Part shown: positions 1 through 64,000 of the stretch, piece by piece
Layout: the number at the start of each line of letters is the position of its first letter
Numbering within the stretch: the first letter of the stretch is position 1
From: Ruegeria sp. R14_0
GTDB taxonomy: Bacteria > Pseudomonadota > Alphaproteobacteria > Rhodobacterales > Rhodobacteraceae
Length of the DNA: 64,000 bases
Direction of reading: 5' to 3'
NCBI RefSeq assembly: GCF_017743975.1
Contig: NZ_JAGHRC010000002.1
Span: 186,001 to 250,000, forward strand
Position numbers and translations under genes: made by a program
The notes under the pieces: generated by a model
Database searches by the model: none
Told to the model about the DNA's origin: nothing
What the model saw: only the letters and a program-made list of their open reading frames with translations

Positions 1-340
1 CGCCATGCGCAATCTCAAAGCTTTCCTGACCCGCATTCAGCAATATTACGCCCAAGGGCCCCCGATAATCGCTGTCGATTGTGCCGGGCGTATTGGGCAG
101 AGTGATGCCGTGCTTCAATGCAAGGCCAGACCGGGGTCGCACCTGCACTTCGTACCCGTTGGGAATTTCGATCCGCAACCCTGTGGGAACCAAAGCGCGT
201 TGACCCGGCTCGAGAGTGATGGACGCGCCATCCGGCAGGTTCGCGCGGACATCAGCCCCGGCTGCTCCGGTCGTTTCGTAAGACGGCAAGGCAATCGCCG
301 GGTCGGCCCCCTCGTCGCGGATCACACGAATTGCTACCAT
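1..340 (-). CDS. dut: dUTP diphosphatase (dUTPase), partial
   Basis: Hydrolyses dUTP to dUMP and pyrophosphate, keeping uracil out of DNA and supplying dUMP for thymidylate synthesis. Reading leftward from the ATG at 340, about 113 residues are visible before the window edge, out of roughly 150 in the family, so the C-terminal P-loop-like motif 5 is missing only because of the cut. Motif 2 (PRSGLA) and motif 3 (around TIDSDYRG) are present. A purine-rich GAGGGA lies just upstream of the start. It follows coaBC by 14 bases on the same strand, so co-transcription is likely; coaBC-dut adjacency is common in proteobacteria. Confidence 0.93.
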
Positions 341-354
341 TCGGTCCCTCTTGT

Positions 355-1551
355 TCAGCTATTCAAAGCGTCGGCGATCTTTTGTGCCAGACGTTGCGCC
401 ACGGCATCCTTGCCCATGCGCGGCCATTCCTCGGCCCCATCGTCAGATATTAGCGTAACCGCGTTTTCCGAACCGCCCATGATACCCGTTGCCGGGCTGA
501 CGTCATTGGCCACGATCCAGTCGCACCCTTTGCGCGCCCGTTTTGCCGTGGCGTGTTCGATCACATTGTCGGTTTCCGCCGCAAAACCAACGACCAGCGA
601 GGGCCGTCCGGCCTCTAGCCTTGATATCCGTTTAAGGATGTCCGGGTTCTCAGCAAACTCGAGCACGGGCAGGCCATCGCGGCTTTTCTTGAGTTTCTTG
701 TCCGAAGCCGTTGCCATCCGCCAATCGGCCACTGCAGCGGCAAAGACGCCCGCATCGACCGGCAAAGCAGCGTCCACGGCGTCCGACATCTGTTGCGCGG
801 TCTCGACGCGAACAAATTGAACGCCCTCGGGCGGCGGAACGTCCGCTGGCCCGGTGACAAACACCACGTCAGCGCCCAGCGCGGACAATGCCCGTGCCAC
901 CGCCGTACCCTGCGCGCCAGAGGACCGGTTGGCAATGTAACGTACCGGATCAATCGGTTCGTGCGTCGGACCAGAGGTGACAAGAACACGCTTGCCCTTC
1001 AATGGGCCGTCGCCCAGAGCGGCCTCAACCGCTGCCACAATCTCAAGCGGTTCGGACATCCGGCCAGGGCCGTATTCGCCGCAGGCCATGTCGCCTTCAT
1101 TCGGGCCGACAAAACGGATGCCATCGGCTTGCAGTTGCGCGAGGTTGCGCTGGGTCGCGGGGTGATCCCACATGCGCACATTCATCGCGGGCGCGCACAG
1201 AACGGGCGCGTCCGTTGCCATCAACAGGGTCGAGGCCAGATCATTGGCCAATCCAGACGTCGTCTTGCCCATCATATCCGCCGTTGCCGGGGCGACGACG
1301 ATCAGGTCAGCAGAGCGCGACAGCTGGATGTGGCCCATCTCGGCCTCATCCGTCAGGTCAAACAAATCGCGGTATACCTTCTCACCGGCCAGAGCGGACA
1401 CGGACAAAGGGGTCACGAACTCTTCGGCAGCACGGGTCAACACCGGCGTCACCGAGGCACCGCGTTCTTTCAATCGCCGGATCAGATCCAGCGATTTATA
1501 GGCCGCGATTCCTGCGCCGATAATCAACAGAATGCGTTTCGATGCCAGCAT
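355..1551 (-). CDS. coaBC: Bifunctional phosphopantothenoylcysteine decarboxylase / phosphopantothenate-cysteine ligase
   Basis: Carries out two consecutive steps of coenzyme A synthesis: joining cysteine to 4'-phosphopantothenate, then decarboxylating the product to 4'-phosphopantetheine. The 398-residue length fits the fused bacterial enzyme. The N-terminal flavin-dependent CoaC half opens with [11 protein letters not shown] and carries the family signature APAMNVRMW near residues 120-128. The CoaB ligase half starts near residue 180 ([18 protein letters not shown]). Start is the ATG at 1551. It lies between the ChaN-like gene (63-base gap) and dut, all on the minus strand. Confidence 0.96.
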
Positions 1552-1614
1552 GTCGTGCCCTTCCCGTCCCGGTCGGCCCCGACATTAGGCAAGGCCAAGG
1601 GACAGTTCCAGCGG

Positions 1615-2430
1615 TTAATTCTGTGTCTGAAAAGCCTGGCAGGGGTCCTCGCGCTCAATGCCGGGGCTGTCGAGCACCGCGTCGAATTCTCCGGTTATTG
1701 CGCCATCCTCGGACTGGCCCAGAACAAAGACGTTCAAACCCGGACGCAGGCGGGACATAAACGTGGGAATACCACGGTCTTTTCGGGCGTGCCCGTTACC
1801 CGTGATCACGGCCACAGGCCCACCGGTTTCGTCGGTGGCGCGCAATATCGACCGGGTCAAGACCGCATCGCGCAACCTTTGGATGGCGACCAACTGCGGC
1901 AGGGCACTTTCAGGGATCGCGTCGCAATGGGCCGCCAACTGATCCGCTTCGCGTTCTGCTTGCTCGTCTCGGGGTAAAGGAACCGTCAGGCCATAGCGCG
2001 CAGCATCCGCGCCCAGCGCAGTGGCAGCACCACGCTCCATCGCGGCCCGCGCAGCCGTACGCGGGACCATCGCGCCATAGACGGGCGCGTCAGATGCCTG
2101 GAACACCGGGTAATACATGCTGAGAGGCGGCCAGCCGGATTCAATCCATTTCAGGATACGGGCAAGCTCTTCGGGATTGGACACCGCCTTGTCCGCAAGT
2201 CGCTGCGCGCCTTCTTCTGTCACCATTTCCCAAACGACAGCCGACGGGTTGATGGCCTTCAATGCCTCGGCCTGAATGACGTGGTGCTGGGGGTTGTCGT
2301 GAATTTCACCCAAAATGACGACGTCCGCCGAAGTCATAGAGGCCAGAACGTCGTCAGGTATAAGGTCTTCGGCATGGCCCGTTGACGCCATAACCACAAG
2401 TGCGCAAAGCAGAATCGCAAGGTGTCTCAT
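1615..2430 (-). CDS. ChaN-like (Tiki superfamily) exported protein
   Basis: A 271-residue protein of the ChaN/Tiki fold (DUF399), a family that includes haem-binding lipoproteins and metalloprotease-like proteins. An N-terminal signal peptide of about 20 residues ends near TGHA; there is no lipobox Cys. The conserved GEIHDNPQHH segment (near residue 41) and GNGHARKDRG (near residue 213) are typical of the family. Its ATG overlaps the stop of rpoH2 by four bases, so it is translationally coupled to a stress sigma factor. A role in haem or iron handling during oxidative stress is plausible but inferred; the substrate is unknown. Confidence 0.8.
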   Translation of the reverse strand: MRHLAILLCALVVMASTGHAEDLIPDDVLASMTSADVVILGEIHDNPQHHVIQAEALKAINPSAVVWEMVTEEGAQRLADKAVSNPEELARILKWIESGWPPLSMYYPVFQASDAPVYGAMVPRTAARAAMERGAATALGADAARYGLTVPLPRDEQAEREADQLAAHCDAIPESALPQLVAIQRLRDAVLTRSILRATDETGGPVAVITGNGHARKDRGIPTFMSRLRPGLNVFVLGQSEDGAITGEFDAVLDSPGIEREDPCQAFQTQN

Positions 2431-3305
2431 GCGATGAAGTGTTGCACCTCACGAGACTGGGCTTCAAGGTTCTTGCGCATCTTCACAAAGGCCGCGGCCT
2501 CAAGTTGACGGACGCGTTCTTTCGACAACCCGAGTTCCTGGCCAAGGCTTTCAAGGGTCCGCGCCGGTTCGCGCAGCTTGCGTTCGCGTACGATAAATCT
2601 TTCGCGATCATTCAGCGATTTCATCGCCGTGAGCAGCCATTCGCGCAATTGTTCGGTATCGTGGCTGTTTTCGACCGTTTCGGCAGCCTGTTCGCGATCA
2701 TCTTCCAGCGCGTCGATCCATTCCCGACCATCCTCATCCGCCGATTGCACAGCGTTCAAAGAGAAATCGGACCCGGACAAGCGGCCTTCCATCATTTCAA
2801 CGTCGCGCAACGGCACGCCGATCTCAGCGGCGATCATCTGGTGCAACTGGTGCCGGTCCAGATCCATGCCCTCGGTCGCGGCTTCCCGCTCAAGCCGGGC
2901 CTGAACACGTCGCATGTTGAAGAACAGGGATTTCTGGGAAGAGGTCGACCCCGTGCGCACCATGGACCAGTTGCGCATCACATAATCCTGAATGCTCGCT
3001 TTGATCCACCAGACCGCATATGTCGAAAAGCGGACGCCGCGGTCCGGATCAAACTTGTCAGCAGCCTTCATCAGACCCAGACCCGCCTCTTGGATCAGAT
3101 CATTCATCGGCGCGCCATAACGTTTGAATTTCGCCGCCATTGAAATAGCTAACCGCATATAGGCCGTGATCAAACGATGCAGCGCCTGTTCGTCGCGGTC
3201 ATCCCGCCACGCATATGCAAGTTGTAATTCGGTTTCCGCGTCCAGAAGCTCGGCTTTCATCGCTTGCCGGGACATCGAGAAGTCGTTCGCATTGTCCAGT
3301 GCCAT
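2427..3305 (-). CDS. rpoH2: RNA polymerase sigma factor RpoH (RpoH2-type)
   Basis: A 292-residue sigma-70 family factor of the RpoH group. Region 2 is clear (FDPDRGVRFSTYAVWWIKA near residues 85-103) and region 4 ends in a helix-turn-helix (ESLGQELGLSKERVRQLE near residues 254-271). In Rhodobacter sphaeroides two RpoH paralogues exist, and RpoHII works in the singlet-oxygen/oxidative-stress response downstream of the ECF factor RpoE. Assignment to the second type rests on the ECF11-like promoter upstream and the coupled ChaN-like gene, so it is inference; membership of the RpoH family is secure. Confidence 0.88.
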   Translation of the reverse strand: MALDNANDFSMSRQAMKAELLDAETELQLAYAWRDDRDEQALHRLITAYMRLAISMAAKFKRYGAPMNDLIQEAGLGLMKAADKFDPDRGVRFSTYAVWWIKASIQDYVMRNWSMVRTGSTSSQKSLFFNMRRVQARLEREAATEGMDLDRHQLHQMIAAEIGVPLRDVEMMEGRLSGSDFSLNAVQSADEDGREWIDALEDDREQAAETVENSHDTEQLREWLLTAMKSLNDRERFIVRERKLREPARTLESLGQELGLSKERVRQLEAAAFVKMRKNLEAQSREVQHFIA

Positions 3306-3362
3306 TGAAATCTCCCCTTTTCACAGGCGCGGGCCGGGGTTGCTTTGCCGACCTATGACCGA

Positions 3363-3388
3363 TACGCAAAACAGAACCGGGTGGATCA
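3363..3388 (-). promoter_or_regulatory. Candidate ECF11 (RpoE/ChrR-type) promoter of rpoH2
   Basis: On the minus strand TGATCC (3388-3383) is followed after 16 bases by CGTA (3366-3363). This matches the TGATCC / CGTA element known for ECF11 sigma factors such as R. sphaeroides RpoE. The -10 element lies about 58 bases upstream of the rpoH2 ATG. The element also overlaps the leader of the divergent cobU gene. The sequence match is direct; function is inferred. Confidence 0.6.
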
Positions 3389-3405
3389 CATGAAAGGTAA
3401 TAATA

Positions 3406-3927
3406 GTGGATCCGGATTTAACCTTTGTGTTGGGCGGGGCGGCCTCGGGAAAGTCGGCTTTTGCCGAACAGCTTATTGTTTCTTCAGGGAAAAAACGGAT
3501 CTATCTCGCGACATCACAAGTGTTTGATGACGAGATGAAAGATAAGGTTCAGCGCCATGTTTCGCAGCGCGGCAAAGGTTGGGAGACGATCGAAGCCCCT
3601 CTGCACCTCGGTCCGACACTGGCGACTCTGCCGCCCAACAGCGCCTGCCTGATCGACTGCGCCACCATGTGGTTAACCAATCATCTGTTGGCCGAAAGCG
3701 ATCTGGAACAAGCCCAAACTACCCTGCTTCAGTCCCTGCGGCAGTGTCCGGCGCAGGTCGTCATCGTTTCGAACGAGGTCGGGCACGGGATTGTCCCCGA
3801 CAATGCGTTGTCCCGCCAGTTCCGCGAGGCCCAAGGGCGGTTGAACATCGCCTTGGCGGCGGAAGCTGACATAGTGGTTCAGGTCACTGCAGGCTTGCCC
3901 TTGGTTCTGAAAGGACGCCTGGATTGA
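3406..3927 (+). CDS. cobU: Adenosylcobinamide kinase / adenosylcobinamide-phosphate guanylyltransferase
   Basis: Bifunctional enzyme of nucleotide-loop assembly in cobalamin synthesis: it phosphorylates adenosylcobinamide and then attaches GMP. The 173-residue length is standard. The P-loop GGAASGKS is at residues 10-17, followed by the ATSQ and CLIDCATMWLTN segments and SNEVGHGIVP typical of the family. Translation starts at a GTG (3406) preceded by an AAAGG-type ribosome site. It overlaps the next phosphatase gene by four bases. Cobalamin supply matters here because ethylmalonyl-CoA mutase (34207-36174) needs it. Confidence 0.95.
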   Translation: MDPDLTFVLGGAASGKSAFAEQLIVSSGKKRIYLATSQVFDDEMKDKVQRHVSQRGKGWETIEAPLHLGPTLATLPPNSACLIDCATMWLTNHLLAESDLEQAQTTLLQSLRQCPAQVVIVSNEVGHGIVPDNALSRQFREAQGRLNIALAAEADIVVQVTAGLPLVLKGRLD

Positions 3928-4502
3928 CCCGCTTGCACCTTGTCCGCCACGGCCCGACCCACGCTAAAACGATGGTCGGCTGGTCCGACCTGCCGGCTGA
4001 CTTAAGCGACCGCGCGGCCATTGCCCGGCTGCATGACCATTTGCCCGCCGAAGCGATTGTCATTTCCTCTGATCTCAGCCGCGCTGATCAGACCGCCTCG
4101 GCCATTCAGGGAACCCGACACCGACTGCCGCATCAGCCCGAGCTGCGCGAAATCAACTTTGGCGCGTGGGAGTTGCGCGGCTTCAAAGAGATCGAAGCCG
4201 AAGACCCCGAGCTTGCCTTTGCCTACTGGGACAATCCCGGCGATGTGCGCCCCCCGAACGGCGAGAGCTGGAACGAGGTTCGCGCTCGGGTGGATGGGGC
4301 CGTCGACCGGCTTATCGCACAGCACACCGGGCGCGACCTTGTGATCGTTGTGCATTTTGGTGTGATCCTGACACAGGTGCAACGCGCGCTTGGCGTCGAC
4401 GCACAAGAAGCCTTTAGTCACCGTATCGACAACCTGTCGGTCACCGAAATCACACATCACGGAAAGCACTGGTCTGTTGAGCGGATCAATCACCTTCCGT
4501 GA
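3924..4502 (+). CDS. Histidine phosphatase family protein, possibly alpha-ribazole phosphatase (CobC-like)
   Basis: A 192-residue histidine phosphatase (phosphoglycerate-mutase fold). The phosphorylated His lies in LVRHG (residues 6-10), and the second catalytic His is in VVHFG near residue 144. It begins at a TTG (3924) that overlaps the cobU stop by four bases, so it is coupled to a cobalamin gene. That context suggests alpha-ribazole-5'-phosphate dephosphorylation in B12 synthesis, but the family is broad and other phosphomonoesters are possible. Confidence 0.8.
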   Translation: MTRLHLVRHGPTHAKTMVGWSDLPADLSDRAAIARLHDHLPAEAIVISSDLSRADQTASAIQGTRHRLPHQPELREINFGAWELRGFKEIEAEDPELAFAYWDNPGDVRPPNGESWNEVRARVDGAVDRLIAQHTGRDLVIVVHFGVILTQVQRALGVDAQEAFSHRIDNLSVTEITHHGKHWSVERINHLP

Positions 4503-4560
4503 TACGGCCCAGCACAAATCAAAGTTTTACTGAACACGCGCAACGCGGCATCGTCCTGTC

Positions 4561-5445
4561 ATGACCTATGATTTGTTTATTGGGGACCGCCTGTTTTCCA
4601 GCTGGTCTATGCGCGGATGGCTGATGCTGGAAAAGTTCGGCCTGCCCTATCGATCTTATATGATCGGGCTGTATTCCGGCACGATGGCTGTGGATATGAA
4701 ACCCCTCGCTCCGGCTCGACTCGTTCCGGCTCTACGCTTGCCAAATGGTACGGTCGTGGGCGAAAGCCTTGCTATGGCTGAAACCTTGGCCGAATTGCAC
4801 CCCGAGGCAGGATTGTGGCCGGACGACCCCGCTGCGCGCGCAACCGCACGGTGGCTTTGCGCGGAAATGGTAGCCGGATTCACCGCGTTGCGCGGCCAGT
4901 GCCCAATGCAACTGAAACACTGCTGGCAAGGGTTTGAGCCATCGCCCGAAACGCGCACCGATCTGGGCCGGATCGAAGCTCTCTGGGCCCATGCTCGGAG
5001 TGTTTCCGGCAAGGCCAGCGGCCCATTGTTCGGACAGTATTCGTTGGCGGACGTGTTCTACACGCCAGTCGCGGCGCGGATCATCGGGTATGGTTTGCCG
5101 GTCTCAGACGCAAATCGCGCGTATTGCATTGAATTGCTTTCGGATCTGTCGGTGCGCCAATGGCGCGCGATGGGGCTGACGGTGCGCTACGAGCCGTTCC
5201 CTTACGCAATGGATCTACCGTCCGAACCCTGGCCGATTGGCGGAGTATCCCGGGCCAAATCTGTTCAGGGCAACGCGGCGATCAACGATGCTTGCCCCTA
5301 TTCGGGGAAACCTGTGGCCGATGTCCTTGAACTTGACGGTCAACGCTGGGGGTTCTGCAACCGCTTCTGCCGGGACAAAACCGTCGCAGACCCCGGAGCG
5401 TGGCCAAAATTCTCGACCATGATCGGAGCTGTTAACGATTCTTAA
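4561..5445 (+). CDS. Glutathione S-transferase with C-terminal YHS-like cysteine segment
   Basis: A 294-residue protein. Residues 1-80 form a thioredoxin-like GST N-domain (FSSWSMRGWLML near residues 12-23 supplies the usual Ser/Arg site) and residues 90-220 a helical GST C-domain. A tail of about 50 residues follows that is not part of canonical GSTs. It contains CPYSGKPV (Cys245), then GFCNRFCRDK (Cys266, Cys270) and DPGAWPKF. The order resembles a YHS metal-binding domain (Cys, G-K-P-V, then FC..xC, then P-x-x-F). The fusion suggests a metal-linked or thiol-linked transferase; substrate unknown. Confidence 0.82.
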   Translation: MTYDLFIGDRLFSSWSMRGWLMLEKFGLPYRSYMIGLYSGTMAVDMKPLAPARLVPALRLPNGTVVGESLAMAETLAELHPEAGLWPDDPAARATARWLCAEMVAGFTALRGQCPMQLKHCWQGFEPSPETRTDLGRIEALWAHARSVSGKASGPLFGQYSLADVFYTPVAARIIGYGLPVSDANRAYCIELLSDLSVRQWRAMGLTVRYEPFPYAMDLPSEPWPIGGVSRAKSVQGNAAINDACPYSGKPVADVLELDGQRWGFCNRFCRDKTVADPGAWPKFSTMIGAVNDS

Positions 5446-5462
5446 ACCGTGACCGTGGCAGC

Positions 5463-5489
5463 AACGACCTGTTAACCAAAAAGGTCGTT
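5463..5489 (+). promoter_or_regulatory. Hairpin enclosing the comM ribosome binding site
   Basis: AACGACCT (5463-5470) and AGGTCGTT (5482-5489) form a perfect 8-bp stem with an 11-base loop, ending one base before the comM ATG at 5491. The downstream arm contains most of the AAGG ribosome site (5481-5484). If it folds in the mRNA it would block initiation. It could instead be a DNA operator, since the loop contains GTTAACC. Confidence 0.5.
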
Positions 5490-5490
5490 C

Positions 5491-7005
5491 ATGGTCGCCC
5501 GCGCCCACACAGTTGCTTTTCAAGGCGTAGAAGCTCGCCCGGTTGAAGTTCAATGCGCCGTCTCACCGGGTCTGCCCGCGTTTTCCATCGTTGGGCTGCC
5601 CGACAAGGCAGTTTCTGAGGCACGAGATCGTGTGCGCAGCGCGCTCAGCTCGATGGCGATTGCACTGCCGTCCAAGCGGATCACGATCAACCTCTCCCCC
5701 GCCGATCTGCCAAAAGAAGGCAGCCATTTCGACCTGCCAATCGCAGTGGCCCTGCTGTCAGCGCTGGAAATCATACCACCCGACGCTGCCGAAGGTTCCG
5801 TCTCGCTTGGCGAACTGTCGCTGGACGGTTCGTTGGTCCCGGTGGTTGGTGCCCTGCCCGCAGCCATGACCGCTGCGACCGAGGATCGGGCGTTGCTTTG
5901 CCCCCGTGCCTCCAGCGCCGAAGCGGCGTGGGTCGATGCAACTCAGGTGATCGGGGTCGGGTCGTTGGGTGATGTCGTGCGGCATTTCTCGGGCCAATCT
6001 CCCTTGCCTGCTGCGCAACCGGGCGAAGTCACGCTAGAACCCAGCGCGCGTGATCTGCGCGACGTCAAAGGGCAGGAACGTGCCAAGCGCGCCTTGGAAA
6101 TCGCCGCGGCCGGCCGGCACCACCTGATCATGACCGGTACGCCCGGTTCAGGCAAATCCATGCTGGCCGCCCGATTACCCGGCATTCTGCCACCGCTCAC
6201 CCCGACCGAAGCGCTGGAAACCTCGATGATCCAATCCCTGTGCGGGCTGTTGGATGAGGGCGGGATCAGCCGCAGCCGCCCATTCCGCGAACCGCACCAC
6301 ACCGCATCCATGGCCGCGATTGTCGGAGGTGGCCGGGGTGCAAAACCCGGTGAGATATCACTGGCCCATAACGGGGTGCTGTTCATGGACGAGTTCCCCG
6401 AGTTTCCACGCACGGTTCTGGAAACCCTGCGCCAACCGATTGAAACCGGCGAGGTCATGGTGGCGCGGGCCAACGCGCATGTAAAATACCCGTGCCGGTT
6501 CATGCTGGTCGCCGCAGCCAATCCCTGCAAGTGCGGATATCTGACCGACCCGGCCCGCGCTTGTTCCCGCGCGCCTGTATGTGGCGAAGACTACCTGAGC
6601 CGTATCTCTGGTCCGCTCATGGATCGGTTTGACTTGCGGATCGAGGTGCCCCCGGTCGGGTTCACAGATCTGGATCTGCCGCCGTCCGGCGATAGCTCGG
6701 CGACCGTTGCGGCACGCGTAGAACAGGCGCGAAGCATCCAGGCCGAACGCTTTCAAGAGGTATCAGACGTCCGTCAGAACGCTGATGTCGAAGGCAAGTT
6801 GCTTGAGGAAGTTGCCGCCCCCGATCCCGAAGGCAAAGAGCTGTTGGTCAGGGCTGCCGAGCGGTTCGGCTTATCCGCGCGCGCCTTCCACCGTATCCTT
6901 CGGGTTGCGCGGACCATTGCAGATCTGGAAGGTGCTGCCGAGGTTCGCCGCCCCCATGTGGCCGAGGCGCTGAGCTTTCGCATCAGCGCCAAGGCAGCAC
7001 TTTAG
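5491..7005 (+). CDS. comM: ComM/YifB family magnesium-chelatase-like AAA+ ATPase
   Basis: A 504-residue protein of the YifB/ComM family. An N-terminal Lon-protease-like fold (residues 1-170) precedes the AAA+ module with Walker A GTPGSGKS near residue 213 and Walker B VLFMDEFPEF near residue 295, then a Mg-chelatase C-terminal domain ending ARAFHRILRVARTIADLEG. ComM is known as a hexameric branch-migration helicase that helps integrate incoming DNA during natural transformation. In Rhodobacter capsulatus ComM is needed to receive gene-transfer-agent DNA. Its stop codon overlaps the stop of the convergent gshB. Confidence 0.93.
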   Translation: MVARAHTVAFQGVEARPVEVQCAVSPGLPAFSIVGLPDKAVSEARDRVRSALSSMAIALPSKRITINLSPADLPKEGSHFDLPIAVALLSALEIIPPDAAEGSVSLGELSLDGSLVPVVGALPAAMTAATEDRALLCPRASSAEAAWVDATQVIGVGSLGDVVRHFSGQSPLPAAQPGEVTLEPSARDLRDVKGQERAKRALEIAAAGRHHLIMTGTPGSGKSMLAARLPGILPPLTPTEALETSMIQSLCGLLDEGGISRSRPFREPHHTASMAAIVGGGRGAKPGEISLAHNGVLFMDEFPEFPRTVLETLRQPIETGEVMVARANAHVKYPCRFMLVAAANPCKCGYLTDPARACSRAPVCGEDYLSRISGPLMDRFDLRIEVPPVGFTDLDLPPSGDSSATVAARVEQARSIQAERFQEVSDVRQNADVEGKLLEEVAAPDPEGKELLVRAAERFGLSARAFHRILRVARTIADLEGAAEVRRPHVAEALSFRISAKAAL

Positions 7006-7934
7006 AGTTTGGCTTCGATCGCCTGCCAGATCTTTTCGGCGACATTCACACCGTTGAAACGCTCAAGCTCTTGGATACCCGTCGGAGAGGTCACGTTTAT
7101 CTCGGTCAGGTAGTCGCCGATCACGTCGATGCCCACAAAGACCTGCCCCTTTTCATTCAACAAAGGACCAATCGCGGCACAGATTTCAAGATCGCGGTCC
7201 GTCAGACCGATTTTCTCGGGCCGACCACCCACATGCATGTTCGAACGCGTCTCACCTTTGGCGGGCACCCGGTTGATCGCGCCCACGGCTTCACCATCGA
7301 CGAGGATCACGCGTTTGTCGCCATTGCTCACGTCCGGCAGGAACTTCTGAACGATTAATGGCTCACGCGAGAAACCGGTGAACAGCTCGTGCAAAGACGT
7401 CAGGTTGCGGTCATTGGCATCCAATCGGAAAACCCCAGCGCCACCGTTGCCGTAAAGCGGTTTCAGGATGACATCGCCATGTTTTTGCTTGAACGCCTTG
7501 ATGGTCTGCAGATCGCGCGCGATGGTCGTTGGCGGCGTCAGGTCAGGAAAATCCAGCACCAGCAGTTTCTCGGGATAGTTCCGCACCCAGAACGGATCGT
7601 TGACCACCAGTGCTTGCCCTTTCAGGCGGTCCAGCAGATGGGTGGACGTGATGTAGTGCATGTCGAACGGAGGATCCTGACGCAACCAGATCACGTCAAA
7701 CTCGCTCAAATCAACTTCGCGTTCCGGTCCCAGCTCAGCTGGGTTGCCAGCTATGCGTTGAACCTTCATGTCCTGTCCACGTGCGGTGATCCGGCCCTCT
7801 TGATAGGCCAATTGGTCAGGGCTGTAGAAAAACAGCGAATGCCCGCGCGCCTGCGCCTCTTCGGCCAGTCGGAATGAGCTGTCGGCATTGATGTCCACGG
7901 CCCCGATCGGGTCCATCTGAAAGGCGATTTTCAT
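7002..7934 (-). CDS. gshB: Glutathione synthetase
   Basis: ATP-grasp ligase joining gamma-glutamylcysteine and glycine to make glutathione, the final step of its synthesis. The 310-residue length matches proteobacterial GshB. It opens with KIAFQMDPIGAVDINADSSF, shows the MHYITSTHLLDR segment, and carries the ATP-grasp glycine loop YGNGGAGVFRL near residues 162-172 and metal ligands in the EINVTSPTG segment near residue 277. It stands alone on the minus strand; the stop overlaps the comM stop tail to tail. Confidence 0.96.
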   Translation of the reverse strand: MKIAFQMDPIGAVDINADSSFRLAEEAQARGHSLFFYSPDQLAYQEGRITARGQDMKVQRIAGNPAELGPEREVDLSEFDVIWLRQDPPFDMHYITSTHLLDRLKGQALVVNDPFWVRNYPEKLLVLDFPDLTPPTTIARDLQTIKAFKQKHGDVILKPLYGNGGAGVFRLDANDRNLTSLHELFTGFSREPLIVQKFLPDVSNGDKRVILVDGEAVGAINRVPAKGETRSNMHVGGRPEKIGLTDRDLEICAAIGPLLNEKGQVFVGIDVIGDYLTEINVTSPTGIQELERFNGVNVAEKIWQAIEAKL

Positions 7935-7995
7935 GGCGTGTCCCTTAGCTTCACGCCCGATACATGGCCCAGCCGCGCTGGCGGTTCAATGGGGA

Positions 7996-8367
7996 TCAGC
8001 CCAAATCGAACGCGTTTTCGATGATTTGAACAGCGCCTGCGCCATCCACCAAAGCGGCATCAAAGCGGACATTCGTCAGTTGCCCGTTGGGTTCGGATTC
8101 AAGAAACTGAGCGGCTGAGGCGCAAATCCGATCCATCTGACGACGGTTGATCCGGTGGGCAGCGACATCGAAGCTGCGGCTTTTCTTGACCTCGACAAAG
8201 ACCACCTCGTCCGCACCACGCACGATCAAGTCAATTTCACCGCCAGCACCCCGCCAACGGTGATGGGCAATGGAGTAACCTCGACGCTCATAATCGGATG
8301 CGACCTGCTGCTCCGCCGCTTGCCCAGCATGATACGACACCGAGCTTTTGACGGATCGTGCAGTCAT
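7996..8367 (-). CDS. yraN: YraN family (UPF0102) nuclease-like protein
   Basis: A 123-residue protein of the UPF0102/YraN family, which has a restriction-endonuclease-like fold; its cellular role is unproven. The predicted active-site pattern is visible as GGEIDLIV followed by VVFVEVKKS (D...ExK) near residues 43-62. Its ATG lies one base beyond the stop of rsmI, so the two are an operon. rsmI-yraN adjacency is widespread in bacteria. Confidence 0.9.
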   Translation of the reverse strand: MTARSVKSSVSYHAGQAAEQQVASDYERRGYSIAHHRWRGAGGEIDLIVRGADEVVFVEVKKSRSFDVAAHRINRRQMDRICASAAQFLESEPNGQLTNVRFDAALVDGAGAVQIIENAFDLG

Positions 8368-8368
8368 G

Positions 8369-9226
8369 TCATCCCTTTCCCAGTTTCAGAGCCTTCTGGT
8401 AAATCGGGCGGCGCGGTAGTTTGTACATTTCAGAAACCAGATCCGCCGCATCCCGAACCGAATGGGTTTCCAAGGCTCGTTTCAACGCCTCTTCTATGTC
8501 GGATTCGTTAACAGTTTCCGAATGACCCCGGTCCACGAGTACAACGATCTCTCCTTTGACGGTTTGATCTTGTAGCCCCGCCGCCAGGTCCTCCAACGAC
8601 CCACGTCGGACCTCTTCGAATTTCTTGGTCAGCTCCCGGCACATTGCCGCCTGCCGGTTCCCACCCAACACATCGGCCAGATCAGACAGGCAAGCCGAAA
8701 CGCGTTTTGGCGACTCGTAAAACACCAATGTCCCGGGCACGCCCCGCAACGCTTCGATCCGCGATCGGCGGGCGCCGGAGGCATTGGGCAGGAAGCCTGC
8801 AAAGAAAAACGCATCCGTGGGCAACCCCGCCAGCGTCAACGCCATCAGCGCAGCGGATGGTCCGGGGGCACATGTCACCGTGTGGCCCGCCTCGGCTGCT
8901 TGCCGCCCAAGATCGTAACCCGGATCAGCGATCAGCGGCATGCCAGCCTCAGAAGCATACGCGACGGACTTACCCTCGCGCAGCGCCTCCAGGATTTTCC
9001 CGCGTGCACCCGCGCCGCTATGATCGTGATACGCCAGGATTCGGCGTCCGTCCAAAGGGACGCCGTGAATCTCCATCAACCGGCGCAAGCTGCGCGTGTC
9101 TTCGGCGGCGATTACGTCCGCCGATGCCAGCACATCCAGCGCCCTGAGCGTGATATCGCGCGCTGTACCGATCGGAGTGGCAACAAAATACAGGCCAGCG
9201 CCCAATCTTACTTTTTGGAAATTCAA
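8369..9226 (-). CDS. rsmI: 16S rRNA (cytidine(1402)-2'-O)-methyltransferase
   Basis: Methylates the 2'-OH of C1402 of 16S rRNA in the ribosomal P site using S-adenosylmethionine. The 285-residue protein has the tetrapyrrole-methylase fold: LYFVATPIGTARDIT near the start, AAEDTRSLRRL, and the SAM-binding CAPGPSAALMALTLAGLPTDAF near residues 120-141. It is transcribed divergently from the lipoprotein gene at 9315 and leads into yraN. Confidence 0.95.
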   Translation of the reverse strand: MNFQKVRLGAGLYFVATPIGTARDITLRALDVLASADVIAAEDTRSLRRLMEIHGVPLDGRRILAYHDHSGAGARGKILEALREGKSVAYASEAGMPLIADPGYDLGRQAAEAGHTVTCAPGPSAALMALTLAGLPTDAFFFAGFLPNASGARRSRIEALRGVPGTLVFYESPKRVSACLSDLADVLGGNRQAAMCRELTKKFEEVRRGSLEDLAAGLQDQTVKGEIVVLVDRGHSETVNESDIEEALKRALETHSVRDAADLVSEMYKLPRRPIYQKALKLGKG

Positions 9227-9314
9227 AGCTGGACCCTCACAGCGTGACGTTTATTATCGCGGCCTAACAGATTGGTGGTACCCCAAGCCGCCGGGACAGG
9301 GAGTTCTCATTTAG

Positions 9315-10487
9315 ATGTTTACCGTTTGCAAGCCCGTTCGCAAGCTGGCGCAATCCGCTGCTATTCTTGCCACCGCCGCGTTGCTGGCCGCATGTGAGCC
9401 CGGAAATCTGGGCGGAGGCCCCTCGATCAACACATCCAAACCCGTTCCGGTTGCCCTTTTGGTCCCAGCAGGGTCGGGCAATTCCGGGGATGCAGCTCTG
9501 GCCCGCAGCCTAGAAAACGCGGCGCGTCTGGCGATGGCCGATCTGCAGAATGTCCAGATTGATCTGCGCGTTTATGACACCCGCGGCAGTTCGAACACGG
9601 CGGCCGAAGTTGCGCAGCGCGCGGTGGCCGACGGAGCGAAGGTCATTCTGGGCCCGGTCTATGCACAGGCAGCCAACTCGGCCGGATTGGCCGTGCTGAG
9701 CAACAACGTCAACGTTCTGTCTTTCTCGAACAACACAAGCATCGCAGGCGGCAACGTCTTTGTGCTTGGTCCGACTTTCCAGAACACGGCAAACCGTCTG
9801 GTCAACTTCGCCGGATCGCAAGGCAAGTCCAGTATGGTCATCGTTCACAGCAACGACTCGGCCGGACAACTTGGACAATCGGCCATTGCCAATGCGCTGA
9901 GCAGCAGCCGTGTCGGCAACGCAGGAACCGTCGGGTATGACCGCTCGCAGCAAGGTGTGATCAACTCGGTTCCAACCGTCAAATCGACCGTGGATGCGGC
10001 GGGCGCGGACTCATTGTTCCTGACAGCCACAACGGCCGGGGCGCTACCGCTGTTTTCGCAGCTTTTGCCTGAGGCCGGAGTCTCGCCGTCGACAACGCAG
10101 TATATCGGGTTGACACGGTGGGACATCCCGGCTCAAACGCTGGAACTGCCCGGCGTACAGGGTGGTTGGTTCGCCCTGCCTGACCCGTCCAAGGCGCAGG
10201 CGTATCGCCAACGGTATAACAACACCTATGGTGAGGCCCCGCACCCGATCAGCGGTCTGGCCTATGACGGAATTGCTGCGATTGCGGCGCTGGTCAGCCA
10301 GGGCAAATCCGACGCGCTGACCGCTTCGGCATTGACACAGAACGCCGGTTTCCAGGGTGTTGGCGGAATCTTCCGCTTGCGGTCTGACGGCACGAACGAA
10401 CGCGGTCTGGCCGTTGCCACGATCCAGAACAAACAGGTAGTAGTGATTGACTCCGCCCCTCAAAGCTTCTCCGGCGCCGGTTTCTGA
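9315..10487 (+). CDS. Periplasmic lipoprotein of the penicillin-binding protein activator (LpoA/LppC-like) type
   Basis: A 390-residue exported lipoprotein. The signal peptide ends in a lipobox LLAAC with Cys27 as the lipid-attachment residue. The rest is a type-I periplasmic-binding-protein fold (VALLVPAGSG...ALARSLENAARLAMADLQN) like the C-terminal domain of LpoA, which activates PBP1A in enterobacteria. Divergence from rsmI resembles the yraM/lpoA-rsmI order in gamma-proteobacteria, which supports the assignment. A branched-chain-amino-acid-binding role is the alternative, but no transport genes are nearby. It overlaps glnD by 41 bases. Confidence 0.82.
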   Translation: MFTVCKPVRKLAQSAAILATAALLAACEPGNLGGGPSINTSKPVPVALLVPAGSGNSGDAALARSLENAARLAMADLQNVQIDLRVYDTRGSSNTAAEVAQRAVADGAKVILGPVYAQAANSAGLAVLSNNVNVLSFSNNTSIAGGNVFVLGPTFQNTANRLVNFAGSQGKSSMVIVHSNDSAGQLGQSAIANALSSSRVGNAGTVGYDRSQQGVINSVPTVKSTVDAAGADSLFLTATTAGALPLFSQLLPEAGVSPSTTQYIGLTRWDIPAQTLELPGVQGGWFALPDPSKAQAYRQRYNNTYGEAPHPISGLAYDGIAAIAALVSQGKSDALTASALTQNAGFQGVGGIFRLRSDGTNERGLAVATIQNKQVVVIDSAPQSFSGAGF

Positions 10488-13266
10488 TCAGTCGGCGCTG
10501 ACGCTCACCCCGCAGGGTGAGCTGATCTGTCCGGCCGATGAAATTTTCGACAGTACCGCCGTCCTGGCACAACTGTCGGAAGCCTTTGAAAACACGCAAG
10601 ACAACAGCGCACGGCGGCATGAAACCGTGCGTATTTTGCGTGATGCCCAAAAAGCCGGGCGCAAGGCCATCGCGGATGCGTTCGCCCAACGCCCTTTTGA
10701 CGCAAGGCCTCTGACCCGGTCCTATACCTACCTGACAGACGGGCTGGTCTGTACTGCAATGCAAGTCGCCAGTGTCGATCTGCATCCGTTAGCCACGCCG
10801 ACGCAGGGCGAAAAGATCGCCGTTCTGGCCGTGGGGGGTTATGGACGCGGCGAAATGGCCCCTGCCTCGGACGTCGATCTGCTTTTTCTGACCCCCTACA
10901 AGATCACCGCATGGGCTGAGAGCGTGATTGAATCCATGCTCTACATCCTGTGGGACTTGCGGCTGAAGGTTGGGCATTCATCTCGTACGATCAAAGATTG
11001 CCTGCGGCTTGGGGCCGACGATTTCACCATCCGCACCGCCATGCTGGAACAGCGATATCTGGCGGGGGATACGGCTCTGGCCGATGAGCTGGAAAAGCGC
11101 CTCAAGACCGAACTGTTCAAAGGCAGCGAGCGTCAATTCATTGAGGCCAAGCTGCAGGAACGCGACGAACGCCACCAGAAGCAAGGTGAGCGTTACATGG
11201 TCGAGCCCAACGTCAAGGAAGGCAAAGGCGGTCTGCGCGATCTGCAATCCCTCTATTGGATTGCAAAGTACATATACGGCGTTCAGGACGTGGCCGAACT
11301 GGTTCCGCTGGGTCTTTTCACGCCTGAAGAGTTCAGCACCTTTGTCGAAGCCGAAGAGTTTCTGTGGGCGGTTCGATCCCACTTGCATCTGGTCACTGGG
11401 CGCGCGACCGAACAATTGACCTTTGACCTGCAGGTCGAGGTGGCCGATCGCATGGGATATGAGGATCGGGCCGGACGCCGGGCTGTGGAAGTGTTCATGC
11501 AACGCTACTTCCGTGAAGCGACGCGGGTTGGGGAACTGACTCGCATTTTCCTGACCAAGCTCGAAGCCTCCCACGTCAAAGGTGAGGCATTGCTGGATCG
11601 GATTTTCCGACGCAAGCCGCGTGTCAAATCCGGGTACAAGGTTGTCCATGGGCGTTTGGACGTCGCCGACGCCAAGACTTTTCTGGCCGACAAGCTGAAC
11701 CTACTGCGTTTGTTCGAAGAAGGCCTGCGCACCGGTATGCTGATTCACCCGGACGCTATGCGACTGGTGACCGCTAACCTTCACCTGATCGACGATGACA
11801 TGCGCCACGACAAAGAGGCGCAGCGCATCTTTCTGGACCTGATGCTGAAACACGGCAATCCGGAGCGCGCCCTGCGCCGGATGAACGAACTAGGCGTGTT
11901 GTCGGCCTTTTTGCCGGAATTCGAGCACATCGTGGCGATGATGCAGTTCAATATGTATCACAGCTATACGGTGGACGAGCACACCATCCAGACCATCGTC
12001 AACCTGGCGCAGATCGAACGGGGTGAACTGGTTGAATCGCTGCCGCTGGCCTCGTCGATCCTGAAAGGCGGCGTCAATCGCAAGGTTCTTTACGTCGCTT
12101 TGTTGCTGCACGATATCGCGAAAGGCCGCCCCGAGGATCATTCGATCCTGGGTGCACAGATCGCGCGTAAGGTGGCTCCGCGGCTGGGACTGAACAAATC
12201 CGACTCGGAAACCGTGGAATGGCTGGTACGCTATCACCTTCTGATGTCGGACATGGCGCAGAAACGCGACATCTCGGATCCGCGCACAGTGCGTGACTTT
12301 GCCAAAGCGGTGAAGACTGTCAAACGGCTGGACCTGCTGACGGTTCTTACGGTCTGCGACATTCGTGGTGTCGGCCCGAATACCTGGAACAACTGGAAAG
12401 CCACATTGCTGCGTGCCCTGCATGCAGAAACCAAGCGGGCGCTGGAAACCGGCATGGAGGACCTCAACCGCGCCAACCGCGGCGCCGAGGCCAAGAAAGC
12501 ATTGCGCGCGGCACTTGGTGATTGGTCCAAAGCGGACCTCAAGGCGGAAACCGGACGCCACTATGCGCCCTATTGGCAGGGTTTGAACCTGTCGACGCAT
12601 GTTGAATTTGCCAAAATGCTGCGGGCGCTGGAACACAGCGGCGATCCCGGCGCGATGGAAATTCACCTGCATCCGGATGACGACCGCGACGCCACCCGCG
12701 CCTGTTTTGCCATGGCGGATCACCCGGGTATTTTCGCTCGGATTGCCGGAGCACTGGCGTTGGTCGGGGCAAACGTGGTGGATGCGCGCAGCTATACGAC
12801 CAAAGATGGCTACGTCACCGATGCGTTCTGGATTCAGGATGCCGAGGGTCATCCGTTTGAGGCCAGCCGTCTGCCGCGACTGACCCAGATGATCCACAAA
12901 ACGCTGAAAGGCGAAGTTGTTGCGAGCGACGCGCTAAAATCCCGCGATAAGATCAAGAAACGCGAGCGCGCGTTCAACGTGCCCACGCATATCATCTTCG
13001 ACAACGACGGGTCCGAGATTTACACGATCATCGAGGTCGACACACGCGACCGCCCCGGCCTGCTGTACGACCTGACCAGAACGCTTGCGGCGGCGAACGT
13101 GTATATCGCCAATGCCGTGATCGCGACCTATGGTGAACAGGTCGTCGACACCTTCTACGTCAAGGATATGTTCGGCCTGAAATACCATTCGGAAAGCAAA
13201 CAGCGCGGTCTTGAGGCCAAGCTGCGCAAGGCCATCACTGAGGGTGTGGAGCGCGCGAGCTCATGA
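10447..13266 (+). CDS. glnD: [Protein-PII] uridylyltransferase / uridylyl-removing enzyme
   Basis: Senses glutamine and modifies PII proteins, setting nitrogen assimilation. The 939-residue protein shows the nucleotidyltransferase core (GGYGRGEMAPASDVDLLFL near residue 128), an HD domain (LLLHDIAKG near residue 552) and two C-terminal ACT domains (near 750 and 860). The frame opens at a TTG (10447) directly after an in-frame stop, with no other usable start before conserved sequence, so the start is a TTG inside the previous gene. It overlaps murJ by four bases. Confidence 0.95.
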   Translation: MTPPLKASPAPVSDQSALTLTPQGELICPADEIFDSTAVLAQLSEAFENTQDNSARRHETVRILRDAQKAGRKAIADAFAQRPFDARPLTRSYTYLTDGLVCTAMQVASVDLHPLATPTQGEKIAVLAVGGYGRGEMAPASDVDLLFLTPYKITAWAESVIESMLYILWDLRLKVGHSSRTIKDCLRLGADDFTIRTAMLEQRYLAGDTALADELEKRLKTELFKGSERQFIEAKLQERDERHQKQGERYMVEPNVKEGKGGLRDLQSLYWIAKYIYGVQDVAELVPLGLFTPEEFSTFVEAEEFLWAVRSHLHLVTGRATEQLTFDLQVEVADRMGYEDRAGRRAVEVFMQRYFREATRVGELTRIFLTKLEASHVKGEALLDRIFRRKPRVKSGYKVVHGRLDVADAKTFLADKLNLLRLFEEGLRTGMLIHPDAMRLVTANLHLIDDDMRHDKEAQRIFLDLMLKHGNPERALRRMNELGVLSAFLPEFEHIVAMMQFNMYHSYTVDEHTIQTIVNLAQIERGELVESLPLASSILKGGVNRKVLYVALLLHDIAKGRPEDHSILGAQIARKVAPRLGLNKSDSETVEWLVRYHLLMSDMAQKRDISDPRTVRDFAKAVKTVKRLDLLTVLTVCDIRGVGPNTWNNWKATLLRALHAETKRALETGMEDLNRANRGAEAKKALRAALGDWSKADLKAETGRHYAPYWQGLNLSTHVEFAKMLRALEHSGDPGAMEIHLHPDDDRDATRACFAMADHPGIFARIAGALALVGANVVDARSYTTKDGYVTDAFWIQDAEGHPFEASRLPRLTQMIHKTLKGEVVASDALKSRDKIKKRERAFNVPTHIIFDNDGSEIYTIIEVDTRDRPGLLYDLTRTLAAANVYIANAVIATYGEQVVDTFYVKDMFGLKYHSESKQRGLEAKLRKAITEGVERASS

Positions 13267-14804
13267 AGCAGATCCGGCTGTTTTCCGGCCTCTTCACAGT
13301 CGGGTTCTGGACTCTCGCCAGCCGGATACTCGGGTTTTTGCGAGAGATCCTGCTAACCGCCTATATCGGGCCGGGCCCGGTCATGGACGCGTTTGTCGCC
13401 GCTTTCCGACTGCCAAACATGTTCCGCCGCTTCTTTGCCGAGGGCGCGTTCAACGCCGCCTTTGTGCCGATGTTCTCTAAACGCCTCGAGGGCGAGGAAA
13501 ACGCCGAAGGGTTCGCGCAGGACGCCTTTAACCTGCTTGCGGCAGCCGTTCTGGCGTTGGTGGGGCTGGCAATGGTCTTCATGCCCGGGCTGGTCTGGCT
13601 AACCGCCGAAGGGTTTTATGGCGATGAACGGTTCGATATGGCCGTGGACTACGGCTATGTGGTGTTTCCCTATATCCTGTTCATGTCGTTGGCGGCACTG
13701 TTCTCGGGCGTATTGAATGCAACAGGTCGATTTGCTGCGGCGGCAGCGGCACCGGTTCTGCTGAACATATTTGCGTGTACCGCCCTGATCGCAGGGGCTT
13801 TGTCCGGCGGTGAGGTCATCCGGTGGCTGATCACAGTCATCCCAATTGCAGGCATCGCGCAATTGGCACTGGTTTGGGTGGCGACCGAGCGCGCAGGCAT
13901 TCGCATTCGTCCCGGATGGCCAAAGCTCAGCCCGGAAATGCGCCAAATGGTGCGCATTGCGGTGCCCGCCGCCTTGGCGATGGGCGTCACACAAGTTAAT
14001 CTGGTGGTTGGCCAGCTTGTTGCCTCGAAAACCGAAAAGGCAGTCAGTTGGCTGTTTGCCGCAGACCGGCTGTATCAATTGCCACTGGGAGTGGTCGGTA
14101 TCGCGGTGGGGATCGTTTTATTGCCCGACCTATCCCGTCGCCTGCGCGCCGGGGACAAGGACGGCGCGCGCAATGCCTATTCGCGCGCCGGAGAGTTCAC
14201 GCTACTGCTGAGCCTTCCGTCCACGGTTGCCTTTCTGATCATTCCCATACCGCTGGTGTCAGTGCTGTTCGAACGCGGCCAGTTCAGCGCCGAGGATACG
14301 GCGGCTACTGCACTGGCGGTGGCAGTCTATGGCATCGGCCTGCCCGCATTCATGCTGCAAAAACTGCTGCAACCTTTGTTCTTTGCGCGCGAGGATACGC
14401 GGTCTCCGTTCCGTTACGCCGTGGTTGCGATGATCGTGAATGCCGGGTTGGCGTTTGGGCTTTACCCTCTGGTGGGGTGGATTGCGCCGGCTATTGCGGC
14501 GTCGGTCGCGGGGTGGGCCATGGTTGCGCTGTTGGCGATCGGCGCGCGGCGTTTCGGCGAAGAGGCGCGCATGGATGATCGATTCAAACGTCGCGCATGG
14601 CGGATCGTTGCGGCCTCGGCCGGAATGGGCGTCGTACTATATGCCGCGATGCATCTTTTTGGCTGGGCGTTCCAAGAACCCGGATGGCGCTATCTGGCGC
14701 TGCTGATCCTGATCGTTGTTGCTGCAGTGGTGTATTTCGCCCTTGGTCACCTGCTCAAAGCGTTTGAACTGTCCGAGTTCAAACGGGCATTGCGCAGATC
14801 CTGA
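13263..14804 (+). CDS. murJ: Lipid II flippase MurJ
   Basis: Flips the peptidoglycan precursor lipid II across the inner membrane. The 513-residue protein is highly hydrophobic with about 14 membrane segments. It starts with the typical SRILGFLREILLTAYIGPGPVMDAFVAAFRLPNMFRRFFAEGAFNAAF block of MurJ/MviN (residues 18-66), containing the conserved Arg residues of the central cavity. Its ATG overlaps the glnD stop; glnD-murJ is a common pair in alphaproteobacteria. Confidence 0.95.
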   Translation: MKQIRLFSGLFTVGFWTLASRILGFLREILLTAYIGPGPVMDAFVAAFRLPNMFRRFFAEGAFNAAFVPMFSKRLEGEENAEGFAQDAFNLLAAAVLALVGLAMVFMPGLVWLTAEGFYGDERFDMAVDYGYVVFPYILFMSLAALFSGVLNATGRFAAAAAAPVLLNIFACTALIAGALSGGEVIRWLITVIPIAGIAQLALVWVATERAGIRIRPGWPKLSPEMRQMVRIAVPAALAMGVTQVNLVVGQLVASKTEKAVSWLFAADRLYQLPLGVVGIAVGIVLLPDLSRRLRAGDKDGARNAYSRAGEFTLLLSLPSTVAFLIIPIPLVSVLFERGQFSAEDTAATALAVAVYGIGLPAFMLQKLLQPLFFAREDTRSPFRYAVVAMIVNAGLAFGLYPLVGWIAPAIAASVAGWAMVALLAIGARRFGEEARMDDRFKRRAWRIVAASAGMGVVLYAAMHLFGWAFQEPGWRYLALLILIVVAAVVYFALGHLLKAFELSEFKRALRRS

Positions 14805-15491
14805 TCAATCGCGGCGGATGCGCCCGACGATCCGCGCCCATCCGCCCGGCGCCAGGAAAAATGACAGGCCAAACCCTGTAGCAAACCCACCCAGATCGGC
14901 GACCCAATCGGACGTGCCGCCGAACAACAACCCGAACAACAGCTGGATGCCCATCAAGACCGCGATCAGGCTGAAGGCGCGGGACTGATTTTCGCCGACC
15001 AGAGAAAGCTTGCGCCACAGCAACCACGTGAATGCACCAATTAGGCCATAAACCGGGGGAAACCCTCCAACCAACGGATACTGCGGATTCAACAGCAGCG
15101 CATAGACCAAGGCCCCGCCAACCCCAGACAGGACAAAGATGATCAGCATCTGAATGCCGCCGAAGACTTCGGCCACCATTTTCCCCATGGCCAGAACAAA
15201 GACACTGACGAAAATCGCCTGCGTAAAGCTGCCGGACACGAACGGATAAGTGACAAACCGGATCAGATGTTCAAACGGCCAGCGACCATTTTCAATCATC
15301 CAATGGAAGATATCAGGGGAAAAGGCGTAGCTTTGCAGTGCCTCCAGCCGCCATCCGACGGCAGATGGTCCACCGACGATCCCGCGCGAACCCAGCGTAA
15401 ACGCCAGTTCGATCCCCATGATGAACACCACCAGCGCCACCACCACGGGCGGCAGAGGGTTCACGGCGGGTGTATAATGCTCACTGCTCAT
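14805..15491 (-). CDS. Rhomboid-fold membrane protein lacking catalytic residues (pseudoprotease)
   Basis: A 228-residue protein with about six or seven membrane helices and the overall rhomboid layout (VYGLIGAF block, then LGGFATGFGLSFFLAP). The catalytic parts are absent. Where active rhomboids have G-x-S-G-x-VYGL, this protein has GGFPPVYGL, placing Phe144 at the serine position. Where they have AHLGG it has ADLGG, with Asp199 at the histidine position. The H...N pair of helix 2 is not seen. It is probably a rhomboid pseudoprotease that binds rather than cleaves membrane proteins. Its stop abuts the murJ stop. Confidence 0.8.
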   Translation of the reverse strand: MSSEHYTPAVNPLPPVVVALVVFIMGIELAFTLGSRGIVGGPSAVGWRLEALQSYAFSPDIFHWMIENGRWPFEHLIRFVTYPFVSGSFTQAIFVSVFVLAMGKMVAEVFGGIQMLIIFVLSGVGGALVYALLLNPQYPLVGGFPPVYGLIGAFTWLLWRKLSLVGENQSRAFSLIAVLMGIQLLFGLLFGGTSDWVADLGGFATGFGLSFFLAPGGWARIVGRIRRD

Positions 15492-15577
15492 TGGGCTGGC
15501 CTTTCGCGGCTGTTGACGTCCCTTGACCTCATGGGTAAGCGACGGGAGCTGATTTTTCCAGACGGGAGTTCCCTTCG

Positions 15578-16606
15578 ATGACCGAAACCAAGTTCACGCC
15601 GCGCGTGTTTTCCGGCATCCAGCCTTCGGGAAACCTGCACCTTGGCAACTATCTGGGTGCGCTCAAGCGTTTTGTGGATATGCAGGGCGAAGATTTTGAG
15701 ACCATCTATTGCATGGTCGACCTGCACGCGATCACCGTCTGGCAAGACCCGACCCGTCTGCGCGAAAAGACGCGTGAGGTTTGCGCTGGCTTTATTGCCG
15801 CTGGTCTGGACCCTGAAAAGTCCATCCTGTTCAACCAAAGCCAGGTGGCCGAGCACACGCAACTGGCCTGGATCTTCAACTGCATCGCCCGCATGGGCTG
15901 GATGCAGCGAATGACGCAGTTCAAGGATAAGGCCGGCAAGAACGCGCAGAATGCCTCGTTGGGTCTGTTTGCCTATCCGGCGCTGATGGCGGCGGATATT
16001 CTCACCTATCACGCGACGCATGTGCCGGTTGGCGAAGATCAGAAACAGCATCTGGAACTGACCCGCGACATCGCGATCAAGTTCAACCATGACTATGGCG
16101 TGGATTTCTTTCCGGTGACCGAACCCGTCATCGGCGGCCCTGCGCCGCGCGTGATGAACCTGCGTGACGGTTCACGGAAAATGTCGTCGTCGGACCCGTC
16201 CGACATGACCCGGATCAACATGACCGACGATGCCGATGCAATCGCCAAGAAGATCCGCAAGGCCAAGACAGACCCGGACGCCCTGCCCTCCGAGGTTGAT
16301 GGCCTGTCCGAACGCCCCGAGGCGCGCAATCTGGTCAACATCTACGCCGCGCTCAGCGATCAGACTGCCGAACAGGTTCTGGCTGAAGTCGGTGGCAAGC
16401 AGTTTGGCGAGTTCAAACCGATGTTGGCTGAACTGGCGGTTGCCAAACTGTCCCCGATCTCGACCGAAATGGCCCGTTTGATGGGTGAAGAGGCCGAGAT
16501 TGATCGAATTTTGGCCCAAGGCGCGGAAAAAGCACGCGCGATTGCCGCTCCGATCCTGCAACAGACCTACGACATCGTGGGCATGGTGGGCGCAAAACAG
16601 GGTTGA
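15578..16606 (+). CDS. trpS: Tryptophan-tRNA ligase
   Basis: Class I aminoacyl-tRNA synthetase charging tRNA-Trp. The 342-residue length is typical. The HIGH-equivalent is PSGNLHLGN near residues 13-21 and the KMSKS-equivalent is KMSSS near residue 204. QASTCH-type anticodon domain features follow in the helical C-terminal region. It is divergent from the rhomboid-like gene and is followed 59 bases later by an aminotransferase gene. Confidence 0.97.
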
Positions 16607-16665
16607 TTGCGCTGGACCTTCCCGTGACGCCTTCCTAGGTTGCCCCAAGGGCAAAGGAGGGCGTC

Positions 16666-17529
16666 ATGGCAGTTGGTAAAAACATCCGCACCTATTTCGA
16701 TGGTCAGTGGCACAACGGGGACGCCCCGATTATGCGGGCTGCCGACCACGGCGCATGGCTTGGCTCGTCGGTCTTTGACGGCGCGCGGTTCTTCGACGGG
16801 CTGGCCCCTGACCTTGAGGCCCATTGCGAACGAGTGAACCGTTCTGCCGAAGCACTGATGTTGACCCCGACCGTGACGACCGAACAGATGGTCGAGATTG
16901 TCCGCGAAGGGTTGGAGAGCTACGCCAAAGGCTCTGCCGTTTACATCCGACCGATGTATTGGGGCATAGACGGCGACGCCACGGCGATCGTTCCACAGCA
17001 GGACAGCACGGGATTTGCCATTTGCCTTGAAGAAATCCCAATGCCCCCCGAGACCGCATCGGTCACGCTGACAACCACACGGTTCCGCAGACCGGTGCTG
17101 GAATCCGCCGTGGTCAATGCCAAGGCCGGATGTCTGTATCCTAACAACGCCCGAATGCTGAAAGAGGCCAAGTCCAAGGGGTTCTCGAACGCCCTGGTCG
17201 CAGACGCGCTTGGCCACGTGGCGGAAACCGCCACCGCCAACATTTTCATGGTCCGCGATGGTGAGGTGTTCACCCCCACTCCAAACGGCACGTTCCTGGC
17301 GGGTATCACACGCGCGCGACATATCAAGAACCTGCGTGCTGACGGTGTGACGGTACACGAATCTGTCCTCGGCTTCGAAGATTTTCACGAGGCAGACGAA
17401 GTGTTTATGACCGGCAATATGAACAAGATAACGCCGGTGACAGCCTTGGAAGACACACAATACCAGGTTGGACCAATTGCGCGCCGCGCGCGCGAGCTGT
17501 ACTGGGATTGGGCTGCAAGCACCCGCTAG
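16666..17529 (+). CDS. Branched-chain amino acid aminotransferase family (class IV PLP enzyme)
   Basis: A 287-residue fold-type IV PLP-dependent aminotransferase. The PLP lysine is the Lys of VVNAKAGCLYPNNARM (near residue 151), and VAETATANIFMV near residue 187 holds the conserved Glu and cofactor-phosphate contacts. It starts at an ATG preceded by AGGAGGG. Valine/leucine/isoleucine transamination is the likely role, but D-amino-acid or 4-amino-4-deoxychorismate enzymes share the fold, and no pathway genes flank it. Confidence 0.82.
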   Translation: MAVGKNIRTYFDGQWHNGDAPIMRAADHGAWLGSSVFDGARFFDGLAPDLEAHCERVNRSAEALMLTPTVTTEQMVEIVREGLESYAKGSAVYIRPMYWGIDGDATAIVPQQDSTGFAICLEEIPMPPETASVTLTTTRFRRPVLESAVVNAKAGCLYPNNARMLKEAKSKGFSNALVADALGHVAETATANIFMVRDGEVFTPTPNGTFLAGITRARHIKNLRADGVTVHESVLGFEDFHEADEVFMTGNMNKITPVTALEDTQYQVGPIARRARELYWDWAASTR

Positions 17530-17593
17530 TCATCCACTCTGTTGCCAGCCTGTATCACGTCAGGCATGATCCCCGAAATACATGAGGATACCC

Positions 17594-18049
17594 ATGCGTA
17601 AGTTTCTAGTCATTCTTGATGACAGCCGCGAATGCCTGAATGCGATGCGTTTCGCAGCAATGCGCGCAGCCCATACCGGTGGGGGTGTGACAATCCTGTC
17701 CGTCATACCACCGGATGAGTTCAACCACTGGATCGGTGTCGCGGAAACAATGCGGGAGGAGGCGCGGGAACGCATCCACGCGCATTACGAGGTATTCGCC
17801 AAATGGATGCGTGACAAACAGGGAATCGACCCCGAATTGTCCATTCGCGAAGGTGAACCCGTGCCTCAGATCATCGAGCACGTGCAATCCGACCCCGAGA
17901 TCGGCGTTCTGGTTCTGGGTGCCGGTATCGAAAAGAAAGGGCCCGGTCCTTTGGTCACGCAGCTGACCAAGAATTCGGGCAGCTTGCCGATTCCAATCAC
18001 AATTGTGCCCGGCGACCTGAGCAAGGAAAAGCTTGAAGCCATCACCTGA
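17594..18049 (+). CDS. Universal stress protein family (UspA) protein
   Basis: A 151-residue single-domain Usp protein. It begins MRKFLVILDDSRECLNAMRFA and ends with the nucleotide-loop-like VLVLGAG...GSLPIPITIVPG. An in-frame ATG at 17582 is possible, but the AGGA at 17585-17588 sits at proper distance from the ATG at 17594, so the latter is preferred. It is followed within 11 bases by a DsbA-family gene, so the two are probably one transcript. Members bind ATP or protect under stress; the specific role is unknown. Confidence 0.85.
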   Translation: MRKFLVILDDSRECLNAMRFAAMRAAHTGGGVTILSVIPPDEFNHWIGVAETMREEARERIHAHYEVFAKWMRDKQGIDPELSIREGEPVPQIIEHVQSDPEIGVLVLGAGIEKKGPGPLVTQLTKNSGSLPIPITIVPGDLSKEKLEAIT

Positions 18050-18059
18050 GGTCCCCCTC

Positions 18060-18653
18060 ATGCAGCGCCGTATCCAATTCTGGTTCGAATTCGCGTCGAC
18101 CTATTCCTATCTCAGCGCCATGCGAATCGAAGAGGCGGCGGCGCAGCACAATGTCGCCGTGGAGTGGCACCCTTTCCTTTTGGGTCCCATTTTCGCAGCA
18201 CAAGGCTGGGACAACTCACCCTTCAATATCTACCCGGCCAAGGGGCGCTATATGTGGCGCGATATGGAGCGTTTGGCGGCCCAGCGCGGCCTGACATTTA
18301 GTCGGCCCGAGTTGTTCCCACAAAACGGCCTGAAGGCCGCGCGGTTGACCCTCGCGATACAGGGTCAGGCCCAGAAAGGCCGTTTTGTGCGCGCTGTTTA
18401 CTCGGCCGAGTTTGCTGATGGTCGCAATGTCTCAGAGGAATCGGTGCTTGCAGATTGCCTGATGGCTGCGGAATTGCCAGCAAACCTGATGGACAAAACC
18501 AAAGACCCCGAGATCAAGGCGGCCCTGATAGAGCAAACAAAAACCGCACAAGCCAGGGGCCTGTTCGGCGCGCCCAGTTTTCTGGTTGGGAATGAACTGT
18601 TTTGGGGTGATGATCGCTTGGATGATGCACTAAGGCTGGCCGCCGGTATTTAG
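18060..18653 (+). CDS. 2-Hydroxychromene-2-carboxylate isomerase family (DsbA-fold) protein
   Basis: A 197-residue protein of the HCCA isomerase/GST-kappa family with a thioredoxin (DsbA) fold. The glutathione-site segment FWFEFASTYSYLSAMRIE (residues 6-23) has Ser in place of the DsbA cysteines, and GLFGAPSFLVGNELFWGDDRLD near the C-terminus is the conserved cis-Pro and substrate loop. The ATG at 18060 was chosen because family homology starts there. Some members isomerise aromatic breakdown intermediates; here no catabolic genes are near, so the substrate is unknown. Confidence 0.87.
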   Translation: MQRRIQFWFEFASTYSYLSAMRIEEAAAQHNVAVEWHPFLLGPIFAAQGWDNSPFNIYPAKGRYMWRDMERLAAQRGLTFSRPELFPQNGLKAARLTLAIQGQAQKGRFVRAVYSAEFADGRNVSEESVLADCLMAAELPANLMDKTKDPEIKAALIEQTKTAQARGLFGAPSFLVGNELFWGDDRLDDALRLAAGI

Positions 18654-18722
18654 AATCGTTCCAAATCTTGACTTATCCGGCGCGGACCCGCATATCAGAA
18701 ACAACTGAAACGGAGCCGTGAC

Positions 18723-19286
18723 ATGTTCATCCAGACCGAATCCACGCCGAACCCCGCAACTTTGAAATTCCTGCCCGGCCAGACCGTGCTGGAAGCGGGC
18801 ACTGCAGATTTCCCGTCGGCGGAAGCCGGTGAAAAATCTCCTTTGGCCAAACGGATTTTCGGGGTCAACGGTGTGACCGGCGTGTTCCTTGGCAATGACT
18901 TTGTAACCGTCACCAAATCGGACGACATTCAGTGGGATCACATCAAGCCCGCCATCCTTGGTGCGGTGATGGAGCACTACCAATCCGGCCAGCCGGCCAT
19001 CGGTGCGGACGCAACGCCGGCTTCGGGCCATGCCGAGCATACGGGTGAGGATGCAGAAGTCGTCAACCAGATCAAAGACTTGCTGGACAGCCGCGTGCGT
19101 CCTGCGGTCGCGCAGGACGGTGGTGACATCACCTTCCACGGCTTTGACCGGGGCGTCGTCTACCTGCACATGCAGGGGGCTTGCGCCGGGTGCCCGTCTT
19201 CGACCCTGACGCTGAAGATGGGGATCGAGAACCTGCTGCGCCACTATATCCCCGAAGTGACCGAGGTTCGCCCCGTTGCCGTCTGA
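18723..19286 (+). CDS. nfu: NifU-like iron-sulfur cluster carrier
   Basis: Carries and delivers Fe-S clusters to apoproteins. The 187-residue protein has the Nfu N-terminal domain (MFIQTESTPNPATLKFLPG) and a C-terminal NifU domain with the cluster-binding CAGC near residues 153-156. It ends inside the start of tsaB (11-base overlap), forming an operon with tsaB and rimI. Clients in this window could include SdhB and other Fe-S enzymes (inference). Confidence 0.94.
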   Translation: MFIQTESTPNPATLKFLPGQTVLEAGTADFPSAEAGEKSPLAKRIFGVNGVTGVFLGNDFVTVTKSDDIQWDHIKPAILGAVMEHYQSGQPAIGADATPASGHAEHTGEDAEVVNQIKDLLDSRVRPAVAQDGGDITFHGFDRGVVYLHMQGACAGCPSSTLTLKMGIENLLRHYIPEVTEVRPVAV

Positions 19287-19863
19287 CCAGATCATTCTGG
19301 CATTTGATACATCGGCCGCGCACTGCGCGGCCGCTTTGTTGCGGGGTGATCAAATCGTGGCCTCTCGCGTCGACCCCATGACACGCGGTCAGGCCGAGCG
19401 CCTTATGCCGCTGCTCGAAGAGGTTCTGGCCGAGGCCGGTTGCACATGGAAAGACCTGACCGCAATCGGCGTTGGCGTCGGGCCCGGAAACTTCACTGGC
19501 ATTCGTATCTCGGTCTCCGCCGCGCGAGGTTTGGCCCTGGGCCTTGGGATACCCGCCGTAGGAGTATCGGGATTCGAGGCTTTGGCCGAGATATCATCCG
19601 ACGCCCTGCCCGCTATTCGGGCGCCGCGTGAACAGGTTTACGTTGCTGTACCCAACAAAGGCCCGGTGCTGATGGCGCAAACCGAAGCAGAATCACTCGG
19701 CCCCCTGATCATGAATGACGAGCCGGACGCTCAGGTCCACGCCATTGCACGGATTGCCGGAGTGAAATGGCAGACCACGACCGTGCCGCCGGCCCCCCTA
19801 TACGTGCGGCCTGCAGATGCGGCACCGTCCAAAGACACTCCTCCGGTTCTGCTGGACGGATGA
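19276..19863 (+). CDS. tsaB: tRNA threonylcarbamoyladenosine biosynthesis protein TsaB
   Basis: Partner of TsaD/TsaE in making the t6A modification at position 37 of ANN-decoding tRNAs. The 195-residue protein has the ASKHA fold start ILAFDTSAAHCAAALL and the family block GVGPGNFTGIRISVSAARGLALGLGIP. It starts at a TTG (19276) within nfu and its stop overlaps the ATG of rimI, indicating tight coupling. Confidence 0.93.
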   Translation: MPSDQIILAFDTSAAHCAAALLRGDQIVASRVDPMTRGQAERLMPLLEEVLAEAGCTWKDLTAIGVGVGPGNFTGIRISVSAARGLALGLGIPAVGVSGFEALAEISSDALPAIRAPREQVYVAVPNKGPVLMAQTEAESLGPLIMNDEPDAQVHAIARIAGVKWQTTTVPPAPLYVRPADAAPSKDTPPVLLDG

Positions 19864-20273
19864 CCCCGGAAGAACTGTCCAAAACACACGGCGCGGCCTT
19901 TACCCAGTCGCGCCCCTGGACAGCAGATGAATTCGCGGATCTGCTGGCCAATCGGTTCACTCATGTTGTTGGAAATGCTCAATCATTTGCACTGTTCCAA
20001 GTGGTTTCTGATGAGGCGGAGCTGTTGACAATTGCCACCCACCCGACGCTGCAACGCCAAGGCATGGCCCGCGCACGGATGCAAGAATGGCATGCGCAAG
20101 CCACAGCGTTAGGGGCCACCCGTGCGATTCTGGACGTTGCGGCAGACAACCTGCCCGCGATCGCTTTGTACGACCTCTTTGGGTATCGCCGCTGCGGGCT
20201 GCGAAAAGGATACTATCCGCGCGAGAACAATCAAAAAATCGATGCGATCGTGATGGATTTTTGGCTTCAGTAA
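19860..20273 (+). CDS. rimI: GNAT N-acetyltransferase, RimI-like
   Basis: A 137-residue GNAT acetyltransferase. The acetyl-CoA loop is represented by ATHPTLQRQGMARARMQEW near residues 58-76, followed by VAADNLPAIALYDLFGYRRCGLRKGYY, typical of RimI, which acetylates ribosomal protein S18. The ATG at 19860 overlaps the tsaB stop; tsaB-rimI linkage is common and supports the assignment. Confidence 0.88.
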   Translation: MTPEELSKTHGAAFTQSRPWTADEFADLLANRFTHVVGNAQSFALFQVVSDEAELLTIATHPTLQRQGMARARMQEWHAQATALGATRAILDVAADNLPAIALYDLFGYRRCGLRKGYYPRENNQKIDAIVMDFWLQ

Positions 20274-20294
20274 GCCGTCACACTGCATTTTTTC

Positions 20295-20322
20295 GACCAA
20301 TTGGTCAAAAATCAGTTGACCA
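20295..20322. promoter_or_regulatory. Candidate operator upstream of the nucleoside transporter genes
   Basis: A perfect 12-bp palindrome GACCAATTGGTC lies at 20295-20306 with T- and A-rich flanks. A further TGACCA at 20317-20322 forms a second inverted pair with the TGGTCA at 20302-20307. It is located about 110-140 bases upstream of the ATG at 20433. The arrangement resembles a binding site for a dimeric repressor; the protein is unknown. Confidence 0.45.
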
Positions 20323-20432
20323 CGGCGGTTGCAAACGGCCTTAATTCCCGCCATCACAACAGTTATGCTCGCTCACAGTGGGTGAACGGGGCTATCTTGG
20401 CCCCGACCGACAATAACCAACGGGAGTAACAA

Positions 20433-21431
20433 ATGACCCTGATGAAATCTTTGATGGGCGCTGCCGCCGCTGTTGCACTGACCGCAGGCGCAGCCTTGGC
20501 CGAACCGGCCCTGATCTTTGACCTTGGCGGCAAGTTTGACAAATCGTTCAACGAAGCAGCCCATAACGGCGCGCAGCGTTGGGCCAATGAGACCGGCGGC
20601 ACTTATCGTGAGATCGAGCTTCAGTCCGAAGCACAGCGCGAACAGGCGCTGCGCCGCTTTGCCGAAGCCGGTGCCAACCCGATCATCACCATGGGCTTTG
20701 CCATGGCTGATCCGCTGTCCGCCGTTGCTGGAGACTATCCCGACACCAAGTTCGTTGCGGTTGACGTGAACTGGCTGGACGCTCCGAATATCCGTCAGGT
20801 CAGCTTTGCCGAGCATGAAGGCTCGTACCTGGTCGGCATGATGGCCGCCATGGCATCCGAGTCGGGCACCGTTGGCTTTATCGGTGGTATGGACATCCCG
20901 CTGATCCGTCACTTTGGCTGCGGCTACGCGCAAGGCGCCAAGGCCGTGAACCCGGACATCAACATTGTTGCCAACATGACCGGTACAACTCCGGCGGCCT
21001 GGAACGACCCGGTGAAGGGTTCCGAGTTGACCAAGGCGCAGATCAGCCAGGGCGCTGACGTGATCTATGCAGCCGCGGGCGGTACCGGTGTTGGCGTCCT
21101 GCAAACCGCAGCCGACGAAGGCATCCTGTCGATCGGCGTGGACAGCAACCAGAACCACCTGCACCCGGGCAAGGTTCTGACATCGATGCTGAAGCGTGTT
21201 GACGTTGCCGTCTATGACGCAATGACAGCGGGCACAGATCTGGAAACCGGCAAGTTCGCAATGGGTCTGGCCGAAGAAGGTGTTGGCGTTGCAATCGATG
21301 ACAACAACCGGGAACTGGTTGACGCACAGATGGCTGACGCGGTCGAAGCCGCGCGTCGTGGCATCATCGACGGCAACATCTCGGTCGTCAGCTACTACGA
21401 GAACGACAGCTGCCCGGCACTGCAGTTCTGA
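20433..21431 (+). CDS. BMP-family ABC transporter substrate-binding protein (nucleoside-type)
   Basis: A 332-residue periplasmic binding protein of the basic membrane protein (BMP/Med) family, whose characterised members bind purine nucleosides. A signal peptide of about 22 residues ends at ALA. The mature part begins EPALIFDLGGKFDKSFNEAAHNGAQRW, the typical BMP motif, with GFIGGMDIPLIRHFGCGYAQGA later. It heads a cluster with one ATPase and two permeases in the same direction. An intercistronic stem-loop (21442-21461) follows, consistent with higher expression of the binding protein. deoD at 36641 could process imported purine nucleosides (inference). Confidence 0.92.
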   Translation: MTLMKSLMGAAAAVALTAGAALAEPALIFDLGGKFDKSFNEAAHNGAQRWANETGGTYREIELQSEAQREQALRRFAEAGANPIITMGFAMADPLSAVAGDYPDTKFVAVDVNWLDAPNIRQVSFAEHEGSYLVGMMAAMASESGTVGFIGGMDIPLIRHFGCGYAQGAKAVNPDINIVANMTGTTPAAWNDPVKGSELTKAQISQGADVIYAAAGGTGVGVLQTAADEGILSIGVDSNQNHLHPGKVLTSMLKRVDVAVYDAMTAGTDLETGKFAMGLAEEGVGVAIDDNNRELVDAQMADAVEAARRGIIDGNISVVSYYENDSCPALQF

Positions 21432-21441
21432 TAACGCGCGG

Positions 21442-21461
21442 GGCGGGGGTAGACCTCCGCC
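21442..21461 (+). terminator. Intercistronic stem-loop after the binding-protein gene
   Basis: GGCGGGGG (21442-21449) pairs with CCTCCGCC (21454-21461) across the four-base loop TAGA, with one G-T pair. There is no T-run, so it is more likely an mRNA-stabilising or partially attenuating element than a full terminator. Confidence 0.5.
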
Positions 21462-21516
21462 TCGCTTCCACTCTGCCGCGTGTGCACCGCGGCCTTTCGG
21501 CAATTGAGGGCAAGAC

Positions 21517-23046
21517 ATGACCGTCCCCGCCATTGAGCTCAAAGGGATTTCCAAAGCCTTTGGGCCGGTTCAGGCCAACAAAGACATTTCCATCAGCGTC
21601 GCCCCCGGCACGATCCACGGGATCATCGGTGAAAACGGTGCGGGCAAATCCACGCTGATGAGCATTCTCTACGGCTTTTACAAAGCCGACAAAGGCGAAA
21701 TCTGGATTAACGGCGACAAGACCGACATCCCTGACAGTCAGGCGGCAATTGCTGCGGGCATCGGGATGGTTTTTCAGCATTTCAAACTGGTCGAGAATTT
21801 CACCGTTCTGGAAAACATCGTTCTGGGCGCCGAAGATGGGGGGCTGCTGGCTCCGTCCTTGTCCAAGGCCCGGAAAGAGCTGAAAGATCTGGAAGAAGAA
21901 TACGAACTGTTCGTCGACCCCGACAAACGCATTGACGAGATCGGCGTTGGGATGCAGCAACGGGTCGAGATTCTGAAGGCGCTGTATCGCAAGGCCGAGA
22001 TTCTGATCCTCGACGAACCCACCGGTGTTCTGACCCCGGCCGAAGCCGATCAGCTGTTCCGCATTCTGGACCGCCTGCGGGCCGAAGGGAAAACAATCAT
22101 CGTGATCACGCACAAGCTGCGTGAAATCATGGAAAACACCGATACCGTTTCGGTCATGCGGCGCGGGCAGATGACTGCCACCGTCAAAACCGCCGACACG
22201 AGCCCCGAGGAATTGGCCGAGCTGATGGTGGGCCGAAAGGTTCTTCTGCAGGTCGATAAGGTGCCCGCACAGCCTGGCAAACCTATCCTTGAGGTCGAGA
22301 ACCTGCGTGTCTTTGATTCGGCTGGGGTCGAGCGTGTCAAAGGCATCGACCTGACCGTATGCGCCGGCGAAATCGTCGGCATCGCTGGTGTTGCTGGCAA
22401 CGGTCAGTCGGAACTTTTGGAAGTTCTGGGCGGTATGCGTCCGGGTGAGGGCTCGATCAAGCTGAACGGCGCGCCCCTGGCGCTGAGCGGCGCGGGGTCG
22501 GACGGGCAGGCCCGCCGCGCGCAGCACATCGCGCACGTGCCCGAGGACCGTCAGCGCGAAGGTCTGATTATGGACTTTCACGCCTGGGAAAATGTCGCCT
22601 TCGGCTATCACCGGGATCCGGCCTACAAGCGCGGGATCTTCATGGACAACGCGGCCCTGCGTGCCGATACCGAAGCCAAAATCGAGAAGTTCGATGTCCG
22701 TCCCCCCAATGCCTGGCTTTCCGCCAAAAGCTTTTCGGGCGGCAACCAACAGAAAATCGTCGTCGCGCGCGAGATCGAGCGTAACCCCGACCTGTTGCTG
22801 GTGGGACAACCGACCCGCGGTGTGGATATCGGCGCGATCGAGTTCATTCACAAACAAATCGTTGCTCTGCGTGATCAGGGCAAGGCGATCCTGCTGGTCT
22901 CGGTCGAGTTGGAAGAGATCTTCTCGCTCTCTGACCGGATCGCGGTGATGTTTGATGGTCATATCATGGGTGAGCGTCTGCCCCATGAAACAGATGAAAA
23001 AGAACTGGGCCTGCTGATGGCCGGTGTTGCGGGAGAGGCCGCGTAA
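21517..23046 (+). CDS. Nucleoside ABC transporter ATP-binding protein (tandem ATPase)
   Basis: A 509-residue protein with two ABC modules in tandem, as in sugar and nucleoside importers. The first has Walker A GENGAGKST near residues 37-45 and Walker B LILDEPTGVLTP. The second half has a degenerate Walker A (GVAGNGQSE) but an intact signature (SFSGGNQQKI), which is usual for this subfamily. It lies between the BMP binding protein and the two permeases and powers import across the inner membrane. Confidence 0.93.
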   Translation: MTVPAIELKGISKAFGPVQANKDISISVAPGTIHGIIGENGAGKSTLMSILYGFYKADKGEIWINGDKTDIPDSQAAIAAGIGMVFQHFKLVENFTVLENIVLGAEDGGLLAPSLSKARKELKDLEEEYELFVDPDKRIDEIGVGMQQRVEILKALYRKAEILILDEPTGVLTPAEADQLFRILDRLRAEGKTIIVITHKLREIMENTDTVSVMRRGQMTATVKTADTSPEELAELMVGRKVLLQVDKVPAQPGKPILEVENLRVFDSAGVERVKGIDLTVCAGEIVGIAGVAGNGQSELLEVLGGMRPGEGSIKLNGAPLALSGAGSDGQARRAQHIAHVPEDRQREGLIMDFHAWENVAFGYHRDPAYKRGIFMDNAALRADTEAKIEKFDVRPPNAWLSAKSFSGGNQQKIVVAREIERNPDLLLVGQPTRGVDIGAIEFIHKQIVALRDQGKAILLVSVELEEIFSLSDRIAVMFDGHIMGERLPHETDEKELGLLMAGVAGEAA

Positions 23047-23047
23047 C

Positions 23048-24142
23048 ATGGATAAAATGCCCAAATGGGCCGATGTCGTTCTGATCCCGGTGATCAGTCT
23101 GATACTGGCCGCTATTCTTTCCGCGCTGGTGATCCTTGCCATCGGTGAAAACCCGGTTGAGGCCGTGAACCTGATGGTCACGGGCGCGCTGGGGTCGACC
23201 TATGGCTGGGGCTATACGCTGTACTATGCAACCAACTTCATGTTCACCGGTCTGGCGGTGGCCGTGGCCTTTCACGCCCGCCTGTTCAACATCGGCGGCG
23301 AAGGTCAGGCGATGCTGGGTGGGCTTGGCGTCGCGATGGTCTGCCTTTACATAGACTGGCCGCATTGGAGCATTGCCCTGCTGGCCGCAGGGCTGGGGGC
23401 CGCTTTGTTTGGTGCCGCATGGGCTGCGATTCCGGCCTATTTGCAGGCCAAACGCGGCAGCCACATCGTCATCACGACGATCATGTTCAACTTTATCGCC
23501 GCCGCCTTCCTGAACTATATGCTGGTCAACGTGATGCGCCCGCAGGGCTCGCAAGACCCGGCGACGGCGCGGTTCCCGGAAGCCGTTCACCTGCCTACCT
23601 TCCAGTCGATGTTCTCGACCGCAGAAAACGTGATGTTCCGCGGCGCGCCTGCGAATATCTCGTTCTTCGTGGCGCTTCTGGCCTGCGTGGTTGTCTGGGC
23701 GCTGATCTGGCGGACGCGGCTGGGTTATGAAATTCGCGCATATGGCCATTCTGAAACCGGTGCCGTTTATGCCGGGATTTCCCCGGTGCGGATCACCATT
23801 GTCGCAATGCTGATCTCGGGTGCTCTGGCCGGGCTGATGGCCATCAACAACGTGATGGGTGAAGCGGAACGTCTGGTTCTGAACTCGACCGAGGGCGCAG
23901 GCTTCATCGGGATTGCCGTGGCACTTATGGGCCGGTCGCATCCGTTCGGGGTTTTCCTCGCCGCGATCCTGTTTGGCTTTCTCTACCAAGGTGGTGCAGA
24001 GCTGGCGCTGTGGACTTCGATCCCGCGTGAGCTGATCGTCGTCATTCAAGCGCTGGTCATTCTGTTCACAGGGGCGCTGGACAACATGGTTCGGATGCCG
24101 CTTGAAAAGCTGTTCCTGGCTATGCGGAAAGGGGCCGAGTGA
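23048..24142 (+). CDS. Nucleoside ABC transporter permease, first subunit
   Basis: A 364-residue membrane protein of the BPD_transp_2 family with about eight to ten hydrophobic segments and the conserved NIGGEGQAMLGGLGVA motif near residue 84. The ATG at 23048 (just after the ATPase stop) is preferred over an upstream in-frame GTG/TTG that would extend into the ATPase. The next permease overlaps its stop codon. Confidence 0.92.
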   Translation: MDKMPKWADVVLIPVISLILAAILSALVILAIGENPVEAVNLMVTGALGSTYGWGYTLYYATNFMFTGLAVAVAFHARLFNIGGEGQAMLGGLGVAMVCLYIDWPHWSIALLAAGLGAALFGAAWAAIPAYLQAKRGSHIVITTIMFNFIAAAFLNYMLVNVMRPQGSQDPATARFPEAVHLPTFQSMFSTAENVMFRGAPANISFFVALLACVVVWALIWRTRLGYEIRAYGHSETGAVYAGISPVRITIVAMLISGALAGLMAINNVMGEAERLVLNSTEGAGFIGIAVALMGRSHPFGVFLAAILFGFLYQGGAELALWTSIPRELIVVIQALVILFTGALDNMVRMPLEKLFLAMRKGAE

Positions 24143-25110
24143 TGGAGTTCTTTGTAACACTGATCCAGGTCCTCGATTCGACCATCCGTCTGGCAACCCC
24201 TCTGCTGCTGGCCTGCTTGGCGGGTCTTTACTCGGAACGCGCCGGTATTTTCGACATCGGTCTGGAAGGCAAGATGTTGATCGCGGCCTTCTTCTCGGCG
24301 GCGGTCGCGGCCGTGACGGGGTCAGTTTGGCTGGGCTTGCTGGCCGGTATAGGCGCATCGCTGGTTCTGTCAGCGCTGCACGGGGTTGCTTCAATCACCT
24401 TTCGGGGCAATCAGCTGATCTCGGGCGTTGCCATCAACTTTTTGGCCTCGGGGCTGACCGTTTTGATTGCCCAAAGCTGGTTCCAACAAGGTGGTCGAAC
24501 GCCCTCGCTGTTCGGCGGCGGTCGGTTCGAACCGATTGAGTTTCCCTTTGCGGAAGCCATCAGCGGTGTTCCGATTATTGGACCGATCTATTCCGAGCTT
24601 TTGTCGGGCCATTCCATCCTGGTCTACATTGCCTTTCTGATGGTCCCGCTGACGTGGTGGATTCTGTTTCGCACACGCTTTGGACTGCGCCTAAGGGCCG
24701 TAGGCGAAAACCCCGCCGCCGTTGACACCGCTGGCGTGTCGGTCGTTGGTCTGCGCTTTGCCGCCGTCGCCATATGCGGTGTGCTCTGCGGGATCGCGGG
24801 CGCGTATCTGGCGACCGCGTTGCAGGCCGGGTTCGTCAAAGAGATGACCGCCGGTCGCGGATTCATCGCACTGGCCGCTCTGATCTTTGCGAAATGGCGG
24901 CCTTGGCACGCGATGTGGGCCTGTTTGTTGTTTGGTCTTTTGCAGGCCATTGCGCTGCGGTTCCAGAACATCGACTTGGGTGGTGTCGTCATTCCGGTGC
25001 AGGTCATGGACGCCCTGCCCTATATCCTGACGGTCGTCATTCTGGCCGGGTTTGTGGGCAAAGCCATCCCGCCGCGCGCGGGTGGTGAACCCTATGTGAA
25101 AGAGCGCTGA
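24142..25110 (+). CDS. Nucleoside ABC transporter permease, second subunit
   Basis: A 322-residue BPD_transp_2 family membrane protein with the paired motif IFDIGLEGKMLIAAFFSA near residue 35 and GRGFIALAALIFAKWRPW near residue 239. A GTG at 24139 is in frame, but the ATG at 24142, sharing the A of the previous TGA stop, is the more usual choice. With the preceding permease it forms the heterodimeric channel. Confidence 0.92.
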   Translation: MEFFVTLIQVLDSTIRLATPLLLACLAGLYSERAGIFDIGLEGKMLIAAFFSAAVAAVTGSVWLGLLAGIGASLVLSALHGVASITFRGNQLISGVAINFLASGLTVLIAQSWFQQGGRTPSLFGGGRFEPIEFPFAEAISGVPIIGPIYSELLSGHSILVYIAFLMVPLTWWILFRTRFGLRLRAVGENPAAVDTAGVSVVGLRFAAVAICGVLCGIAGAYLATALQAGFVKEMTAGRGFIALAALIFAKWRPWHAMWACLLFGLLQAIALRFQNIDLGGVVIPVQVMDALPYILTVVILAGFVGKAIPPRAGGEPYVKER

Positions 25111-25457
25111 TAAGTCCAGTTTCGGACTCAGTTCAGTCCTGTTCGCTGCAGGGCGGCATGCAGAGTTGATTTTGCATGCCGCAACCGTTCTAAAGGGGTA
25201 TGCAAGCGCCCCCAATTATACCACGTGACTCGGAACCGGCCCCAAACAGGCCGGCGGGATTGCATGAGCACCTTAGACTTGGGGTCTGCCGGGTTTCTCA
25301 GCCTTATCAATCTGCTGGCACCAGACCCATTGCACCAGTATTCGCCATGAGGCGCCCGGGCCTTGCCGCCGCGCGCCGCATCAATTTCACACCCCTTTCC
25401 CCCGAGGCAGCCTGCGCCACCGTTCGTGGTCCGTCAGCCCTCGTGCAGTAGCTCGAT
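25111..25457. other. Intergenic region without a recognised gene
   Basis: 347 bases between the permease and the TSUP gene. It holds a small hairpin AGTCC/GGACT at 25113-25128 just after the permease stop, a perfect 10-bp inverted repeat at 25153-25182, and a TATAAT on the minus strand near 25216. Short open frames on both strands (for example 25200-25451 on plus) lack recognisable family features. I saw no tRNA cloverleaf or known riboswitch signature. Confidence 0.5.
25153..25182. repeat. Perfect 10-bp inverted repeat (hairpin)
   Basis: GCGGCATGCA (25153-25162) and TGCATGCCGC (25173-25182) flank a 10-base spacer. No T-run follows in either direction, so a simple Rho-independent terminator is unlikely. 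It lies 42 bases after the nucleoside permease stop. Confidence 0.7.
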
Positions 25458-26378
25458 ATGCAAATTTACCTTCCTATCGCCGAAGTTTCCGTCAACGCCT
25501 TCCTGCTTTTGGGGCTTGGAGGGATGGTCGGCATTCTGTCGGGCATGTTCGGTGTCGGCGGCGGCTTTCTTATGACGCCCCTGCTGTTCTTCATCGGCAT
25601 TCCGCCCGCTGTTGCAGTTGCAACCGAGGCCAACCAGATCGTTGCGTCTTCGTTCTCAGGCGTGCTGGCGCATTTCCGACGAAAGACGGTGGACCTCAAA
25701 ATGGGAACCGTCTTGTTGATAGGGGGGTTAACGGGCGCCGCGCTCGGCGTGGTGATCTTTAACTATCTCAAGGGGCTGGGGCAGGTCGATCTGCTTGTGA
25801 CCCTGTGCTACGTCGTGTTCCTTGGCGTAGTTGGCAGCTTGATGTTCATCGAAAGTCTGAACGCACTGCGCAAGTCCAAGAAAGGCGGGTCTGCACCGCC
25901 AAAACGTCGCCAGCGGGGCTGGGTCCATGCGATGCCGTTCAAGATGCGGTTTCGGACATCGGGCCTGTATATCTCGGTCATTCCACCAGCGCTGGTGGGT
26001 CTGTTCGTTGGTATTCTGTCGGCCATCATGGGCGTCGGCGGTGGCTTCATCATGGTCCCCGCGATGATCTATTTGCTGGGAATGCCCACCAAGGTGGTTG
26101 TCGGAACCTCCCTGTTCCAGATCATCTTCGTGACCGGTTTCACCACGATGCTGCACGCAACCACGAACTATACCGTCGACGTTGTTCTGGCAGTTCTGCT
26201 GCTGGTCGGTGGCGTGATCGGGGCCCAGATCGGCACTGTGATCGGGGCGCGTATGCCCGCCGAGCAGCTGCGCGTGCTGCTGGCCGCATTGGTTCTGGTG
26301 GTCTGCGGCAAGCTGGCTCTGGACCTGTTGCTGGAACCAGCCGAGCTGTATTCGCTTGGTACTGGCGGGGGGCACTGA
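25458..26378 (+). CDS. TauE/SafE (TSUP) family permease
   Basis: A 306-residue membrane protein of the 4-toluene sulfonate/sulfite exporter family with two repeats of the signature GMFGVGGGFLMTPLLFFIG (near residue 33) and IMGVGGGFIMVPAMIYLLG (near residue 196). Such proteins move sulfite or related organosulfur anions. The next gene, two bases downstream, encodes a TIGR02186 protein often seen beside this subgroup, so the two probably work together. Confidence 0.88.
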   Translation: MQIYLPIAEVSVNAFLLLGLGGMVGILSGMFGVGGGFLMTPLLFFIGIPPAVAVATEANQIVASSFSGVLAHFRRKTVDLKMGTVLLIGGLTGAALGVVIFNYLKGLGQVDLLVTLCYVVFLGVVGSLMFIESLNALRKSKKGGSAPPKRRQRGWVHAMPFKMRFRTSGLYISVIPPALVGLFVGILSAIMGVGGGFIMVPAMIYLLGMPTKVVVGTSLFQIIFVTGFTTMLHATTNYTVDVVLAVLLLVGGVIGAQIGTVIGARMPAEQLRVLLAALVLVVCGKLALDLLLEPAELYSLGTGGGH

Positions 26379-26380
26379 TC

Positions 26381-27148
26381 ATGCTGAAACGCTTGCTTGC
26401 AGTACTTGCCTTCTGCGCCAGCCCGGCGCTTGCAACCGACGAAGCGGTTGTTCTGGGCCTGAGCCAGGATCGCGTCGCCATCACCGCCAATTTCGACGGA
26501 TCGGAAATCCTGATCTTTGGCGCGGTCAAACGCGAAGCCCCCATTCCTGACGGCCCACCGCTTGAGGTGATCGTGGCATTGGCTGGCCCCTCCAGCCCGG
26601 TGACCGTGCGGCGCAAAGAACGCAAACTGGGTATCTGGGTGAACACCGATAGCGTATTGGTCGACCTTGCCCCCAGTTTCTATGCGGTTGCGACCAGTGG
26701 ACCGCTGGACGATATCCTGCTGGATACCGAGGATCTTCGTTATCGGATTTCAATCGAACGGGCGATCCGGTCTGTTGGCGCGGCCATGAATGTTCGTGGC
26801 GCGCAGGACTTTGCAGATGCGGTCGTGCGTATCCGCGAAGACGAAGGGCTTTATTCGATCCGCGAGGATACAGTGGCCGTGGACGAACAAACCTTGTTCA
26901 GAACCTCGATCGAGATGCCTGCAGACCTGACCGAAGGCGAATACACGGCGCGGATTTTCCTGACCCGCGGTGGTTCGGTCATTTCCCAATTCGAAACCAC
27001 AATCGACGTGCGCAAAGTCGGGTTGGAGCGGTTCCTGTACAACATGTCCCGCCAACAGCCGGTCTGGTATGGCCTGATGTCATTGGTCATTGCCATTGCC
27101 GCAGGTTGGGGGGCGTCGACCGCGTTCCGGTTGCTACGCGAGAACTGA
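26381..27148 (+). CDS. TIGR02186 family exported membrane-anchored protein
   Basis: A 255-residue protein with an N-terminal signal peptide ending in ALA, a periplasmic region of about 200 residues rich in beta-structure (VVLGLSQDRVAITANFDGSEILIFGAV), and one C-terminal membrane segment (WYGLMSLVIAIAAGWGAS). It matches the alphaproteobacterial TIGR02186 family, whose function is unknown. The start is the ATG at 26381, two bases after the TSUP stop; longer frames upstream are out-of-frame coding of the permease. Confidence 0.85.
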   Translation: MLKRLLAVLAFCASPALATDEAVVLGLSQDRVAITANFDGSEILIFGAVKREAPIPDGPPLEVIVALAGPSSPVTVRRKERKLGIWVNTDSVLVDLAPSFYAVATSGPLDDILLDTEDLRYRISIERAIRSVGAAMNVRGAQDFADAVVRIREDEGLYSIREDTVAVDEQTLFRTSIEMPADLTEGEYTARIFLTRGGSVISQFETTIDVRKVGLERFLYNMSRQQPVWYGLMSLVIAIAAGWGASTAFRLLREN

Positions 27149-27151
27149 TCG

Positions 27152-27880
27152 TCATCCACGCCCGATATAAGGCATCGTGGTTGCCATGACGGTCATAAAC
27201 TGGACGTTCGCCTCAGGCGGCAGGTTCGCCATATGCAGGACGGACCGCGCAGCATCTTCAACGGCCATTGTCGGATCGGGCTCTTGCCCGCTGGCAATGG
27301 CCGCATCGACCAGCCCCTGCACCATCTGAGTGCGCGCGTTGCCGATGTCGATCTGCCCACATGCAATGTTGAACGTCCGGCCATCCAGCGACAGGCTGCG
27401 GGTTAAGCCCGTAATAGCGTGCTTCGTCGCCGAGTAGTGCGCCGAGTTCGGGCGCGGGACATGTGCCGCTATTGAGCCGTTGTTGATGATGCGCCCGCCC
27501 TGTGGCGACTGGTGACGCATGATCCGAAACGCCGCGCGGGCACAAAGGAACATGCCATTCAAATTGACGTTGACGCTTTGATACCAGTCGTCCAACACGA
27601 TCTCGTCAATCGTGCCGCCGGGCGCGAATATGCCCGCATTGTTGAACAGGACATCCAGGCGGTCCGCCTTGTCCTGAAACGCGTCGAAAGCGGCTTCGAC
27701 AGCTTGCGCGTCAGTGACATCCGCGACCAGAGGCACGGCATTGGCGTGGTCCGCCGCCATCTGGTTCAGCGTGTCTGCACTGCGGGCCAACAGGCCAACG
27801 GTCCAACCCTCGGCCAGGAATTGCTCGGCCGTGGCACGCCCGATCCCCGAGCTTGCGCCGGTTACAATGATGGATTTCAT
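27152..27880 (-). CDS. Short-chain dehydrogenase/reductase
   Basis: A 242-residue classical SDR. The cofactor loop TGASSGIG is at residues 7-14, NNAG near residue 84, and the catalytic Tyr-x-x-x-Lys is YSATK near residue 148, with Ser in NGSIAAH. The substrate cannot be told from sequence. Its ATG overlaps the stop of the helicase gene by four bases, so both are transcribed together. Confidence 0.9.
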   Translation of the reverse strand: MKSIIVTGASSGIGRATAEQFLAEGWTVGLLARSADTLNQMAADHANAVPLVADVTDAQAVEAAFDAFQDKADRLDVLFNNAGIFAPGGTIDEIVLDDWYQSVNVNLNGMFLCARAAFRIMRHQSPQGGRIINNGSIAAHVPRPNSAHYSATKHAITGLTRSLSLDGRTFNIACGQIDIGNARTQMVQGLVDAAIASGQEPDPTMAVEDAARSVLHMANLPPEANVQFMTVMATTMPYIGRG

Positions 27881-29409
27881 GTCTCTTCCGCCTCCAGTGT
27901 CAGCGAAGCCGCCGGTACGGCACGCAGATCATCCACTCGCAGCGGATGGGTCGGTTTGGCCAACCTATTCCGCACGACCCAGATCAACCTCTCCTGCGCA
28001 CGAGTAATCGCCACATAGGCCAGACGCTTCCACAGCGGCTGACCCGCCTCAGTCCGGCCCATGCGTGCAGCGGCGTAGATGTCAGGGGCAAAGACCTGAA
28101 CAGTGTCCCACTGCGAACCCTGCGCCTTGTGAATGGTTACTGCCGCACCGTGCAGAAAGGTCGCGCCCATGCGGGCCGCATAGGGGATAAAGGGCTCTTC
28201 CTCGTCCGGCATCTCGATTTTGACGATCGAGGCGGCGCTGACCTGCGGATCCTCGGCCCCCATCACGTGCAACCGGGAAAACCCCGGCTTGCGCCCCGGT
28301 CCCAGATAGATGACCTGCGCGCCCTTGATCAGCCCGCGCGCCTCAAGGTCCAGACGCTTTTTGCGGTGCTTCAAAGGCAGTTCGATCCCGTCGCAGATCA
28401 GCGGTTCACCTTCCAGCAGTTCGGTGTCAGGCGCACCATGCACATGGCGGAACGCTTGAATCAGCCGAATACGTGTCGCGTTGCGCCAAACAAGGACCGG
28501 GCTACGCGCCATCAGATCCACCTCGACCCGCTGACCCCAGACAACGCGGTCGTCCTGACGGGCTGTCTGTTCGACCATGCGCTCAAAGTCTTCGAACCCC
28601 ATTTGCGGGTCCGCCAAAGCATGGGCCAGATCGAGAATTGGGTTGTCCGCATCCTGCCGATGCACCCGGTGCAGGATTTGCTTGCGCGGTTCCGGCAGCG
28701 CATCAAACACCATGCTACCGGACTGGTTAACCGGGGCCAGCTGAGCGGGATCACCGAACAGCAACAGCGTCGGGAAGATCTCTTGCAGGTCTTCAAACTG
28801 CCGGTCGTCCAGCATCGAGGCCTCGTCGACAAAGCCGATATCCAACGGCTCATCCCTGCGCTTCCAGCCGGTGATGAAGTCCGACCCGCGCAACCCAGCG
28901 GCCGCCAAAGCACCGGGGATAGACTTGTTGTTCTCATAAAACGCCGCAGCACGGTCCAGCGCTTCGTCAGTCAGGCCTTCGATCTCGGGGCGTTCGTCAT
29001 TGCCTGCCAGCCACTCGGCGATGCGTTCGTATTCCGGGTCATAGACGGGCGTGTAGAGAATGCGGTGAATCGTCGTTGCTGGCACGCCACGAAGACGCAA
29101 GACGCTGGCCGCCTTGTTTGTCGGGGCCAGAATGGCAAGGCTACGTTTGTCGCGGGCCTTGCGGCTTTCGAAATCGCCCGAAACAATTTGAACACCGGTT
29201 TCCGCCAGTGCCTTATACAGTTCGGCCAGCAACAACGTCTTGCCAGACCCTGCCTTGCCGATCACCGCCATCACGCCAGATTTCCCGTTTCCAGGAAGTT
29301 TCAGCAGCGCATCATCATCAAGGTCTACGCCTGCCGATTTCAGCATCTCAGAGATGCTGTCATATGCGGCGGCCTGGTCATCAGAGAAAGTCACGGGGGG
29401 CAAAGACAT
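27877..29409 (-). CDS. RecD/Dda-like superfamily 1 DNA helicase
   Basis: A 510-residue SF1B-type helicase. Walker A GKAGSGKT is at residues 51-58, motif Ia ILAPTNKAA near 95, Walker B FVDEASM near 194, motif III LLLFGDPAQLAPV near 216, and C-terminal motifs VTIHKAQGSQWDTV and RLAYVAITRAQERLIWV. It lacks the RecD2 N-terminal domains. Likely roles are DNA repair or replication restart; no recBC partners are nearby. It is coupled to the SDR gene downstream. Confidence 0.85.
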   Translation of the reverse strand: MSLPPVTFSDDQAAAYDSISEMLKSAGVDLDDDALLKLPGNGKSGVMAVIGKAGSGKTLLLAELYKALAETGVQIVSGDFESRKARDKRSLAILAPTNKAASVLRLRGVPATTIHRILYTPVYDPEYERIAEWLAGNDERPEIEGLTDEALDRAAAFYENNKSIPGALAAAGLRGSDFITGWKRRDEPLDIGFVDEASMLDDRQFEDLQEIFPTLLLFGDPAQLAPVNQSGSMVFDALPEPRKQILHRVHRQDADNPILDLAHALADPQMGFEDFERMVEQTARQDDRVVWGQRVEVDLMARSPVLVWRNATRIRLIQAFRHVHGAPDTELLEGEPLICDGIELPLKHRKKRLDLEARGLIKGAQVIYLGPGRKPGFSRLHVMGAEDPQVSAASIVKIEMPDEEEPFIPYAARMGATFLHGAAVTIHKAQGSQWDTVQVFAPDIYAAARMGRTEAGQPLWKRLAYVAITRAQERLIWVVRNRLAKPTHPLRVDDLRAVPAASLTLEAEET

Positions 29410-29469
29410 GGCGCGACCCTACAAGGCCGCGCCAGCTATCACCAGACGTGGATTTCGGTTTTCGTGCCG

Positions 29470-30108
29470 TCAGGCGGACATAGCAAACCGGGGCTGAGTG
29501 CCAACTCCAAAGGCCGTCTTGAACCACAGCCGCGACAGCTCGCGCGGGATGCCCGCCCGTTGGGCAACGCGATTGCAGTCATCGGCTGAGTACGGCCACA
29601 GCCCGACTGAGATCTGATCGCGCCCCTTTCCTTCAGTGCCCAGCACGATCGGAGACGACCCAATCAGGCGGTAAATCCGAATCATGCGCGCATCGAAAAC
29701 GCCTGCGATGTGGGTTAAACCAAACCCTTCCATCATCTCACCCCCGCTGAGCATGATCGCCCCTGCGGTGTGTGGGCTCGCCGTGCGCGACAGGCAAAAC
29801 CGTGTCACTTCCCAGATCAATGGGCTGTTGATCGGTTTTCCACCGGTCAGGTGGCCGAACACCTCGTTCACCATGACCGGGCCGGTCGTGGGCAAGACAC
29901 GCATGGACCCGCCGTGGCTGCCGTCAGGTTCCTCCCAAATCACGTAGATCGGGTTCAGTTCATCGTACTGATCCCGCTCTTCCCCCTTATCATTTACGTG
30001 AACATCCCAACCCAGCCGGGTCTTGAACTGATCGGCGCGGTCCCGAAACATCCCCTCGGCCAGTTTTGGATATTTGTGCAATTCGTCCGCATAGACATAG
30101 CGCAACAT
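29470..30108 (-). CDS. luxI: Acyl-homoserine-lactone synthase (LuxI family)
   Basis: Makes an N-acyl-homoserine lactone signal from S-adenosylmethionine and an acyl carrier. The 212-residue protein carries the invariant LuxI residues at the expected places: Arg24, Phe28, Trp34, Asp49, Arg70 (GSMR), Phe84, Glu100 and Arg103 (WEVTRF). The acyl chain made cannot be predicted. It lies 84 bases downstream of the luxR-type gene on the same strand, with a CtrA-like site between the coding regions. This is a complete quorum-sensing pair. Confidence 0.95.
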   Translation of the reverse strand: MLRYVYADELHKYPKLAEGMFRDRADQFKTRLGWDVHVNDKGEERDQYDELNPIYVIWEEPDGSHGGSMRVLPTTGPVMVNEVFGHLTGGKPINSPLIWEVTRFCLSRTASPHTAGAIMLSGGEMMEGFGLTHIAGVFDARMIRIYRLIGSSPIVLGTEGKGRDQISVGLWPYSADDCNRVAQRAGIPRELSRLWFKTAFGVGTQPRFAMSA

Positions 30109-30127
30109 GACTCTTTTCCCCTTGTCG

Positions 30128-30139
30128 TCCTGTGCAGGA
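30128..30139. promoter_or_regulatory. Short palindrome upstream of luxI
   Basis: TCCTGTGCAGGA (one central mismatch pair) lies 20-31 bases upstream of the luxI ATG. The CTG...CAG arms recall lux boxes, but the spacing is much shorter than the usual roughly 20-bp lux box, so a LuxR site is only a weak possibility. Confidence 0.25.
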
Positions 30140-30192
30140 ACAAAGGGGGTACAGAGTCTTGGTTAATTTCCTGTTTTGAGAGCGCGCGGTCC

Positions 30193-30208
30193 TTAAACCA
30201 CTATTAAC
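30193..30208. promoter_or_regulatory. CtrA-type binding site upstream of luxI
   Basis: TTAA-ACCACTA-TTAAC on the plus strand matches the full CtrA consensus TTAA-N7-TTAAC. It overlaps the luxR stop codon and lies about 85-100 bases upstream of the luxI start. The match to consensus is direct; regulation is inferred. Confidence 0.6.
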
Positions 30209-30912
30209 CCTCTGCTGAGTGCCGTGGCGATGGCGTGCGTCGTATTCTGCGCGCCCAATTTCGCACGGGCGCTTTCGATATAGACCCTCAACGTGTGTTC
30301 TGAGATCGACAGGGAATGCGCCACCTGCGCCCGGCTATAACCCAGGGCAAGCAGAGTCATGGCATCCACTTCGCGCGGTGATAATCCACGCGCGGATTCG
30401 GGCTGCCGGTCGCTTTCGAATTCCAGCGCTTTGCGGTTGAAGTAATGCGCGATCAGGATCAACTCGCGACCATGCGTCTCAATAAACTTGAGCCACGCGT
30501 CATCATCACAGGAGTGGTTGACCGTGAACAAAGCGAATTGACCATTCGGGCCGCGGATCGGGATGGAATAGCCCTGATTTCCAACGCCGTGCTCTGACGC
30601 GTCTTTCAGGAAGGTCTTGGCAACTTTGCTTGACCAATCCAGTGTCTTCCAATCCACTGGATGAAAACGCTGAAAACACCCCAAGATCACCGGGTCTATT
30701 CTGTGGTAATTTCGGTCGCGGTACCGCTCGGCCCAGGCATCGGGATAGGTCGTATATCCGTATTGGTCTCCGGCCCCATCAACCCAATGGTAGATCAGGT
30801 GTTCGACCTGCAGTCTGTCCCGCAAACGCGTGGCAACATCGCCGAGTTCATCAAGCGTGCTGGTGTTTTCCAAGTCCTCCAGAACCTGGCTCATATCGAG
30901 TTTTGTTGCCAT
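30193..30912 (-). CDS. luxR: LuxR-family autoinducer-binding transcriptional regulator
   Basis: About 239 residues: an N-terminal acyl-homoserine-lactone-binding domain (YHWVDG...TYPDAWAERYRDRNYHRIDPV) and a C-terminal LuxR helix-turn-helix (LSPREVDAMTLLALGYSRAQVAHSL...VYIESARAKLGA). It should bind the LuxI product and control target promoters. The start is uncertain: ATGs at 30933, 30912 and 30894 are all in frame; 30912 is chosen because homology begins with MATKLDMSQVLEDL. It overlaps the small gene upstream, suggesting coupling. Confidence 0.92.
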   Translation of the reverse strand: MATKLDMSQVLEDLENTSTLDELGDVATRLRDRLQVEHLIYHWVDGAGDQYGYTTYPDAWAERYRDRNYHRIDPVILGCFQRFHPVDWKTLDWSSKVAKTFLKDASEHGVGNQGYSIPIRGPNGQFALFTVNHSCDDDAWLKFIETHGRELILIAHYFNRKALEFESDRQPESARGLSPREVDAMTLLALGYSRAQVAHSLSISEHTLRVYIESARAKLGAQNTTHAIATALSRGLIVV

Positions 30913-31069
30913 CGGCCGGCGCCCGCACCTCATTCTTTCCAGACGCGATCTCGGCTGCGGCGATCAGTTTGGTATCGTCCAACTGCTCGGCCAACGCGGT
31001 CAAACCGTTTTCAACAGCAAAGGCGCTGAGGTCCGACAGAACGTCCAGTATCCACTCATTTTGCGCCAT
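30851..31069 (-). CDS. Small protein of unknown function upstream of luxR
   Basis: A 72-residue frame beginning MAQNEWILDVLSDLSAFAVENGLTALAEQLDD, a regular amphipathic helical start, with a polar tail. A good ribosome site (GGAGAG) sits six bases before its ATG, and it overlaps the luxR start region by about 60 bases in another frame. From memory, similar small proteins occur ahead of luxR genes in other Rhodobacteraceae, but I cannot verify that here. It is first in the luxR transcript, behind the CtrA-like site at 31089-31104. A modulator of LuxR is a hypothesis only. Confidence 0.65.
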   Translation of the reverse strand: MAQNEWILDVLSDLSAFAVENGLTALAEQLDDTKLIAAAEIASGKNEVRAPADGNKTRYEPGSGGLGKHQHA

Positions 31070-31088
31070 CAGGGTCTCTCCGAAACGG

Positions 31089-31104
31089 TTAACGAAGGGT
31101 TAAC
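31089..31104. promoter_or_regulatory. CtrA-type binding site upstream of the small gene and luxR
   Basis: TTAA-CGAAGGG-TTAAC matches the CtrA full-site consensus TTAA-N7-TTAAC exactly and forms a direct repeat of GGTTAAC. It ends 20 bases upstream of the ATG of the 72-residue small gene that precedes luxR. CtrA control of quorum sensing is known in roseobacters, which makes function plausible. Confidence 0.62.
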
Positions 31105-31219
31105 ACAACCATAGCATGCGGAGATTTTCTTAGCCTATTCACTGGTTTCTACTCCCCAAAAACAGTGGGGTTGGAATTTGCAACACTTTGAAAGCAAACG
31201 TTTAAGTTCGGAAAATGGA

Positions 31220-31253
31220 ACACCCGCGAACCGAAAAACCGATTCGCGGGTGT
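31220..31253 (-). terminator. Stem-loop terminator downstream of ccr
   Basis: ACACCCGCGAA (31220-31230) and TTCGCGGGTGT (31243-31253) form a perfect 11-bp stem. It lies 22 bases after the ccr stop codon. On the minus strand the following bases (TCCATTTTCC) are only moderately T-rich. Confidence 0.75.
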
Positions 31254-31275
31254 GTTGCATAAAAGTTAACGCGGC

Positions 31276-32562
31276 TTAGTCGCGCGCGGCCAGAACCTCT
31301 TCAAGCGTCCGCATTCCGGTGCGCGGTGCCTGGACCAGAACCGACATGTTGCCCGGCTTATGCTCGTTACGCAGCATCTTCATATGCGCCTCGGGCAGGT
31401 CGGCCCAGGTGAACACTTCGGACATGCAGGGGTCCAGGCGACGCTCGACCATCAGCTGGTTCGCTGCCGACGCTTGTTTCAGATGCGCAAAGTGCGAACC
31501 CTGCAGGCGTTTCTGGTGCATCCACATATAACGAACGTCGAAGGTGCAGTTGAAACCGGTGGTGCCGGCGCAGATCACGACCATGCCGCCTTTTTTGCAG
31601 ACCAGCGACGAGACCGGGAAAGTGGTTTCACCGGGGTGTTCAAAGACCATGTCGACGTTCACACCTTTGCCGGTGATGTCCCAAATCGCCTTGCCGAACT
31701 TGCGCGCCTCTTTCAGCCAGGCCGCGTATTCAGGCGTGTTGACCGTAGGCAGCTGGCCCCAGCAGTTAAAGTCCTTGCGGTTGATTACGCCTTTGGCGCC
31801 CAGCCCCATCACGAAATCGCGCTTGCTTTCGTCCGAGATCACACCGATCGCGTTTGCACCTGCAGTGTTGATCAGCTGGATCGCGTAGGAACCCAGACCG
31901 CCCGATGCGCCCCAGACCAGAACGTTTTGGCCGGGCTTCAGGTCATGCGGCTCATGCCCGAACAGCATACGGTACGCGGTTGCCAGCGTCAGGGTGTAGC
32001 AGGCGCTTTCTTCCCAGGTCAGGTGTTTGGGACGCGGCATCAACTGCTGGGCCTGTACGTTGGTGAACTGTGCGAATGAGCCGTCGGGCGTCTCATAACC
32101 CCAAATCCGCTGGCTGGGCGAGTACATCGGATCGCCGCCGTTGCAGTGCTCGTCATCGCCGTCGTCCTGATTGCAGTGGATCACAACCTCGTCGCCAACT
32201 TTCCAGCGCTTTACCTTGTCGCCGACAGCCCAAACGATACCGGACGCATCGGAACCAGCGATATGGAATGGTTGACCATGGCCGTCAAACGGGCTGATCG
32301 GCTTACCCAGCGAGGCCCAGACACCGTTGTAGTTGACGCCTGCCGCCATCACCAGAACCAGCACTTCGTGGCTGTCCAGCTTCGGGACATCGACCACTTC
32401 CAGCTGCATCGCTGTATCCGGTTCGCCATGGCGTTCTTTGCGGATAGCCCATGCATACATTTGTTTGGGCACAAACCCCATCGGAGGGATTTCACCCATC
32501 TCATAGAGGTCTTTTTCCGGTGCCTCGTACGACGCGATGCCGCTGTCGGTGTCCAGAGCCAT
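31276..32562 (-). CDS. ccr: Crotonyl-CoA carboxylase/reductase
   Basis: Key enzyme of the ethylmalonyl-CoA pathway: it reductively carboxylates crotonyl-CoA to (2S)-ethylmalonyl-CoA with NADPH and CO2. The 428-residue protein is a medium-chain dehydrogenase/reductase. It has the Ccr-specific insert VVIHCNQDDGDDEHCNGGDPMYSPSQRIWGYE in pieces near residues 134-165 and the NADPH fold VWGASGGLGSYAIQL near residue 217. It is on the minus strand, 111 bases from the acyltransferase gene, and faces away from ecm. Ethylmalonyl-CoA pathway carbon from acetate or other C2 units enters here. Confidence 0.97.
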   Translation of the reverse strand: MALDTDSGIASYEAPEKDLYEMGEIPPMGFVPKQMYAWAIRKERHGEPDTAMQLEVVDVPKLDSHEVLVLVMAAGVNYNGVWASLGKPISPFDGHGQPFHIAGSDASGIVWAVGDKVKRWKVGDEVVIHCNQDDGDDEHCNGGDPMYSPSQRIWGYETPDGSFAQFTNVQAQQLMPRPKHLTWEESACYTLTLATAYRMLFGHEPHDLKPGQNVLVWGASGGLGSYAIQLINTAGANAIGVISDESKRDFVMGLGAKGVINRKDFNCWGQLPTVNTPEYAAWLKEARKFGKAIWDITGKGVNVDMVFEHPGETTFPVSSLVCKKGGMVVICAGTTGFNCTFDVRYMWMHQKRLQGSHFAHLKQASAANQLMVERRLDPCMSEVFTWADLPEAHMKMLRNEHKPGNMSVLVQAPRTGMRTLEEVLAARD

Positions 32563-32673
32563 GTTGGCCTCCTTTATCTAGTCCTTTGCCGCGATGCAGA
32601 ATCGCATGCGTTAACCGATGGAATATTGCTCATCGAGAAATAATGCAACCGATTTTGATCTTGTTTTGAAATT

Positions 32674-34062
32674 TTATGACCCAGCGGATGCAGAAAAACC
32701 TTTTGCGCCCGCAGCATCTCCGGTATGTGGCCCCAATGGGGCGGATGCTGCGTAGTATTCCAGCAGATCAACCCTTTGGCCTGATTGGGATATTTTTCCA
32801 TCAACTCGTTTCAGAATACGCCGCTCGACCAATTGATTGATCGCTGCGTCGACCGAAGCGCGGTTTTCTTCGTCGGAAATCCCGTTCCGCCGCATCAGGT
32901 CGACAATCATATGTGCCAGGTCCTCTTCGGGCATCTCCTCGTGCTGTTGCATCAACCAACACGCCGCAGGAACTGGTACCAGCGGGATCGCATCACGAAT
33001 CTCTGCCATCAGGGCGCGCGCCAGATCGGTCATCAGGTCGCGCGGGTGATCGGTCCGAAACGCGCGCAACGAAACCGGATGGCCGTACCGGACCGAAGCA
33101 ATACCGAACCGTTTGTAACGCCCGATGATACGCCGCCAGATCTGTTTGAGGATCCACCCTGTGATCACTCCGATCTTGGCCCGAAACCGGCGTTCGTTGC
33201 CCAATGAAGCCCGGGTTAGAATTGTATCCTCGAGGACACGATCGTAGTTCAGCGCCACGGGAACAAACACGACATCACGACCGTCCGCTGAGGTACCGTC
33301 GATAATATACTTCAACAATCCCAGCTTTGGGCGGCCTAATGCCCCTGTCAGGCTCAGCCCGCCCTCTGGGAACATGGCCTGGGTCACCCCGGCCTCGGTC
33401 GCATGACGCACGTAGCAGGCCAGAACTTGACGGTAGAGATCGTTGCCCGACCTGCGGCGTATAAAATACGCGCCCATCGCGCGGATCAGACGGCTTAGGG
33501 GCCAGACGCGCGCCCACTCACCCACCGCATAGGATAGCGCGGAGTGCTGCGCCGCCAGATAGGTAACCAAGACATAATCCATGTTGCTGCGGTGGTTCAT
33601 GACAAACACCACCGTCGCATCAGGGTCGATATTCTCGACGGCTTCTTCGTCCCGATAGCTGAGCCGCACCTGATAGAACGCGTTGCTCAACAACCGTGTC
33701 AGTCGGATCGCAATGCTGAAATAGGCAACGGCCGAGAACGATGGAACAATCTCGCGGGCATATCGGCGGGCCTGCTCAAAGGCAACGGCCTCTGGGACAC
33801 CTGTGTCGCGCGCGTGCTGCTGTAAGGCCTGTCCAACTTGGGGGTCATAGATCAGGCGCTGAATCATGTCGTGGCGGTGGGCCAGTTTGAACGGCTGGAT
33901 AGGCCGTTTAAGGCGTTGATTCAATCGTTTTACGGCGCGTTCCAGACGCCGTCGAAAAAACCAACGCACGGATGGAAACAAAAAATGCGAGGCAAACGTG
34001 ACCGCGGCGAACACCAGGATCAGCAAAAAAAGCCAAAGCGGAAGCTCTACAGTCTGCGTCAT
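32674..34062 (-). CDS. PlsB-like glycerol-3-phosphate/phospholipid acyltransferase
   Basis: A 462-residue membrane-bound acyltransferase. An N-terminal hydrophobic segment (LWLFLLILVFAAVTFA) is followed by the acyltransferase core with the HX4D motif in NHRSNMD near residue 155 and MFPEGG near residue 228. The C-terminal part resembles PlsB-type proteins rather than the short PlsC. The ATG at 34062 is taken because the upstream frame has no family similarity. It lies between ccr and the divergent ecm. It probably makes lysophosphatidate; the link to the ethylmalonyl-CoA pathway is unexplained. Confidence 0.82.
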   Translation of the reverse strand: MTQTVELPLWLFLLILVFAAVTFASHFLFPSVRWFFRRRLERAVKRLNQRLKRPIQPFKLAHRHDMIQRLIYDPQVGQALQQHARDTGVPEAVAFEQARRYAREIVPSFSAVAYFSIAIRLTRLLSNAFYQVRLSYRDEEAVENIDPDATVVFVMNHRSNMDYVLVTYLAAQHSALSYAVGEWARVWPLSRLIRAMGAYFIRRRSGNDLYRQVLACYVRHATEAGVTQAMFPEGGLSLTGALGRPKLGLLKYIIDGTSADGRDVVFVPVALNYDRVLEDTILTRASLGNERRFRAKIGVITGWILKQIWRRIIGRYKRFGIASVRYGHPVSLRAFRTDHPRDLMTDLARALMAEIRDAIPLVPVPAACWLMQQHEEMPEEDLAHMIVDLMRRNGISDEENRASVDAAINQLVERRILKRVDGKISQSGQRVDLLEYYAASAPLGPHTGDAAGAKGFSASAGS

Positions 34063-34130
34063 GCGCGCACCCTGCCACCAAACGCTGCGTCCTACAATCT
34101 GAAGAACGTGATATGCCGCGACGCAGCGAA

Positions 34131-34159
34131 TTGACATATCCCGAAAATTGCGCTTTAGA
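34131..34159 (+). promoter_or_regulatory. Predicted sigma-70 promoter of ecm
   Basis: TTGACA at 34131-34136 and TTTAGA at 34154-34159, separated by 17 bases, match a housekeeping promoter. It lies about 48 bases upstream of the ecm ATG at 34207. Confidence 0.65.
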
Positions 34160-34206
34160 AGCCGGTGACGAAATTTTCTTGCCCGCCCGAAACACGAGGT
34201 CCAGCT

Positions 34207-36174
34207 ATGACGCAGACGCAGAAAGATCGCCCCTGGCTCATCCGAACCTATGCCGGTCACTCCACCGCCAAAGCGTCGAACGCCTTGTATCGCGGGAACC
34301 TTGCAAAAGGTCAGACCGGTCTTTCGGTGGCCTTCGACCTGCCGACTCAGACCGGTTACGACAGCGACCACACGCTCGCACGCGGCGAAGTGGGTAAGGT
34401 GGGTGTGCCCGTCTGCCATCTGGGGGATATGCGCGTCCTTTTCGACCAGATCCCGCTGGAACAGATGAACACCTCGATGACGATCAATGCGACGGCACCT
34501 TGGCTGCTAGCGCTTTACATCGCAGTGGCCGAGGAACAGGGTGCAGATGTCTCTAAACTGCAAGGCACGGTTCAGAACGACCTGATCAAGGAATACCTAA
34601 GCCGGGGCACCTATGTCTGCCCGCCGAAACCTTCGCTGAAGATGATCGCGGACGTTGCCGAGTATTGCTATACCAACGTTCCGAAATGGAACCCGATGAA
34701 CGTGTGTTCCTATCACCTGCAAGAGGCGGGCGCGACGCCCGAACAGGAGCTGGCCTATGCGTTGGCCACCGCCATCGCCGTTTTGGATGAGCTGCGCCCC
34801 CGCGTCCCGGCCGAGGATTTCCCTGCCCTGTGTGGACGGATTTCGTTCTTTGTGAACGCGGGCATCCGCTTTGTTACTGAAATGTGCAAAATGCGCGCGT
34901 TTGTCGATCTTTGGGACGAAATCCTGCAAGAGCGCTACGGCGTCGAAAACCCGAAATTCCGCCGATTCCGTTACGGTGTTCAGGTGAACTCGCTGGGCCT
35001 GACTGAGCAGCAGCCGGAAAACAACGTCTACCGTATCCTGATCGAAATGCTGGCGGTGACCCTGTCGAAAAAGGCGCGCGCACGTGCGGTGCAGTTGCCG
35101 GCATGGAACGAAGCCCTTGGTCTGCCCCGCCCGTGGGATCAGCAATGGTCGATGCGGATGCAGCAGATCCTGGCCTATGAAACCGACCTGCTGGAATACG
35201 GCGACCTGTTTGACGGCAACCCCGCTGTGGATGCCAAGGTCGAAGAACTGAAAGAGGGCGCGCGGGCGGAACTGACCAACCTGGATTCGATGGGTGGCGC
35301 AGTCGCCTCGATCGAGTACATGAAATCGCGCCTTGTGGATTCGAATGCCGAACGCCTGAACCGCATCGAACGGAACGAAACCGTTGTTGTTGGCGTGAAC
35401 AAATGGATCGAAGGCGAGCCCTCGCCTCTGCAGACCGAGGACGGCGGTATCATGGTGGTCGATCCGGCCGTCGAACAAGAACAGATCGCACGTCTGAACG
35501 AATGGCGTCAGGAACGTGATGATACCGCTGTCAAAGCTGCCCTGTCCACGCTGCGTGAGGCGGCGCAAAACGGAACCAACATCATGGAACCGTCGATCGC
35601 CGCCGCCAAGGCGGGCGTGACCACGGGTGAATGGGCCGAGGAAATGCGCAAGGTCTATGGCACCTATCGCGGGCCAACCGGAGTGTCCGGCTCGGTCTCG
35701 AACAAGACCGAGGGGCTGGAAGATCTGCGTGCAGCCGTGGACGCAGTTAGCGACAAGCTGGGGCGCCGGCTGAAATTCCTAGTCGGGAAACCTGGGCTGG
35801 ACGGGCATTCGAACGGTGCGGAACAAATCGCCTTCCGCGCGCGCGATTGCGGCATGGATATCAGCTATGAGGGTATTCGCCTTACGCCAGAGGAAATCGT
35901 AACGGCCGCAGCAGAAGACGACGCACACGTAATTGGACTGTCTATCCTGTCGGGCAGCCACATTCCGCTGGTGCAGGATGTCATGAACCGACTACGCGAC
36001 GAAGGGATGGAACATATTCCGGTAGTTGTCGGCGGGATTATCCCGGATGACGATGCGGCAAAGCTTAAGGCCATGGGTGTCGCAAAAATCTATACGCCCA
36101 AAAACTTTGAGCTGAATGCAATCATGGGTGACATCGTTACTTTGGTTGACCCCCAAAATATGGCTGCTGAATAA
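34207..36174 (+). CDS. ecm: Ethylmalonyl-CoA mutase
   Basis: Adenosylcobalamin-dependent mutase converting (2R)-ethylmalonyl-CoA to (2S)-methylsuccinyl-CoA. The 655-residue protein starts with DRPWLIRTYAGHSTAKASN and has the mutase barrel (SVAFDLPTQTGYDSDH). Its C-terminal B12 domain has DGHSNG (D-x-H-x-x-G, the lower-ligand His) near residue 531 and GLSILSGSH. Single-chain fusion and length fit Ecm and distinguish it from many methylmalonyl-CoA mutases, and divergence from ccr supports it. The ATG at 34207 has GAGG upstream. Confidence 0.94.
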   Translation: MTQTQKDRPWLIRTYAGHSTAKASNALYRGNLAKGQTGLSVAFDLPTQTGYDSDHTLARGEVGKVGVPVCHLGDMRVLFDQIPLEQMNTSMTINATAPWLLALYIAVAEEQGADVSKLQGTVQNDLIKEYLSRGTYVCPPKPSLKMIADVAEYCYTNVPKWNPMNVCSYHLQEAGATPEQELAYALATAIAVLDELRPRVPAEDFPALCGRISFFVNAGIRFVTEMCKMRAFVDLWDEILQERYGVENPKFRRFRYGVQVNSLGLTEQQPENNVYRILIEMLAVTLSKKARARAVQLPAWNEALGLPRPWDQQWSMRMQQILAYETDLLEYGDLFDGNPAVDAKVEELKEGARAELTNLDSMGGAVASIEYMKSRLVDSNAERLNRIERNETVVVGVNKWIEGEPSPLQTEDGGIMVVDPAVEQEQIARLNEWRQERDDTAVKAALSTLREAAQNGTNIMEPSIAAAKAGVTTGEWAEEMRKVYGTYRGPTGVSGSVSNKTEGLEDLRAAVDAVSDKLGRRLKFLVGKPGLDGHSNGAEQIAFRARDCGMDISYEGIRLTPEEIVTAAAEDDAHVIGLSILSGSHIPLVQDVMNRLRDEGMEHIPVVVGGIIPDDDAAKLKAMGVAKIYTPKNFELNAIMGDIVTLVDPQNMAAE

Positions 36175-36203
36175 ACGACCTGCAAAATACATTCGCTCTG
36201 TTT

Positions 36204-36227
36204 CTATCCCCTGTGCAAAGGGGATAG
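36204..36227 (+). terminator. Stem-loop terminator after ecm
   Basis: CTATCCCCT (36204-36212) pairs perfectly with AGGGGATAG (36219-36227) across a six-base loop and is followed by ATAATCTTTTCC. It lies 30 bases after the ecm stop. Confidence 0.75.
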
Positions 36228-36298
36228 ATAATCTTTTCCTTTGGAATTACGGTGGGCCATCGCGAACATTGCCTATCAATATTCTGGGGAGAGGAATT

Positions 36299-36616
36299 GT
36301 GGCTGTGAATCTGGAAAAAATGTCGCGCAAAGACCTGTTGGAATTGCGCGATCAAGTTGAACGGGCCTTGGTGGAAGCTGAAAAACGCGAGCGTAAAGAA
36401 GCTCTGCAAGCGGTTGAAAAGGCGGCCGCGAAATACGGATTTTCATTGTCTGATCTGGCTGTGGATGCGGTTCCGTCGGGCAAATCTGCGAAAACAAAGG
36501 CGAAATATAGAAATCCCGGAAATCCAAATCAGACATGGTCCGGGCGCGGTCGGAAACCGCAATGGATTCATGACGCGCTGCAATCCGGCGCTGATATTTC
36601 TGATCTGGAAATCTGA
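36299..36616 (+). CDS. H-NS family (HvrA-like) nucleoid protein
   Basis: A 105-residue H-NS-like protein. The N-terminal half is a coiled coil (LEKMSRKDLLELRDQVERALVEAEK). The C-terminal DNA-binding domain has the hallmark YRNPGNPNQTWSGRGRKPQWI near residues 71-91. Related HvrA proteins in Rhodobacter bind AT-rich DNA and modulate photosynthesis and nitrogen genes. The start is probably the GTG at 36299, since the family begins M-x-x-x-L-x-x-M; a GTG at 36305 or ATG at 36320 is possible. It is followed by deoD after 24 bases. Confidence 0.9.
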   Translation: MAVNLEKMSRKDLLELRDQVERALVEAEKRERKEALQAVEKAAAKYGFSLSDLAVDAVPSGKSAKTKAKYRNPGNPNQTWSGRGRKPQWIHDALQSGADISDLEI

Positions 36617-36640
36617 AACTCAATTGGAACTGATCTTAAA

Positions 36641-37354
36641 ATGACAATTCATATTGGTGCCGAAAAGGGCGAAATTGCCGAAACTGTTTTATTGCCTGGC
36701 GACCCATATCGGGCGAAATGGGCAGCCGAAACGTTTTTGGACGATGTAAAACAAGTCAATGACGTGCGCGGCATGCTTGGCTTTACAGGTATCTGGAAAG
36801 GCAATCGCGTAACAATTCAGGGCAGTGGCATGGGAATGCCGTCTTTGTCGATCTACGTGAACGAATTGATCCGCGACTTCGGTGCCAAAACCCTGATCCG
36901 CATTGGATCGTGCGGCGGGATGCAGGACAGTGTGGGTATTCGTGATGTAATTCTGGCAATGACGTCGACCACGCTCAGCACACCATCGCGCGGCATCCTG
37001 AAAGAACTTAACTTTGCCCCCTGCGCGGATTGGGGACTGTTGCAGGCCGCCGCACAGGCCGCCGCAGCGAAGGGGACACCCACTCATATCGGCGGGATTT
37101 ATTCTTCGGACGTGTTCTATGACGAACGCCCCGACCTGAACGAACAGATGGTCCGCCACGGCATTCTGGGGGTCGAAATGGAAGCGGCCGAGCTTTACAT
37201 TCTGGCCGCCCGCCACAAGTGCCGCGCGTTGGCCGTTCTGACTGTGTCAGATCACCTGTTGACGGGTGAGGCCTTGCCGTCGTCCGAACGCGAAAGCAGC
37301 TTTGGTGATATGGTTGAAATCGCACTGCAAGCGGCATTTCCTGACGCTGCATAG
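36641..37354 (+). CDS. deoD: Purine-nucleoside phosphorylase, DeoD type
   Basis: Cleaves purine (deoxy)nucleosides with phosphate to the free base and (deoxy)ribose-1-phosphate in purine salvage. The 237-residue protein matches Deo[27 protein letters not shown] at the start, RIGSCGGMQ near residue 87, and VEMEAAELY near residue 178. The catalytic Asp lies in [10 protein letters not shown] near residue 203. It may be co-transcribed with the H-NS-like gene. Confidence 0.96.
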
Positions 37355-37361
37355 TCACCGA

Positions 37362-37381
37362 CAGGGCGCATGGTCGCCCTG
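37362..37381. terminator. Hairpin between deoD and a convergent small gene
   Basis: CAGGGCG (37362-37368) and CGCCCTG (37375-37381) pair perfectly over a six-base loop, eight bases after the deoD stop and just before the convergent gene's stop. The following CTCTTCTATTT on the plus strand is moderately T-rich, so it could terminate deoD. Confidence 0.6.
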
Positions 37382-37386
37382 CTCTT

Positions 37387-37575
37387 CTATTTCCCTTTCA
37401 GGCAGCTGGTCGGTGAATCTGCGCCTTCCTTCTGCGCCCCGCAATAGGCACAGATCCAGACACCTTCCTTACGGTGCTGGCGCCACCGACAATCACGCGT
37501 CAATGAAGATGTACGTGACCGCCACAGGAAATAGGCAAATACACCGCCAGCCAGAACAAGAAGCAAAATGGGCAT
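37387..37575 (-). CDS. Small membrane-anchored CxxC protein of unknown function
   Basis: A 62-residue protein with an N-terminal membrane helix (MPILLLVLAGGVFAYFLW) followed by a basic segment and a CAYCG pair, with another Cys before the C-terminus and a Cys in RDCRWR. The pattern of a helix plus two Cys pairs suggests a small zinc-binding membrane protein. No function is known to me; such short genes appear to be conserved in the family (from memory). It is convergent with deoD. Confidence 0.7.
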   Translation of the reverse strand: MPILLLVLAGGVFAYFLWRSRTSSLTRDCRWRQHRKEGVWICAYCGAQKEGADSPTSCLKGK

Positions 37576-37623
37576 ACCCCTGCATGGCCCATTTTGTACA
37601 TCGCCTGCAAGTCTGCTGTCGGA

Positions 37624-37770
37624 TTAAGCAGCGTTTGCGTATTCGAAGAGGGCCGGTTCACGCTGTTCTTCTGCTACGGTAGGTTCGGGCGTGTAGTACG
37701 CCCAGGCCTGATTCAACAGCTCAAGCGCGTCTGAGGTGCTTGTCTTGGATTTTGGTTCTTGATTTTCCAT
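37624..37770 (-). CDS. Small hypothetical protein
   Basis: A 48-residue acidic protein beginning MENQEPKSKTSTSDALELLNQAWAYY and ending in an EYANAA tail. The in-frame extension to 37842 looks non-coding, so the ATG at 37770 is used. It has a single likely helix (DALELLNQAWAYY) and no known domain. It lies between sdhB and the small membrane protein, same strand as sdh but after a 137-base gap from it. Confidence 0.55.
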   Translation of the reverse strand: MENQEPKSKTSTSDALELLNQAWAYYTPEPTVAEEQREPALFEYANAA

Positions 37771-37907
37771 CGGAGCGATCCCGTTCTCGGTAATATCACC
37801 CCTCCCTGACCGTAGAATAGTACTGATCAGGGGCAGTCGCATTGCCTAAATTTGCATTGTCGGCATGCACTCACCGCAACGCGGCAAGTGCTTGATTTTA
37901 AGCCGAT

Positions 37908-38687
37908 TTAGACTGCGCGGTCGACCATCATCTTCTTGATCTCGGCGATCGCTTTGGCCGGATTCAAACCCTTCGGGCAGGTCTTGGCGCAGTTCATGAT
38001 CGTGTGGCAACGGTACAGCTTGAAGGGATCTTCCAGCTCGTCCAGACGCTCGCCCGTGGCTTCATCCCGGCTGTCGATGATCCAGCGATAAGCGTGCAAC
38101 AAAGCGGCGGGCCCAAGGTAGCGATCACCGTTCCACCAATAGCTCGGGCACGAGGTCGAGCAGCTGGCGCACATCACGCATTCGTACAGACCATCCAGCT
38201 TTTTGCGATCCTCGATGGATTGTTTCCACTCTTTCGCCGGGCGGTTTGTCTTGGTTTCCAGCCACGGCATGATCGAGGCATGCTGGGCGTAGAAATGAGT
38301 CAGGTCCGGGATCAGGTCCTTCACCACCGGCATGTGCGGTAGCGGGTAAATCTTCACATCGCCCTTGATCTCATCCATGCCGTAGATACAGGCCAGAGTG
38401 TTAATCCCGTCGATATTCATCGCACAGGATCCACAAATCCCTTCACGACAGGACCGACGGAAGGTCAAGGTGGGATCGATTTCGTTCTTGATTTTGATCA
38501 GCGCGTCCAAAACCATCGGGCCGCAACTGTCCATGTCCACGAAATAGGTGTCTACGCGCGGGTTTTGCCCATCGTCCGGGTTCCAGCGATAGATTTGAAA
38601 CTTACGAACATTCTTGGCGCCTTCCGGCTTGGGCCAGGTTTTGCCCGTCGTAATCCGAGAGTTCTTTGGCAGGGTGAGTTGTACCAT
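37908..38687 (-). CDS. sdhB: Succinate dehydrogenase iron-sulfur subunit
   Basis: Passes electrons from the flavoprotein to ubiquinone in complex II. The 259-residue protein has the [2Fe-2S] ligands in CREGICGSC and a following Cys, the [4Fe-4S] motif CVMCASC with SCP, and the [3Fe-4S] motif in [14 protein letters not shown]. The ATG at 38687 has a GAGG site and fits the family N-terminus ([11 protein letters not shown]). It is separated from sdhA by a divergently placed glycosyltransferase gene, so it probably has its own promoter. Confidence 0.97.
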
Positions 38688-38849
38688 TTCCGACCTCGCT
38701 AAAATCCCGCTAATAGATATACTCCGCAGCGCAGAAAGCCAACCTTTTAACCTTGAAAACACCTAAGAAAATTAGGCAAATTCGCCTTTACGGACTCCTG
38801 ACGCAAAAAGAATGTGCAGGTGCAAAACGGGCTGAGGGCAGAACATAGA

Positions 38850-39905
38850 ATGCCGACAAACGTCGTTAACATACCTTACGGGACCAAGAACCCTTATCAG
38901 AATATGATGTATTCGGCCTGCGCACCTGAATTCAATCTGTCCGGCCCACGCACCGTTTTATTTTCCGAATTTGCCCAGCCCGAATTTCAGGCCGAAAACG
39001 AAATCATTCACATTCACTGGGATGACCGTCTGTTTGGAAACCCAGAGAGTGAAGAAGAAAACACCATTTTTCCCATCGCGTTTGACCGGCTCAGGCAGTT
39101 TCAGGCAAATGGTGGGCGGATAATCTGGACCATTCACAACAAATTCGCTCATGCCGCCGCAGATCAAAGCGCGATTTTCTGCGAGAGCCGCCGGCAATTG
39201 GCTCAGCTTGTGGATTTGGTGCATGTTCACACACCCAACGCCAAACACCACATGATCTCGGAATACGGCACTAACCCAGATAAATTGCGCCTGATTCCGC
39301 ACCCCAGCTATCTGGGAGTTTATGAACCGGCCGAGCATACTCTGAACCGCCCTTTGCCTTTGCGCGACACCACGCGGCTTTTGACATTCGGCGCGATGCG
39401 CGGAAGCCGGGAATTGGATCGGCTGCAGCAGGCGACCCAAAAGCTCACCAACCGGGGTTATGAATTTCACCTTTCAGTAGTTGGTCGCGTATTCCGCTCG
39501 GGGCGCCGCTTAGCACGGCGCATTCAACGAAACCCGAACAACACCGTAGTCGCAGATCGCATTCCCGATGAAGAGGTCGCGCACGTGTTTTCGCAGGCAC
39601 ACGCTTACGTTCTGCCGTCGACCACAACTTTCACATCCGGCACTGCCATGCTTGCCCAGACATTCGGGCTGCCGCTCATCGGCCCGGACATTGACCCACA
39701 CAAACAAACAACACCCGAGGCTTGCCACGATCTGCTATATCCGGCTCAGAACCCTCGCGGGTTGATCCGCATGCTGATGCGCGTCATTGCAATGTCGGAT
39801 GCGGAGTTGATCGAAAAGCGAAAGGCGTGTTTCGAGTTCGCTATCGCACGCGAACCGGCGCGCATCTCCAACGATCTCAAAATGGCTTTGTCTGAATTGT
39901 TGTAG
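38850..39905 (+). CDS. Glycosyltransferase (GT-B fold, family 4-like)
   Basis: A 351-residue cytoplasmic protein. The C-terminal half has the GT-4 layout RLLTFGAMRGSRELDRLQQA, LSVVGRV, ADRIPDEEVAHVFSQAHAYVLPS and GTAMLAQTFGLPLIGPD, with the donor-binding region near residues 230-300. The N-terminal half has WTIHNKF, typical of acceptor-side loops. The acceptor is unknown; surface polysaccharide is likely. It lies between sdhB and sdhA, opposite in direction to both, which is unusual and may reflect insertion. Confidence 0.78.
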   Translation: MPTNVVNIPYGTKNPYQNMMYSACAPEFNLSGPRTVLFSEFAQPEFQAENEIIHIHWDDRLFGNPESEEENTIFPIAFDRLRQFQANGGRIIWTIHNKFAHAAADQSAIFCESRRQLAQLVDLVHVHTPNAKHHMISEYGTNPDKLRLIPHPSYLGVYEPAEHTLNRPLPLRDTTRLLTFGAMRGSRELDRLQQATQKLTNRGYEFHLSVVGRVFRSGRRLARRIQRNPNNTVVADRIPDEEVAHVFSQAHAYVLPSTTTFTSGTAMLAQTFGLPLIGPDIDPHKQTTPEACHDLLYPAQNPRGLIRMLMRVIAMSDAELIEKRKACFEFAIAREPARISNDLKMALSELL

Positions 39906-39978
39906 AGAACCTGCGAAAGCAGCAGGACCTTACAAATAATTGCGCCCCCCAAAACAGGAGGCGCGCAGTGCTTCGGAT

Positions 39979-41787
39979 TTAGAATGTCCGCGCTTTGGGC
40001 GCGATTTTCTGCAGGCTGATACCGCCTTCATCTTCGGTGGTCAGCGGATCGACGATCACCGGACGATAGCTGAGCTCGACCTTGTTGCCATCGACACGCG
40101 AGACGGTGTGGACACGCCAGTTTTCGTCATCACGTTCGGTGAAATCCTCATGCGCGTGTGCGCCACGGGATTCCTTACGTGCCTCGGCACCCACGATGGT
40201 GGCCAGAGCGCTTGGCATCAGGTTGGTCAGTTCCAGCGTTTCCATCAGGTCACTGTTCCAGACCAGCGAGCGGTCGCTGACTTTCAGGTCGTCCATTTTA
40301 GCTGCAATCGCAGTCATTTTCTCGACGCCTTCGGCCATGGTTTTGGCGGTCCGGAATACGGCCGCGTCCTCTTGCATGGTGCGCTGCATCTCCAGCCGCA
40401 GATCCGCAGTCGGGATCGCGCCACTGGCATTGCGGATGGCATCAAACCGATCAAAAGCCTTATCGACGGACGCCTGGTTCAGAACCGGGTTCGGCGCGTC
40501 CGCGTCAACAACCTTACCGGCCTTGATCGCAGCGGCGCGGCCAAAGACAACCAGGTCGATCAGCGAGTTCGAGCCCAGGCGGTTTGCACCATGGACCGAG
40601 GCACACCCCGCCTCACCCACAGCCATCAGGCCTGGAACCACGGCAGTTGGGTCGTCAGCGGTCGGGTTCAGAACCTCACCCCAATAGTTCGTCGGGATAC
40701 CGCCCATGTTGTAGTGAACGGTCGGCAGAACCGGGATCGGCTCTTTCGTTACGTCGACGCCTGCAAATACGCGCGCCGATTCCGAGATACCCGGCAAACG
40801 CTCTGCCAGCGCGTCGGCTGGGAGGTGGCTGAGGTTCAGGTGAATGTGGTCACCATTTTCACCATGGCCGCGGCCTTCACGGATCTCCATGGTCATCGAC
40901 CGCGAGACATAATCGCGGGGTGCCAGGTCCTTGTACTGGGGCGCATAGCGCTCCATGAACCGTTCGCCTTCCGAGTTGGTCAGATAACCACCTTCACCCC
41001 GTGCGCCTTCGGTAATCAGGCAGCCCGAGCCGTAGATGCCGGTTGGGTGGAACTGCACGAATTCCATATCCTGCAGGGCCAGGCCCGCGCGGGCCACCAT
41101 GCCACCACCGTCGCCGGTGCAGGTATGGGCAGAGGTTGCGCTGAAATAGGCGCGGCCATAGCCACCGGTCGCCAGCACCACCATCTTGGCGTTGAAGACA
41201 TGCATCGTGCCGTCGTCCAGCTTCCAGCAGACGACACCCTGACACTGCCCGTCCTCGGACATGACCAGGTCAATGGCGAAGTACTCAATGTAAAACTCGG
41301 CGTTGTTCTTCAGCGACTGACCGTACAGCGTGTGCAGGATCGCGTGGCCGGTTCGGTCAGCGGCGGCACAGGTCCGCTGCACCGCGGGACCTTCACCGAA
41401 TTCGGTGGTGTGGCCGCCGAAAGGACGCTGATAGATCTTACCTTCTTCGGTCCGGCTGAAGGGCACACCATAGTGCTCCAGCTCATACACGGCCTTAGGA
41501 GCCTCACGCGCGAGGTATTCCATCGCGTCGGTGTCACCCAGCCAGTCCGAGCCCTTGACGGTGTCGTACATGTGCCACTGCCAATGGTCGGGTCCCATGT
41601 TCGAAAGCGACGCGGCGATACCGCCCTGCGCAGCAACCGTGTGCGAGCGTGTCGGGAAAACCTTGGTCACGCATGCCGTGCGCAAACCCTGTTCCGCCAT
41701 ACCCAGTGTGGCGCGCAGACCGGCCCCACCGGCACCGACAACAACCACGTCATATTCGTGTGTTTCGTATTCGTATGCAGCTGTCAT
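39979..41787 (-). CDS. sdhA: Succinate dehydrogenase flavoprotein subunit
   Basis: Oxidises succinate to fumarate with covalently bound FAD. The 602-residue protein has the FAD fold [16 protein letters not shown] near residues 12-27. The FAD-linked His is in [14 protein letters not shown] near residue 47, and GGHTTEFG and the active-site block [21 protein letters not shown] lie later. It follows sdhD by 24 bases on the minus strand. sdhB is displaced by the glycosyltransferase gene. Confidence 0.98.
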
Positions 41788-41811
41788 TTGTCTATTTCCT
41801 TACCGCGCGTT

Positions 41812-42183
41812 TCACAGAGCCAGCTTGATCAGGGCAAACAACCCTGCAGCCATCAATGTGTAGCCAAACGCCGCGACGGCCATGAGGCTCAGCTTTTCTG
41901 CGACACCGTGGACATAATCTTCGATCGCTACCTGTGTTTCACGCACCAGGTGCAGAATGACGACGACCATTGTCAGGCCAGTCACAATGGCCGGGAACGG
42001 ACGACCGTAATACGCCAGAACCTCTTCGTAGGATTTGCCCAGCCCGTTGGCAAAGACGAACACGAAAAGCGGCACAAGAACAACCAGCGCGGCCGAGCTG
42101 ACCATCATCTGCCAGTGGTGATGCGTACCTTCGCCGCCAGCCCCGGTTCCCTGCGCGCGCTTGCGGTCAGTGAGATAATTCAT
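41812..42183 (-). CDS. sdhD: Succinate dehydrogenase membrane anchor subunit
   Basis: A 123-residue membrane protein with three hydrophobic helices that anchors complex II and helps form the ubiquinone and haem site. His residues in THHHW near the N-terminus and HLVRETQVAIEDYVHG match the SdhD family. The ATG at 42183 was chosen from the family start MNYLTDRKRAQG. It lies 11 bases from sdhC in the same transcript. Confidence 0.92.
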   Translation of the reverse strand: MNYLTDRKRAQGTGAGGEGTHHHWQMMVSSAALVVLVPLFVFVFANGLGKSYEEVLAYYGRPFPAIVTGLTMVVVILHLVRETQVAIEDYVHGVAEKLSLMAVAAFGYTLMAAGLFALIKLAL

Positions 42184-42194
42184 AACCAGTCTCC

Positions 42195-42578
42195 TTAAAC
42201 CGCGATCGCCGTGATGAAGGCGAGGATCGTAGCCAGCACCAGCATACCGATCCCCAGCTTCTCGGAAATCCGCACATCCACGCAGTACCCCAGGTCCCAG
42301 ATCACGTGACGCAGACGGCCCAGCATGTGGTAGAAAATCGCCCAAGTCGCAGCGAACATCACCAGATCACCCAACCAGCTTCTCATCAGGCCGTCGATAA
42401 AATTGAATGACGACTCTGAAGTCGCGGCTGCCAGGAACCACCAGACGACAAAGAATGCGATCGCCAGTGACGCAATTCCCGTGATACGCACGAGGATTGA
42501 GGTCACCGAAGTCAGCTGCGGGCGATAAATCGAAAGATGGGGTGAAAGAGGGCGATTGCCCCGATTTACATCGGCCAT
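42195..42578 (-). CDS. sdhC: Succinate dehydrogenase cytochrome b556 subunit
   Basis: A 127-residue membrane subunit with three helices. It has the SdhC signature RPLSPHLSIYRPQLTSVTSILVRITG at residues 9-34 and the haem-ligand region FYHMLGRLRHVIWDLG near residue 82. The ATG at 42578 has an AAAGGAG site. It heads the sdhCDA transcript, and a double palindrome (42692-42721) lies about 115 bases upstream. Confidence 0.96.
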   Translation of the reverse strand: MADVNRGNRPLSPHLSIYRPQLTSVTSILVRITGIASLAIAFFVVWWFLAAATSESSFNFIDGLMRSWLGDLVMFAATWAIFYHMLGRLRHVIWDLGYCVDVRISEKLGIGMLVLATILAFITAIAV

Positions 42579-42691
42579 GTTGGCTCCTTTACGGTTGGCT
42601 TCCGAAGGTTTTACCGTTTTTTGCCGTTCTGTCACGTGCTGCAGCTGCAAAAAAGCTGATAATTGATGCAAAATGGCGGATATTTGTGATA

Positions 42692-42721
42692 TGTGATCAC
42701 ACAAAATAAAGTCGTGATCAC
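42692..42721. promoter_or_regulatory. Double-palindrome operator upstream of sdhC
   Basis: A perfect TGTGATCACA at 42692-42701 and a second GTGATCAC core at 42714-42721 have centres exactly 21 bp apart, two helical turns. The same paired arrangement and spacing recur upstream of sucC (49529-49559). A half site TTGTGAT precedes the first. It is a good candidate for a transcription factor binding as two dimers. Confidence 0.75.
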
Positions 42722-42777
42722 AAAAGCATTATGAGACATGTGATGTTAGCGCCTGAAACCCCGAATCTGCGATTCAG

Positions 42778-43440
42778 CTATTTCAATTCAGCGGTTTGCT
42801 GGGTCACTTCACGCAGCAATTTCTTCCGGATACGCGCGGGATAATCGGCAAACCCCGAGGCCGAAACGACAAATGCTCCCTCGCCTACGATCACGTTTTC
42901 AAAGAAATAGGCCGTCAGGTCTGGTTCGGTTTCCTCGATGGCAATTGCGTTCACCGTCACACCACGGGTCCGCAGGATTCGGTGCACTTCAGACGGCTCG
43001 ATCCCCTCGTTCGACACACCATCGCCCGAGATGTCGATCAGATGCCGCTCGCATTCGGCAACCTCGTCAAAATAGGCCATAGTCGTTTCCAACGCCTCGC
43101 CTATCGCCGTCGAGAAATTGCGCCAGACACGAGGATCATTGCCTACCCTGTCCGCAAACTGATCTATCGCCTCGAAACTGTCGATGCGTGTCCAGGGAAC
43201 CGTGACTTGCTGGCGCGACGATCCCGTCCATTGCACCAGCATCACTTGGGCCCGTCCGCGTACCAGCGCCTCGGACACAATCGGGTCGCGCAAACCGGCG
43301 GCAAGACCGTCCATTTGAATACGGTATTCCGTACTGTCGACCGACCCCGAGACATCCACCGCCAACGCCAAAGCGAGATCGCAGGCATAGGCGGGCGGCG
43401 ACAGGCAGACGCAGGTTGCTAATGTGCGAAACAGGGTCAT
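42778..43440 (-). CDS. DUF1194 (von Willebrand A-like) exported protein
   Basis: A 220-residue protein with an N-terminal signal peptide (ending near AYA) and a VWA-like fold. The MIDAS motif DVSGSVD (near residue 29) and a later SGDGVSNEG block are conserved in the DUF1194 family. Such proteins are thought to bind metals or partners in the periplasm; the function is not established. It is the last gene upstream of the sdhC operator region. Confidence 0.85.
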   Translation of the reverse strand: MTLFRTLATCVCLSPPAYACDLALALAVDVSGSVDSTEYRIQMDGLAAGLRDPIVSEALVRGRAQVMLVQWTGSSRQQVTVPWTRIDSFEAIDQFADRVGNDPRVWRNFSTAIGEALETTMAYFDEVAECERHLIDISGDGVSNEGIEPSEVHRILRTRGVTVNAIAIEETEPDLTAYFFENVIVGEGAFVVSASGFADYPARIRKKLLREVTQQTAELK

Positions 43441-43497
43441 GACCGCAGCCTAGCACGAATGGCGCAGGCCGCGATCAAATGAATGTCAGGGAAGACG

Positions 43498-44526
43498 TTA
43501 AATTGGCATCAACGCCCAATAGTCCAGATCAAGCAGCACATTCGGCAGATACCGCCCGTCTTCGTTTTTCAGCTCGAACGGCGCACCGCCCTTGGTGGCG
43601 ACTAAACGCAGACGGATCGCACCAACACCCGGGACGCCGGTTTCCGCCTTGTCCAGAACTTCGGACCAGGCCTTGATCGTGTCACCAGCAAAACAGGGAT
43701 TGGCGTGCGCGCCCCCGTTCAAACCAACAATCATCTGCGCATTGGCCAGACCATTGAACGACAGGGTCCGGGCCATCGAAATCACGTGACCGCCATAAAT
43801 CAGCCGCCCGTCGGGGCGGAAGGTCAGGTCGAAATGCACCTTGGCGGTGTTCTGCCACAGGCGTGTGGCCAACATATGCTCGGCCTCTTCGACAGTGACG
43901 CCGTCCACGTGATCAATTGTCTCGCCGATGTCGTAATCACCCCAGCGATGCGCTTCACCGGCTTGGGTGAAATCGTAGTTCGAGAAATCGAGGCCCTCGG
44001 GCACAATCAAATCCTGTGCGCCCAGAGCCTTTTTCAGTTCCGGCACAACCGTCTCGGGCGCGGGTGCGTCCAAATCGGATTTGCGGACCATCACCCAGCG
44101 GACATACTCGATCACAACCTCATCGCGCTGATTCAGGCCGCGCGTACGCACCCAGACAACCCCTGTCTTGCCGTTCGAGTTCTGTTTAAGGCCGATCACC
44201 TCGGATTCCGAACGCAGCGTATCGCCGGGATAAACCGGCTTCAGCCAGCGCCCCTCGGCATAGCCCAGATTGGCCACCGCATTCAGCGAGATATCGGGGA
44301 CAGTTTTGCCAAACACAACGTGGAACGCGGCAAGATCATCAATCGGGCTTTGCGGCAAACCAGAGGCCCGGGCAAACTCGTCCGAGGAATAGAGCGCGTG
44401 CCGCGCAGGATAGAGCGCATGGTACAGCGCCCGCTCGCCGGTGGTCACGGTGCGTGGAACTGCGTGTTGCAGGACCTGACCAACAGAGTAATCCTCGAAA
44501 AAGCGGCCCGGATTGGTTTTTGCCAT
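43498..44526 (-). CDS. mch: Mesaconyl-CoA hydratase (MaoC family)
   Basis: Hydrates mesaconyl-C1-CoA to beta-methylmalyl-CoA in the ethylmalonyl-CoA pathway. The 342-residue protein is a double hot-dog MaoC-type enzyme. It has FFEDYSVGQVLQHAVPRTVTTGERALYHALYPARHALYSS at the start (catalytic region in pieces) and a second domain with GGHVISMARTLSFNGLANA. Length matches the R. sphaeroides enzyme. Its ATG overlaps the stop of the DUF1737 gene, and malyl-CoA thioesterase lies upstream in the same strand. Confidence 0.93.
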   Translation of the reverse strand: MAKTNPGRFFEDYSVGQVLQHAVPRTVTTGERALYHALYPARHALYSSDEFARASGLPQSPIDDLAAFHVVFGKTVPDISLNAVANLGYAEGRWLKPVYPGDTLRSESEVIGLKQNSNGKTGVVWVRTRGLNQRDEVVIEYVRWVMVRKSDLDAPAPETVVPELKKALGAQDLIVPEGLDFSNYDFTQAGEAHRWGDYDIGETIDHVDGVTVEEAEHMLATRLWQNTAKVHFDLTFRPDGRLIYGGHVISMARTLSFNGLANAQMIVGLNGGAHANPCFAGDTIKAWSEVLDKAETGVPGVGAIRLRLVATKGGAPFELKNEDGRYLPNVLLDLDYWALMPI

Positions 44527-44732
44527 TATTGCTGTCCCAGTTTCATGTCAGGTGAATAATCGGCCTCGACCTCTTTGGTCACGGCCTGTGCGCAGCGCAT
44601 CATGCGGCTGTTTTCGTCATAGGCGTAGGATGGATCGCCATACAGCTCCCACCCCTTTGCCAGCGCGTCGGACACTTTGTGGCAGAACGCGGATGTGTCT
44701 TCCTCGGTCAACAGACGATAGAGTTTTGCCAT
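44526..44732 (-). CDS. DUF1737 family small protein
   Basis: A 68-residue protein, MAKLYRLLTEEDTSAFCHKVSDALAKGWELYGDPSYAY in parts, matching the small DUF1737 family (Trp-Glu-Leu-x-Gly-x-P-x-Y pattern). Function is unknown. It overlaps the mch start by one base, so it is co-translated with the pathway enzyme. Confidence 0.82.
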   Translation of the reverse strand: MAKLYRLLTEEDTSAFCHKVSDALAKGWELYGDPSYAYDENSRMMRCAQAVTKEVEADYSPDMKLGQQ

Positions 44733-44744
44733 GATGTCAAATCC

Positions 44745-45299
44745 TTAAGACGGGAAAGGCGACGGACCGACCAGCCCGTGAATGTAACCGATGATGCCCA
44801 GCAGAACGATCGAAGCGACAAAGAACATCGCGTCCTTCCCATAGGTGCCGGGTTCGCCGGGGGTCCAGTCGGGTTCGGACTTGTTGATCACGATCACTTC
44901 GACCACGGCCCAGGCCAGCAATCCGCCAAACAGGATGATCGAGGCCAGATCACCATTCACAAGCAAATGCGCGAAAGCCCACAGTTTGAACCCGCCCAGC
45001 ATTGGGTGGCGCAATTTGTTCAGCAAACGCCCTTTGGTCCCTGCGGGGCTCATCATGAAGATCGCAATCAGCACCAAAAGGTTGTTGATGTGGATCATGA
45101 ACGTTGGCGGCGCCCAGACGTAGATGAAATCGGTCATGCGATAACCGAAGATCATCAGCAGGATCGACGCGACCAGAGCCAGTGCGACCGCACCCTTACC
45201 GCCATCGCCCATGGCGGCGCGGCGCTCCGGCATCACGCGTTTGAACAGATGTGCGGCCCACCACAGTGCCACACCGAGAATCAGAAGAACAAAGCCCAT
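44745..45299 (-). CDS. NnrU family membrane protein
   Basis: A 184-residue membrane protein with about five helices and the NnrU hallmark LLNKLRHPMLGGFKLWAFAHLLVNGD in pieces near residues 92-117. NnrU was named from denitrification gene clusters, but many members occur without denitrification; the fold is related to isoprenylcysteine methyltransferases. It lies between malyl-CoA thioesterase and DUF1737/mch. The role here is unknown. Confidence 0.85.
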   Translation of the reverse strand: MGFVLLILGVALWWAAHLFKRVMPERRAAMGDGGKGAVALALVASILLMIFGYRMTDFIYVWAPPTFMIHINNLLVLIAIFMMSPAGTKGRLLNKLRHPMLGGFKLWAFAHLLVNGDLASIILFGGLLAWAVVEVIVINKSEPDWTPGEPGTYGKDAMFFVASIVLLGIIGYIHGLVGPSPFPS

Positions 45300-45305
45300 G
45301 CTGGC

Positions 45306-46163
45306 TTACCCCGCTTGCAAAGCTGTAATTGCCTCCGCTTTTGCCAGAATTTCGCGGGCAGTTACAACGTGCAGGTTTTCCACGATCTTGCCATCAACCA
45401 CAGCAACGCCCTGCCCTTGCGCCTCGACCTCTTCAAAGGCGGCGATCTGGCGACGTGCCAGGTCGATCTCGGTCTCGGACGGAGCGTAAGCCGCGTTGGT
45501 GACATCGACCTGCGCAGGGTGGATTAGCGTCTTGCCATCAAAGCCCATGTCACGCCCCTGCGCGCATTCGGCAGCCAGACCTTCGGCGTCTTTGAATGCG
45601 TTATAGACACCGTCGACGATGATCAGCCCTTCGGCCTTGGCGGCCAGCAGGCACAGGCCCAGTGACGTCATCAGCGGCAGACGATCCGGACGGAAGCGGG
45701 TTTGCAGCTCTTTTGCCAGGTCATTGGTGCCCATGACAAAACCCGCCATCAGCGGATGGGCCGCAATCTCGGCCGCGTTCAGCATCCCACGCGGGGTTTC
45801 CATCATCGCCCAGATCGGAATGTCTCCGGTGATCGCGGCCAGCGCATCCACATCTGCGGCCGAGTTCACCTTGGGCAGCAGAACAACATCCGCGTCCATG
45901 TCGCGCACGGCCTCGGCGTCGGCGCGGCCCCATTCGGTGTCCAGCCCGTTGATGCGCACGATCTTGACCCGCGCGCCATATCCGCCCGCAGCAAGCGCGG
46001 CTTTGAGCGTTTCTCTCGCATTCTCTTTCTCATCCGCTGCAACTGCGTCTTCGAGGTCGAAAATGATCGCATCGACTGGCAGGGTGCGGGCCTTGTCCAG
46101 AGCCCGATCTTTCGAGCCAGGGATGTAAAGAACAGATCGATAGGGGCGCTGGCGCGGGTCCAT
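45306..46163 (-). CDS. mcl2: (3S)-Malyl-CoA thioesterase / CitE-like lyase family
   Basis: A 285-residue CitE-superfamily protein. It contains the family blocks YIPGSKDRALDKA, IFDLEDAV (metal-binding Glu/Asp), VRINGLDTEWG, and MMETPRGMLNAAEI. Rhodobacter sphaeroides has two such enzymes: Mcl1 (about 318 residues, lyase) and Mcl2 (shorter, thioesterase yielding malate and CoA). The length and context next to mch fit the second. Start is the ATG at 46163; the longer frame upstream is not conserved. Confidence 0.85.
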   Translation of the reverse strand: MDPRQRPYRSVLYIPGSKDRALDKARTLPVDAIIFDLEDAVAADEKENARETLKAALAAGGYGARVKIVRINGLDTEWGRADAEAVRDMDADVVLLPKVNSAADVDALAAITGDIPIWAMMETPRGMLNAAEIAAHPLMAGFVMGTNDLAKELQTRFRPDRLPLMTSLGLCLLAAKAEGLIIVDGVYNAFKDAEGLAAECAQGRDMGFDGKTLIHPAQVDVTNAAYAPSETEIDLARRQIAAFEEVEAQGQGVAVVDGKIVENLHVVTAREILAKAEAITALQAG

Positions 46164-46344
46164 TGGCTTCTCCCGAAGAAATAAAGTTGCGCGGAATGGG
46201 GCATTTTTTGTCGGAAAGTTCAAGCGCAAAATCGCCGCGCCGCAGCATTCCGATACGTGACCCAGCGCAACGCGCGTTCGTTTAACCGAATTTGGGCGCT
46301 CTCTCGGCACCCTTATCCGCGACTGGAATCGAAAGGGGTCAGGG

Positions 46345-46644
46345 ATGCAAAAGGCACTGTTCAAGATGACGATGGGCCTTGGAATCATGGTTCTGGCCGC
46401 TGGACAACTGCACGCCCGCACATGCGCACCGCGTGACGAGGTGATCAAACGGCTGGCCGAAACCTACGGCGAAACCCGTCAGGGCATTGGCATCGCGCGG
46501 CAGGGGGCGGTGATGGAGGTTTACGCCTCGGATCAAAGTGGCAGCTGGACGATCACGGTGACGCTGCCGGATGGAATGACATGCCTTGTCGCCTCGGGGC
46601 AGGCATACGAAACGATCGCCGAAAGCCTGCCGCCCAACACCTGA
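46345..46644 (+). CDS. Small exported protein of unknown function
   Basis: A 99-residue protein with a signal peptide (ending near LHA) and a mature region beginning RTCAPRDEVIKRLAETYGETRQGIGIA and ending TVTLPDGMTCLVASGQAYE. The two Cys could form a disulfide. Similar short periplasmic proteins occur in Rhodobacteraceae (from memory); no function is known. It is convergent with the downstream TSUP permease, whose stop abuts its own. Confidence 0.75.
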   Translation: MQKALFKMTMGLGIMVLAAGQLHARTCAPRDEVIKRLAETYGETRQGIGIARQGAVMEVYASDQSGSWTITVTLPDGMTCLVASGQAYETIAESLPPNT

Positions 46645-47400
46645 TCAGGTCAGCGCATCCCAGATCAGCTTGCTGCCCGTCAGGGTCAGAAGAACGTAGG
46701 CGATGCCAAAGAACAGGCGTTCAGACATCATGAAATGCGCCCGAACGCCAAGCCAGGCCCCAAGGATTGCGAAAGGGGTCAGCAACAGATCGGCCCAGGC
46801 CGTGTGCCACGTGAACAGGCCCAAATAAGCGTAGGGCACAAATTTGGCGATGTTGATGACCCAAAAAACCAGAACTGTACTGGCCTGAAACTCAGTTTTC
46901 GAAAGGCGCTGCGACAGTAGGTAGACGGCAGCCGGGGGGCCACCTGCATGGCTGACGAAGCTGGTGAACCCCGCGACGACCCCGGCAAACATTCCGGCGG
47001 ACGGCGGCAGTCGATTGGCAAAACCACGCACCCAGCCCCTGGTCTGGGCGAGGTGCCATATGACAAAGCCGATCGAGATCCCTCCGATCAACAGGCGCAA
47101 AAGGTCGTCATCTGTGGTCCTGAACAACCACGCGCCCAACGCAACACCGGGCAAGGCCCCGAGAATCAGAAGGCGCGCATCCGGCCAGCTCCAGCGTTTC
47201 CAATAGGGTCCCAGTGTGGCCACGTCGATCACCATCAGGATCGGCAACATCAGCGCCAGCGCCTGCCCCGGATCCAAAATCAACGCCAGAATCGACGACG
47301 ACGCAAAGGCCACGCCCGAGCCAAAGCCGCCCTTTGAGATGCCCGCAAAGATCACGGCCGGGATCGCTACAGCAAAAAACATCAGGTTCAATTCGAACAT
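46645..47400 (-). CDS. TauE/SafE (TSUP) family permease
   Basis: A 251-residue membrane protein of the sulfite exporter TauE/SafE family. The first repeat has FAGISKGGFGSGVAFASSSILAL near residue 19 and the second has GFTSFVSHAGGPPAAVYLLSQRL near residue 148. It differs from the TSUP protein at 25458, having one longer repeat pair and no TIGR02186 partner. Substrate is probably a sulfur- or carbon-oxyanion, not determined. Confidence 0.88.
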   Translation of the reverse strand: MFELNLMFFAVAIPAVIFAGISKGGFGSGVAFASSSILALILDPGQALALMLPILMVIDVATLGPYWKRWSWPDARLLILGALPGVALGAWLFRTTDDDLLRLLIGGISIGFVIWHLAQTRGWVRGFANRLPPSAGMFAGVVAGFTSFVSHAGGPPAAVYLLSQRLSKTEFQASTVLVFWVINIAKFVPYAYLGLFTWHTAWADLLLTPFAILGAWLGVRAHFMMSERLFFGIAYVLLTLTGSKLIWDALT

Positions 47401-47515
47401 GCAGCGCCCCGGTTTCAGCCTGTATCACTGGTCGTTTAGCGCAATCACAACCCCGGGCGCAAACGGTATGCGGTTGCATGCCGCGCCGCTGAACACTTGC
47501 GCGAAAGCCATTTAA

Positions 47516-48523
<1,008 letters not shown>

Positions 48524-48546
48524 TCCGAAAGCAACGGCTAAAGATG

Positions 48547-48580
48547 ACCCGGCCCACCTGTTGGTGGACCGGGTTTTTTT
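48547..48580 (+). terminator. Strong intrinsic terminator after mdh
   Basis: ACCCGGCCCACC (48547-48558) pairs with GGTGGACCGGG(T) starting at 48563 over a four-base loop (one mismatch) and is followed directly by seven Ts. It is a textbook Rho-independent terminator, 23 bases after the mdh stop. Confidence 0.92.
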
Positions 48581-48593
48581 GTGGGAGTTTGTC

Positions 48594-49442
48594 ATGTCAT
48601 CTCAGGGATTTGTCATAGCCGCCAGTGGCGACCAGTACATCGAAACTGCTGTGGCAGCGGCCGAGTCCCTCAAAGCTGCAATGCCAAATGAAGCAGTCGA
48701 TTTGTTCACCGACGTTGAGGGCGTATTGGGGACTGAGGTCTTCGACCAAATACACATGCTGGACAAAAGCTGGTTCCGCCCAAAATTCGAAAGCCTTGTG
48801 CGGTCGCGGTTTGACAAGACTGTCTATCTGGATGCCGACGTACGCTGCCTCGCGGATATGTCAGACATCTTCACCGTCCTCGACCGGTTCGACATTGCCA
48901 TGGTGCATGATCCCTTGCGCAATTCGCAGCATACTCGGCGCATCTGGAAAACACCGCTGCCCAATGCGTTCCCACACCTGAATGGCGGATTGGTGGGTAT
49001 CCGTGCCTCGGACCAGGTGTTGGCCTTTCTGCGCGAGGTGCAGGACACGATAGTTGCGGAAGACCTGAAATCCGATCAGGCACTGATCCGCGAGAAACTG
49101 TTCGAGAGCGATCTGCGGTTGGCTGTTTTACCACCGGAATACAATTTCCTCGACTACCGGCAGGCCGAGATGTTCGGGTTCCTGCACAGCGCGCCTCGGC
49201 TGCTGCACCACTACAAGTTCCATAGCCGACACGACAAACGGCTGGACAGCGCTCGGTCCGTCGCAGGCCTCGTAGGGCCAGACCTGGAACGTCACCTAAA
49301 CGACCTGATCCAGGCAGATGCACAACTGACACCGGGCACAACAAAGAAGGTGCGCCCACTGGTGGACAAGGGCATCCTGGGCAAGTTGCGCAAGCTCGTC
49401 ATGAGCGTGAAAAAGGGAGTCGTTCGCCTGCGCCGCAGCTGA
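48594..49442 (+). CDS. Glycosyltransferase (GT8-like, DxD)
   Basis: A 282-residue protein with GT-A features: FDKTVYLDADVRCLADM near residues 73-89 has the metal-binding DxD (Asp-Ala-Asp), and HLNGGLVGIRASDQ and DQALIREKL follow as in GT8-like enzymes. The C-terminus is basic (KKGVVRLRRS). The start is the ATG at 48594; a GTGGGAG lies upstream. The gene begins only 13 bases past the T-run of the mdh terminator. The acceptor is unknown. Confidence 0.75.
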   Translation: MSSQGFVIAASGDQYIETAVAAAESLKAAMPNEAVDLFTDVEGVLGTEVFDQIHMLDKSWFRPKFESLVRSRFDKTVYLDADVRCLADMSDIFTVLDRFDIAMVHDPLRNSQHTRRIWKTPLPNAFPHLNGGLVGIRASDQVLAFLREVQDTIVAEDLKSDQALIREKLFESDLRLAVLPPEYNFLDYRQAEMFGFLHSAPRLLHHYKFHSRHDKRLDSARSVAGLVGPDLERHLNDLIQADAQLTPGTTKKVRPLVDKGILGKLRKLVMSVKKGVVRLRRS

Positions 49443-49528
49443 GTCCGGGTTTAGCGCTAGCTGAAAACATTGTTTATTCTAAAGGCCGTCGGCGGCAACG
49501 AATCAAATTTCAGCTTTACCTCCACATT

Positions 49529-49559
49529 TGTGATCACACCCCAAAAAACTGTGATCACA
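49529..49559. promoter_or_regulatory. Double-palindrome operator upstream of sucC
   Basis: Two perfect copies of TGTGATCACA at 49529-49538 and 49550-49559, centres exactly 21 bp apart, end about 108 bases before the sucC ATG. The same pair and spacing are present before sdhC. The region between the operator and sucC contains TATAAC at 49631-49636, but its -35 partner is unclear. Confidence 0.77.
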
Positions 49560-49667
49560 AATAATGAAAATCTTCGTGAAAAACTGCATCCCTGTCAAAA
49601 AAGCCTTTAAACTTGCCCCCTAGACACCCCTATAACGGTGTAATCGCAGTCAGACAGGACAGTTTCG

Positions 49668-50861
49668 ATGAACATTCACGAATATCAGGCCAAAGCGCTT
49701 CTTCGTAGCTATGGCGCTCCGGTCTCCGAAGGACGCGCGGTTCTGCGCGCCGAGGAAGCCAAAACCGCAGCTGGTGAATTGGACGGCCCGCTTTGGGTTG
49801 TCAAAGCGCAAATCCACGCAGGTGGCCGCGGCAAAGGCTCGTTCAAAGAGGCCGACGCCGGTGAAAAAGGCGGCGTCCGTCTGACCAAGTCGGTGGAAGA
49901 AGCCGCCGAAGAAGCCAAAAAGATGCTGGGCCGCACACTGGTCACCCACCAGACCGGTCCCGCAGGCAAGCAGGTCAACCGCATCTACATCGAAGCTGGA
50001 TCCGGCATCGAGCGTGAGCTGTACCTGGCCCTGCTGGTCGATCGCCAGACCAGCCGTATCTCGTTCGTCTGCTCGACCGAAGGCGGCATGGACATCGAAG
50101 AGGTGGCCGCCGCAACGCCCGAGAAAATCCTGTCCTTCTCGGTCGATCCCGCGACGGGCTATCAGCCCTATCATGGCCGCCGTATCGCCTTCTCGCTGGG
50201 CCTGGAAGGTGCGCAGGTCAAACAATGCGTTAAGCTGATGAGCCAGCTCTATGCAGCCTTCGTCGAGAAGGACATGGAGATGCTGGAGATCAACCCGCTG
50301 ATCATTTCGGACAAGGGCGACCTCAAGGTGCTGGACGCCAAAGTCGGTTTCGACGGCAACGCGGTCTACCGTCACCCCGACATCGCCGAGCTGCGCGACA
50401 CGACCGAGGAAGACCCCAAGGAACTGGAAGCCAGCAAATACGACCTGAACTACATCGCACTGGATGGTGAGATCGGCTGCATGGTCAACGGTGCCGGTCT
50501 GGCGATGGCGACGATGGACATCATCAAGCTGTACGGGGCTGAGCCTGCCAACTTCCTGGACGTTGGTGGTGGTGCCACCAAAGAGAAAGTGACCGAAGCG
50601 TTCAAGATCATCACCTCGGACCCGCAGGTCAAAGGCATTCTGGTCAACATCTTCGGCGGCATCATGCGCTGTGACGTCATCGCCGAGGGCGTCGTCGCCG
50701 CGGTGAAAGAGGTCGGCCTGCAGGTTCCGCTGGTCGTGCGTCTGGAAGGCACGAATGTCGAGAAAGGCAAAGAGATCATCAACACCTCTGGCCTGGACGT
50801 GATCGCGGCGGACAACCTGAAAGACGGTGCCGAGAAGATCGTGAAGGCCGTCAAAGGCTAA
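49668..50861 (+). CDS. sucC: Succinyl-CoA synthetase beta subunit
   Basis: ADP-forming beta subunit that with SucD converts succinyl-CoA to succinate with substrate-level phosphorylation. The 397-residue protein starts [22 protein letters not shown], has the ATP-grasp domain ([13 protein letters not shown]), and the C-terminal block [17 protein letters not shown]. It heads the suc gene cluster, with 83 bases to sucD. Confidence 0.98.
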
Positions 50862-50944
50862 TCCAATTCCGTGGGGTGGGTTTCGACCCGCCTTTCCGAA
50901 GAATTCTGGCAGGCTTTGGCCCGCCTAAAATAGGAGAACGCCAA

Positions 50945-51826
50945 ATGGCAGTCCTCATCGACGAAAATACCAAAGTGATCTGTCAGGGCTTCACCGGCTC
51001 GCAGGGCACATTCCACTCTGAACAGGCCATCGCCTATGGCACCAAGATGGTCGGCGGCGTGACCCCCGGCAAAGGCGGGATGACCCATCTGGACCTGCCC
51101 GTGTTCAACTCGGTCCACGAAGCCAAGCACGTGACCGAAGCCAATGCCTCGGTGATCTACGTGCCACCGCCCTTTGCGGCTGACTCGATCCTCGAAGCGA
51201 TTGATGCCGAGATGGAAGTAATTGTCTGCATCACCGAAGGCATCCCGGTTCTGGACATGATGAAGGTGAAGCGCGCGCTGGAAGGCTCGAACTCGCGCCT
51301 GATCGGCCCGAACTGCCCCGGTGTCATCACGCCGGATGCATGCAAGATCGGCATCATGCCCGGCCACATCCACAAGCGCGGCTCGGTCGGCGTTGTTTCA
51401 CGCTCGGGCACTCTGACTTACGAGGCCGTAAAGCAGACCACCGATGTGGGTCTGGGCCAGTCCACCTGCGTGGGCATCGGCGGCGACCCGATCAAAGGCA
51501 CCGAGCATATCGACGTGCTGGAATGGTTCCTGGCCGATGACGAGACCGAGTCGATCATCATGATCGGTGAGATCGGTGGCTCGGCCGAAGAAGAAGCCGC
51601 GCAATTCCTGGCGGATGAGGCCAAGAGGGGCCGCAAGAAGCCAACCGCAGGTTTCATCGCAGGCCGCACAGCCCCTCCGGGCCGCCGCATGGGCCACGCG
51701 GGCGCGATTGTCGCCGGCGGCAAAGGCGGTGCGGAGGACAAGATCGAAGCCATGCGCTCGGCCGGTATCGTCGTGGCCGAAAGCCCTGCCCAGCTGGGTG
51801 AGGCTGTGTTGGAAGCGATTGGCTGA
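50945..51826 (+). CDS. sucD: Succinyl-CoA synthetase alpha subunit
   Basis: CoA-binding alpha subunit. The 293-residue protein has [27 protein letters not shown] in pieces near residues 14-40 and the phosphorylated His in [11 protein letters not shown] near residue 247. The ATG at 50945 with AGGAG upstream is preferred over the in-frame extension to 50876. It is followed by a DUF805 gene. Confidence 0.98.
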
Positions 51827-51867
51827 TATGGCGGCTTCGGCCGTCTAATCGGGGAGGAACGGAACAC

Positions 51868-52410
51868 ATGACCTTTGGTGAGGCTGTCAGAACGTGTTTC
51901 TCCAAATTCTTCACTTTTTCGGGCCGCGCCTCGCGGCCCGAATACTGGTTCTTTTTCCTGTTCATCGTGATCTGGAACATCATCGCCGGAATCATCGACT
52001 GGCAACTCTTCACGCAAGTCTCGGTCAGCCAAAGCGATGAGGTGAAATCCGTCACTGCAACGTCCTCGGCACCGGTGCAGAGCATCGTGGGCCTGATCGT
52101 GTTCATCCCGCATCTGGCCGTCGCGTGGCGGCGGATGCATGATACCGGGCGCAGCGGGCTGTTCGCCCTGTTGCCGATCCTTCTCATCCTCGGCGCCGGG
52201 GCGGTTCTGTTCTTTGGCATCGGCCTTGCCTCCAGTTTCCAGCACGGCGGCAATCTGGACATCCTGTTCACCCGCGCCACCCTGCTGATTGTCATTCCGA
52301 CACTGCTTGTTCTTTTTGTGTCGCCCCTCCTGGTTCTTTGGTGGCTGACCCGCCCCAGCCAGCCAGGCACCAACCAATACGGTCCCAACCCAACAGAGGT
52401 AGCCCAATGA
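51868..52410 (+). CDS. DUF805 membrane protein
   Basis: A 180-residue membrane protein with four or five helices. It has the DUF805 signature FFTFSGRASRPEYWFFFLF near residues 14-32 and WRRMHDTGRSGLFALLP near residue 88. Function is unknown. It sits between sucD and sucA, with its stop overlapping the sucA ATG by four bases; the same insertion occurs in related roseobacters (from memory). Confidence 0.88.
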   Translation: MTFGEAVRTCFSKFFTFSGRASRPEYWFFFLFIVIWNIIAGIIDWQLFTQVSVSQSDEVKSVTATSSAPVQSIVGLIVFIPHLAVAWRRMHDTGRSGLFALLPILLILGAGAVLFFGIGLASSFQHGGNLDILFTRATLLIVIPTLLVLFVSPLLVLWWLTRPSQPGTNQYGPNPTEVAQ

Positions 52411-55364
52411 CCGAACATACGCCTAACTCTGCCTTTCATGCCTCAAGCTTTATGCAGGGGCACAATGCGGAATATCTGGAGCAGCTTTATGCCCAGTACA
52501 CCAAGGATCCGAATGCGGTAGATGCCGCCTGGGTCGAGTTCTTCCGGGCGATGGGCGACGCCACCCCGGATATCCAGCGCGAGGCTGAAGGGCCGTCCTG
52601 GGCACGGACCGACTGGCCTCCGATGCCGACGGATGATCTGACCGGTGCGTTGACGGGCGAATGGGCGGAAATCGATGCCAAGGCGGCTGGCAAAAAGATC
52701 AAGGACAAGGCCGAGGCCAAGGGCGTTCCGGTCAGTGAAGATCAGATCAAACGCGCCGTGCTGGACAGCCTGCGGGCGCTGATGCTGATCCGGGCTTATC
52801 GCATCCGGGGCCATCTGGCCGCCGATCTGGACCCGCTGGGCATGCGCGCGGCCAGCACCCACCCCGAGCTGGACCCCAAGACCTATGGCTTCACAGAGGG
52901 CGACATGGACCGCCCGATCTTTATCGACAACGTGTTGGGCCTGCAGATGGCCAGCATGCGCCAGATCGTCGAGATCGTGAAGCGGACATATTGTGGCACA
53001 TTCGCGCTGCAATACATGCATATTTCGAACCCCGAAGAGGCCGCGTGGCTGAAGGAACGGATCGAGGGGTATGGCAAAGAGATTCAGTTCACCAAGGAAG
53101 GCCGAAAGGCGATCCTGAACAAGATGGTCGAGGCCGAAGGCTTCGAGAAGTTCTTGCATGTGAAATACATGGGCACCAAGCGGTTCGGTCTGGACGGCGG
53201 TGAGGCGCTGATCCCCGCGATGGAGCAAATCATCAAGCGCGGTGGCGCGTTGGGTGTCAGCGATATCGTGATCGGTATGCCGCACCGCGGTCGCCTCAAC
53301 ATCCTGGCCAACGTGATGCGCAAGCCGTATCGCGCCATCTTTAACGAGTTCCAGGGCGGTAGCTTCAAACCCGAAGATGTCGACGGGTCAGGCGACGTGA
53401 AATACCACCTCGGTGCTTCCAGCGACCGCGAATTTGATGGCAACTCGGTGCACCTGTCGCTGACGGCAAACCCCTCGCACCTCGAGGCGGTGAACCCGGT
53501 TGTTCTGGGCAAGGTTCGCGCCAAACAGGATCAGTTGGGCGACGAAAACCGCACCAGGGTCATGGGTATCCTGTTGCACGGCGACGCAGCCTTTGCCGGT
53601 CAGGGTGTTGTGGCCGAAGGCTTCGGCCTGTCCGGCCTCAAGGGTCACAAGACCGGCGGCACGATGCACATCGTGGTGAACAACCAGATTGGCTTCACCA
53701 CCGCGCCGCACTTCTCGCGCTCGTCCCCATACCCGACTGATATCGCGCTGATGGTCGAAGCGCCGATTTTCCACGTGAACGGCGACGACCCTGAGGCCGT
53801 TGTCCACGCGGCCAAGGTCGCGACCGAGTTCCGCCAGAAGTTCCACAAGGACGTGGTCATCGACATCTTCTGCTACCGTCGGTTCGGGCATAACGAGGGC
53901 GACGAGCCCATGTTCACCAACCCGATCATGTACAAGAAGATCAAGACGCATAAGACCACGCTGTCTTTGTATACCGAGCGTCTGGTCAAGGATGGCCTGA
54001 TCCCCGAGGGTGAGATCGAGGATATGAAAGCGGCCTTCCAGGCGCATCTGAATGATGAGTTCGAGGCCGGGAAGGACTACAAACCCAACAAGGCCGACTG
54101 GCTGGACGGGCGCTGGTCGCATCTGGACAAGAACAAAGAAGAATATGTCCGCGGCGAAACCGCAATCGCGCCCGAAACGCTGGCCGAGGTTGGGAAAGCG
54201 TTGACCCATGCCCCTGCGGATATTGCAGTCCACAAAACGGTGGCACGTCTGCTGGATCACAAGAAGCAGATGTTCGAAACCGGAACGGGATTTGATTGGG
54301 CAACGGGCGAGGCGCTGGCGTTTGGCTCGCTGCTGACCGAAGGGTTCCCCGTACGCCTGTCCGGTCAGGACGCAACCCGCGGGACGTTCAGCCAACGTCA
54401 CTCGGGCTTCGTGCATCAGGAAACCGAAGAACGCTACTACCCGCTGAACAACATCCGTGAGGGCCAGTCGAAATACGAAGTGATCGACTCGATGCTGTCC
54501 GAATACGCGGTGTTGGGTTTTGAGTACGGCTATTCGCTGGCGGAACCCAACGCGCTGACGCTGTGGGAGGCGCAGTTTGGCGACTTTGCCAATGGCGCGC
54601 AGATCATGTTCGACCAGTTCATCAGCTCGGGCGAAAGCAAATGGCTGCGCATGTCCGGTCTGGTCACCCTGCTGCCGCACGGGTTCGAAGGGCAAGGCCC
54701 CGAACACTCGTCCGCGCGCCTGGAAAGGTTCCTGCAGATGTGTGGTCAGGATAACTGGATCGTGGCGAACTGCACCACGCCTGCGAACTATTTCCACATC
54801 CTGCGCCGTCAGCTGCACCGAACCTTCCGCAAGCCGCTGATCCTGGTGACACCCAAATCGCTGCTGCGCCACAAGCTGGCAGTCAGCAAGGCCGAGGAAT
54901 TCACCACCGGTTCCAGCTTCCACCGCGTATTGTGGGACGATGCGCAGCAGGGAAATTCGGACACAAAGCTGGTCAAGGACGACAAGGTCAAGCGCGTGGT
55001 GATGTGTTCCGGCAAGGTCTACTACGACCTGCTGGAAGAACGCGATGCGCGCGGCATCGACGATGTCTACCTGATGCGGATCGAACAGTTCTATCCCTTC
55101 CCGGCGCATTCTCTGATCAATGAGCTTGAGCGCTTCAAGGGTGCCGAAATGATCTGGTGTCAGGAAGAGCCCAAGAATCAAGGCGCCTGGACCTTTATCG
55201 AGCCGAATATCGAATGGGTACTGACCCGCATCAAGGCCAAGCATACCCGGCCACGCTATGTTGGTCGCGCCACATCGGCCTCGCCCGCGACGGGTCTGGC
55301 CAGCCAACACAAAGCCCAACAAGAAGCGCTGGTGAACGAAGCGCTGAGCATTGAAGGAAAATAA
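52407..55364 (+). CDS. sucA: 2-Oxoglutarate dehydrogenase E1 component
   Basis: Thiamine-diphosphate-dependent decarboxylase of the 2-oxoglutarate dehydrogenase complex. The 985-residue protein begins with the E1o N-terminal region (FHASSFMQGHNAEYLEQLYAQYTKDP in pieces). It has the ThDP region GMPHRGRLNIL near residue 290 and the transketolase C-domain with RQHSGFVHQETEERYYPL parts near 671. The ATG at 52407 overlaps the DUF805 stop. sucB follows after three bases. Confidence 0.98.
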   Translation: MTEHTPNSAFHASSFMQGHNAEYLEQLYAQYTKDPNAVDAAWVEFFRAMGDATPDIQREAEGPSWARTDWPPMPTDDLTGALTGEWAEIDAKAAGKKIKDKAEAKGVPVSEDQIKRAVLDSLRALMLIRAYRIRGHLAADLDPLGMRAASTHPELDPKTYGFTEGDMDRPIFIDNVLGLQMASMRQIVEIVKRTYCGTFALQYMHISNPEEAAWLKERIEGYGKEIQFTKEGRKAILNKMVEAEGFEKFLHVKYMGTKRFGLDGGEALIPAMEQIIKRGGALGVSDIVIGMPHRGRLNILANVMRKPYRAIFNEFQGGSFKPEDVDGSGDVKYHLGASSDREFDGNSVHLSLTANPSHLEAVNPVVLGKVRAKQDQLGDENRTRVMGILLHGDAAFAGQGVVAEGFGLSGLKGHKTGGTMHIVVNNQIGFTTAPHFSRSSPYPTDIALMVEAPIFHVNGDDPEAVVHAAKVATEFRQKFHKDVVIDIFCYRRFGHNEGDEPMFTNPIMYKKIKTHKTTLSLYTERLVKDGLIPEGEIEDMKAAFQAHLNDEFEAGKDYKPNKADWLDGRWSHLDKNKEEYVRGETAIAPETLAEVGKALTHAPADIAVHKTVARLLDHKKQMFETGTGFDWATGEALAFGSLLTEGFPVRLSGQDATRGTFSQRHSGFVHQETEERYYPLNNIREGQSKYEVIDSMLSEYAVLGFEYGYSLAEPNALTLWEAQFGDFANGAQIMFDQFISSGESKWLRMSGLVTLLPHGFEGQGPEHSSARLERFLQMCGQDNWIVANCTTPANYFHILRRQLHRTFRKPLILVTPKSLLRHKLAVSKAEEFTTGSSFHRVLWDDAQQGNSDTKLVKDDKVKRVVMCSGKVYYDLLEERDARGIDDVYLMRIEQFYPFPAHSLINELERFKGAEMIWCQEEPKNQGAWTFIEPNIEWVLTRIKAKHTRPRYVGRATSASPATGLASQHKAQQEALVNEALSIEGK

Positions 55365-55367
55365 TCG

Positions 55368-56876
55368 ATGTCCATTGAAGTTCGAGTTCCCACGCTTGGC
55401 GAATCGGTTACCGAAGCAACGGTTGCCACTTGGTTCAAGAAACCCGGCGACGCTGTGGCCGTGGATGAAATGCTGTGTGAGTTGGAGACCGACAAGGTCA
55501 CCGTCGAAGTCCCTTCGCCCGCCGCTGGCGTAATGGGCGAAATCGTCGCCGCCGAGGGCGAAACTGTTGGTGTAGACGCATTGCTGGCTACGATCGTCGC
55601 AGGCGAAGGCGCGGCCCCCGCTCCGGCGGCGGCTCCGGCCCCTGCGGCGGCCGCTCCGGCGGCGTCGGGCGGCAGTGTTGACGTTATGGTGCCAACCTTG
55701 GGTGAATCCGTGACCGAAGCGACTGTTTCGACATGGTTCAAACAGGTCGGTGACAGCGTCGCGCAGGATGAGATGCTGTGCGAGCTGGAAACCGACAAAG
55801 TGTCGGTCGAGGTCCCCGCACCCGCAGCGGGCGTTCTGGCCGAAATCGTGGCCCCAGAAGGCGCGACCGTTGACGCCACCGCGAAACTGGCTGTGATCTC
55901 GGGTGCGGCAGCTGGGTCTGCTCCGGCTCCGGCGGCAGCAGCGACGGCCCCGGCAGCGGCCAGCACAGGCAAGGATATCGCCAACGCACCCTCGGCAGAA
56001 AAAGCCATGGCCGAAGCTGGCCTGTCCACCAATCAGGTCACCGGCACCGGTCGTGATGGCCGGATTATGAAGGAAGACGTGGCCCGCGCGGCTGCAACGG
56101 CAGCGGCCCCCGCACCGGCCCCAGCAGCACCTGCACCGGCACCGGCTCCGCGCGCGCCCGTGGCGGCAGCAGATGCCGGCCGCGAAGAACGCGTGCGTAT
56201 GACCCGTTTGCGCCAGACCATTGCCAAGCGCCTGAAGGACGCGCAGAACACCGCCGCCATCCTGACCACCTTTAACGAGGTCGACATGACCGAGGTGATG
56301 GCCCTGCGCAATCAGTACAAGGACCAGTTCGAGAAGAAGCACGGCGTCCGTTTGGGCTTTATGTCCTTCTTCACCAAGGCCTGCTGCCACGCGCTGAAAG
56401 AAGTGCCTGAGGTGAATGCCGAGATTGACGGCACCGACATCGTCTACAAGAACTTCGTCCATATGGGCGTGGCCGCCGGTACGCCGCAGGGTCTTGTGGT
56501 TCCGGTCATCCGTGACGCCGACAGCATGTCCTTTGCTGCAATCGAAAAGGCCATCGCCGAAAAAGGCAAACGCGCCCGCGACGGCAAGCTGAGCATGGAA
56601 GAGATGCAGGGCGGCACCTTCACCATCTCAAACGGTGGTGTCTATGGCTCGTTGATGTCTTCGCCGATCCTGAACCCACCGCAATCGGGCATTCTGGGTA
56701 TGCATAAGATCCAGGACCGCCCGATGGTCATCAATGGTGAGATCAAGATCCGCCCGATGATGTATCTGGCCCTGTCCTACGATCACCGGATCGTTGACGG
56801 CAAAGGCGCGGTGACCTTCCTTGTTCGCGTAAAAGAGGCGTTGGAAGACCCACGCCGCCTGCTGATGGATCTGTAA
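55368..56876 (+). CDS. sucB: 2-Oxoglutarate dehydrogenase E2 (dihydrolipoyl succinyltransferase), two lipoyl domains
   Basis: Core of the complex, transferring the succinyl group to CoA. The 502-residue protein has two tandem lipoyl domains with lipoyl lysines at about Lys43 and Lys144 (both in ETDKV), joined by Ala/Pro-rich linkers. A subunit-binding domain lies near 205-240. The catalytic domain ends in [13 protein letters not shown] (H-x-x-x-D-G, near residue 472). The E. coli enzyme has one lipoyl domain, so this one is longer. Confidence 0.97.
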
Positions 56877-56878
56877 TC

Positions 56879-57148
56879 ATGGCAACCCATGTACTCTGGC
56901 AAGCTGACGTGGCCGACTTTGATGTCTGGTTGAAAGTGTTCGAAGAAGACAAACCGATGAGAGAGGCCGCGGGCATCCGCGACCTCCACATCTGGAAAGA
57001 TCCTACACGCAAGGATCACGCGGTCGCGCTGTTCGAGATCACGGATCTGGAGCGGGCTCAGGACTTCATCGACTCGGAAGAACTGGCCATGCACCACGAA
57101 CGCGGTGGCGTGGCCCATATCCAGACCAAGGTATTGTCTCCCGTATGA
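56879..57148 (+). CDS. Small dimeric alpha/beta-barrel-like protein
   Basis: An 89-residue soluble protein (MATHVLWQADVADFDVWLKVFEED start, HAVALFEITDLERAQDFIDSEEL middle, IQTKVLSPV end) with alternating strands and helices of the dimeric ferredoxin-like type seen in ABM-like small enzymes and stress proteins. There is no obvious catalytic residue. It lies two bases after the sucB stop and overlaps the MAPEG gene by four bases, so it belongs to the suc transcript. Function unknown. Confidence 0.7.
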   Translation: MATHVLWQADVADFDVWLKVFEEDKPMREAAGIRDLHIWKDPTRKDHAVALFEITDLERAQDFIDSEELAMHHERGGVAHIQTKVLSPV

Positions 57149-57555
57149 CCCCGGAACTTACGGCCCTGACGCTTGCGGCATTGCTACAAGTTATTCAGTT
57201 CGCTCTGATGGCCGTTCCGGCCAATATCGAACTTGGGCCGGGCAAGACCATGTCCGCACGTGACAGGGTGCGTCTGGGCGGATCGCTAGAGGATCAATTG
57301 TCGGAAGGTACGGCGCGGCTTTATCGGGCCATGAACAACCATTTCGAAGGATTGATCCTGTTTGCGATTGCGGTCACTGTGGTGACTCTCTCGGATCAGG
57401 CGAGCGGCTTTACCGCAACCTGTGCATGGATCTACCTTACAGCCCGTGTGGTTTACATCCCTGCATATTATTACGGCTGGAAACCTTGGCGCAGTATCAT
57501 CTGGTTTGCGGGTTTTCTGGCCACCACCTTCATTCTTTTGGCGGTGCTATTGTGA
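57145..57555 (+). CDS. MAPEG family membrane protein
   Basis: A 136-residue membrane protein with four helices of the MAPEG (membrane-associated eicosanoid/glutathione metabolism) family: RLYRAMNNHFEGLILFAIAVTVV near residue 59 and ARVVYIPAYYYGW. Bacterial members may be glutathione transferases, but function is not shown. It lies between the small gene and lpd in the suc region. Confidence 0.82.
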   Translation: MTPELTALTLAALLQVIQFALMAVPANIELGPGKTMSARDRVRLGGSLEDQLSEGTARLYRAMNNHFEGLILFAIAVTVVTLSDQASGFTATCAWIYLTARVVYIPAYYYGWKPWRSIIWFAGFLATTFILLAVLL

Positions 57556-57625
57556 TGCCGCCAGACTATAACTTGCACAGAGGTTCCTAGCCCTGTGAAC
57601 GCCCGAACTCTCAAGGAGACCCTTC

Positions 57626-59014
57626 ATGGCAAACTATGACGTTATCGTAATCGGATCCGGCCCCGGCGGCTATGTCTGCGCCATCCGCTGCGCTCAACTG
57701 GGCCTGAAGACCGCTTGTGTCGAAGGGCGCGAGACATTGGGGGGCACTTGCCTGAACGTGGGCTGTATCCCTTCCAAAGCGCTGCTGCACGCCTCACACC
57801 AACTGCACGAGGCCGAGCACAACTTTGCCAAAATGGGCCTGAAGGGCAAAAGCCCGTCGGTCGATTGGAAACAGATGCAGACCTATAAGCAGGAAACCAT
57901 CGACGGGAACACCAAGGGGATCGAGTTCCTGTTCAAGAAAAACAAGATTGACTGGCTGAAAGGCTGGGGGTCGATCCCCGCCGCCGGTCAGGTCAAGGTG
58001 GGTGACGAGATTCACACCGCCAAGAACATCATCATTGCCTCGGGGTCCGAGCCGTCGGCGCTGCCTGGCGTAGAGGTAGATGAAAAGGTTGTCGTGACCT
58101 CGACCGGGGCTCTGTCGCTGAACAAGGTTCCGAAGAAAATGATCGTGATCGGCGCGGGTGTGATCGGGCTGGAACTGGGCTCGGTCTATCAACGTCTGGG
58201 TGCCGAGGTGACTGTGATCGAGTTCCTCGATGTGATTACCCCCGGTATGGACCCCGAGGTTCAGAAGACCTTCCAGCGTATCCTGAAAAAGCAAGGCCTG
58301 AACTTTGTCATGGGGGCCGCGGTTCAAAAGACCGAAGCCACTAAGACCAAAGCCAAGGTCACTTACAAGCTGCGTAAGGATGATAGTGAGCATGTGATCG
58401 AAGCCGACACCGTTCTGGTTGCCACGGGCCGCAAGCCGTTCTCGGACGGTCTGGGACTTGAGGCGCTTGGGGTCGAAATGACACCGCGCGGTCAGATCAA
58501 GGTGGGCTCGGACTGGCAGACCAACGTGCCGGGCATCTACGCCATCGGCGACGTGACCGAAGGCCCGATGCTGGCGCACAAGGCCGAAGACGAAGGCATG
58601 GCCGCCGCTGAACAGGTCGCGGGCAAGCATGGTCACGTCAACTATGGCGTCATCCCCGGCGTGATCTACACCTGGCCCGAAGTCGCCAATGTAGGCGAAA
58701 CCGAAGAAACGCTGAAGGAACAGGGTCGCGCCTACAAGGTTGGAAAGTTCATGTTCATGGGCAACGGTCGCGCCAAAGCCAACCTGATGACAGACGGGTT
58801 TGTTAAAATCCTGGCGGACAAGGAAACCGATCGCATTCTGGGCTGCCACATCATTGGCCCAGCCGCTGGTGACCTGATCCACGAGGTTTGTGTCGCGATG
58901 GAATTCGGTGCCTCAGCCGAGGATCTGGCCCTGACCTGCCACGCGCACCCGACCTACTCCGAGGCCGTACGCGAGGCCGCTCTGGCTTGCGGTGACGGGC
59001 CGATTCACAGCTGA
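57626..59014 (+). CDS. lpdA: Dihydrolipoyl dehydrogenase (E3)
   Basis: Reoxidises dihydrolipoyl groups of the 2-oxoglutarate (and possibly other) dehydrogenase complexes. The 462-residue protein has FAD-binding [14 protein letters not shown], the redox pair in [13 protein letters not shown] (near residues 40-52), the NAD fold [17 protein letters not shown], and catalytic His in [10 protein letters not shown] near the end. Start is the ATG at 57626 with AAGGAG upstream. Confidence 0.98.
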
Positions 59015-59019
59015 CCAAG

Positions 59020-59051
59020 TAACCCCGGCGGCGATCACGTGGCCGGGGTTA
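59020..59051. terminator. Bidirectional stem-loop between lpdA and tetR
   Basis: TAACCCCGGC (59020-59029) and GCCGGGGTTA (59042-59051) form a perfect 10-bp stem with a 12-base loop that contains the stop codon of the convergent tetR gene. No T-run is present in either direction, so it may slow rather than end transcription. Confidence 0.65.
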
Positions 59052-59613
59052 ACCACGCGTCCAGATAGATCTCCAATCTATCTGAAAAGCTCTCAGCCTC
59101 ATGCAGAGCGCAAAACTTCAGAGACATTGACTGTATGGCGAATGCCTGAACACCTTCGGCAAGTAAGTCGGGGGAAATGTCTTTGCGCACCTTTGCGGTT
59201 TCCAGCCAACCGGCAACTAGCCTGACATAGCGCTCAAAACACTGCGCAATGGGCCCGATCTCGGTTATTGCTGCCGCCCCGGAATACCGAATGATCAGAT
59301 CAAACACATAACGTTCCGACGTCATGAAAGAGTGGATGGGTTGCAACGCATAAGCTATCTCGGGGGCCGTGCGGGGGACGGGCCCCTGTTCCACCTGATC
59401 AAAGCACGCAACCAGCCTTTCACCGATCAGATGCTCCATCAGTGCATCTTTGTCCCGGAAATGGGCAAAGAAGGTTCCTTTGGCAACACCGGCGGCCTGA
59501 ACCACATCTTCCACGCGCAAAGCCTGATATCCGTGTCTTTCAATCACGTCGTCCGCGGCTTCGATCAGCCGCGCCCGAGTTTTGAGTGTTCTCTTTTGAA
59601 CTGTCTTTTGCAT
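59035..59613 (-). CDS. TetR/AcrR family transcriptional regulator
   Basis: A 192-residue TetR-type repressor. The helix-turn-helix is AADDVIERHGYQALRVEDVVQAAGVAKGTFFAHFRDKDAL in pieces (residues 17-56); the C-terminal half is the ligand-binding domain with no identifiable ligand. ATGs at 59628 and 59613 are in frame; 59613 is preferred because AGGG precedes it. It is divergent from the quinone reductase gene, and three copies of a TGACCGTGGTCA-type palindrome lie between them, so autoregulation and repression of the neighbour are very likely. Confidence 0.9.
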   Translation of the reverse strand: MQKTVQKRTLKTRARLIEAADDVIERHGYQALRVEDVVQAAGVAKGTFFAHFRDKDALMEHLIGERLVACFDQVEQGPVPRTAPEIAYALQPIHSFMTSERYVFDLIIRYSGAAAITEIGPIAQCFERYVRLVAGWLETAKVRKDISPDLLAEGVQAFAIQSMSLKFCALHEAESFSDRLEIYLDAWLTPAT

Positions 59614-59633
59614 AAGCCCTGTTCGCATGTTTT

Positions 59634-59700
59634 TTGACCGTGGTCAAATTTTATTATTGACCGCGGTCATTTTTTGCCTCTATAAAGTGACCGTGGTCAT
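59634..59700. promoter_or_regulatory. Three palindromic operators between tetR and the quinone reductase gene
   Basis: Copies lie at 59634-59647 (TTGACCGTGGTCAA), 59657-59670 (TTGACCGCGGTCAT) and 59687-59700 (GTGACCGTGGTCAT). Centre-to-centre distances are 23 and 30 bp. A promoter TTGACC (59657-59662) with TATAAA (59681-59686), spacer 18, reads into the quinone reductase. The middle operator overlaps its -35 and the last one its probable start of transcription. Confidence 0.82.
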
Positions 59701-59716
59701 TTTTTGGAGATTCACA

Positions 59717-60310
59717 ATGCAACGAAAGAGAATTCTGATCCTCGACGGACACCCCGGTGAAACCAGCCTGTCACGCACGTTCGCCGAAACTTACGCCCAA
59801 TCCGCCCAGCAAAAAGGGCATGAAGTTCGAATGATCCACCTCAGCGATCTGCAATTCGATCACGATTTCGGACAGGGCAACTATAACGAATACAAACCGC
59901 TGGAACCGGTCCTTGAAGACGTGTTGAACGACTTGGAATGGAGCGAACACCTGGTTCTAACCACACCCATGTGGTGGGGCGGTCTGCCTGCAAAGCTGAA
60001 AGGTCTGATTGACCGAGCCTTTATTCCGGGCCGCACCTTTGACACGCGGAACACGACCCGGATCGGATTCCCATCACCAATGCTGACGGGCCGTACAGCG
60101 CGGGTCATCCTGACGTCAGACACTCCCGGTTGGTTCATGCGCCTGATCTACAGACAGGCCATGATCCGTCAGGTCCGCGATCAGATTCTGGGTTTCGTTG
60201 GGTTCAAACCCACCAAGTTCACCTATTTTGCAGGCGCCAGCGATCCAAAGCCCGGCAACGTGGATCGGTGGATATCTAAGGTGCAGCAGATCGGCGCTCA
60301 GGCAGCTTGA
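59717..60310 (+). CDS. NAD(P)H quinone reductase-like flavoprotein (flavodoxin_2 fold)
   Basis: A 197-residue flavodoxin-like oxidoreductase of the NAD(P)H dehydrogenase (quinone) group: ILILDGHPGETSLSRTFAETYA at the start binds FMN/FAD phosphate, and LTTPMWWGGLPAKLKGLIDRAFIPGRTF near residue 74 is the flavin/quinone site. The ATG at 59717 follows GGAG. It is divergent from the TetR gene and probably repressed by it until an inducer, perhaps a quinone or electrophile, binds. Confidence 0.88.
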   Translation: MQRKRILILDGHPGETSLSRTFAETYAQSAQQKGHEVRMIHLSDLQFDHDFGQGNYNEYKPLEPVLEDVLNDLEWSEHLVLTTPMWWGGLPAKLKGLIDRAFIPGRTFDTRNTTRIGFPSPMLTGRTARVILTSDTPGWFMRLIYRQAMIRQVRDQILGFVGFKPTKFTYFAGASDPKPGNVDRWISKVQQIGAQAA

Positions 60311-60318
60311 TCCAGTGC

Positions 60319-60924
60319 CTACCACATCGTCTTCGCGGCGCGCGCACCCCATTCCTGATCATAAAGCGCGCCGCCCTCTTCCCCGTTGGACATTTCGGCC
60401 AGGATCTCGCCCGCTGTGGGCAGATCCGTGCCTTCGTTATCAGAGGTCCAAGTCCTTGCCCGCATCAAGGCACGGGCGCATTGGGTGTAGATTTCGACAA
60501 TTTCGATAACGATCACCGTCGCCGGCTTTTTGCCGTGCTTTTCGAATTGCCCGCGCAAGCCTTGATCATCGGTGACATGGGCCCTGCCATTCAACCGGAC
60601 GACGTTATTCGACCCGGGCACAATGAACATCAGAGACACCCGCGGATCGCGCACGATATTACGCAACGAATCCAGCCGGTTGTTGCCGCGCCAGTCCGGC
60701 ATTGCCAGCCTATGCGGGTCAAGCTCAAGCACCACGGGGCCGTCATCACCGCGCGGGCTGCCATCGACGCCTTCGGGACCAACGGTGCTGAGGATGCACA
60801 GGCGCGAGGCCATGATCCATTTGCGATAGAGCGGCGTCAGATGCTGCGCCACCTTGCGCAGCGAAGGCGCGCCGGGCGTGCCATACAGCGCCTCAAGCGC
60901 TTCGATATCTTTAATGAACTGCAT
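60319..60924 (-). CDS. Pyridoxamine 5'-phosphate oxidase-like FMN-binding protein
   Basis: A 201-residue split-barrel flavoprotein of the PNPOx-like superfamily (MSMEG_1061-type). It has a MASRLCILSTVGPEGVDGSPRGD block near residue 39 and the FMN-site segment DWRGNNRLDSLRNIVRDPRVSLMFIVPG. It is not the canonical pdxH, which is longer and has different motifs. The ATG at 60924 overlaps the end of plsC. The substrate is unknown. Confidence 0.82.
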   Translation of the reverse strand: MQFIKDIEALEALYGTPGAPSLRKVAQHLTPLYRKWIMASRLCILSTVGPEGVDGSPRGDDGPVVLELDPHRLAMPDWRGNNRLDSLRNIVRDPRVSLMFIVPGSNNVVRLNGRAHVTDDQGLRGQFEKHGKKPATVIVIEIVEIYTQCARALMRARTWTSDNEGTDLPTAGEILAEMSNGEEGGALYDQEWGARAAKTMW

Positions 60925-61651
60925 CCGGATCAAACCCCACTTCGCGCATCAATGCGTCGGATCGCGTTTCGATCACCTCTTCAAGACGACCGAGGAAGGC
61001 GGTCTTTTCAACACCCGGCTCGATCGGATCAAGGAAATCCACGATGGCCAAACCCGGTTTTCGCATAACACCAGTGCGCGGCCAGAACACCCCGGCATTG
61101 GTCGCCACCGGTACGCAAGGGAACCCCAGCCCTTCGTAGAGAACCGCGGTGCCAACTTTGTACGGTCTCTGCACCCCGGGCGCGACGCGGGTGCCTTGTG
61201 GGTAGATCACCAGCTGGCCAGGTTCCGAGAACTCCTTGGCGACGTCCTTGACCATTTTGGCGACGGCCACACCCTTTTTCCCACGATCAACCGGAATACA
61301 CCCAAGGCGGCGCGCATAAAGGCCAATGATCGGTGTCCACAGAAGCTCTTTCTTCATAATGAACTTACCATGCGGCACCGCGTTGAAGATCATCATGATA
61401 TCAAGGAAAGACTGGTGCTTGGCACCTATTACAACCTCGTCCACGGGCACGTTGCCGCGCACCTCACACCGAATGCCAACCATCCAACTGGCCATCCACA
61501 TCGTACTGCGCGCATAGGTTTTACAGGCCTGCAGCGCACCGCGCTTTGTGAACAGCGCATAAGGTGCAAACACGATGCCAAGGATCAGCATCCATGTGTA
61601 AATCACGATCATGAAGATCAAAGAGCGTATCCATTGGATCGCTGTAGCCAT
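60911..61651 (-). CDS. plsC: 1-Acyl-sn-glycerol-3-phosphate acyltransferase
   Basis: Acylates lysophosphatidate to phosphatidate in phospholipid synthesis. The 246-residue membrane protein has an N-terminal hydrophobic helix, the HX4D motif in AKHQSFLD near residue 76, and YPQGTRVAPG near residue 149. Its ATG overlaps the ftsX stop by one base, and the FMN-binding gene follows. It forms one operon with ftsE and ftsX. Confidence 0.95.
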   Translation of the reverse strand: MATAIQWIRSLIFMIVIYTWMLILGIVFAPYALFTKRGALQACKTYARSTMWMASWMVGIRCEVRGNVPVDEVVIGAKHQSFLDIMMIFNAVPHGKFIMKKELLWTPIIGLYARRLGCIPVDRGKKGVAVAKMVKDVAKEFSEPGQLVIYPQGTRVAPGVQRPYKVGTAVLYEGLGFPCVPVATNAGVFWPRTGVMRKPGLAIVDFLDPIEPGVEKTAFLGRLEEVIETRSDALMREVGFDPDAVH

Positions 61652-62550
61652 CAGGAAAGCTCCTTTAGTTTTCGCACAGCGGCTGTCCAGGTGGCCAGAA
61701 ACGCCACCGCAGCCCCCAATAGCGGTATCAACGCAGGCAGAAGCCAGCCAAACCCCTGAAATCCCAACCCGGTCAAAAAACCGCCTTCTTGCGAGGCTTC
61801 GGGCAATAGCAGAACACCGGTCATGCCAAACAACACCCCTACCAGCGCACCGAAGAACGCGCGGTATGTGAACCGACGCACGAAGGCGCGGGCGATAAAG
61901 CTGTCGCGGGCACCCACCAGGCGCAAAACCTCGATGATCTGCGCATTGGCGGCCAATGATGCATTGGCCGCCAGTGTGATCATGGCAGCTGTTGCGCCAC
62001 CGATCAGAAGGATGGACACCCAGCCCAACCGCCGCAGAGAGTTCGCGGCCTCGACCAGCGGTTTGCGCCAGCGTGAATGATCGTCCAGAACAGCGCCGGG
62101 GACCTCTGCCCCCAGCCGCAGGCGCAATCCGGCAGCGTCCAGACCCGGCTCGCCCTCGATGATCTCAATCAGCTGAGGGATCGGCAGTGTATCCAGCGGC
62201 AGGTCAGAACCAAACCACGGTGACAAAAGGGCGACCTGTTCTTCGGCGCTCAGCGCACGGGCGGACGCAACGCCCGGCGTCTGCGACAGCACAGTCAGCG
62301 CAGCTTCGGTCTGGGCAGCAAGCTGTTCCGAAGGCGCGTTGATGCGCAACGTCGCGGCCCCGGCCAATTCCGAGGCCCAGCGATCCGCCAATCGACCGGA
62401 CGCCAGCGACAACGCCAGCGCGAAAACGGCCAGAAAGCCCATTGCGCCAGAAACGAACAGGGTCAGTTGCGCTGTGTAGCCTGATGGCGGAACGACCCGG
62501 TCGGCGCGCTTGTCCCGCGCCAGCAAGCTGCGAATGGTGCCCTTGCTCAT
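61651..62550 (-). CDS. ftsX: Cell division protein FtsX
   Basis: Membrane partner of FtsE; the pair controls peptidoglycan hydrolases at the division site. The 299-residue protein has one N-terminal membrane segment, a periplasmic region of about 100 residues (ASELAGAATLRINAPSEQL), and three C-terminal helices (WVSILLIGGATAAMITLAANASL...). The ATG overlaps the ftsE stop by four bases. Confidence 0.93.
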   Translation of the reverse strand: MSKGTIRSLLARDKRADRVVPPSGYTAQLTLFVSGAMGFLAVFALALSLASGRLADRWASELAGAATLRINAPSEQLAAQTEAALTVLSQTPGVASARALSAEEQVALLSPWFGSDLPLDTLPIPQLIEIIEGEPGLDAAGLRLRLGAEVPGAVLDDHSRWRKPLVEAANSLRRLGWVSILLIGGATAAMITLAANASLAANAQIIEVLRLVGARDSFIARAFVRRFTYRAFFGALVGVLFGMTGVLLLPEASQEGGFLTGLGFQGFGWLLPALIPLLGAAVAFLATWTAAVRKLKELS

Positions 62551-63224
62551 AAGTCTGCTCCTGCCAGCTGAATCTGACGCTGCGAAATCCTGAGAACACG
62601 CGCCTGCACCTGACTTTTGGTCGCACGGATCAGGCTCAGGTCATGGGTCGCGATCAGCACGGTTTTGCCCATCTTGTTCAGTTCGACCAGCAGCCGCATC
62701 AATCTCTGCGACATTTCCCAATCCACGTTTCCGGTCGGCTCATCTGCCAGCACCACGTCCGGTGACAGGATCACCGCCCGCGCCAGCGCCGCGCGCTGAC
62801 GTTCCCCGCCCGACAACTCGGGCGGAAGCGCATCCAGGCGTGAACCCAGGCCGACCCAATTGAGCAGTTCGAACAGATCCTCTTTCTGGGCGTTCTCGCC
62901 TTTGCCGGAAACCATCAGCGGCAAAGCCACGTTTTCCGACAGGGTCATATGGTCCAGAAAGCGGCAATCCTGATGCACGACCCCGATCCGCCGCCGCAGC
63001 AGCGCCATCTGGTCCCGGTCGAGTCGCGAAACATCCTGCTCGAATGCGCTTAATCGTCCCGAAGTTGGCAACAATGCGCCGTAGCACAGTTTCAACAGCG
63101 TGGTCTTGCCCGCGCCCGACGGGCCGGTCAGAAAATGGAACGACCCAGGCTGTAACTGAAGCGATACATCGCTCAGCAATTCACCATCACCATAGGTGTA
63201 GCTGACGTTTTCCAGCTCGATCAC
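62547..63224 (-). CDS. ftsE: Cell division ATP-binding protein FtsE
   Basis: ABC ATPase that with FtsX drives septal peptidoglycan remodelling. The 225-residue protein has Walker A TGPSGAGKTTLL near residue 33, signature LSGGERQRAALARA near residue 137, and Walker B VVLADEPTGNVD. A GTG start at about 63224 gives the normal FtsE length and start (VIELENVSYTYG); the frame extends further upstream without similarity. Confidence 0.93.
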   Translation of the reverse strand: MIELENVSYTYGDGELLSDVSLQLQPGSFHFLTGPSGAGKTTLLKLCYGALLPTSGRLSAFEQDVSRLDRDQMALLRRRIGVVHQDCRFLDHMTLSENVALPLMVSGKGENAQKEDLFELLNWVGLGSRLDALPPELSGGERQRAALARAVILSPDVVLADEPTGNVDWEMSQRLMRLLVELNKMGKTVLIATHDLSLIRATKSQVQARVLRISQRQIQLAGADL

Positions 63225-63408
63225 AAGGGCCCCCGTTTCGTGTCGCCGCCCTTCTTGCCCGAGCGCGGTTGTGGTTTCAATGCCTGTACCGGGTCGAATT
63301 GGTGACACTTACCGTAGGAAACCGAAAACACCCTTTGCGGTCAGGTCTTAACGGAATATCATCCCTGAAAAAACTATTATCAGGTCGGCGCCCCGACCGG
63401 GAGGCAGC

Positions 63409-64000
63409 ATGCGTCTTACTTGTCCGAATTGTGGTGCTCAGTACGAGGTACCAGACGAGGTCATCCCCGAGGAAGGCCGCGATGTGCAGTGCTCCAACTG
63501 CGAGAAGACCTGGTTCCAACCCAAGCACCCGGAAACGGCGGCCGAGCCTGCCAAGGCTGCACCGGCGCCCGCCGCACGCGAGCCGGAAAAGGCAGAAGCG
63601 CCTGCGCCCGCAGAAAAGCCTGCCGAAGCGCCAAAGCCAGCCGCCGAACCGGCAGAGGCGGCATCAACTGGAAATGTCGATCCGGCTGTTGCAAGTATCC
63701 TGAAACAGGAAGCCGCCCGCGAGGCCGAATTGCGCGCGCAGGAAGGTGGCAGCATTGAGACACAGACAGATCTTGCCTTGGATGAGCCGCCCGAGCCGGA
63801 AAAGGCCGCCAAGGACTTGATCGCGACCGAAACCGCCAAAGATTCGGGCCAGAATGACGCGCTGCCGGATGTTGAGACCATCAATTCCAGCCTGCGCAGC
63901 GAAGACCCTCTGCCCAAACTGGACGAAGAGACGCCGCCGCCCCGCAAATCCGGCGGCTTCCGCCGCGGGTTCATCCTGATCCTTATTATTGGTGTGATCC
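63409..64000 (+). CDS. Zinc-ribbon (MJ0042-type) protein, partial
   Basis: Begins with a zinc-ribbon (CPNCGAQYEVPDEVIP, then CSNCEKTWFQP; Cys at 5, 8, 28, 31), followed by a long Ala/Pro/Glu-rich linker and the start of a membrane segment (GFILILIIGVI) at the window edge. About 197 residues are visible; the C-terminal part is outside. Such proteins are common beside ftsEX in alphaproteobacteria, but the role is not established. It is divergent from ftsE, with 184 bases between. Confidence 0.88.
   Translation, partial: MRLTCPNCGAQYEVPDEVIPEEGRDVQCSNCEKTWFQPKHPETAAEPAKAAPAPAAREPEKAEAPAPAEKPAEAPKPAAEPAEAASTGNVDPAVASILKQEAAREAELRAQEGGSIETQTDLALDEPPEPEKAAKDLIATETAKDSGQNDALPDVETINSSLRSEDPLPKLDEETPPPRKSGGFRRGFILILIIGVI

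Follow-up and report, generated by a model that had tools for sequence, protein, structure and literature searches.

Palindrome pairs before sdhC and sucC

The window, i.e. the whole 64,000-nucleotide stretch of DNA that was analysed, holds the succinate dehydrogenase genes on the minus strand and, on the plus strand, sucC, sucD, sucA, sucB and lpd together with mdh, as assigned by domain searches. Two 10-bp palindromes lie upstream of sdhC and two upstream of sucC. The features are as follows (coordinates are those of the window):

37908..38762, minus strand: sdhB, iron-sulfur subunit (PF13085 and 4Fe-4S models; true start probably further in)
39979..41787, minus strand: sdhA, flavoprotein (PF00890 and PF02910 over cut-off)
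41812..42195, minus strand: sdhD, membrane anchor (TIGR02968 over cut-off)
42195..42578, minus strand: sdhC, succinate dehydrogenase cytochrome b556 subunit (TIGR02970 over cut-off)
42608..42613, minus strand: predicted sdhC -10 box TAAAAC (promoter scan; 16-bp spacer)
42630..42635, minus strand: predicted sdhC -35 box GTGACA (promoter scan; proximal palindrome centred 61 bp away)
42692..42701, no strand: sdhC-proximal palindrome TGTGATCACA (read on the plus strand)
42713..42722, no strand: sdhC-distal palindrome CGTGATCACA (centre 21 bp from that of the proximal one)
49529..49538, no strand: sucC-distal palindrome TGTGATCACA
49550..49559, no strand: sucC-proximal palindrome TGTGATCACA
49607..49612, plus strand: weak predicted sucC -35 box TTAAAC, low confidence (distance to the proximal centre 52 bp; 25% of shuffles reach its score)
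49668..50861, plus strand: sucC, succinate--CoA ligase beta
50876..51826, plus strand: sucD, next after sucC
52338..55364, plus strand: sucA
55368..56876, plus strand: sucB
57626..59014, plus strand: lpd

Other genes are interspersed with these. A glycosyltransferase-like gene (PF13692; 38814-39905, plus strand) lies between sdhA and sdhB on the opposite strand and thus splits the sdh genes, a nucleotide-diphospho-sugar transferase-like gene (PF03407; 48561-49442, plus strand) stands between mdh and the sucC promoter, and a MAPEG-family gene (57145-57555, plus strand) between sucB and lpd. Directly upstream of the palindromes at sdhC is a DUF1194 gene (42778-43440, minus strand) with a weak von Willebrand A match.

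On re-reading of the sequence, the coordinates and the 21-bp centre-to-centre spacing given for the sdhC palindromes in the original prediction proved exact, the GTGATCAC core of the distal palindrome occupying 42714-42721. The distance announced to the sdhC start, about 114 bases, also held: the proximal palindrome ends 114 bp 5' of the ATG at 42578 on the minus strand. This ATG is our choice of start; the mechanical frame opens at TTG 42704, and the ATG was preferred because matches to the SdhC models set in at residues 6-8 of the protein read from it. The copy said to precede sucC was likewise found, with two perfect palindromes whose centres are 21 bp apart, the proximal one lying 108 bp from the sucC ATG. 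Centres two helical turns apart support the proposal that both palindromes of a pair are on one face of the helix.

A lone exact 10-mer is unremarkable; the pair is what is remarkable. Six 10-mers with at most one mismatch occur in the window against 2.08 expected, a number reached in 3 of 100 shuffles, and the 8-mer GTGATCAC is expected 63 times per genome by window composition. For an exact pair of 8-mers at a single fixed spacing, the same calculation gives an expectation of 0.0008 per genome and 0.00001 per window. The 4.66-Mb genome contains two pairs with 9-17 bp between the cores, both inside the window, and the reversed-pattern control gave none; with these values chance is indeed unlikely for the pair at sdhC and sucC, as had been argued from its recurrence.

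The exact 10-mer TGTGATCACA has six copies genome-wide: three in the two pairs, one before akgR (see below), one within a 545-aa reading frame in locus L060 and one in locus L065 (1501-1510), where, by eye, it stands alone about 200 bp past the 3' end of a GMC-oxidoreductase-like reading frame. For any further members of the regulon, besides the two operons and akgR, such exact 10-mers were the only guide. A genome scan with a 13-bp gap and up to three mismatches returned 64 places versus 2 in the reversed control; besides the two exact pairs, these comprised at least one place with one mismatch and at least six with two.

Conservation of the pair and its position relative to predicted promoters

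When relatives were scanned, as the original prediction had suggested, the pair (gap of 3-30 bp) was recovered in 175 of 198 sampled genomes of the family, while the reversed control was found in 0 of 198. Among the 75 pairs listed, which come from 36 genomes, the centre spacing is 21 bp in 62, 20 bp in six and other in seven. We also located promoters by tblastn (38 distinct sdhC and 46 distinct sucC promoters) and found the pair in 37 and 46 of them, respectively; since most of these loci were chosen for holding a pair, this set shows spacing and position, not frequency. Neighbouring palindromes are spaced by 21 bp (33 times), 20 bp (four times) and 106 bp (once) at sdhC, and by 21 bp (43 times), 20 bp (five times) and 26 bp (twice) at sucC, where loci L131, L140 and L153 carry arrays of three or four GTGATCAC palindromes with 21- and 26-bp steps. 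The paired motif is present before both genes in relatives, which supports the earlier view of a candidate operator common to two TCA operons: relatives have retained an operator-like element. Outside the family, a pair with a gap of 12-13 bp was detected in 2 of 237 genomes, with one genome (G271) giving five control matches. One of these two pairs, spaced by 21 bp and found in G344 (L186, 992-1020), directly precedes, by eye, another GntR-like reading frame.

Core promoters were predicted with a matrix made by hand after GTGAC boxes had been noticed, position being disregarded, and a promoter was said to beat its shuffles when it scored above at least 90% of them. At sdhC, the best promoter beats its shuffles in 33 of 38 cases and typically reads GTGACW-N16-TA. 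In 28 of these 33 promoters the -35 box begins 61-64 bp from the proximal centre, a cluster that shares ancestry and does not represent 28 independent events. The other five distances are 44, 52, 73, 82 and 84 bp, four of which are about one or two helical turns off the main position, the 44-bp distance fitting no whole turn. The consensus does not pick out the sucC core promoter, which is weak (just 2 of 46 score above their shuffles); the most frequent distance there is 51-52 bp (13 of 46), i.e. one turn closer than at sdhC.

A candidate AkgR orthologue as the putative regulator

A transcription factor of Rhodobacter sphaeroides, AkgR, is reportedly RSP_0981; its regulon is the subject of a 2015 mBio paper by Imam, Noguera and Donohue. 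The original prediction had called the regulon uncharacterised, a description that we do not retain because GTGATCAC is among the reported sites of the activator AkgR (PMC6365646) and because the predicted targets of RSP_0981, a GntR-family protein, are the same operons, namely the genes for succinyl-CoA synthetase (sucCD), succinate dehydrogenase (sdh) and the 2-oxoglutarate dehydrogenase complex (PMC4344238). The AkgR regulon and the one considered here thus resemble each other in the kind of regulator, the motif and the targets, and a candidate orthologue is encoded in the genome. In the literature searched, nothing was found that links TGTGATCACA with the TCA cycle, and, among the matches listed, the operator was not the subject, by title or abstract, of the GntR, sdhC, sucC or Roseobacter literature.

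The candidate akgR gene encodes a 215-aa protein in which the GntR and FCD models PF00392 and PF07729 both score over cut-off; it is located at G000:C19:106143-106787 on the minus strand, outside the window on the same contig, at a distance of about 122 kb from sdhC. Of the GntR-domain matches in the genome (27, of which 24 exceed the curated cut-off), only the akgR candidate carries GTGATCAC in the 250 bp that precede the helix-turn-helix. A palindrome is also found just upstream in all 30 closest orthologues fetched.

Matches to the candidate occur in 186 of the 198 family genomes at 1e-20 or better and in 175 at 1e-75 or better, as read by us from the table, in which the values jump from 1.9e-61 (G122) to 1.2e-82 (G184); the best match in the 237 genomes outside the family is 7.2e-42. 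Of the family genomes, 171 contain both a strong orthologue and the pair, four the orthologue alone, four the pair alone and 19 neither (Fisher p 4.9e-19, kinship ignored). Most of the genomes with the orthologue alone are exceptions only at first sight: before sucC, G040 carries an exact palindrome and, 21 bp from it, one with a single mismatch, and in G147, G155 and G166 the SucC search gives only a 52% paralogue or no match. The four drafts with the pair alone (G019, G033, G096 and G114, of 91, 74, 77 and 100% completeness) count against a role of AkgR. A good sucC without the pair is present in 16 genomes lacking a strong orthologue, kinship among the 16 being ignored. In three of these (G017, G109 and G157), a single-mismatch palindrome 134, 111 and 134 bp, respectively, before sucC is suggestive of decay; single-mismatch sites also stand before two paralogues, so that chance may account for all three.

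One genome of the set, G051, carries pairs before both sucC and sdhC, with the orthologue about 5 kb from the sdhC pair. This GntR gene near sdh, whose product is 76% identical to the candidate, groups with that of Cereibacter ovatus (100/92, bootstrap unsettled). Partly from this grouping, we take G051 to be probably Cereibacter sphaeroides, i.e. Rhodobacter sphaeroides; none of the 80 named loci kept from the orthologue search is labelled R. sphaeroides. The position of the G051 gene agrees with the close locus tags RSP_0974-6 and RSP_0981 of R. sphaeroides (PMC4344238). Unlike the G051 gene, which is close to sdh and lacks an exact palindrome upstream, akgR of the present genome has such a palindrome and is separated from sdh by about 122 kb.

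The pair is genuine and conserved, and the sequence comparisons make it very probable that it serves as a double operator to which the AkgR orthologue binds. The pair might instead be bound by another GntR regulator, or by a factor of another family that shares GTGATCAC, AkgR being merely correlated with it. Indeed, 27 GntR-domain matches are available in the genome, and the motif is shared by at least two GntR-family members, because a GTGATCAC site is also proposed to head the deoxyribonate cluster of PS417_07240, a gntR-like gene of Pseudomonas simiae whose product is 32% identical to AkgR (PMC6365646), and because the G344 pair precedes a different GntR-like frame. The P. simiae system shares the kind of regulator and the motif but differs in pathway, and one palindrome is mentioned for it in the passage concerned. 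We nevertheless regard another regulator as improbable, given that the AkgR candidate alone has the palindrome upstream, that orthologue and pair track each other over the 198 genomes, and that the published predicted targets of RSP_0981 are these very operons (PMC4344238).

A second question is whether the pair at sdhC and sucC could serve repression instead of activation, with the bound protein acting as a roadblock or forming a loop. The akgR site is itself in a repressor position, and many GntR-family proteins are repressors. This reading is unlikely, although less so than that of another regulator, as AkgR is called a transcriptional activator (PMC6365646) and as most predicted sdhC -35 boxes have the pair 61-64 bp on their 5' side and not on top of them. 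Much less probable still is a CRP/FNR-type site or a site of CceR (RSP_1663), which in R. sphaeroides also controls central carbon metabolism including succinate dehydrogenase and which, unlike AkgR, belongs to the LacI family and has another motif, printed as a GTT-N6-8-AAC inverted repeat (PMC4344238). By eye, the palindromes themselves do not contain this repeat, and CceR was dropped. The CRP/FNR site is TGTGA-N6-TCACA, and the TGTGA and TCACA of the palindromes resemble CRP half-sites; at sdhC and sucC, however, the half-sites abut with no 6-bp spacer, and this candidate was dropped as well. Finally, single palindromes do occur elsewhere in the genome, one even within a 545-aa reading frame, as they would if the pair were due to chance or were a functionless repeat, but its presence in 175 of 198 genomes against none in the reversed control renders this explanation negligible.

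Putative modes of action at the pairs and at akgR

If the pair is a double operator for the AkgR orthologue, each palindrome would be bound by one AkgR dimer, so that two dimers would sit side by side, perhaps cooperatively, on the same face of the helix. From this position upstream of the core promoters of sdhC and sucC they would activate transcription of the sdh and suc operons. Activation by AkgR is likely in our view, and both binding and cooperativity are inferred from the sequence. By our estimate, the predicted pair centres at sdhC are at about -97 and -118, which would be far upstream for simple activation and counts against AkgR as an activator; an upstream position kept in phase would suit an activator that touches RNA polymerase.

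At akgR, by contrast with the pairs, a single palindrome is found. Its start lies 12 bp past a TTGA[CT]N box in most cases, namely in 26 orthologues out of the closest 30 and in 39 out of all 48 with the site. The palindrome is in a repressor position because lying 12 bp behind the -35 box of the predicted promoter puts it over the spacer and the -10 region, between the -35 box and the start codon. AkgR bound there may block RNA polymerase, resulting in negative autoregulation, which we predict for one clade. No mention of akgR autorepression was found in print, in a literature search that did not extend to the paper defining AkgR.

Tentatively, and with somewhat less than even confidence, we propose that the arrangement of its sites decides how AkgR acts: two-turn spacing in helical phase with the core promoter, in pairs or in arrays of three or four, would make it an activator, a single palindrome locked 12 bp behind the -35 box an autorepressor, with shifts occurring by whole turns and one clade being devoid of the autorepressor site. 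The regulon and its regulator are already described in a related bacterium; the paired, even spacing is less familiar. What is possibly new is the architecture, that is, the 20-21 bp spacing, the near-fixed distance to the predicted sdhC promoter, the few arrays of three or four sites and the single akgR palindrome usually 12 bp behind the -35 box. A TCA-cycle activator known from one species may thus be at work in most sampled genomes of the family, with a precise two-site operator and a testable prediction of akgR autorepression, and the natural promoter variants offer material for studying helical phasing of activation by a GntR-family protein.

Autorepression of akgR would not be general, because the upstream site is missing in G051 and in 65 of 113 assessable orthologues (it is present in 48, and one of the 114 was not assessable). 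For the 80 named loci alone, the site is present in 16 and absent in 63, one locus being not assessable. Its distribution follows the tree, whose bootstrap is unsettled and whose sample consists, unevenly, of close relatives of two queries: 64 of the 69 orthologues that fall on the Rhodobacter/Cereibacter/Tabrizicola side lack the site, against 1 of the remaining 44, with four changes on the tree.
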